DNA of 32,958 nt, taken from contig JAJQDY010000061.1 in NCBI GenBank assembly GCA_021201965.1, positions 1 to 32,958 of the forward strand, in the 5' to 3' direction. The translations under genes were made by a program, and so were the position numbers. Source of the DNA: Phascolarctobacterium sp. (GTDB taxonomy: Bacteria; Bacillota; Negativicutes; Acidaminococcales; Acidaminococcaceae). The notes under the pieces are model-generated. The model had not been told where the DNA came from. It was given only the letters and a program-made list of their open reading frames with translations, and did no database searches. Of this stretch, positions 1 to 32,958 are shown piece after piece; positions within the stretch are counted from its first letter, which is position 1; each line of letters opens with the position of its first letter.

Positions 1-30
1 TTGCCTGGATGAAATCTACACTGCGTGAGT

Positions 31-94
31 AGCAGAGCCATTTGGCAGGGTCAATTGGGCTTACGCCCCCTTGACCCTGCCAAATGGCTCTGCT
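31..94. repeat. Large perfect hairpin near left edge
   Basis: Bases 31-54 are an exact reverse complement of 71-94 (24 bp, no mismatch). A further 4-bp stem (57-60 with 65-68, GGGC/GCCC) sits inside, closing a TTAC loop, so the stem would be about 28 bp with one 2x2 internal bulge. No T-tract follows on either side, so it is not a textbook intrinsic terminator. It lies outside the shared end repeat at 117-171, which suggests it belongs to the body of the same mobile or repeated element, for example its terminal hairpin or a structure blocking read-in transcription. The function is inferred; the palindrome itself is read directly. Confidence 0.8.
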
Positions 95-116
95 GTTGGG
101 TAATCAAGCCCAGTTA

Positions 117-171
117 AGCTAGACTCTATTAAACTTTTACACGGATGTGTTCAACTTGCACTTGCAATTTT
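117..171 (+). mobile_element. Insertion-sequence-end-like repeat, left copy
   Basis: This 55-base stretch recurs in inverted orientation at 32904-32958 with a single mismatch (base 121 A versus G). The sequences beyond 171 and inside 32904 differ, so the outer tip of the element is near TTGCACTTGCAATTTT and its body points outward from the window. The antiporter pseudogene ends only 21 bases further in. No transposase is visible, because only about 170 bases of element lie inside the window. The family is not assigned; an IS30-type end is a weak guess from memory. Confidence 0.65.
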
Positions 172-192
172 CGCTCTGTTTATATACTTTTA

Positions 193-1683
193 TTATTTCG
201 CTGTTTGATTTCCGGAGGTTACTCCCTTGTTCCAGTGACTGCGGAGTCCGTAGATGACGAACGGTATGAGGGCCGATATAACAAAACAAATGGCCAAAGT
301 CATTTCATACGCCTTGTTCACCTGTTCTGAAAGTTCCGAGGATGGGAAAAACGAGATAATGAGGGTGCTTACGGTGATTATCATACCCACTCCGGCTATG
401 ATGCACTTTCCAGCCTTGCCACCCGGCAACTGGAAGAAACACTTCAGGTCACTCCTCTATAAGGTAAGCTCAAAATATGCCAGGAAGAAGAGAATGTAAC
501 CTATAAGATCGATCACCACCGTAAGGCCTATGGATGTCAGGTACGAAACCGATCCGCCAGATCCTCCTGAAAGAGCTTTGGATGCACAGAGTACCGCATC
601 CCAGAAAGTACCAATAATGCCCTGTAGTACCACGGTAAGCACGGATACACCGTTCTTGTTGGTCTCGGCAAACATCGGAGGAGTGATTCCGAGCTTTGCA
701 GTATCAAGCAGTGCATGTGACAGACCTACTATCCAAGCAGATATCTCGGCCAAAACGCCGAACACCAGAAATACGGCCACCAAATAGACTACCCATGTCA
801 GATTGAAATGATACTGGGAAATTGTCTCGAATGCCTGAATAACACCGAAACTCATATTGGCGTCGAGCGTTGCACTGTCCAGCGTCATGGCCACAGCAAG
901 CCCGCCCATAATATTGAACCCTATAGCTGTCATGCAAAGAACGATCATTGCCATCGGATAGTTGCGGTTAGGATTCTGTAACTCATTGATATGCGAAGCT
1001 GATGACTCAACGCCCATGTATCCCAGCACGAACGAAGCGAAAATCACCAGAGTGCGCAGCTGCGAGAAATCAGGGATGATACTACTAATACCACTGAAAG
1101 CAAGCTGTGAAGTTCCGCCAGTGGCAAAGTAGGCAATAAGTCCTCCCATGAGAATAAATACCGGAACCACAATACCAAAGATAAAGCCTATTCTAGCTAT
1201 GATCGCCGTGCGTTTTGTACCGCCTAACTGTGTTAATGTAAGTCCCCATACTATAACTGCAACGCCTATAAACATGAGAAACTGATTGTTGACAAGAGCT
1301 TTCCATCCCAGAATGTATGAAAGCGCAGCCAACACGAAGAAACACATCGTGACAAAGCCCACGATTATCTGGAACCACTGATAGAACAGTGCCGCAAAGC
1401 CCCAGCATGTTTCCTACCCATGCAAAGATTCCGCTGGATTCCTGTCCTTCGACTGTAGCCATCTCGGCCGAACACATTGCGACCGGTAAAAACCAAAGTA
1501 TACCACCTACTATGAGGAAAATACCAGGTGCAAACCGGAAGAAGCAAACGTCTGATATCAGTATACAGTCATGACCATGGATGCAGTCATGGCAAAGAAC
1601 CCGAAGAAAGTTAATGTACGCACCAAATCCTTAGTAGTATTACCACCCGCAGGCACAGCGCTTGGTTTATTTAGTTCACTCAT
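193..1683 (-). pseudogene. Broken GadC-like glutamate:GABA/amino-acid antiporter (APC superfamily)
   Basis: Reading down from an ATG at 1683 behind a good AGGAGG site, the frame encodes an APC-superfamily inner-membrane exchanger resembling GadC (motifs [33 protein letters not shown], and a C-terminal PGGKAGK segment before the last helices). It is broken four times: a TGA at 1558-1560 (codon 42, where relatives have a Glu); a frameshift in the A-run near 1518-1521; a second frameshift near 1398-1403; and an in-frame TAG at 457-459, after which the same frame continues to 193. Full length would be about 495 residues, normal for the family. The largest intact piece (457-1362, 301 aa) lacks the N-terminal helices. 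The substrate is inferred from family similarity; glutamate/GABA exchange for acid resistance is typical. Four separate lesions make a sequencing artefact unlikely. Confidence 0.85.
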
Positions 1684-1794
1684 AATGTTTCCTCCTTATC
1701 TTCATTTTAAAATAACACCGCTATTTCGCATTATATTTCTTTTTACTCAATTCTTTTATTAATGCTTATTCCTTCATTTCCGAAATTCAGTTTT

Positions 1795-1830
1795 ATTATA
1801 TTATACTACTTTTCCACTCAATTTCGTCAA
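1795..1830 (-). promoter_or_regulatory. Candidate promoter of the broken antiporter
   Basis: On the minus strand TTGACG (1825-1830) is followed after 19 bases by TATAAT (1800-1805), with an overlapping second TATAAT at 1795-1800. The 19-base spacing is long, so strength is uncertain. It lies about 110 bases upstream of the pseudogene start. Confidence 0.4.
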
Positions 1831-1835
1831 AGTCT

Positions 1836-1887
1836 TATCCTTATATTTAAAGGATAGAGGTGTTTCACCTGACGATTATCGGATAAT
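1836..1887. promoter_or_regulatory. Two dyads upstream of antiporter promoter; possible operator
   Basis: TATCCTT-N7-AAGGATA (1836-1856) is a perfect 7-bp dyad just upstream of the candidate -35. ATTATC-G-GATAAT (1875-1887) is a second perfect dyad. They occupy part of the 305-base gap between the pseudogene start and the guaA stop (1684-1988), in which no gene is seen. They could be regulator sites for the former antiporter gene or weak hairpins. No regulator can be named. Confidence 0.35.
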
Positions 1888-1988
1888 AAAGAATAATGCC
1901 CTCGGTGGTTTTATTGACAAATTATCATCAAACGGATCTTTTTATCTTCAAAAATAACGTATTTATGCTGGCTCAGCAATATGGGTAA

Positions 1989-3530
1989 TCATTCCCACTC
2001 AATAGTTGCCGGGGGTTTTGATGTTATATCATACACAATGCGATTAACTCCAGGAATCTCATTTACAATACGGCGTGAAACTTTATCCAGCACTTCATAA
2101 GGAATATGTGCCCAATCGGATGTCATGCCGTCACTTGATACTACTCCTCTCAGCGCCACGGTATGGCTGTACGTCCGCCCATCGCCCATAACGCCCACAC
2201 TTCTTATATTAGGCAGGCAGGCAAAATACTGCCATATTCTACGCTCCAAACCAGCCTTTGCAATTTCCTCACGGAAAATAGCATCAGCTTCGCGGGTAAT
2301 TTTAAGCTTTTCAGGAGTAATTTCACCAAGTATGCGGATGGCAAGCCCAGGTCCTGGGAAAGGCTGTCTCCACACCAGTTCGCTTGGCAAGCCAAGTTCT
2401 TCTCCGACTGCGCGCACCTCATCCTTAAAAAGCTCACACAAGGGTTCAATAAGACTAAGTTTCATTTCCTTTGGCAGGCCGCCGACATTATGATGGCTCT
2501 TTATAGTCGCGGATGTGCTGGTGCCGCTTTCCACTACGTCAGGATATATCGTACCCTGCACAAGAAAATCAATCTGCCCGATCTTATTTGATTCTTCCTC
2601 AAAAATACGAATAAATTCTTCGCCGATAATCTTACGCTTTTTTTCAGGTTCTGAAACGCCTTTAAGTTTTCCAATAAAACGATCTGCTGCATTTACACGA
2701 ATGAGATTCATATCAAACTGCTTTTTGAAAACAGCTTCCACCTGATCTCCCTCATTTTTGCGCAAAAGCCCATGGTCCACAAATACGCATGTCAGCTGCT
2801 TCCCTACTGCCTTGTGTACAAGAACTGCCGCAACTGATGAATCCACTCCGCCTGACAAAGCACATAATACTTTTTTATCACCGGCTTTTGCTTTAATTTC
2901 CGCAATCTTATTTTTAGCAAAACTTGTCATTGTCCAGTCGCCCTTTAAGTTGCAGATTTCAAAAAGGAAATTACTCAGCATTATTTTTCCAAAAGGCGTG
3001 TGTTCCACTTCTGGATGAAACTGCACACTGTAGAGGCGCTTACCTTCATGCATCATGGCTGCAACCGGACATTCTTCCGTAGTAGCAATCATTTCAAAAC
3101 CATCCGGAACATCAGATACATAATCTGCATGGCTCATCCAGGAAATATTTTTCGGTTCCAGTCCTTTAAAAAGTACGGCATTGCTGTCAAGCTTTATAGG
3201 AGTTTTTCCGTATTCGCCCACGTTGGCACTGTCTACTCTTCCACCCAAAGCCTGAGCCATGAACTGATGTCCGTAACAAATACCGAGAATCGGTATTCCC
3301 ATATCAAATACGCCTACATCAACCTTGGGAGTATTTTCCGCATAGACACTGTTTGGCCCTCCGGTAAAAATTATAGCCTTAGGATCTTTCGCTTTTATCT
3401 GTTCCAAAGTATAGGTATAAGGAATAATCTCACAATATACACCACACTCGCGCACACGTCTTGCAATAAGCTGATTATATTGCCCTCCGAAATCAATGAC
3501 TAGTGCCAGTTCATGGACTATTTTTTCCAT
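1989..3530 (-). CDS. guaA: GMP synthase (glutamine-hydrolysing)
   Basis: Converts XMP to GMP using ATP and glutamine in cytoplasmic purine synthesis. The 513-residue protein has the full three-part layout. An N-terminal class I glutamine amidotransferase carries the nucleophile Cys85 in GICYGHQ and the His172/Glu174 pair in QFHPEVEH. An ATP pyrophosphatase domain carries the P-loop SGGVDSS (226-232). The C-terminal dimerisation domain ends in KPPATIEWE. The ATG at 3530 has an AGGGGAG site about 9 bases upstream. It is monocistronic by position: groEL ends 187 bases upstream behind a hairpin, and the antiporter pseudogene is 305 bases downstream. I looked for a purine riboswitch in the leader (3531-3647) and did not recognise one. 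Function is certain from the catalytic motifs. Confidence 0.97.
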
Positions 3531-3647
3531 GCTGCCGCACTCCCCTCATTTTTATACGAATTCTTCTCCCAAAATTCCCTCATAATTATGCTTTAATCTT
3601 ATCATAAACTATACTTAAAAACAATTTATGCATCCCGTGTTCTGGGA

Positions 3648-3688
3648 ATAAAATATCCTGTACGCATTTTGCGCACAGGATATTTTAT
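3648..3688. terminator. Hairpin after groEL, probable terminator
   Basis: A perfect 14-bp stem (3648-3661 with 3675-3688) has a 13-base loop. The base of the stem is A/T rich, giving U-rich tails in both directions. It lies between the groEL stop and the guaA leader, so it probably ends groESL transcripts on the minus strand. Confidence 0.7.
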
Positions 3689-3716
3689 TTATTTTACGCT
3701 TTGATTTTTCTACTAT

Positions 3717-5366
<1,650 letters not shown>

Positions 5367-5386
5367 TTACCTGATTTAAACCTTGA

Positions 5387-5677
5387 CTATTTGTCGAATA
5401 TAGCATATATGTCGCGTTCACTGAGAATCAGGCAGTCCTTCCCGTCAATTTTGACATCAGTTCCTACATATTTTGCAAACAACACCTTATCGCCAACCTT
5501 CACATCAGGTTTCACGCGGGTACCGTTTTCCAGCAGTTTGCCATTGCCAACTGCAACTACTCTGCCAGTTTGTGGTTTTTCCTTAGCTGCAGTATCAGGC
5601 AGATAAATACCGCTGGCAGTTTTATCTTCCTTGGTAACAACCTCAACTACAACATGATCTGCTAATGGTCTCAACAT
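5387..5677 (-). CDS. groES: Co-chaperonin GroES (10 kDa)
   Basis: A 96-residue heptameric lid for GroEL. It begins [13 protein letters not shown] and contains the mobile-loop region around [12 protein letters not shown] and the conserved [15 protein letters not shown] segment, at normal family length. The ATG at 5677 has AAAGGGG upstream. It is the first gene of groES-groEL. The leader (5678-5761) contains a perfect CIRCE inverted repeat, so heat-shock control by the HrcA repressor is expected; hrcA itself is not in the window. Confidence 0.98.
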
Positions 5678-5734
5678 CTCTGAAATCCCCTTTCTTCATA
5701 TAAATTAATAATGTTGTGATTCATTTATATTTTA

Positions 5735-5761
5735 TTAGCACTCTTTTGGTTCGAGTGCTAA
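5735..5761. promoter_or_regulatory. CIRCE operator (HrcA binding site)
   Basis: TTAGCACTC-N9-GAGTGCTAA is an exact match to the CIRCE consensus with the canonical 9-base spacer. It sits 11 bases downstream of the groES -10 box and about 57 bases before the groES start, where HrcA would block transcription. Confidence 0.97.
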
Positions 5762-5772
5762 CTACAATTATC

Positions 5773-5800
5773 ATTATAGTACTTTCTTTTAAAAATGCAA
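5773..5800 (-). promoter_or_regulatory. groESL promoter (sigma-70/SigA type)
   Basis: On the minus strand TTGCAT (5795-5800), a 16-base spacer and a perfect TATAAT (5773-5778), with the CIRCE operator just downstream. The 366-base gap between groES and the ANTAR regulator (5678-6043) holds this promoter, CIRCE and the terminator at 6003-6031. The rest (about 5801-6000) is A/T rich and I see no gene in it. Confidence 0.8.
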
Positions 5801-6002
5801 TAGTATTTAAAAAAAAATTTACATTTTTTTGCAAAATTAAGTGCCACTATCAAAAAATAACTCCATGAACCAATTTTTTTTAGGTGATGAAGCTTAATTT
5901 TTACGTTCTGAACCACTTTTTTATAAAATTAGCCATTTTACTCTTATTCCGCAAATAAGTTAATTAGTTTTTCCAATAATTGCTTCTTTCTTAATATAAT
6001 GG

Positions 6003-6031
6003 AAAACGGCCGGTCATCTATGCACCGGCCG
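6003..6031 (-). terminator. Intrinsic terminator of the kinase/ANTAR operon
   Basis: A GC-rich perfect 8-bp stem CGGCCGGT/ACCGGCCG (6007-6014 with 6024-6031) has a 9-base loop. In the minus-strand direction it is followed by TTTT (6003-6006) and an A/T-rich tail. It lies 13 bases after the stop codon of the ANTAR response regulator. Confidence 0.85.
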
Positions 6032-6043
6032 CTTATATACATA

Positions 6044-6631
6044 CTATTTTGTTCTTTTTTTATCAGCAACAATAATTCTTTCCGCAAGTTCTTTCAGCGT
6101 AATGCGTTTCAACATGCTGTACTGCTGCATTTTCCTATATGCTTCCTGTTCAGTCATGCCGTGCACCGTCATCAAAATGCCTTTCGCACGATCCAAAAGC
6201 CTTCTGGTTTCCAGGCTCTCCTTCAGGTTTCCTACTTCTTTATTTAATGTCTGTATTTCCGCAAAACGACTGACTGCTATTTCCATAGCAGGAAAAAGCT
6301 GCTCTTCACGCACGGGTTTCACCAAATAGCCTATGACACCAGCATTTTTAGCCTTATCCACTATATCCTGCTGACTGTAAGCAGTTAAAAGAAGTACCGG
6401 TGCGATATTTTCCGCCGCAATAATTTCCGCAGCCGAAATGCCATCCATGCCAGGCATCTTTACGTCCATGATTATAAAATCAGGTTTCAGACTGCGGGTC
6501 ATATTAACCGCTTCCTCACCATTTACCGCCTCACCTGCTATTTCATGACCTACCTCAGTTAGCATTTCACGTAGGTCGAGTCGTAGTATCGCCTCATCAT
6601 CTGCAAGCAGAATCCTTAATTTTTTTAACAT
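6044..6631 (-). CDS. ANTAR-domain response regulator (PdtaR/EutV-like antiterminator)
   Basis: A 195-residue response regulator. The receiver domain spans about 1-120, with acidic pocket D11/D12, phospho-acceptor D56 in IIMDVKMPGMDG, switch residue T84 in LLTAYS and conserved K105. A short coiled linker (about 120-140) leads to a C-terminal ANTAR RNA-binding domain (about 135-190, with LLDRAKGILM and the EQEAYRKMQQYSM helix). ANTAR proteins bind paired hairpins in nascent RNA and prevent termination. Its ATG overlaps the last 7 bases of the kinase gene, so the two are translationally coupled. Target RNAs are not evident here. Gene names pdtaR or eutV would over-claim, since no eut genes are near. 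Confidence 0.93.
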   Translation of the reverse strand: MLKKLRILLADDEAILRLDLREMLTEVGHEIAGEAVNGEEAVNMTRSLKPDFIIMDVKMPGMDGISAAEIIAAENIAPVLLLTAYSQQDIVDKAKNAGVIGYLVKPVREEQLFPAMEIAVSRFAEIQTLNKEVGNLKESLETRRLLDRAKGILMTVHGMTEQEAYRKMQQYSMLKRITLKELAERIIVADKKRTK

Positions 6632-8010
6632 TTTTCCATACCGCCATTCGGAATTATTACTAACGCACTTACACCGCCGCTGCTATTAGCATTTAAATCA
6701 AAACTGCCCTGCAAATCGGCTTCAGCCATGATCTTAATTATTTTAAGTCCAAGACTGCTGGTCTTGTTAATATCAAAACCTGCCGGCATTCCTATACCAT
6801 CATCCGCTATCTCCAGCTTATAGTTATCACCCGCATCAATAAAACTCACGTCGAGTCTCCCACTATCACGCCCACAGAAGGCATGCTCAATGGCATTTTG
6901 CAGAAGTTCGTTTAAAATAAGTGCTATGCTTGTCGCCTTCTCGGACGGAAGGCTTGCTATATCTGCGGAGAAATTAGTTTCCAGTTTAAACTCCGGCTGT
7001 AACATACTGCTTAAAATAGCCTGATAAATTCCTTTAGCTACTTTAGCCACATCAATAAGGCCTGTATCTTGCTGCGATAGATATTCATGCACCACGGCAA
7101 TACTGTTTACCCTGCAGATGCAGTCCTTTAACACATTCTTTGCCTCACCGGTTTCTGCCCGACGTTCCTGGAGTCTGAGAAGGCTTGCAATTGTCTGGAG
7201 ATTGTTTTTTACCCTGTGGTGGATCTCTTTTATAACTACGGATTTTATTAGTAGTTCCTCATCCTTTTTACGTAACTCCGTAATATCCTGCAGTATTACA
7301 AAAGCACATCCTTTATGTGCCTTAGCCACAACCGGCAACACACGCATAGAAATCAAGCGACCGTGCATAGTATACTCTTTGCTCTCGGCAGTTCCAGTAT
7401 CCATTACCATACCTACCAGAGGCCAGTTTATTGCTATGTCATTAGTACGGCGACCTATAAGATCCTTTACATCCATTACCTCAAAAATATGCTTGGCCTC
7501 ATTATTGGCAGCAATAATAATTTTGTTCTTATCTACGACAATAAGCCCATCTTCAGGGGACATCCTGCCGTAATTCAAATTCCCGTCTACCGGCAGTTTC
7601 ATACTTCTGAGCAATTCTACAGCCTGAGCTATTATAATATCATCTGGAACTGCAGTATCAAAACTTAATGCGGCAAAGGCTTTCCCTTTCGAATCCCTAA
7701 GTGGAAAAACCTTGAAACTGTTAAATATCCCCAGTTCCCATTCGCGCAATCCCTCAACCACTACATTCTGCTGCAGAGTGCGGTTTACTAGCGGCTCTTC
7801 CATGCAGCGGATTTTCTTGCCCGTTGCATCAGGCAATCTGTTGCCTATCTGCGTCATAGGCTGTTCCTGTTTATATACGGTAAAAAATTTTTTATCACAT
7901 GCCGGCAAATAGACCGTTACCCTAGAATGGGCTATGTCAGCAGCAAGCCCCAACCATGGAGCCATGGTTTGTAAAATATTTTTCTGCTCCACTGTTAATT
8001 TACTCAGCAT
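6625..8010 (-). CDS. Soluble histidine kinase, HisKA_2 type (PdtaS/EutW-like)
   Basis: A 461-residue sensor kinase with no evident transmembrane segment. It has an N-terminal GAF-like sensor domain (about 1-140), a PAS domain (about 150-245, with GLIVVDKNKIIIAANN), and the HisKA_2 phospho-acceptor box EIHHRVKNNLQ (His264/His265). A HATPase_c domain follows, with N-box LNELLQNAIEHAF and G-box DDGIGMP. This order matches PdtaS and EutW, whose partners are ANTAR regulators, and the next gene is exactly such a partner. ATG 8010 has GGTGG 7 bases upstream. The 103-base leader holds tandem DnaA boxes, an unusual neighbour. The signal sensed cannot be inferred; soluble kinases of this group respond to cytoplasmic ligands. 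Confidence 0.92.
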   Translation of the reverse strand: MLSKLTVEQKNILQTMAPWLGLAADIAHSRVTVYLPACDKKFFTVYKQEQPMTQIGNRLPDATGKKIRCMEEPLVNRTLQQNVVVEGLREWELGIFNSFKVFPLRDSKGKAFAALSFDTAVPDDIIIAQAVELLRSMKLPVDGNLNYGRMSPEDGLIVVDKNKIIIAANNEAKHIFEVMDVKDLIGRRTNDIAINWPLVGMVMDTGTAESKEYTMHGRLISMRVLPVVAKAHKGCAFVILQDITELRKKDEELLIKSVVIKEIHHRVKNNLQTIASLLRLQERRAETGEAKNVLKDCICRVNSIAVVHEYLSQQDTGLIDVAKVAKGIYQAILSSMLQPEFKLETNFSADIASLPSEKATSIALILNELLQNAIEHAFCGRDSGRLDVSFIDAGDNYKLEIADDGIGMPAGFDINKTSSLGLKIIKIMAEADLQGSFDLNANSSGGVSALVIIPNGGMEKC

Positions 8011-8037
8011 GTTTTTACCACCGTCTTAAAAAATGCC

Positions 8038-8088
8038 TTTTCCACATGGCGGAATATTTATTCCACTTTTTTATCCACATTATCCACA
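8038..8088 (+). promoter_or_regulatory. DnaA-box cluster (two perfect tandem boxes plus one near-match)
   Basis: TTATCCACA occurs perfectly at 8071-8079 and again at 8080-8088 with no spacer. TTTTCCACA (one mismatch) is at 8038-8046 in the same orientation. They lie between the tsaD stop and the start of the kinase gene, where bound DnaA could affect kinase transcription or titrate DnaA. No origin genes (dnaA, dnaN) or A/T-rich unwinding region are visible, so I do not call this an origin. Confidence 0.7.
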
Positions 8089-8113
8089 GTTTTTATATTT
8101 TGCGGACTTATGT

Positions 8114-9130
8114 CTATCCAAGTTTAAGTGACGGACTAGCGTTCAAATCCAGTGGACTTTTTATACCTGCCTGCAACATAAAGTACCCGCGGCAGGCAAT
8201 CATAACAGCGTTATCCGTACATAAAATAGATGTAGGGCAGACTAGCCGTGCACCGCATATTTTCGCGGTTTCCGCAAGGCTCGTCTGTAGAACACTGTTA
8301 GCTGAAACGCCTCCTGCCAGAACCACTTCTTTAAGTCCTGTGTCAAATATGGCAGTTGCTGTTTTTTGTACCAAGGCATCAACAATGGCCCGCTGAAAAG
8401 ATGCGGCAACGTCAGCCAAATTTATTTCCCGGCCTGCCTGCCTTGCACTGTGAAGATAATTAATAACCGCTGATTTTAACCCGCTGAAACTGAACTCATA
8501 TGGAGAATCCAGCCTAGCTACGGGAAATTCCATGGCTTCTTCATTTCCCCTTAAAGCCAGCTTTTCTATTTCAGGGCCACCAGGGTACGGCAGCCCCATA
8601 AACCGCGCAATCTTATCGAAAGCTTCTCCTGCAGCATCATCCCGCGTCTGCCCTAAAAGTTCGAAACTGTTATAATCCATCACCTTAAGCAGGGCCGTAT
8701 GGCCGCCGCTCACGACAAGTGCAAGGAGCGGAGGTGTAAGCTTTTCATCAGTCAGAAAATTGGCAAAAACATGCCCTTCCAGGTGGGTTACCCCAAGAAG
8801 CGGTTTGTCTGCCGCAAAAGCAATCGCCTTAGCTGCCGAAAGCCCTACTAGAAGAGCCCCTACCAGACCAGGACCATAAGTTACAGCCACGGCGTCAATA
8901 TTGGAAAGATCAGTATTTGCATCCCTTAACGCTCTATCAATAACTGGCATTATATTTTCAATATGTTTTCTTGAGGCAATCTCAGGTACTACACCGCCAA
9001 ATTTCTGGTGCACGTCAACCTGTGATGAAATGACGTTACTCAGAACAGTACGACCATTTTTCACTACAGCCGCAGCTGTTTCATCACAACTGCTTTCGAT
9101 TCCCAGAATATAAACATCCCTTGTCACCAT
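8114..9130 (-). CDS. tsaD: tRNA N6-threonylcarbamoyladenosine transferase TsaD
   Basis: Catalytic subunit that transfers threonylcarbamoyl from TC-AMP to A37 of ANN-decoding tRNAs in the cytoplasm, working with TsaB and TsaE. The 338-residue ASKHA-fold protein starts with ILGIESSCDETAAAVV, has VVPEIASRKHI, the metal-ligand motif HLEGHVF, and the nucleotide loop VVSGGHTALL, with GGVSANS near the C terminus. ATG 9130 has AGGAGATAGC directly upstream. It is the last gene of tsaE-tsaB-rimI-tsaD and begins 17 bases after rimI. Length and motifs are complete. Confidence 0.97.
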   Translation of the reverse strand: MVTRDVYILGIESSCDETAAAVVKNGRTVLSNVISSQVDVHQKFGGVVPEIASRKHIENIMPVIDRALRDANTDLSNIDAVAVTYGPGLVGALLVGLSAAKAIAFAADKPLLGVTHLEGHVFANFLTDEKLTPPLLALVVSGGHTALLKVMDYNSFELLGQTRDDAAGEAFDKIARFMGLPYPGGPEIEKLALRGNEEAMEFPVARLDSPYEFSFSGLKSAVINYLHSARQAGREINLADVAASFQRAIVDALVQKTATAIFDTGLKEVVLAGGVSANSVLQTSLAETAKICGARLVCPTSILCTDNAVMIACRGYFMLQAGIKSPLDLNASPSLKLG

Positions 9131-9147
9131 GCTATCTCCTTATCTTT

Positions 9148-9609
9148 TTACAGAAGCCACATAATAACGGCGGCTTCATTAGTGTTTTTGTAGTAGCCAG
9201 GGCGCTCTCCTATGTTTTTAAAACCGCATGTCAAATATACCTTTTGTGCCACAATATTACTTTTCCGCACTTCAAGGGTAATAGCCTTTGCCCCCAATTC
9301 TCTGGCCCGGCGAATGAGAGCCGCTACAAGCTTGGTGCCATATCCTTCTCCCTGCTCAGCCAGTTGTACAGCCACGCGGGTTATTTGGGCTTCTCCCGCA
9401 ATAAGCCAGAATCCCGCGTAACCTATGACTACCCCATCCTTTTCCATGACAAGATAATCCGTAATGGAGTTATTTATTTCATCAAGCAACATACTTTCCT
9501 TCCAGGCATCAGAAAATGTTTCCGCCTCCAATCTTACTACTGCGTCTATATCTGCTGCCGCCATCCCTCTGAAAGTGATATCTATTTCTGTTTCTGCCTT
9601 TTTTCCCAC
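9148..9609 (-). CDS. rimI: Ribosomal-protein-alanine N-acetyltransferase RimI family
   Basis: A 153-residue GNAT-fold acetyltransferase. The acetyl-CoA motif A is seen as ITRVAVQLAEQGEGYGTKL, followed by the conserved LEVRKSNIVAQKVYLTCGFKNIGERPGYY stretch typical of RimI (given here only as landmarks LEVRKSN and CGFKNIGERPGYY). RimI acetylates the N-terminal Ala of ribosomal protein S18 in E. coli; the substrate here is inferred. The start is GTG at 9609 behind GAGGCGG, and the gene overlaps the end of tsaB by 28 bases. Placement between tsaB and tsaD is common in Firmicutes. Confidence 0.92.
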   Translation of the reverse strand: MGKKAETEIDITFRGMAAADIDAVVRLEAETFSDAWKESMLLDEINNSITDYLVMEKDGVVIGYAGFWLIAGEAQITRVAVQLAEQGEGYGTKLVAALIRRARELGAKAITLEVRKSNIVAQKVYLTCGFKNIGERPGYYKNTNEAAVIMWLL

Positions 9610-10277
9610 AATTCTTCCGCCTCTGATTTTCTTATGTAGTACGGCTTGATACCGAAAATATTTTTATCTGTTTCAGCATTAAATGCATCAATAGCAGCCA
9701 AGGCCACAGATGCTGCCTTAGGCCACAGAAGTCCCTCTGGTGCTACTATTATATTTTCTGGCAGTTTATCCTGCATCAGTTTATCGCATTCTCCTAAAAG
9801 CATCGCTGGCATATCAATGCTCGCAATATTCGAAAAGAGTTCCTCTTTTCCAACCACGCAAGCTGACTGCAATTCTTCCACTTTTCCACTCTGCCATTTA
9901 TAAATACCCTGATAGTAATTGCCCTTTTGAGCATTAAGTACAGGTGATAGCAGTATTCCTTCACGTGGCATGTTATATGCCATGCCCTTTAATGTCTCTA
10001 CCCCATGTAGGGAACACTGCCAAGTATATGCCAGGGCTTCCGCCGTTGCAAGGCCAATTCTAAGTCCTGTAAATGATCCTGGCCCTATTGATACAGCAAC
10101 CAAATCGATATCACTTTTTTTTACTGTGCATTCATTAAAAAGCTTTTCAATCTGAGGCACCAGATGCGCAGAATGCGTCATGCCAGCATCAACATTATAT
10201 TCGCTTATAATTTCCCTGTCGCGGCATAGCGCAACGCTGCAAATTTTTGTTGCTGTATCAATCGCTAACGTCAGCAT
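9582..10277 (-). CDS. tsaB: TsaB, scaffold/regulatory subunit for t6A synthesis
   Basis: A 231-residue inactive paralogue of TsaD that dimerises with it and is needed for t6A37 formation. N-terminal LTLAIDTATKICSVAL and the signature SIGPGSFTGLRIGLATAEALAY are diagnostic. The C terminus (IKPYYIRKSEAEELWEKR) overlaps rimI. ATG 10277 has an AGGAG site about 9 bases upstream and overlaps the end of tsaE by 20 bases, indicating translational coupling. Confidence 0.96.
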   Translation of the reverse strand: MLTLAIDTATKICSVALCRDREIISEYNVDAGMTHSAHLVPQIEKLFNECTVKKSDIDLVAVSIGPGSFTGLRIGLATAEALAYTWQCSLHGVETLKGMAYNMPREGILLSPVLNAQKGNYYQGIYKWQSGKVEELQSACVVGKEELFSNIASIDMPAMLLGECDKLMQDKLPENIIVAPEGLLWPKAASVALAAIDAFNAETDKNIFGIKPYYIRKSEAEELWEKRQKQK

Positions 10278-10731
10278 CGCCCTTAACTCCTGTTAAAATT
10301 TCTTCATAGCGCTTTCCAAAAGGTGTCAAAATAGCTCTACGAAAAGAATTTTCAAACGCAAGCTCTACTTTTAAATGTTCATAAGGCAGTTCATCCGAAA
10401 ACAGATCACCCCATTCTATTAAAGTTATGCCACTACCGCCCACGTATTCCTGGAAGCCAATGTCATATAATTCCTCTCTGCGTTTTATTCTGTAAAGATC
10501 AAAATGCTTTATCTCAAAATCTCGCCCTTGATAGATATTCATAATTGTAAATGTAGGACTGGTAATATCTTTTTCATCCACGCCGAGAGCTACTGCAACG
10601 CCACGGCACATTACAGTTTTTCCGGCACCGAGATCTCCAATAAAACAAAAAACATCTCCATTTTTTGCCGCTTTTCCTAAAATTATTCCCAAATTTTCCG
10701 TATCTTTTTCCGTTTTTAAACTAAATTCCAT
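10258..10731 (-). CDS. tsaE: TsaE, P-loop ATPase of t6A synthesis
   Basis: A 157-residue ATPase with Walker A GDLGAGKT (about residues 32-39), followed by SPTFTIMNIY and HFDLYRI and the late LIEWGDLF motif, all hallmarks of TsaE (YjeE). It resets the TsaBD complex between catalytic cycles. ATG 10731 has GAGG 5 bases upstream. It is the first gene of tsaE-tsaB-rimI-tsaD and begins only about 15 bases after a terminator-like hairpin, leaving almost no room for its own promoter (see findings). Confidence 0.96.
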   Translation of the reverse strand: MEFSLKTEKDTENLGIILGKAAKNGDVFCFIGDLGAGKTVMCRGVAVALGVDEKDITSPTFTIMNIYQGRDFEIKHFDLYRIKRREELYDIGFQEYVGGSGITLIEWGDLFSDELPYEHLKVELAFENSFRRAILTPFGKRYEEILTGVKGDADVSD

Positions 10732-10746
10732 TTTTCCTCACTAACT

Positions 10747-10780
10747 AAAAAAGCGGTACCGACCATAGCCGATACCGTGC
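10747..10780 (-). terminator. Terminator-like hairpin between GerMN lipoprotein gene and tsaE
   Basis: On the minus strand a stem of 8 pairs (CGGTATCG with CGGTACCG, one G-U pair), within 10753-10780, is followed by TTTTTT (10747-10752). It begins 4 bases after the stop codon of the upstream lipoprotein gene. Confidence 0.75.
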
Positions 10781-10783
10781 CTT

Positions 10784-11311
10784 TTATTTTTGCAGCAGTG
10801 TTATATTCCGCTCCAGTGGTTCCTCCAAATCCATATATCCGCCTATGGAAGTCACTTTTTTACCATCCACAAGAATTTGGACCCTTTTTATCTCAGAAAA
10901 CTCCGTAAGCGTATTTACGATAGAGCCGGTCAGCATAAATTCATTATACGACCCTTCCCCACGTTTGACAATCTCTTTGCTGAAATCGGCATAGGCTGTA
11001 CCGTCTTTATCAACCTTAAATCCCAAAACTTTGGTCCCTTCAGGCACCAGACTTTCTATTTTATCGCTTGAAGGTTTTTGGGTAATAAGAGTAAGCAGTG
11101 CGTTTTCCGGAAGTGATTTCCCGTTGTCTGCCATAGTTATTTTTTCTGGCAAAAGTTTCTGGCTTCCATCTGCGGCAGGCCTATAAACAGTATAACTAAT
11201 CTGTTTCGGTTCCTCTTGTTCTGCATCAGTTGTATTAGGTTTTGCATTATCTCCTGAACAACCGCCTACAAGGATCATGGCCATTAACATAATTAACAGT
11301 ATCTTTTTCAC
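10784..11311 (-). CDS. GerMN-domain lipoprotein
   Basis: A 175-residue secreted lipoprotein. The signal peptide MKKILLIMLMAMILVGGC has a lipobox at Cys18, then a Gly/Asp/Glu-rich linker, then one GerMN (sporulation/spore-germination-like) domain at about 65-175 with ALLTLITQKP, VPEGTKVLGFKV and VQILVDGKKVTSIGGYMDL. GerMN domains are found in envelope lipoproteins of spore formers and non-spore formers; the ligand is unknown. The start is GTG 11311 behind GGGGGTTG, and it follows the amidase gene by 18 bases. Its pairing with an AmiC-type amidase suggests a role in cell-wall turnover (inference). Confidence 0.88.
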   Translation of the reverse strand: MKKILLIMLMAMILVGGCSGDNAKPNTTDAEQEEPKQISYTVYRPAADGSQKLLPEKITMADNGKSLPENALLTLITQKPSSDKIESLVPEGTKVLGFKVDKDGTAYADFSKEIVKRGEGSYNEFMLTGSIVNTLTEFSEIKRVQILVDGKKVTSIGGYMDLEEPLERNITLLQK

Positions 11312-11329
11312 TTTACAACCCCCGTAGAT

Positions 11330-12448
11330 CTATTTAAAATATTCTTCAATTGCATCGGCAATAAGCTGAGCTGCTTTATTCTGGAACCAAGCACCTTTTA
11401 TAAGTTTCTCTTCCTTAGGATTACTGATAAAACATAGCTCTAAAAGCGTAGCAGGCATGCTACAACGTTTTACGACATAAAAATTAGCTTCGCGTACGCC
11501 AAGATTATCCACGCCGAAATTAGAAGCCAGTTTCTTCTGAAGGGCTTTAGACAGCCGTTGATCATTAGCACTTTTCGGGAAATAGTAGCTTGTAATCCCA
11601 CCGAGTTTCCTGTTGACCGCTGCATTTATATGCACGCTTATAAAAACATCAGATCCGTGTTTTTCAGCCACGTTTACTCTTGACTGCAGTTCATCTTTAT
11701 CGCTTGCCCTCGGGCCGCATACGTCCACATCAGTAGTACGAGTCAAAAAAACCTTTGCACCGCATTTTTTCAGATGCTCTTCAATCTTTTTGCTGATTTG
11801 AAGTGTAATATCCTTTTCCCTTGTCCCGCTAGAGCCAATGGCACCTGGATCCGTGCCACCGTGCCCAGGATCAATTGTTATAATCTTATCTTTTATTCCG
11901 CCGCCAGTCCTGTATTTAGGAGTGCTTTTACCGGATGCCAGTGCAGGTTCCCCTGCAGGTTTTTTTGCGGGCTTCGGCGCATGTTTCGCTGCCGTTCCAG
12001 GTTTTGCTACAGTAGCAGCTGCCGCAGGAACTATGGGCGTATCCGTTTTATCCGCCGTTACATCCAAAACGATACGAGCTGGTCTTTTGGTCTGAGGATC
12101 TTTCCTTAATGTGAAAGCCTTATAATCGTTTGCTGTTATCGTCTTATTGAGCGGCACCTTAATCGTCGTCTGAGTTGCAGATGATGTTACAGCCATCTGT
12201 GTAGTCAGAGAACTTTTTATCTTAGTGCCAGGATTGACACCGCTTTTTAAGGGAGCTGATATGGTAAGTGTCAACTGATTGCCTTCCAAATTTACGTTAT
12301 ATGCGACAAGATCAGTCATATCCACAACAAACCTCAATATATTGTATTTATCAACGCCCCATTTAACGTCAGTCACCTGTGCAGCACTTGCTGTTGCATT
12401 AACAACAATACATATAAGCGTTGCAAGCAATACAAAAAACTTACGCAA
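11330..12448 (-). CDS. N-acetylmuramoyl-L-alanine amidase with AMIN domain (AmiC-like)
   Basis: An exported peptidoglycan amidase of 372 residues. It has a signal peptide (about 1-23, ending near ASAAQ), an N-terminal AMIN domain (about 25-130) that targets septal or wall material, a Pro/Ala/Lys-rich linker (about 135-185), and a C-terminal Amidase_3 zinc domain (about 190-372). The zinc and catalytic motifs IDPGHGG, TREKDITL, ISVHINAA and LLELCFISN are intact. It cleaves the bond between MurNAc and the stem peptide. The start appears to be TTG at 12448, placed 7 bases after a clear GAGGTG site; no in-frame ATG precedes it. An EnvC-like activator is encoded at 22340-23467. Confidence 0.93.
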   Translation of the reverse strand: MRKFFVLLATLICIVVNATASAAQVTDVKWGVDKYNILRFVVDMTDLVAYNVNLEGNQLTLTISAPLKSGVNPGTKIKSSLTTQMAVTSSATQTTIKVPLNKTITANDYKAFTLRKDPQTKRPARIVLDVTADKTDTPIVPAAAATVAKPGTAAKHAPKPAKKPAGEPALASGKSTPKYRTGGGIKDKIITIDPGHGGTDPGAIGSSGTREKDITLQISKKIEEHLKKCGAKVFLTRTTDVDVCGPRASDKDELQSRVNVAEKHGSDVFISVHINAAVNRKLGGITSYYFPKSANDQRLSKALQKKLASNFGVDNLGVREANFYVVKRCSMPATLLELCFISNPKEEKLIKGAWFQNKAAQLIADAIEEYFK

Positions 12449-12486
12449 AGATTTTCACCTCGCACAGCCATTATCTAAACAATTGT

Positions 12487-14085
12487 CTATTCCATCATTT
12501 CCAGCGCCCTGTTGCAAATAAATTTCACCTCATGGTCCGCACTTTCCAGTGCTTTTCTTGCTGCAGGCAGAGCCGCTGCAATTTCACCTGCTGCAAGGCC
12601 TACAGTTCCATCTGCTGCGATTTTGCCTGCTAGCCCGTGCAGATAGACACCGCACAATGCAGCCTCCTGCAGACTTATACCCTGTGCGGCAAAGCCGGCA
12701 ATTATGCCAGTAAGTACATCACCGCTCCCTCCTGTAGCCATTGCACTGCATCCTGTAATATTTAAATAAACATTGCCATCAGGACAGCCTATAACTGTAG
12801 GCATCCCTTTTAAAACAACCACTGCCTGCCACTTGGCAGCATATCTAGCCACTATGTTCAAGCGATCTTCATCTATTTCCTCAACTGTTTTTTTGAGCAG
12901 CCGTGCCATTTCACCAGAGTGCGGCGTTAATACCTTATCTGCCGACATTGCAGGCAGAATATCCAAATGGCCATTTGAAGCCGTTAAGGCATCAGCATCA
13001 ATGACTACTGGTGTTTTTGTTTTCTGCAGAAAGTCCAATACCGCATCCGTTGTGGTTTCCGAAACCCCAAGCCCTGGCCCTATAGCCATCACATCTGCTT
13101 TTTCTGCCCAGCGAAGCATTTCCGCTGAAGCATTGCTCCCTACAACCCCAGGCATAAGTTCAGGCAGCCCATGTACCATAACTTCCGTAAGTTTTATACT
13201 TAATACCTCACGGTATGCAACAGGCGTTAAAAGGGATACCAGACCTGCACCTGCCTTTACCGCTCCTGCAGCGCACAGTGCAGCGGCACCTGTAAATCCA
13301 GTGCTCCCTGCCGCAATAGTTACCCTGCCTGCATCTCCTTTATGTGCGTTATCCAATCGTATTGGCAGAAGATCACGCACAATGTCTGCAGTTAATAAAT
13401 ATTTACTGCTATCACATTCGAAAAAAAGTTTTTCTGGTATGCCGATGTCAGCTAGCACGATTCGTCCTACATAATCCCTTGCAGGATAAAGCAAGAGCCC
13501 AATTTTTATAAGTCCTAATATTACGGTAACGTCAGCTTTTACTGCTCCTTCAGCCGCTATCCCCTTTGTTGCGTCAACTCCGCTTGGCACATCAACAGAC
13601 AATACTACCTTCCCGCTTTTTTGAATAATACCGCATATTCTAAATTCCGTACCCTGAAGTTCCCCATGAAATCCGGTACCTAAAAGCGCATCAATAACAA
13701 GATCCGATCTACAACAGGCGGCTTCTGCATAATCAAAATCAGCATCGGATTCAATACGATATATCTTACCACCCGCCTTACGGAACATATCCATCTCTTT
13801 TGCGGCGTCGCCTCCTATTTTTTCAGGAGATGCACCTGCTAAAAATACTTTTACCATCACGCCATAACTCATAAGCCAGCGGGCAACACCAAAGCCGTCA
13901 CCGCCGTTGTTGCCTTTGCCACAAATCACAACCGCTCTTTCGCCCGCCAGTTCCTCAAATACAGCCAAAGCCACATCTGCTACCGCTTTAGCGGCATTTT
14001 CCATAAGCAGTAAACCGGGAATGGCATATTGTTCCATTGCAGCTTTATCTAAAGTTTTCATTTCCTGTGCCGTCACAAGTTTCAT
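12487..14085 (-). CDS. nnr: Bifunctional NAD(P)H-hydrate epimerase / ADP-dependent dehydratase
   Basis: Metabolite-repair enzyme that restores damaged NAD(P)H hydrates. The 532-residue fusion has an N-terminal YjeF epimerase domain (about 1-215; ENAA near residue 30, VICGKGNNGGDGFGVARWL, and LSVDVPSGVDA). The C-terminal ribokinase-like dehydratase (about 230-510) carries HKGDAGRVTIAAGS, AIGPGLG, LTPHSGEMARL and the anion-hole motif GGSGDVLTG. Length is typical. ATG 14085 abuts the acpS stop directly. Neighbouring genes downstream concern wall turnover and t6A; the acpS-nnr pairing is common in Firmicutes. Both domains look intact. Confidence 0.95.
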   Translation of the reverse strand: MKLVTAQEMKTLDKAAMEQYAIPGLLLMENAAKAVADVALAVFEELAGERAVVICGKGNNGGDGFGVARWLMSYGVMVKVFLAGASPEKIGGDAAKEMDMFRKAGGKIYRIESDADFDYAEAACCRSDLVIDALLGTGFHGELQGTEFRICGIIQKSGKVVLSVDVPSGVDATKGIAAEGAVKADVTVILGLIKIGLLLYPARDYVGRIVLADIGIPEKLFFECDSSKYLLTADIVRDLLPIRLDNAHKGDAGRVTIAAGSTGFTGAAALCAAGAVKAGAGLVSLLTPVAYREVLSIKLTEVMVHGLPELMPGVVGSNASAEMLRWAEKADVMAIGPGLGVSETTTDAVLDFLQKTKTPVVIDADALTASNGHLDILPAMSADKVLTPHSGEMARLLKKTVEEIDEDRLNIVARYAAKWQAVVVLKGMPTVIGCPDGNVYLNITGCSAMATGGSGDVLTGIIAGFAAQGISLQEAALCGVYLHGLAGKIAADGTVGLAAGEIAAALPAARKALESADHEVKFICNRALEMME

Positions 14086-14460
14086 TTATAAACTCTCCAT
14101 AACAATATAGGCCATGGCGTTATCCCTGCTGTGACTTAAAGTCACGGCAATTTTTTTTACACCTTTTTCCATGGCAAGATTTGCAAAATAGCCGCTCAAT
14201 TTTACTTCAGGTTTCCCTAATGAATCAGACAGTATCTCCATTTCTTTCATTTTCCCGCCTCGAAACCCTGTCCCAAACGCTTTTAAAACAGCCTCCTTAG
14301 CTGCAAAGCGCACTGCAAAACTCGCATCCTGCTGTTTACCGCGGGATATACAGTAATCAATTTCAGCATCCGTAAAGACACGCTGCCGAAAGCCTTCTTC
14401 CTTCAGTGCTTCAGCTACTCTTTTTATTTCTATAATGTCGCATCCTGTACCTATAATCAT
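14086..14460 (-). CDS. acpS: Holo-[acyl-carrier-protein] synthase
   Basis: Transfers 4'-phosphopantetheine from CoA to the serine of acyl carrier protein, an essential cytoplasmic step for fatty-acid synthesis. The 124-residue AcpS has the metal-binding Asp in GTGCDIIEI (D8) and the FAAKEAVLKAFGTG motif with the second acidic ligand, plus LSHSRDNAMAYIV near the end. ATG 14460 has GAGG 8 bases upstream. It is the first gene of a run acpS-nnr-amidase-GerMN-(hairpin)-tsaE. A good promoter lies at 14516-14544. Confidence 0.97.
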   Translation of the reverse strand: MIIGTGCDIIEIKRVAEALKEEGFRQRVFTDAEIDYCISRGKQQDASFAVRFAAKEAVLKAFGTGFRGGKMKEMEILSDSLGKPEVKLSGYFANLAMEKGVKKIAVTLSHSRDNAMAYIVMESL

Positions 14461-14515
14461 TTTTTTTCCTCTATGTTAAATTACCAAGTACGACGCCTTT
14501 TCGCTTACTTTTTTA

Positions 14516-14544
14516 ATTATAAGATATTCTTCCGTATTTTGCAA
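14516..14544 (-). promoter_or_regulatory. Promoter of acpS operon
   Basis: Minus-strand TTGCAA (14539-14544), 17-base spacer, perfect TATAAT (14516-14521), about 55 bases before the acpS start. It may drive the whole acpS to tsaD series. Confidence 0.75.
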
Positions 14545-14675
14545 ACGAAAATTGCAAGTGCAAAAGCCGCTGTCCCTACGGACTTGGCACGCCACGGCTT
14601 CTCGATGAAAATCTTGCTGATTACAAGTCATTCTGCGACGGCTGGCTGGCGGCAAAAAAACACTTCAGCACATAA
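14523..14675 (+). other. Start-less Cys-rich open frame, possible gene remnant, in 538-base gap
   Basis: The gap 14461-14998 between divergent acpS and the gamma-carbonic anhydrase gene is unusually long. One plus-strand frame runs 50 codons from a stop at 14520-14522 to TAA at 14673-14675 with no ATG or GTG start. Its product reads like real protein: ENCKCKSRCPYGLGTPRLL, then DYKSFCDGWLAAKKH (four Cys). It could be the tail of a decayed gene. It overlaps the acpS promoter, so it is probably not expressed as a gene now. I do not recognise the family. The rest of the gap (14676-14877) shows no further feature; a promoter follows at 14878-14906. Confidence 0.3.
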
Positions 14676-14877
14676 AATACGCTATATCATTCGATACTTT
14701 CGTACGACCAAAAAGACCAATCTAAAAATTGATCTGCTTCCTGCAGGTAGCCAGGCAAAATAAAAACCTCGTTAATCCATAAGGGAGCATATTTACACCC
14801 AGTATAAGATACCACAAAAAGAAAAATCCTCTGGCAGTTCCATTGCTACCAGTTTTTCCTAAAAGCCCGTAATCATC

Positions 14878-14906
14878 TTGACTTTCAGCAGCTAAAATCG
14901 GATAAT
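14878..14906 (+). promoter_or_regulatory. Promoter of gamma-carbonic anhydrase-like gene
   Basis: TTGACT (14878-14883), 17-base spacer, GATAAT (14901-14906). Predicted start near 14913 leaves an untranslated leader of about 85 bases before the ATG at 14999. Confidence 0.7.
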
Positions 14907-14998
14907 TAAAATGACTTGGAGGATCTCACACCTTCATTTTAAATAACTGTTTTACTTAACAGCAATAGGAAATAAATTTCAGAAAGCGGTGTTTTTTT

Positions 14999-15550
14999 AT
15001 GTTGTACAAATTTGAAGGTTACATGCCTAAAATTGACGAAAAAGCCTATGCGTTTGCTTCCTCTACTGTCATAGGTATGGTGGAAATGAAAGAGTATAGC
15101 AGTGTATGGCCTAATGTTACTGTACGCGGTGATGTTAACCGCATAGAAATAGGCCGCTACAGCAATATCCAAGATAACAGTGTTCTGCACGTTGCCGATA
15201 ATTTTGCATGCATCGTAGGTGATTATGTAACCGTAGGGCACTGTGCCCTTCTGCATGCCTGCACGGTAGAAGATTATGTACTTATCGGCATGCATTCTAC
15301 AATCCTTGACGGTGCTGTTATTGGCACCGATTCCATCGTTGCTGCAGGTGCAGTTGTCACAAAAGGTACCATCGTACCTCCATACTCTCTGGTAGCAGGG
15401 GTTCCAGCAAAGATCATTAAAAAGCTTGATGAATCAAATCACGATGAAATTCATGCCCAAGCTGTTAAATATAAAGACCTTTGGACAAGACGCTATGGGC
15501 TTCTGCCTGGCGGCGGCGGCGAATCCTACCACGGTGAAAAAATAGTTTAA
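14999..15550 (+). CDS. Gamma-carbonic anhydrase family protein (left-handed beta-helix)
   Basis: A 183-residue hexapeptide-repeat protein of the gamma-carbonic anhydrase/PaaY/YrdA group, probably a trimer binding a metal between subunits. The repeats span about 20-135 (WPNVTVRGDVNRIEIG, SNIQDNSVLHV, VTVGHCALLHACTV, VIGTDSIVAAGAVV, VAGVPAKIIKKL). The three expected metal histidines fit H64, H81 and H86. The position usually occupied by Gly in the IGMG motif reads IGMHS (H99). Real carbonic anhydrase activity is not assured, since many relatives are poor catalysts. ATG 14999 has a modest GAAAGCGG site. It stands alone, convergent with the NamZ gene, with a GAATTTAAATTC palindrome (15588-15599) between them but no clear terminator. 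Confidence 0.92.
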   Translation: MLYKFEGYMPKIDEKAYAFASSTVIGMVEMKEYSSVWPNVTVRGDVNRIEIGRYSNIQDNSVLHVADNFACIVGDYVTVGHCALLHACTVEDYVLIGMHSTILDGAVIGTDSIVAAGAVVTKGTIVPPYSLVAGVPAKIIKKLDESNHDEIHAQAVKYKDLWTRRYGLLPGGGGESYHGEKIV

Positions 15551-15636
15551 GTTCAGTTCAATTCCAACAATATAATTAAGGAAGCCCGAATTTAAATTCT
15601 TGTTTCATCTTTATTTGTATATCACCCTGCTATTAT

Positions 15637-16848
15637 TTACCTATATAGCAGATATGGCTTAACGATTTCTGCAAAATCCGCACATTCCTTATCCCAGCGA
15701 GCAAAAACCTCCGCAGGCTCTTCTCCTTTACTAAAACTGTCCTCGCCAAGTGCTATGCCAACTTTATAGACACCGCCATATTCTCTCCAAGCTAAAAGAA
15801 AATCTTCAGGATAAAGTGTTTTAATTGTGCTCAGAAGCAGATATCCCAGTTGCGGAAGGTTAACATCCCTTTTATCCAGCAGATATATTTCCACTCCTTT
15901 AACAAGATCACCTTCATATTTCCCCCAACGTGGAGTAAATGCCGCCTGCCGGAAAAGTAGTCCTTCAAGATGTAGTTTGTTTAAAATAGATGTTAGCAAA
16001 ATTTCATCAACATAGGGAGCACCTACATAATAAAAAGGCTTTGACGTGGCTTCTCCCACGGAAAGGCCTGTATCACCGCACACCCCTGTTGCCGCATATA
16101 AAAAAGCTGTTTCGGCAGTCGGAATTAGGGGTGATGTGGTAACCCATAGCAGCCCAGTATCCTGCCAGAACATATTGCGATGCCACCCTTTCATAGGAAT
16201 GACATAAAGATTACTGTTTATTTCATATTTCTCATTTATAAACTTCGCGTATTCCCCAATGGTTAATCCATGGCGCAGCGGCACTTCGTAAAGTCCTATA
16301 AAGCTTTTAAATTCTGGCTTCAACACCGGTCCTTCCATTTTGCCGCCAAGTGGATTAGGTCTGTCAAATATGATTACCTGTTTCCCAGCCGCAGCACAGG
16401 CTTCCATTGCATAAGCCATAGTAGATACATAGGTATAGTGACGCGTACCTATATCCTGAAGGTCAACACATAATACATCTATCTGGTCCAGCATCTCAGA
16501 CGTCGGTCTTCGCATATCACCATAAAGACTGAAAATAGGACTATCTTCAAATATATTATCTCCCAACCTCTCACCTGCAGCAACGGCTCCGTAAAAGCCA
16601 TGCTCTGGTACAAATATTGCTGTCAGTTGATATTTTTCATTCAAAATATCAACGCTGCTTCTAAGATTCCTGTCCACTCCCGTCTGATTAGTTAAAAGTC
16701 CTAGCCTTTTGCCAGACAACAATTCCACATAATCATCTGCCTGTTCGATGCCAAGTATAACTTTATTCTCTTTATGCGGGATGAAAAAAAGTGACATTGA
16801 GAAGATGTATAGCATAAAAATAACGGACGTCAGAAAAAATTTTTTCAT
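15637..16848 (-). CDS. namZ: Exo-beta-N-acetylmuramidase NamZ family (DUF1343)
   Basis: A 403-residue protein with an N-terminal signal or anchor (hydrophobic 1-23, MKKFFLTSVIFMLYIFSMSL) followed by the DUF1343 domain. Landmarks are GKRLGLLTNQTGVD, FVPEHGFYGAVAAGE, DVLCVDLQDIGTRHYTYVST, FDRPNPLGG, RHGLTIGEYAKF and TGLSVGEATSKPF. B. subtilis NamZ (YbbC) of this family removes terminal MurNAc from peptidoglycan fragments during cell-wall recycling; the same role here is by homology. ATG 16848 has GGAGG 7 bases upstream. It is transcribed divergently from potA with a 164-base intergenic region. With the amidase and LytM proteins in this window it points to active wall turnover. Confidence 0.92.
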   Translation of the reverse strand: MKKFFLTSVIFMLYIFSMSLFFIPHKENKVILGIEQADDYVELLSGKRLGLLTNQTGVDRNLRSSVDILNEKYQLTAIFVPEHGFYGAVAAGERLGDNIFEDSPIFSLYGDMRRPTSEMLDQIDVLCVDLQDIGTRHYTYVSTMAYAMEACAAAGKQVIIFDRPNPLGGKMEGPVLKPEFKSFIGLYEVPLRHGLTIGEYAKFINEKYEINSNLYVIPMKGWHRNMFWQDTGLLWVTTSPLIPTAETAFLYAATGVCGDTGLSVGEATSKPFYYVGAPYVDEILLTSILNKLHLEGLLFRQAAFTPRWGKYEGDLVKGVEIYLLDKRDVNLPQLGYLLLSTIKTLYPEDFLLAWREYGGVYKVGIALGEDSFSKGEEPAEVFARWDKECADFAEIVKPYLLYR

Positions 16849-16958
16849 CAGATAACCTCCATAAATATTAAGGAAAAAACTGTATTTAACCTTATATTAC
16901 CAGAAAATCGGTAAATTTCCTATATTTTTTATTTTTTATATACATTCTCTTTAGTTTT

Positions 16959-16967
16959 TGCTATAAT
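16959..16967 (+). promoter_or_regulatory. Extended -10 promoter of potABCD
   Basis: TGC-TATAAT (TG at 16959-16960, TATAAT 16962-16967) with no good -35 at the right distance, which is typical of extended -10 promoters. The leader to potA at 17013 is about 40 bases and includes AGGAAGG. Confidence 0.6.
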
Positions 16968-17012
16968 AGTTTTTGTGACACGGGAATTCTTACAGGAAGG
17001 TAGCCTCAAAAA

Positions 17013-18011
17013 ATGAAAGAAATGATCAGATTGCAGAAAATTACAAAAAAATACGGTGATCATGTCATTATCCCTTCCATGGACCTTACCATTAATGACG
17101 GAGAATTTTTAACACTGCTTGGCCCATCTGGCTGCGGCAAAACAACCCTTCTGCGTATAATAGCAGGGTTGGAGCAGCCAACGTCAGGTTCCGTTTTTCT
17201 TGATGGTGAGGACGTTACCATTCTGCCACCTTATGCACGTGATGTAAATATGGTTTTCCAGCATTACGCTCTTTTCCCGCATATGACTATAGAAGAAAAT
17301 ATCCATTTCGGTTTAAAGATGAAAAACGTACCTATGGATGAGCAACGTGAACGTGTATCGCAGGTTCTATATCTTACCCAACTTGAAGAAATGCGTAAAC
17401 GCCGCCCACAGCAGATGAGCGGAGGACAGCAGCAGCGTGTGGCAATTGCCCGTGCTCTGGTAAATAATCCTAAAGTTCTTCTCCTTGACGAACCTCTTGG
17501 AGCTCTTGACTATCAGCTACGCAAAAACCTGCAGCTTGAACTAAAAAATCTGCAGCGCGGACTCGGGTTAACTTTTGTTTATGTCACCCACGACCAAGAA
17601 GAAGCCCTTACCATGAGCGACCGCATCGTAGTAATGAATAACGGACTTATAGAACAGGATGACATTCCAGATACTATTTATCATAAACCTACAAGTAAAT
17701 TTGTGGCAAAATTTATCGGGGAAAGTAATTTCTTTGATATGCCCGATGGCAAAACCTTGGTACTGCGCCCGGAAAAAATAAATCTATGTCCGGAAGATGA
17801 AGAAAATGCTTCTCACCCGGAACCACATTTTTGCGGTACGGTGGTTGATGTGGTCTTCTATGGCACTATTGATAAGGTTTTCGTACGTCTCGACAATTCA
17901 AATCAGACTGTAATATCCTATCAGTATTTTGATGATATTATACGCTGGCAACCGGACCAACGCATTGGTATCTGGTGGCAGCCGCAAGACGGGGTGGCGG
18001 TAGAAAAATGA
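17013..18011 (+). CDS. potA: Spermidine/putrescine ABC transporter ATP-binding protein
   Basis: Cytoplasmic ATPase of the polyamine importer. The 332-residue protein has Walker [10 protein letters not shown] (37-45), Q-loop [10 protein letters not shown], signature MSGGQQQR (135-142), Walker B VLLLDEP (155-161), switch His193 in YVTHDQEEA, and a C-terminal TOBE-like regulatory domain (about 235-330). It is the first gene of potABCD. Its stop overlaps the potB start as ATGA, so the two are translationally coupled. The substrate class (polyamine) is inferred from the complete potABCD gene set and PotD; putrescine versus spermidine cannot be decided. Confidence 0.95.
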
Positions 18012-18865
18012 GAAACGGGAAACTGCTGGTTATTCCCATCGTCGCTTGGCTGAGCATTTTTTTCGTTATTCCGCTGCTTATCGTGGTAGCGGTATCATTT
18101 ACCAGCCGCACGGCTTATGGGCAGATATTTTTCCAGCTTACCATATCTAATTATATTCACTTTTTGGAGCCGCTGTATCTTTCAATTTTTGCGGGAACAC
18201 TGTTTACTGCCATACTTGCTACAGTGCTTACGATTCTCATGGGCTATCCTCTGGCCTACTATATCGCAAAGCTCCCTAAAAAATGGCAGCAGCCGGCTTT
18301 AATACTTGCAATGATTCCCTTCTGGATTAATTTTTTAATCCGGTCATATGCTTGGGTCATAATTTTGCGCAGTCAGGGCGTTTTAAATACCCTGCTTTTA
18401 AAAATCGGCATTATTGAACAGCCTCTCCAGCTATTGTACAATGATACAGCCGTTATGCTAGGCATGGTCTATGCTCTTCTTCCATTTATGGTACTACCGA
18501 TTTATGTTTCGATTGAACAACTGGATCACCGTCTCATCGAAGCAGCATCAGATCTTGGTGCTACACCTTTTACAGCTTTCAGAAAAATAACATTGCCGTT
18601 GACCATTCCAGGTATCGCAGCTGGGACAATCCTGGTTTTTATCTCGTCCCTTGGCATGTTTGTGGTACCTGACGTCATGGGCGGAGCCAAATCTGCCCTC
18701 ATCGGCAACCTTATCCAGAACCAGTTCTTATCAGCAAGAGACTGGCCGTTCGGCAGCGCCTTATCCATCGTTCTTGCAGTGCTTTCCCTAGTTCTTATCA
18801 TGCTCTACTATAAGGCACTGTCCCTTCAGGAAGGAGGCGCACGCAATGTCAAAGACTTGGCGTAG
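18008..18865 (+). CDS. potB: Spermidine/putrescine ABC transporter permease PotB
   Basis: A 285-residue inner-membrane permease with about six helices, the first at about 8-30 ([20 protein letters not shown]). The cytoplasmic EAA loop that docks PotA reads [21 protein letters not shown] near residue 180, given here by its landmarks EAASDLGA and KITLPL. I chose ATG 18008 over an in-frame ATG at 17975, because 18008 forms the usual ATGA overlap with potA and starts just before the first helix. It overlaps potC by 20 bases. Confidence 0.95.
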
Positions 18866-19643
18866 TCATGTTCTATGTGCCTATGCACTGGCAATTCTCG
18901 CTTTTCTGTATCTTCCGCTGCTATTTCTTGCGCTATACTCTTTTAATGAATCGCGCATCAATGCCGTTTGGAGCGGATTTACCCTAGACTGGTATGCAAC
19001 CCTTTTCAAAAACCGACGTGTGCTTGAGGCTCTTACAAACAGCCTGTTTGTAGCATTCATTTCTACCATTTCTTCTACTGTACTTGGAACCACAGCGGCT
19101 ATTGCCTTAAATAAATATCAGTATAAGTGGAAACCTGCCATTAATGGACTTTTATATATGCCTATTTTGATTCCAGAAATCGTAATGGGACTTTCTCTTC
19201 TGGTACTTTTCAGCCAGCTGCAAATTCCCCTTGGTAAGATAACCCTTACACTTTCCCATATAACCTTCTGTGTTTCATTTGTTGTAATTACCGTTAATGC
19301 CAGACTGGAAGGAATGCGTCCGGAATTGGAACAAGCTGCCATGGATCTTTATGCAACGCCTTTTAAGACTTTCCGCTATATTACCCTGCCCCTTGCTATG
19401 CCAGGCATTGTGGCCGGCGCCTTAATTGCATTTACCCTGTCCATTGACGATTTTATTATCAGTTTTTTTGTGGCAGGACCAAATTCCACGACACTTCCAC
19501 TTTATATTTACGCTACGGTAAAACGCGGTATTTCACCTGAAATAAATGCCCTTTCCACTCTGTTAATGCTGGCTACCATTTCGCTGGTCGGTATCGCACG
19601 GCTTATACAGCCGCATTATATATCAAAAAATAATGAACAATGA
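18846..19643 (+). CDS. potC: Spermidine/putrescine ABC transporter permease PotC
   Basis: A 265-residue second permease subunit with about six helices. The EAA loop appears as EQAAMDLYATPFKTF and YITLPLAMPG, followed by the conserved FTLSIDDFIISFFVAGP segment typical of PotC. ATG 18846 has a strong AGGAGG 8 bases upstream inside the end of potB. Its stop overlaps a possible ATG of potD (ATGA at 19640). Confidence 0.95.
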   Translation: MSKTWRSHVLCAYALAILAFLYLPLLFLALYSFNESRINAVWSGFTLDWYATLFKNRRVLEALTNSLFVAFISTISSTVLGTTAAIALNKYQYKWKPAINGLLYMPILIPEIVMGLSLLVLFSQLQIPLGKITLTLSHITFCVSFVVITVNARLEGMRPELEQAAMDLYATPFKTFRYITLPLAMPGIVAGALIAFTLSIDDFIISFFVAGPNSTTLPLYIYATVKRGISPEINALSTLLMLATISLVGIARLIQPHYISKNNEQ

Positions 19644-19660
19644 AAGCGAGGTCTGAAATC

Positions 19661-20731
19661 ATGAGCAAGAAACTGCTTACCATTCTGCTAATCCTGGCAG
19701 TTTTCGTCATCGCCGGCTGCGGCGGTGAGAAAAAGGAAGAGAAAAAGCCTACAGCCCTTCCGGAACCGCAGATACTTAATCTGTTTAGCTGGGCGGATAA
19801 TTTTGATCCGAAAGTTATTGAAAAATTTGAACAGGAATATAAGTGTAAAGTCAATTATGACGTATTTGGCAATAATGAAGAGCTTCTAGCTAAGATTCAG
19901 GCCGGCGGCGCTCAATACGACGTTATTCAGCCTTCCGATTATATGGTAGCCACCATGCTTAAGTTGAACCTTCTGGAAGAACTTAATATGGCGAACATTC
20001 CCAATGCAAAAAACATCGTCAGCACCTTAAACGCTCCTGTTTACGATACATCTGGAAAACACAGTATCGTTTATACCTGGGGCGTAACCGGTATCGTTTA
20101 TAACAAAAAATTCGTCAAAGAAGCACCTACCAGTTGGAATGATCTCTGGAATGATGAATATAAAGGACGTCTTATCCTTTTAAACGATAACCGTGAGGTT
20201 ATTGGCATGGCCCTAAAAAAAGACGGTTTCTCTAACAATAGTACCAACCCCGAGGAAGTTGCCAAGGCTGTTGCAGATTTAAAGAAACTTGTGCCCAACG
20301 TTCTTGCTTTTGATACTGATACCATAAAACAGAAATTTATCGCTGAGGAAGCCTGGATTGGTATGATGTGGAGTGGCGATGCCAGCTTTACCTACAATGA
20401 TAACAAAAATATCGGTTTCACGGTTCCAAAAGAAGGCACTGTCATCTGGGCTGATACTTTTGCTATTCCTAAAGGTGCAAAGCATAAGGAACTGGCGGAG
20501 AAATTCATCAATTTCATTTACGAACCTAAAATAAGTGCCCAGAACTACGAATACATAGGCTACAACGATCCTAACGAAAAAGCAATGCAATACCATAGCG
20601 AGGAATTCAAAAATGATCCTATGCTGAAAATAGGTTACACAAACATTGATAAGGGCGAATGGCTCACCGATATTGGTGAGGCTCTCACCATGTATGATCG
20701 TTGTTGGACAGAGCTGAAAACCGGTAAATAA
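19661..20731 (+). CDS. potD: Polyamine-binding lipoprotein PotD
   Basis: Extracytoplasmic solute-binding protein of the importer, 356 residues from the start chosen here. The signal peptide is MSKKLLTILLILAVFVIAGC with a lipobox at Cys20, then a Lys/Glu linker, then a type 2 periplasmic binding fold (LFSWADNFDPKVIEKFEQ, YDVIQPSDYMVATM, TWGVTGIVYNKK, WADTFAIPKGAK). ATG 19661 is preferred because it gives a clean signal peptide with GCGAGG upstream; the ATG at 19640 would add seven residues. It ends the potABCD operon at a strong terminator. The ligand is inferred from the operon context. Confidence 0.95.
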   Translation: MSKKLLTILLILAVFVIAGCGGEKKEEKKPTALPEPQILNLFSWADNFDPKVIEKFEQEYKCKVNYDVFGNNEELLAKIQAGGAQYDVIQPSDYMVATMLKLNLLEELNMANIPNAKNIVSTLNAPVYDTSGKHSIVYTWGVTGIVYNKKFVKEAPTSWNDLWNDEYKGRLILLNDNREVIGMALKKDGFSNNSTNPEEVAKAVADLKKLVPNVLAFDTDTIKQKFIAEEAWIGMMWSGDASFTYNDNKNIGFTVPKEGTVIWADTFAIPKGAKHKELAEKFINFIYEPKISAQNYEYIGYNDPNEKAMQYHSEEFKNDPMLKIGYTNIDKGEWLTDIGEALTMYDRCWTELKTGK

Positions 20732-20745
20732 ATATATTGCACATT

Positions 20746-20780
20746 AAAAAAGGATGCGTATTGAAACGCATCCTTTTTTT
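20746..20780. terminator. Bidirectional terminator between potD and arsC-like gene
   Basis: A perfect 14-bp stem AAAAAAGGATGCGT/ACGCATCCTTTTTT (20746-20759 with 20766-20779) has a 6-base loop and T-runs on both strands. It serves potABCD from the left and the arsC-like gene from the right. Confidence 0.92.
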
Positions 20781-20807
20781 GTGTATAATTCGCAGTTTTG
20801 TACATTA

Positions 20808-21167
20808 CTATATTTTCTCCTGCCATTCAGCTTCTCTAAATCCTACCAGCACGAAATTTTTCGTTACCAAAATAGGGCGTTTCACCAGCATACCGTCAGA
20901 TGCGAGAAGCTTAAGCTGCTCCAGCTCGCTCATATCCTGAAGCTTTTCTTTCAGGTGCAGTGCCTTATAAAGATTGCCGCTGGTGTTAAAAAATCGTTTT
21001 AACGGAAGCCCGCTTGCCTTATACCAGGAAGTGAGTTCTTTTGACATCGGTTTATTTTCTTTGATGTCACGCATCGTAAAAATGATGCCATGATTCTTAA
21101 GCCACTTTTCTGCTTTTTCACATGTACTGCATTTAGTATAGCAAATAAATAATATGTTTTCCTTCAT
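20808..21167 (-). CDS. ArsC/Spx-family thioredoxin-fold protein
   Basis: A 119-residue protein of the ArsC/Spx/YffB superfamily: N-terminal thioredoxin-like strand FICYTKCSTCEKAEKWL with a CxxC pair (C13, C16) and extra Cys9, then LKRFFNTSGNLYKAL and the late segment MLVKRPILVTKNFVLVGF. Members are glutathione- or thioredoxin-linked arsenate reductases or Spx regulators; the sequence does not settle which. The RPIL motif with KRP is shared by both. ATG 21167 overlaps the ctpA stop (ATGA), so it is translationally coupled to a protease gene and is the last gene of the long minus-strand run. Confidence 0.9.
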   Translation of the reverse strand: MKENILFICYTKCSTCEKAEKWLKNHGIIFTMRDIKENKPMSKELTSWYKASGLPLKRFFNTSGNLYKALHLKEKLQDMSELEQLKLLASDGMLVKRPILVTKNFVLVGFREAEWQEKI

Positions 21168-22312
21168 TTCTCTTTCAATTCCTCCAGTAAATAGTTTTTT
21201 GCGGCTTCAAGCTGTGTATCTGTTGTTGCATTATCGGGCAATTCAATAACCACATCAGGTTCAACGCCTATATTATGTATGGATACGCCTGAAGGAGTGT
21301 AATATTGCGCCGTTGTTACTTTGATTCCCGTATTATCGCCAAGTTTATAAACGGCCTGTACGCTACCTTTGCCGAAAGTTTTGACCCCAAACAGCTTCCC
21401 GGCTCCAGTATCCTTAACAGCACCTGATACAATCTCTGCTGCACTTGCACTCCCATGGTCTATCAGAACCGCTAGCGGATATTTAACGGCCTCCAGATGC
21501 GAATTTTCAGTAAATTTATTGCCATTTTTATCAACAAGTGAAACAATAGGACCTTTAGGCACAAGAAGCCCTGCCACCTGTACACAGTCTTCCAGAATTC
21601 CTCCTGGATTTCCGCGCAAGTCAAGAAGTGCTGCTTCCATGCCCTGATTTTCCAGTTCTCGGTACTTCTTTCTGAAGTATGTGCCAGTATTTTCATTGAA
21701 CACGGCTATACGAATATAACCTATCTTTGTATCAGGAATCATTTCCCCCGCTACAGACAGAATTTTAATTTCTCCACGCACTACGCGGACATTTTTTTCT
21801 TCGCCATCTTTACCTATGAGTTTCAGAGAAACTTCCGTTCCTTGCTTTCCCCGTATTTTTCTCGCCATTTCCTCCATATTCATAGTTTTAGCATCCACAC
21901 CGTCAACGGCTACAATCTTATCGCCGCTTTTGATGCCCGCCAAGGCACCAGGATTATCAGGCAAAGCGGAAATAACCACATAGTTGTCATCGCGCTTGCC
22001 AAAAACAATTCCTATACCTCCAAAAGTACCTTCCGTCATTTCCGTAAGTGCACTGTAGCTCTCCGCATCCAAATATACGGTGTAAGGATCATTTAAAGAT
22101 CCAACCATTCCAGTTATGGCACCGTCAAACAATTTGGCATTGTCAATTTCCCCGTTAAAATTATTTTTCAGGACACTCATGGTGCGCAAAAATTTAAAAG
22201 CGCCCGAAGCATCACCTGTTATATCCTGCAGTTTCCAACTTACAAATCCTAAAGTTGCCGCCATCGTTAAAAGACAGCAAAATATAATCTGTATTTTTTT
22301 CTTTACAAACAC
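21164..22312 (-). CDS. ctpA: C-terminal processing peptidase, S41 family (CtpA)
   Basis: An exported serine protease of 382 residues: signal/anchor helix (about 6-25), tail-recognition region, PDZ domain (about 95-180, FGGIGIVFG and GIKSGDKIVAVDG), and S41 catalytic core. The catalytic pair appears as Ser290 in GSASAAEIVSGAV and Lys315 in TFGKGSVQAV, with D301 at the family spacing. CtpA proteases process or degrade extracytoplasmic proteins, often wall hydrolases. Start GTG 22312 behind GGAGGC, 27 bases after envC. Its placement next to ftsEX-envC suggests it may control septal hydrolase activity (inference). Confidence 0.95.
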   Translation of the reverse strand: MFVKKKIQIIFCCLLTMAATLGFVSWKLQDITGDASGAFKFLRTMSVLKNNFNGEIDNAKLFDGAITGMVGSLNDPYTVYLDAESYSALTEMTEGTFGGIGIVFGKRDDNYVVISALPDNPGALAGIKSGDKIVAVDGVDAKTMNMEEMARKIRGKQGTEVSLKLIGKDGEEKNVRVVRGEIKILSVAGEMIPDTKIGYIRIAVFNENTGTYFRKKYRELENQGMEAALLDLRGNPGGILEDCVQVAGLLVPKGPIVSLVDKNGNKFTENSHLEAVKYPLAVLIDHGSASAAEIVSGAVKDTGAGKLFGVKTFGKGSVQAVYKLGDNTGIKVTTAQYYTPSGVSIHNIGVEPDVVIELPDNATTDTQLEAAKNYLLEELKEK

Positions 22313-22339
22313 TTCTCTGCTGCCTCCTGTCTAAGTTTA

Positions 22340-23467
22340 TTATGGCAAATAATTTAAAGGTTCCGTAACATCACCATTCAGGCGCACTTCAAAATGGCAG
22401 TGGGGCCCTGTAGACCAACCTGTGCTACCAGCGTAGGCGATTACATGACCTTTATTCACGTATTGCCCTTCGCGCACCGCAAGGGACTGGTTATGGCCAT
22501 AGACTGTAACCAGCCCGCCACCGTGGTCAATCATAACTGCGTTGCCGTATCCACCTAGCCAGCCGCTATAGACGACAGTCCCGCCATCAGAAGCCATAAT
22601 GGGCGTGCCGTAATCCACAGCAATATCCATTCCGCTGTGATATCTAGTAGTGCCGAACACTGGATGAATACGCCAGCCGTAATAAGATGTAATTTCACCA
22701 CGGCAAGGCCACATCATCTGACCCGTTCCGCCAACACTTGGAACCTGCAGATTCCTAAGCATGACGGCAATATTTTCGGATAAGACAACCAGCCTTTCAT
22801 ATTCCTGTTCGCTTTTTTCTTCGGCCTCTTCAGCCTCGTAAAGGATTTTTGCCCTTTCTTTACGCAGTTCATCAGCCTGGGCATGTTTTTCAGCCCATTC
22901 CGCCTGAGCAGCCTTAATTTCGTCCATTTCCTTATCCAGCTCGGCCTGGTATGCATTTATGGCTGTAATAGATTTTACAATGGCATTCAGCATTTCAATA
23001 TCTTTGCGCACAATCTTCTGCAGAAGAAACATCCTTGACGAAAAATCACTAAAATCCCGTGCACCAAGTAAAACATCAAGATAATCAATCTGCCCGTCAA
23101 TGTAGACATTACGCAAACGCTTGCCGTAGATTTGCAGGCGTTCTTCGTGCTCTGCTTTCTTTTTATCCAACTCAGCCTGATTTTTATCAATTAGATCCTG
23201 AAGTCTATCGTTTTCATCCTGCAATGCATTAGCTTGCTTCTGTAGTTCAGTCAGACGGGTCACTACTTCATTTAGACTGGTGCTGGCTGCCTGTGCTTTT
23301 TCACGTGCTACAGCACGTTTAGCATCCATTGCCTTTATCTGGTGCTGCACATCTTCGAGTTCGGCCATTTTTTCTTCAACTTCAGCAGTAAAGCCTGATT
23401 CTGTAAACATGGGCAACAGAATCAATAAAAATGCCAACAACCATGCTGTAAGCCGTCCTCTTCTCAT
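22340..23467 (-). CDS. EnvC-like murein hydrolase activator / M23 (LytM) peptidase
   Basis: An exported 375-residue protein: signal peptide (about 5-28), a long charged coiled-coil region (about 30-235), and a C-terminal LytM domain (about 255-375). All zinc ligands of an active M23 peptidase are present: HSGMD (H277, D281), and HCHFEV (H356, H358). So it may cleave peptidoglycan itself, unlike E. coli EnvC, which has lost the ligands and only activates amidases. I chose ATG 23467 behind TGGAG; a GTG at 23479 overlapping the ftsX stop is also possible. It follows ftsEX directly, the classic partner complex for septal coiled-coil LytM proteins. Confidence 0.93.
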   Translation of the reverse strand: MRRGRLTAWLLAFLLILLPMFTESGFTAEVEEKMAELEDVQHQIKAMDAKRAVAREKAQAASTSLNEVVTRLTELQKQANALQDENDRLQDLIDKNQAELDKKKAEHEERLQIYGKRLRNVYIDGQIDYLDVLLGARDFSDFSSRMFLLQKIVRKDIEMLNAIVKSITAINAYQAELDKEMDEIKAAQAEWAEKHAQADELRKERAKILYEAEEAEEKSEQEYERLVVLSENIAVMLRNLQVPSVGGTGQMMWPCRGEITSYYGWRIHPVFGTTRYHSGMDIAVDYGTPIMASDGGTVVYSGWLGGYGNAVMIDHGGGLVTVYGHNQSLAVREGQYVNKGHVIAYAGSTGWSTGPHCHFEVRLNGDVTEPLNYLP

Positions 23468-23478
23468 TTGCCACTCCA

Positions 23479-24366
23479 CTAAACACGTAGGAACTTACGC
23501 AGGGAAATGTAACTCCCCAATGCGCCGATTCCCGTTCCCGCAACTAGCAAAAATAACGTTATATATGCCATCAAAGGTTGAGCCGGCAGCAGAGGCAAGA
23601 ATGCCAGTGTTGCATAGATACGCGACAAAAGAGCACTGTAAGTACTGTTAAGCAAAATAACTGCTATGACAGCACCCAAAAACCCCAAACTCATCCCTTC
23701 CAAAAGGAACGGCCAGCGAATAAACCAGTCGGTGGCCCCTACATATTTCATAATGATAACTTCTTTGCGCCTAGCAAATACTGTAAGACGTATGGTATTT
23801 GCAATAATAAAGAGCGTACTCATGGATAGGAATATTACCAGGAAAACACCTCCTATACGCAGCATTTTAGTAAGCTGAACCAGATGTTCCACGACTTCTT
23901 GTCCGAATCTTGCCGCTTCTACTTTCTCTATACTGTTTATCTTATCCTCTATTTTCTTGATAGTCTCAGGACTATCTACTCGCACATCAAAAGAATTAGG
24001 AAAAGGGTTTTCTGTTCCCAATGCATCTAAAAGCTTTGCCTGGTTTCCCAACCGCTCTTTAAAACGTTTCAGCGCCTGCTCTTTGCTTATGGCCGTGACC
24101 TTTTCCACCCCAGGAAATTCCTGAAGTTCTTTCTGCGCCTTTTTCAGATCTTCCTCATCGGCATCATCCATCATATATACAGAAACCTGCACCTGACTTT
24201 CCAAATACTGGGCAAGATTATTGATATTCATAGAAATCAACAGAAATATTCCAAGCACAAGTAACGAAACTGCTACCGTAGAAATGGACGCAAAACTCAT
24301 AAACCCATTACGGCGCACTGATTTGTAAGTTTCGCGAATAAAATATTCCTTCGTGCTAAAACTCAT
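23479..24366 (-). CDS. ftsX: Cell-division protein FtsX
   Basis: A 295-residue membrane partner of FtsE: short cytoplasmic start (MSFSTKEYFIRETYKSVRRNGF), TM1 at about 22-45, an extracytoplasmic loop (about 45-160, QVQVSVYMMDD and VEKVTAISKEQALKRF), then three helices including LRIGGVFLVIFLSMSTLFII. The loop recruits wall hydrolases such as the EnvC-like protein encoded next. I chose ATG 24366, overlapping ftsE by 11 bases. An earlier in-frame ATG at 24420 would add an implausible extension inside ftsE. ATG 24372 is another option. Confidence 0.94.
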   Translation of the reverse strand: MSFSTKEYFIRETYKSVRRNGFMSFASISTVAVSLLVLGIFLLISMNINNLAQYLESQVQVSVYMMDDADEEDLKKAQKELQEFPGVEKVTAISKEQALKRFKERLGNQAKLLDALGTENPFPNSFDVRVDSPETIKKIEDKINSIEKVEAARFGQEVVEHLVQLTKMLRIGGVFLVIFLSMSTLFIIANTIRLTVFARRKEVIIMKYVGATDWFIRWPFLLEGMSLGFLGAVIAVILLNSTYSALLSRIYATLAFLPLLPAQPLMAYITLFLLVAGTGIGALGSYISLRKFLRV

Positions 24367-25051
24367 AACCATATACCCCGTGATTTTCGTCGCGGACAAT
24401 ACAGCCTTTTTCAATAGCAATTACACGTTTATCCATGGAATCAACTATTCCCTTATCATGGGTCGCCATAACAATTGTCGTGCCAGTAATATTTATTTCT
24501 TCAAAAATTTGCATAATATCCCTGCTGGTTTCAGGGTCAAGATTCCCCGTGGGTTCGTCTGCAATAACCATGAGTGGATCGTTAACAATGGCCCTTGCAA
24601 TCGCTATACGCTGCTGTTCACCCCCGCTAAGCTCATTGGGATAAGAATTAGCACGTCGACGCAGCCCTACCAGATCCAATACGTTCATAACTATACGTTT
24701 TATTTTGCGGTACGGCTCTTCAATAACCTGCATGGCAAAAGCAACGTTATCATAAACGGTCCTGTCAGGAAGCAGCCTGTAGTCTTGGAAAATAATTCCC
24801 AGCTGCCTACGCATATATGGAATCTCTTTCTCTTCCAGCTTCAAAATATCCACTCCATTCACGAAAATACTGCCTGTACTCGGAACCTCTTCGCGAAATA
24901 GCATTTTTATAAATGTAGACTTACCGGCACCGCTCGGACCTACAATAAAAACGAATTCTCCAGGCGTAATGTGAATATTTACCCCTTGCAGCGCAAATAC
25001 GCCACTGCCATAAGATTTGCTGACATCAGTCATTAATAGCACTGCCACCAT
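24356..25051 (-). CDS. ftsE: Cell-division ATP-binding protein FtsE
   Basis: A 231-residue ABC ATPase: Walker A GPSGAGKST (about 38-46), Q-loop IIFQDYRLLPDRTVYDNVAFA (landmark FQDYRLL), signature LSGGEQQR, Walker B VIADEPTGNLD, and switch His in MATHDKGIV. The RTVYDNVAFAM segment is characteristic of FtsE. ATG 25051 overlaps csaB by 26 bases; a second in-frame ATG at 25033 (MTDVSKSYGS) is also plausible. With ftsX it forms the septal complex that couples ATP hydrolysis to wall hydrolase activity outside the membrane. Confidence 0.96.
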   Translation of the reverse strand: MVAVLLMTDVSKSYGSGVFALQGVNIHITPGEFVFIVGPSGAGKSTFIKMLFREEVPSTGSIFVNGVDILKLEEKEIPYMRRQLGIIFQDYRLLPDRTVYDNVAFAMQVIEEPYRKIKRIVMNVLDLVGLRRRANSYPNELSGGEQQRIAIARAIVNDPLMVIADEPTGNLDPETSRDIMQIFEEINITGTTIVMATHDKGIVDSMDKRVIAIEKGCIVRDENHGVYGYEF

Positions 25052-26162
25052 CCCCTTCCTGTTTTCGTTCGACGTTCCAGTCCTTCAACAAGGTAAAGGT
25101 CATATCAAAATTAAGTTGTGCATTTCGGCACATCTTAGACAAACGTTCGCTGAAAACTGCCGTACCGGCTAATGCATTATCTGCTGCAGACTTTATATCT
25201 TCTGCATTTAAATCATCTATATTTCCTGCAGTTATTCCACCGATTTCCTTTACAAAACCGTCAATCTTGGGATCACATGATATGGCCACGAAAGGAACTG
25301 CCATAATTACAGCAAAAATAAGAGCATGCAGTCTCATGCCTATTAGAAGCGAAAAATTCGCCACTAAAGCCAGAAATTGCTCTGTATCATATTCTGCATC
25401 AAGAACGCAGGCATCTGTTTCCATTGGCAGCATATCGTGCAATTTTTTGCAAGCTGCCACGTCATTCGGATACTGCAAGGGCAGAAGCACGACACAAGCA
25501 TTATGATCATCAGCAATAGTTGAAACCGCAGATGACAGTTCTTTCAAATAATTATCATCCGCCTGCCATTTACGCACGGAAACAGCAACTAAAGGTTTAT
25601 CTTTTGCAACTCCAAATTGCTGTAATAACTGCTCTCCCAGTTCCCTGTCACCAGGCCTTAATGTCAAAACAGCATCTGCGGTTAAACGCACGCAGTCTCT
25701 AGAAACTCCCATCTGCTCCAGCTCTTTCACAGAATCTGCATCGCGCACAGTGATCAAATCAGCCGTATTACAGATGATTCCCGCAAGCTTTTTCAGGATG
25801 CCGGATTTTATCGGTCCAATGCCTTGGGCAAAGAGCATGACTTTTCTGCTGAATACTCTGCCTAAGGCAAGAATCGTAAGGTAATACAAAAGACTTTTCT
25901 TGCTACTAACATCCTGCAACAGGCTTCCCCCACCAGAAAGCAGCAAATCCGAACCCGAAAGAGCCTTTATAATCTTTAAAAAGTTAAAACGATGAATAGA
26001 AACTACTCCATACCTTGCAGCTGTCATTTCAGGGTCTCCCGAAATGACAGTTAATTCCACATATTTTTCCGCACTTCGCAAAGTATTGATAATTGCCGCC
26101 AGCATTGCTTCATCTCCGGCATTAGCAAAACCATAGTATCCGGAAATTACAATCCTAGTCAT
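25026..26162 (-). CDS. csaB: Polysaccharide pyruvyl transferase CsaB
   Basis: A 378-residue enzyme that adds ketal-linked pyruvate to a cell-wall polymer, which in Firmicutes creates the binding site for SLH-domain surface proteins. Conserved landmarks are SGYYGFANAGDEAML, LLLSGGGSLLQDVSSKKSLLYYL, FAQGIGPI, VRDADSVKELEQMGV and LIGMRLHALIFAV. I chose ATG 26162 (MTRIVISGYYGF). A GTG at 26168 with better spacing from AAGGAG is an alternative, and the far-upstream ATG at 26189 lies inside the previous gene. It overlaps the DUF5693 gene and ftsE at its two ends, indicating one operon. Confidence 0.95.
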   Translation of the reverse strand: MTRIVISGYYGFANAGDEAMLAAIINTLRSAEKYVELTVISGDPEMTAARYGVVSIHRFNFLKIIKALSGSDLLLSGGGSLLQDVSSKKSLLYYLTILALGRVFSRKVMLFAQGIGPIKSGILKKLAGIICNTADLITVRDADSVKELEQMGVSRDCVRLTADAVLTLRPGDRELGEQLLQQFGVAKDKPLVAVSVRKWQADDNYLKELSSAVSTIADDHNACVVLLPLQYPNDVAACKKLHDMLPMETDACVLDAEYDTEQFLALVANFSLLIGMRLHALIFAVIMAVPFVAISCDPKIDGFVKEIGGITAGNIDDLNAEDIKSAADNALAGTAVFSERLSKMCRNAQLNFDMTFTLLKDWNVERKQEGDGGSAIND

Positions 26163-28269
26163 TGCCACGGTATCTCCTTTTATAATCAAGTGCCAAGTTT
26201 ACAGCAGATGCAAATATAATAACTGCAATTATCCCTAAAATTACACCGCCAACATACCCATCCAAGGCACGTATAAGACTCATTATAACTGGTGTACGCA
26301 TATGGCAAAAAGTTTCAACCAATGCACCCTGCCCTATAATTGCACCACAGGATAATATAAACTGCCAGAGTCTTGGCGCTCCCCTATATGCGGCAAATGC
26401 TGCCATAAAGAAAGCCGGATGCCCGATCATAAATTCCTTTTCCCGTGGACGAGCATATATTATTTGTTCTAACAACAAGCGTATTTTTATTTCAATCGCA
26501 GGTACGGGAACCCCTCCTGTGTGCCCACTGCGTCCGACGAAGTAGTAAGCCATGAAAATCAACACTCCAAAGAAAATAAGCTGCTTAAAGCTTACTGCCG
26601 TCCTTAAAAGTTCGTCAATCCTGTCCGCTAGCAACGCTCCGTCTTTTCCAGCGACACCTAAAAGATCATATCTCTTGATATAGAGCAGTGCAAATAATAT
26701 CACGGGCAATATGAAAGTAAGTTTCACGCCCCGGTAAATATCAATCTCAAGTAAAAAGCGGCTATCAGTAAGAATGGCAGACAAAAAAGCCGCCCCTATC
26801 AAAGAAAGAAGCACTGCAAGCCCCAATTGCCATATACTACGAAACAGAATCACACACAGACTTTCCTTACCGCCTTCATATTTATCCCAAATATCCAAAA
26901 TCACACTCATGGAAAGAACCGGAAAAATAACGGCCGTCATTAAAGCTGTCAGTTGTCGTAGCATAAGCCCTCGCCAAAACAACAGCAAGCTGACTGCAGC
27001 GCACACCGCTACCGCCCATAGGATAATCTGGGTCCGAGTTTTCATACTCCAAAGCATGGATAAATATAAAGCAGCTCCGGCGAAAGCTGCGGCAATTATA
27101 GGAATAAGTACAATCTTATTGGGGAAATAAACCGTTCCATTCACTTCAGGATTAACAAAGACACTGACCTCACCTATTTTGTATCCTCTGTCTTTGACAT
27201 TCTGCGCAATATTTTTCACATATTCCAAATTCATGTCCATCAGGCTCTTATCTCCTTTAGCTATAAAAAATGGCCTGATATAGTTGATGCGTATATTACG
27301 TTCCTCATCAGTAAGCGCCCAGCGCCTCAAAGCTTCCGCCACAGGAATCCTTTTCTGCTCCAAAGGATCAATAACATATGAACGGATGGCGTTACAGTAA
27401 ACCGCTTCTGCAAGAGGAATGAGTCCTTCTATACGGGCAAACTGCAACTGTGTATAATGCTCAAGCAATACCAGTTTCAATCCATTCGGAACTGAAAAAG
27501 CATTCATCTTGTCTGCTGTGTATCTTATATTATCAGGATAGCCCAGTACTTCATTGCCACATGGCATATACGCCGTAATTTTATCCTTAAAACCTTCAAT
27601 ACGTTTAAAAACGCTGTCAATCTGTCCCTTGTTAACAACTGTGTAATTGTGAGGACGTACTATTATCTTAAATCCCATTGCAGCCACTTTGCGCATATCA
27701 GCAGTAGAAATTCCTAAAGGAGCCTGCCACAGTCCCAGCGGCTCATCGAATTTATCATCCGCTACAAGCGGCGTACTTCCAGACACTTTTACTATCCTAG
27801 GTTCTGTCCCTATAAGTTCAACCCTGCTTTCTCCATAACGCAGGCGCAAATCTTCCAGTGTCTCATCAAAGGACTTTTTATCGTTTCCTTCAGCCACATA
27901 AACAGAGTTTTTATCCAGTTTTTCATCGCTCATTATCGACGCAAAAATACCGCCACTACTACCCAAAAGCGCTGCCTCGCGCAATTTACTACCTTCAGCA
28001 GCAAAAAGCACACCGTTCTTCGACATTCTATCCAGAGTACTGTCAAAAACCATCAGAGTAGTAATACCGGCATCCCTAAAAGAAGCCATGACATCATCTT
28101 CCGCAAGCCCTTCCAATGCGGCTAGCTTACGCAGATTTTCATATTCCATGGCCATTTCTACGGTATCGTTCTTATTTTCAATTTCATAACGTATCCAATT
28201 CAGCCACAAGGCGCAACAAAGCCCGAGCAATATAACTGCTACAAGCACTGGATTATAGCGGCTTTTCAT
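26155..28269 (-). CDS. DUF5693-type multi-pass membrane protein of unknown function
   Basis: A 704-residue protein I place in the DUF5693 group from memory, partly on its neighbours. It has one N-terminal helix (about 7-24), a large extracytoplasmic domain (about 30-385) with alpha/beta character (AALEGLAEDDVMASFRDAG, MGFKIIVRPHNY, VLLEHYTQLQFARIEGL; TIM-barrel-like in look), then about nine C-terminal helices (about 390-695). No catalytic signature is recognised. ATG 28269 has AAGGTG upstream. It overlaps csaB by 8 bases, so its role is probably in making, exporting or attaching the polymer that CsaB pyruvylates (inference). It starts 26 bases after prfB. Confidence 0.85.
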   Translation of the reverse strand: MKSRYNPVLVAVILLGLCCALWLNWIRYEIENKNDTVEMAMEYENLRKLAALEGLAEDDVMASFRDAGITTLMVFDSTLDRMSKNGVLFAAEGSKLREAALLGSSGGIFASIMSDEKLDKNSVYVAEGNDKKSFDETLEDLRLRYGESRVELIGTEPRIVKVSGSTPLVADDKFDEPLGLWQAPLGISTADMRKVAAMGFKIIVRPHNYTVVNKGQIDSVFKRIEGFKDKITAYMPCGNEVLGYPDNIRYTADKMNAFSVPNGLKLVLLEHYTQLQFARIEGLIPLAEAVYCNAIRSYVIDPLEQKRIPVAEALRRWALTDEERNIRINYIRPFFIAKGDKSLMDMNLEYVKNIAQNVKDRGYKIGEVSVFVNPEVNGTVYFPNKIVLIPIIAAAFAGAALYLSMLWSMKTRTQIILWAVAVCAAVSLLLFWRGLMLRQLTALMTAVIFPVLSMSVILDIWDKYEGGKESLCVILFRSIWQLGLAVLLSLIGAAFLSAILTDSRFLLEIDIYRGVKLTFILPVILFALLYIKRYDLLGVAGKDGALLADRIDELLRTAVSFKQLIFFGVLIFMAYYFVGRSGHTGGVPVPAIEIKIRLLLEQIIYARPREKEFMIGHPAFFMAAFAAYRGAPRLWQFILSCGAIIGQGALVETFCHMRTPVIMSLIRALDGYVGGVILGIIAVIIFASAVNLALDYKRRYRGND

Positions 28270-28295
28270 AAGCTACACCTTTTCCATCAGGTTTC

Positions 28296-29403
28296 TTAAC
28301 CCTTCTTTTGCAGACTGCGAAGATAGCTTTCCACAAACCTCATGAGATTTCCATCCATGACATCCTGAATATTACCTGTCTCCTCACCTGTACGGTGATC
28401 TTTCACCATCGTATACGGCTGAAAAACATATGATCTTATCTGACTGCCCCATTCAATGGCGTGATATTCTCCTGCAATATCGTCAATTAAAGCATCCTGC
28501 TTCCGTTTTTCATATTCGTACAATTTGGCACGCAGAAGCTGTAGGCAGCGTTCACGGTTTTGTATCTGGGAACGCTCATTTTGACACTGAACCACAATGC
28601 CTGTGGGCATATGTGTCATGCGCACTGCAGATGATGTCTTATTTACATGCTGTCCACCCGCACCACTTGAACGATATGTGTCAATGCGCACATCATCCAT
28701 ATTAATGTTTACAACTACGGTATCATCAATTTCCGGCATCACATCAAGAGCGGCAAAAGAAGTATGACGCCTAGCATTAGCGTCAAATGGAGAAATTCTC
28801 ACCAGACGGTGCACGCCTTTTTCCGACTTCAAAAAGCCATAAGCATTCCGGCCGTTAATCTGGAATGTTGCACTCTTTATGCCGGCCTCATCACCAGGCT
28901 GTAAATCCAAAAGTTCAATAGTAAAACCATTCTGCTCCGCAAAACGCGTAAACATGCGCAATAGCATGGATGTCCAATCCTGAGCTTCAGTACCTCCTGC
29001 ACCAGAGTGCAGAGTTAGGATTGCATTATTTGCATCATATTCACCACTTAGCGACATACCGAGCTCTAAATGCTCAGCATCTGCCTGAGCTCTCTGCAAC
29101 AGGCTATCCATTTCAGCAACCAGGCTGTCATCATTCTCCTCGGTTGCCATTTCCCATAAAACATCTAAATCATCAAGTTCATTGGAAAGTTTGTGGAAGC
29201 CGTCTACTTCGTTTTTAAGTCCATTAACATCCTGAGATGTTTTCTGGGCTTTTTCAGGATCATCCCAAAAAGAGGGATCCCCCATTCTATGTTCTAATTC
29301 TGAAATTCTGTCCTCTTTAGCAGCAATGTCAAAGAGATCCCCTCATTTCTTCCAGTTTTGCCTTTAATCTAGCTATTTCAGGCCTATATTCATCCAGTAG
29401 CAT
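28296..29403 (-). CDS. prfB: Peptide chain release factor 2, with programmed +1 frameshift
   Basis: RF2 recognises UAA and UGA stop codons. Translation starts at ATG 29403 (MLLDEYRPEIARLKAKL), runs 24 codons to an in-frame TGA at 29329-29331, and continues in the +1 frame (DIAAKEDRISELEHRMGDPSFWDD) to 28296, for about 368 residues in all, the normal RF2 length. Anticodon region RISPFDANARR carries the SPF tripeptide for UGA recognition, and the GGQ hydrolysis motif is in SSGAGGQHVNKTSSAVR. The gene follows secA by 38 bases and precedes the DUF5693 gene. An ATG-initiated reading of only 28296-29285 misses the true N terminus. Confidence 0.97.
29328..29343 (-). promoter_or_regulatory. prfB programmed frameshift site
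   Basis: On the minus strand AGGGG-ATCT-CTT-TGA-C: a Shine-Dalgarno-like AGGGG shortly before the slippery CTT, then TGA followed by C, a poor termination context. It matches the classical prfB arrangement in which low RF2 lets the ribosome slip +1 from CUU to UUU, giving autoregulation. Confidence 0.95.
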
Positions 29404-29441
29404 TCCCTCACAACCTTTCTCCTCTTATACATGCAAACCTT

Positions 29442-31961
29442 TTATTTCTTCTTACCGCAACAGTTTTTATATTTCTTTCCGCTGCCGCAGGGACATGGAT
29501 CATTACGCCCTACATCATCCTTCTTAACAAACGGCCGATTCACGCCATCATCACCTGCAGGGTTATTTGTGGAAGCATTTTCCAAATGGTCCTCCACTGT
29601 AGGTTGAGTAACCACATTTACCCTATAGATGTACCGCACCACATCATCCTGTATTGCATCAATCATAGCTTCGAACATATCATAAGCTTCAAATTTATAT
29701 TCCACCAAAGGATCTTTCTGGCCATAAGCCCTGAGACCAACGCCTTCTCTAAGCATATCCATGGAATCCAAATGCTCCATCCAGTGGTTATCAACAACTT
29801 TTAACATAACAAGATTTTCCAGTTCGCGCATAATGTCGCTGCCAATCGCTTCTTTGCGTTTCTCATAATGTTCAACAGCTAAATTGTGTAGGAATTCATC
29901 CAACTCTTCACGGCTGAGGTTCTGCAAATATTCAATGGTTAGCATACCTTTTGGAGCATAAAATTCTTCTGCATAGTTAATGAGAGCTTTTAAATCCCAA
30001 TCTTCAGAATAAACTTCTGGTGGCGCATACATAGCCATAGTCCTGTCAGCAACTTTACTAGCCATTTCCATTATGTTCTCGCGCAAATCAGCCTGCTGAA
30101 GGATTTTTTTACGTTGGCTGTAAATAACCTCGCGCTGCTGGTTCATTACATCGTCATATTCCAAAACGTGCTTACGGATACTGAAATTATGCGCTTCTAC
30201 CTTTTTTTGGGCATTCTCAATGGATTTTGTCACCAGTGAATGTTCAATCGGCTCATCATCATCCATGCCCAATTTATCCATGATTCCTGCAATGTTATCA
30301 CTACCGAAAAGTCGCATCAGATCATCTTCAAGGGAAAGAAAAAATTTGGAAGAACCGGGATCGCCCTGACGGGCGCAACGTCCGCGCAACTGGTTATCAA
30401 TACGTCTACTTTCATGACGCTCAGTGCCTATAATATGCAACCCGCCCAGTTCAGGAACACCCTCTCCTAATACAATATCAGTACCGCGTCCAGCCATATT
30501 GGTAGCAATTGTAACAGCCCCGTACTGTCCAGCACCAGAAATAATTTCTGCTTCTTTTTCATGATACTTAGCATTCAAAACATTATGGGAAATACCACGG
30601 CGTTTGAGCATTGCTGAAAGCTCTTCCGACTGCGCAATGGAAGTAGTTCCCACAAGAACTGGTCGACCCGACTCATGGCAGGCCGTAATTTCATTTACCG
30701 CAGCTTTATATTTTGCAAGTTTCGTTTTGTAAATAACATCCGGCGAATCCGTACGAATCATTGGCTTATTAGTTGGAATTACCACAACGCTCAGATTATA
30801 TATCTTTTGGAATTCCTGTTCCTCTGTTTTAGCCGTACCGGTCATGCCAGAGAGTTTTTTATACATACGAAAATAATTCTGGAAAGTAATGGTTGCCAAT
30901 GTCTGGCTTTCACGCTCAACCTTGACTCCTTCCTTAGCTTCTATTGCCTGGTGCATGCCCCCTGAAAAACGACGTCCGAACATCAATCGTCCAGTAAATT
31001 CGTCAACAATGATAACTTCGCCGTCTTTTACCACATAATCACGATCACGGTGCATCAAGGATTTGGCCTTCAAAGCGGCCATAAGCTGATGGGAAAAATC
31101 CACGCCGTGTTCACTATCATACATATTCTTTATACCCAGCATTTTTTCTGCTTTGGCAATACCAACCTCCGTAGGTGCAACCTGCCTCTGCTTTTCATCG
31201 ACGGTATAGTCTCCGCCTTCCTCCATATTGCTTACAACGTGGGCCAAAACCCGATACAAATCCGTAGATTTTTCGCCAGGACCTGAAATAATGAGCGGCG
31301 TACGGGCTTCATCAATAAGAATGCTGTCCACCTCATCAACTATGCAATAATTCAATCCACGCTGTACCATCTGATCCTCACTGACAACCATATTATCGCG
31401 CAGATAATCAAAGCCGAATTCATTATTCGTTCCATACGTAATATCTGCAGCATAAGCCGCTTTCCGTTCTGGAAAATCCATATCATGAATGATTAGACCT
31501 ACAGAAAATCCCAAAAAATTATAAATTCTGCCCATATCAATGCTGTCACGCTTGGCCAGATAATCGTTTACCGTCACAATATGCACGCCTTCACCCGTTA
31601 ACGCATTCAAATAAGCCGGCAGGGTTGCTACAAGGGTTTTACCTTCGCCCGTGCGCATTTCAGCAATTTTCGCACGGTGCAGCACTACGCCGCCAACCAA
31701 CTGTACATCAAAATGGCGCAGGCCCGTCACGCGGCGTGAAACCTCACGTACAACAGCAAAAGCTTCGGGGAGAATATCATCCAAGGTTTCTCCCTTCTGC
31801 AGTCGCAGCTTAAACTCCGTTGTCTTAGCTGCGAGTTTTGCCGAACTCAAGCTTTCTGTTTCCTTTTCAAGACTATTTATTTTATCAACAATAACGCTAA
31901 TATTTTTTAATTCTTTTTCATTAGGATCGCCAAAAATCTTTTTCAAAATGCTTTCCAGCAA
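29442..31961 (-). CDS. secA: Preprotein translocase ATPase SecA
   Basis: Motor ATPase that drives unfolded preproteins through SecYEG. The 839-residue protein starts [18 protein letters not shown], has Walker A GEGKT (105-109), [19 protein letters not shown] (landmark [11 protein letters not shown]), the preprotein-binding region [15 protein letters not shown]2 motif [12 protein letters not shown], and the C-terminal zinc-binding SEC-C motif [14 protein letters not shown] chose a TTG start at 31961, 8 bases after AAGGAG. The upstream in-frame GTG at 31970 overlaps that Shine-Dalgarno sequence and cannot be used well. It is preceded by its own promoter (32021-32049). Confidence 0.97.
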
Positions 31962-32020
31962 AACAATCACTCCTTAAAAAATAGCGAAAAAACACTCGAC
32001 TTAATAATTAATTATATCAA

Positions 32021-32049
32021 AAGCGTTTGATAAATACAAGGTTTCAGGT
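32021..32049 (-). promoter_or_regulatory. secA promoter
   Basis: Minus-strand TTGTAT (32044-32049), 17-base spacer, perfect TATAAT (32021-32026), with an extended -10 TGA just upstream of TATAAT. It lies about 60 bases before the secA start and may drive secA-prfB and genes beyond. Confidence 0.75.
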
Positions 32050-32143
32050 ACTTTTCAGCAAACTTTGATATTATATTTTAATAAGTAATAAATGTTGTAA
32101 TACAATTGCACCCAGTAAATTTTTCTGTTCCTAAAAGTAAGAG

Positions 32144-32165
32144 GCGCAGGTTTAAAATCCTACGC
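32144..32165 (-). terminator. Weak hairpin after hpf, possible terminator
   Basis: A 7-bp stem on the minus strand (GCGTAGG with CCTGCGC, one G-U pair; 32159-32165 with 32144-32150) has an 8-base A/T loop, followed by CTCTTACTTTT. The T-tract is interrupted, so termination may be partial, letting hpf transcripts read into secA. Confidence 0.45.
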
Positions 32166-32192
32166 TAATATATTATTTACTGAAGTTGTATT

Positions 32193-32732
32193 TCATTTGA
32201 ATTCTGGCGACAATAGTCCATACTTACCGTCCTTACGGCGATATACTACATTAGTATCTCCAATATCTGGATCATAGAAGACAAAAAAGTCATGATTTAA
32301 AAGGTTCATCTGCAAGATAGCTTCTTCAACTGTCATAGGGTGAAGCACAAACCTTTTATTCTTAACAATTTCAAATTCTCCATTTTCTTCTTCACCGTTT
32401 ACTTCATCTGGCACAACTGTTCCTGCATCAGTAAAATTATTATATTTTCTCTTCATAAGGCGAGTCTTATGCTTACGGATTTGCCGCTCAATCTTTTCCA
32501 CTGCCAAATCAATGGAAGAATACATGTCTTTCGTCGACTCCTGCGCGCGCAGCAAAATGCCACTGGCAGCCACCGTTATTTCAACAATATGGTTCTCCTT
32601 CTCTACTTTCAGAACTGCAATGATATCTCCAACCGTTTTAAATTGTTTGGTAATTCTTACAACTTTTTTTTCGACATAATCTTTAAGGGCCGGCGTAATA
32701 TCAATGTTTCTTCCTTTTACATTAACGCTCAT
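32193..32732 (-). CDS. hpf: Ribosome hibernation-promoting factor, long form
   Basis: A 179-residue long HPF: an N-terminal HPF/YfiA domain (about 1-100, MSVNVKGRNIDITPALKDYVEKK) that blocks the decoding centre, a variable acidic linker (about 100-125), and a C-terminal dimerisation domain (FVLHPMTVEEAILQMNLLNHDFFVF and NVVYRRKDGKYGL, cited by landmarks MTVEEAILQMNLL and YRRKDGKYGL). The long form alone makes 100S ribosome dimers in stationary phase. ATG 32732 has GGGAGGA about 7 bases upstream. It heads hpf-secA-prfB, an order common in Firmicutes. The insertion-like repeat ends 172 bases upstream; no convincing promoter was found in between. Confidence 0.96.
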   Translation of the reverse strand: MSVNVKGRNIDITPALKDYVEKKVVRITKQFKTVGDIIAVLKVEKENHIVEITVAASGILLRAQESTKDMYSSIDLAVEKIERQIRKHKTRLMKRKYNNFTDAGTVVPDEVNGEEENGEFEIVKNKRFVLHPMTVEEAILQMNLLNHDFFVFYDPDIGDTNVVYRRKDGKYGLLSPEFK

Positions 32733-32903
32733 AAATCATTCCTCCCGATGCAGTCAAAGTCCCAGAGTTCCCTCTGCACTTATAATTTTTGGGCTTAGCA
32801 AGAAATTCCCTGCTCTTCATTGCATTCTTTGCATAAATTTTTCATTTCTATCACAGAACTGTAATATTTTTAATAATACTATTTACCACAGAATATCATA
32901 ACT

Positions 32904-32958
32904 AAAATTGCAAGTGCAAGTTGAACACATCCGTGTAAAAGTTTAATAGAGTCCAGCT
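32904..32958 (-). mobile_element. Insertion-sequence-end-like repeat, right copy (inverted)
   Basis: Inverted copy of 117-171 with a single mismatch over 55 bases, running to the window edge. The tip is at 32904 and the element would extend beyond the window, upstream of hpf. Confidence 0.65.

Follow-up and report, generated by a model that had tools for sequence, protein, structure and literature searches.

A DnaA-box cluster behind tsaD in a Phascolarctobacterium genome is one copy of a widespread tsaD-anchored site with a predicted role in restraining replication initiation

Introduction

What are DnaA boxes doing in a short gap between tsaD and a histidine kinase gene, and do they belong to the kinase, to tsaD or to the replication of the chromosome? 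The question is raised by a stretch of 32,958 nucleotides from Phascolarctobacterium sp. (assembly GCA_021201965.1, contig JAJQDY010000061.1), analysed here over its whole length and called the window below. A sequence-only reading of the window had proposed a DnaA titration or regulatory cluster of the kind described in Bacillus subtilis, possibly linking the state of replication to a PdtaS/R-type two-component system. Here we follow the boxes through the window, the close relatives and the phylum, and weigh what they might be for.

Results

The cluster and the odds of its arising by chance

A motif search placed two perfect DnaA boxes, TTATCCACA, on the + strand, one at 8080-8088, closer to tsaD, and one at 8071-8079 that abuts it in 9-bp register. 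Closer to the kinase gene, at 8038-8046 and again on the + strand, lies a third box, TTTTCCACA, which aligns with the sixth box of a congener (G001). The abutting perfect pair plus near-match in one orientation is just as it had been read from the letters. All three sit in the gap of 103 bp (8011-8113) that separates tsaD from the kinase gene, are antisense to both of these genes and start 25, 34 and 67 bp beyond the tsaD stop codon, that is, within the 300 bp that we allow for a cluster 3' of tsaD. The other mark of such a cluster, boxes antisense to tsaD, holds for 3/3 in the window, and is a feature drawn from our phylum sample (343/374 boxes) and not from the orientation in B. subtilis. 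With three TTWTNCACA matches in 51 bp, two of them perfect, the group is also a DnaA-box cluster as the available text of PMC7561715 defines one, namely at least three boxes with a mean distance under 100 bp.

The number of boxes is weak evidence when taken alone, because the eight TTWTNCACA of the window compare with a mean of 4.3 after shuffling, and 5 of 100 shuffles reach eight; the striking part is the clustering. A first-order Markov model of the window predicts 0.29 single TTATCCACA for the + strand and 0.07 for the - strand, close to the 0.25 of the sequence-only reading, and an abutting pair only about 3e-6 times. The assembly (1,375,448 bases in 92 contigs, 96% complete) has 17 perfect TTATCCACA, and the perfect abutting pair occurs in it once, at the tsaD gap only. 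The dnaA gene sits on a different contig (C65), which puts the cluster outside the dnaA locus, as had been supposed, and the 3.5 kb around dnaA hold two perfect boxes that are unclustered. A second small DnaA-box group of this genome was seen between two long frames on contig C28 (L405, 1236-1371), where TTATCCACA and TTATTCACA stand in opposite orientation 12 bp apart, accompanied by TTTTCCACA.

The gene that anchors the cluster (8114-9130, - strand, 338 aa) is presumably tsaD, the name already given to it in the sequence-only reading. Beyond the gap, domain matches identify a PdtaS-like histidine kinase gene (6625-8010, - strand; GAF_PdtaS, HisKA_2 and HATPase_c) and a response regulator with an ANTAR domain (6044-6631, - strand), and downstream of the latter come what we take to be groES (5387-5677, - strand) and then groEL. 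A perfect CIRCE inverted repeat, TTAGCACTC-N9-GAGTGCTAA, stands at 5735-5761, immediately upstream of groES; CIRCE is the element at which HrcA acts, and groESL is probably under its own HrcA-type control. An RNA element at the cluster was also considered and rejected, as nothing in the window matches Rfam at gathering score.

Close relatives keep the boxes where the gap has room

Among named records the nearest are two MAGs of Phascolarctobacterium, a genus that NCBI puts in the Acidaminococcaceae (Negativicutes, Bacillota), and one of the two has a kinase with 93% identity to that of the window. A search with the kinase in 61 genomes, the window's own included, found a match in 52 and gave loci in 30. 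Twenty-four of these loci come from the window's own family, and tsaD adjoins the kinase in 22/24. The sequence-only reading had named conservation in close relatives as its check, and the outcome is favourable, since 16 of these 22 loci keep two or more boxes between tsaD and the kinase, counting matches of at least 8/9 letters; the gap boxes of these 16 array-bearing loci are antisense in 69 cases and sense in none. The other six loci are boxless even at 8/9 letters, their gaps measuring 2-12 bp in five cases and 55 bp in the sixth, and none of the 16 box-bearing loci has a gap below 103 bp. The common family plan is a box pair 26-35 bp beyond the stop codon with more boxes at about 78-110 bp. 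Congener G001 has six boxes in a gap of 179 bp, against three in the window's 103 bp, and compared with that locus (L004) about 76 bp that lie between two repeated box pairs are missing from the window, which has half as many boxes. The missing segment resembles a deletion between repeats and may be one, or it may be an assembly fault. Six loci outside the family also have tsaD before the kinase, three of them with 4-6 antisense boxes and three with none. The kinase match has one in-frame TAA in five loci of the window's family (L005, L013, L014, L015 and L016), which may reflect a broken gene, a match-end effect or an assembly fault.

A conserved site behind tsaD across the phylum

For the wider survey 299 genomes were drawn evenly from the phylum as GTDB defines it, with families given as codes and with no assumption that B. 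subtilis is a member. A tsaD gene was found in 289 (10 had no tsaD match), and four of these (G265, G318, G201 and G095) were dropped because the stop codon or the 300 bp downstream of it was missing, leaving 285 usable genomes. Counts of spacing, frame calling, density, DnaA-trio, tree and next gene refer to 270 flanks (266-268 usable), the remaining 19 having been added later.

A perfect box lies 0-300 bp beyond the tsaD stop codon in 168/285 genomes, compared with 0-14 of 167-287 genomes for nine other 300-bp windows between -1500 and +1500. Perfect boxes in the 300 bp behind tsaD are antisense to the gene in 343 cases and sense in 31, and 110 of the usable genomes have at least two antisense perfect boxes there. 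At 8/9 letters at least two antisense boxes are found in 166 genomes and at least three in 146, the corresponding numbers for sense boxes being 9 and 2. Moreover, a perfect antisense box is present in one or more genomes of 68/119 sampled families. The first 300 bp hold 4.57 boxes per kb versus 0.062 per kb in the remaining flanks (about 73-fold), and the density is 0.775 per kb at 30 dnaA loci and 0.009 per kb at 30 tsaC loci. The arrangement of the letters matters as well: TGTGGATAA occurs behind tsaD in 158/266 genomes, and about 300 random permutations of its letters gave 96 genomes at best, then 24 and 17, with a median of 0, the best permutation being a one-base shift that is found inside the tandem pair.

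The site is nevertheless dispensable, given that 117/285 genomes of the phylum have no perfect box behind tsaD and 6/22 of the family loci have no boxes. When the box trait (at least two antisense boxes at 8/9 letters) is mapped on a quick tree of tsaD from 266 genomes, it changes 35 times, versus a mean of 82.5 and a lowest value of 74 over 100 shuffled label sets, so the trait is largely inherited, with repeated loss or gain. In Escherichia coli K-12, at one locus outside the phylum (L404) whose tsaD was chosen by its annotation and not by alignment with the window gene, no TTWTNCACA is present in 5.5 kb around tsaD.

The boxes go with tsaD and not with the gene that follows

The genes following tsaD in eight box genomes were identified by Pfam as a radical SAM-PDZ protein, a GNAT acetyltransferase, 5-FTHF cyclo-ligase, LGT, ABC-F, another histidine kinase, a LytR-CpsA-Psr protein and a radical SAM/Fer4_12 protein. 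With queries for four of these taken from box genomes, a homolog adjoins tsaD in 44 genomes for LGT (42 with at least two boxes), 34 for radical SAM-PDZ (27), 27 for 5-FTHF cyclo-ligase (22) and 8 for ABC-F (5); gro genes lie inside the fetched flank in 29 genomes, 13 of them with at least two boxes. The PdtaS-like kinase is downstream of tsaD in just 7/266 genomes, and the only one of the seven with perfect boxes is the window. Since the boxes occur with various next genes and the kinase is so seldom among them, the cluster goes with tsaD, which suggests that its link to the kinase is incidental, and regulation of the kinase as the primary reason for the site is rejected.

Crude frame calling puts 256/336 antisense perfect boxes in the gap ahead of the next frame, and calls the next gene co-directional in 118 and convergent in 40 of 158 box genomes. 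However, boxes fall inside the called next frame in 62/97 cases of the convergent class versus 18/239 of the co-directional class, so many of the convergent frames are probably false and convergence rests on the ABC-F cases together with the GNAT gene in G173. A convergent ABC-F gene stands behind tsaD in 7/266 genomes, of which five have at least two antisense boxes (6-7 boxes in G252, G326, G197 and G227, three in the fifth) and two have none.

Two further explanations of the anchoring were tried and rejected. Chromosome position does not appear to be the selected trait, as tsaD lies at a median of 0.37 of the arm in box-bearing genomes and boxless genomes do not differ from these in arm position (p = 0.78; 45 genomes, 43 with box data, several genome sizes being rounded and one-contig or large-contig genomes being counted as closed). 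In 43/45 of these genomes tsaD is on the leading strand, so orientation of the boxes relative to the fork is inseparable from orientation relative to tsaD. The idea that the boxes are linked to t6A genes in general fails on the tsaC loci (the best 30 of 287 genomes with a match), which have one perfect box in 108 kb. For B. subtilis we take gcp to be tsaD, ydiF to be an ABC-F gene and ywlC to be tsaC. A DnaA region upstream of ywlC is also among those given for B. subtilis in the available part of PMC4447404.

Architecture of the arrays and contrast with dnaA loci

Between successive perfect boxes 9 bp is the commonest spacing (62 cases), followed by 21 bp (10 cases). An imperfect third box, TTATYAACA, commonly stands 12 bp before the antisense perfect pair in the 59 genomes with enough flank, with per-base frequencies of 0.54-0.88 except at the Y and with a G usually following the pair, so that the phased module can be written TTATYAACA-N3-TTATCCACATTATCCACA. 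The dnaA loci look different. An abutting pair was found at 1/31 of them, and at least four DnaA-trio-like triplets follow a box in 1/342 cases at tsaD versus 8/82 at dnaA loci, or at least three in 12/342 versus 14/82, a comparison from which part of oriC is absent because 21/30 dnaA loci fall short of 3.5 kb, in most cases where the contig ends. Across the phylum sample, then, the tsaD boxes as a class very rarely have the DnaA-trio run expected beside a box of oriC, and the window cluster has no dnaA neighbourhood.

The abutting pair is not unique to tsaD, an idea that we tried and rejected. Among the matches listed there are at least 77 abutting pairs in at least 57 genomes; 32 of the 77 listed, every one antisense, are found no more than 1 kb 3' of tsaD, and 45 lie elsewhere, four of them in genomes without a tsaD match. 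Twenty of these 45 non-tsaD pairs were fetched, and in seven (L369, L370, L375, L376, L377, L379 and L383) the pair adjoins a gene that we take to be ComF-like, zinc-ribbon and phosphoribosyltransferase domains being confirmed in two of the seven. These ComF-side pairs may represent another conserved DnaA-box cluster. In L365 the pair has beside it a ribosome hibernation (S30AE) gene, of which L369 has a homolog.

Discussion

Taken together, the boxes behind tsaD are conserved in sequence, orientation and spacing, they follow tsaD through the phylum, and the window holds one copy of them. We think it probable, if by no means certain, that this widespread tsaD-anchored site holds DnaA away from oriC and in that way restrains initiation. 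DnaA would most likely bind the phased head-to-tail boxes cooperatively, and we infer that it does so at the window copy and that initiation is affected. After its own replication the site would compete with oriC, either for DnaA as a whole or for the ATP form, which would help to hold back premature initiation, as has been proposed for the non-oriC clusters of B. subtilis. The pattern suggests an old site controlling the timing of replication rather than a switch for the kinase gene. The sequence-only reading stands in one part and lacks support in the other: a titration or regulatory cluster of the B. subtilis kind is supported by a B. subtilis cluster at the same place and by conservation in relatives and phylum, but the data do not support the suggested link to the PdtaS/R-type kinase as an explanation of the site, this kinase being next to tsaD in 7/266 genomes, with perfect boxes in 1/7 and other genes following the boxes elsewhere. 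Simple titration has a point against it in B. subtilis, where about 10-fold overproduction of DnaA does not cause over-initiation according to the available part of a 2026 review (PMC13220808).

A close variant is that the site resembles datA in action, its phased boxes assembling ATP-DnaA and driving conversion to ADP-DnaA where the preferred reading has DnaA merely held. The B. subtilis gcp/ydiF region prefers ATP-DnaA (PMC4447404, in the portion available), the head-to-tail phasing of 12 and 9 bp suggests an ordered oligomer, and the regulation of the DnaA nucleotide state in B. subtilis is called unknown in the accessible text of the 2026 review (PMC13220808). The same text, however, gives B. 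subtilis no Hda, SeqA or Dam, no datA and no IHF homologue, and preferential binding of ATP-DnaA is no proof of hydrolysis, so we regard this variant as unlikely. We would also put forward, tentatively and as a doubtful proposal, that the site is datA's Gram-positive counterpart: a phased site of the form TTATYAACA-N3-TTATCCACA-TTATCCACA with further boxes, ancestral and passed on for the most part vertically, set against tsaD transcription and kept behind tsaD phylum-wide, which would load ATP-DnaA after fork passage and inactivate or hold it.

If DnaA bound in the gap were instead to repress or roadblock the kinase and ANTAR genes, it would tie the two-component system to the state of replication, and the local layout is in keeping with this: measured from the kinase start codon the boxes are 28-78 bp upstream, a scan of the 103-bp gap showed nothing like a terminator, and tsaD is beside the kinase in nearly all the family loci fetched by kinase. 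Yet boxes are also present where LGT, radical SAM-PDZ, 5-FTHF cyclo-ligase, ABC-F and other genes follow tsaD, and the kinase is rare downstream of tsaD in the phylum; six family members keep the tsaD-kinase order without boxes, and a search for sites of the sigma-70 type showed none on the - strand of the gap. Kinase control as the primary role is thus unlikely, and within the window's family the boxes may still have a local influence on the kinase. A secondary or relic origin beside tsaD would be in keeping with DnaA boxes in AT-rich DNA, the AT content of the box genomes being 60% in the 300 bp after tsaD versus 48% inside tsaD and 52% at +600 to +900, but dnaA is located elsewhere, and the contrasts with dnaA loci in DnaA-trio runs of at least four triplets (1/342 versus 8/82) and in the abutting pair (1/31) leave an origin unsupported and very improbable. 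Equally hard to credit is that the boxes are due to chance, or belong to another protein's motif or an RNA element that resembles them. Although 9-mers do recur by chance in AT-rich gaps, the pair is expected some 3e-6 times in the window, the enrichment over the flanks is about 73-fold and extends to dnaA loci and not to tsaC loci, Rfam is silent at gathering score, and a DnaA-bound region of B. subtilis lies at the same place (PMC4447404, available part).

Returning to the preferred reading of a DnaA-holding site, its anchoring to one gene in one or more genomes of 68/119 sampled families, its one main orientation and its preferred spacings point to long-term selection on a cluster of the B. 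subtilis type, and the conserved cluster 3' of tsaD offers a precisely defined element for experiments. No description of its conservation across the phylum is among the literature matches listed, whose scope leaves out key primary papers; to our knowledge, those that may mention it are Okumura 2012, Ishikawa 2007 and Breier & Grossman 2009. The phylum-wide, oriented and phased conservation thus appears to be undescribed, the kind of site being already known.

Comparison with known systems

The clusters at dnaA and oriC share the identical 9-mer, which is enriched at dnaA loci, and differ in that the tsaD clusters have few DnaA-trio runs, are without dnaA and are spaced differently. E. coli datA, in the partial account on which we draw, is similarly a non-oriC DnaA-box site that lowers active DnaA; however, it lies at another locus, and it needs IHF. 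The closest likeness is to the B. subtilis gcp-ydiF cluster, which lies directly 3' of tsaD, is outside oriC and has DnaA boxes of the same consensus. Listed as 'downstream of gcp; downstream of ydiF', it ranks with the strongest DnaA regions in vitro; it has 10 sites and a Kd of 0.15 uM for ATP-DnaA versus 0.33 uM for ADP-DnaA, and at 55 nM the ATP form recovered 16-fold more DNA (PMC4447404, in the part available). Deletion of six non-oriC clusters in B. subtilis leads to early initiation, strongly only with all six removed, in the accessible portions of PMC5295017 and PMC13220808, and one review states that no B. subtilis clusters with a significant role in initiation control have been identified. 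The window differs in having three boxes where B. subtilis has 10 sites, and in that the next gene is a co-directional kinase gene and not a convergent ydiF, a difference that we treat as non-defining because only 7/266 genomes have a convergent ABC-F gene. Five of these seven, with at least two antisense boxes each and with 6-7 in four of them, share the layout given for B. subtilis.
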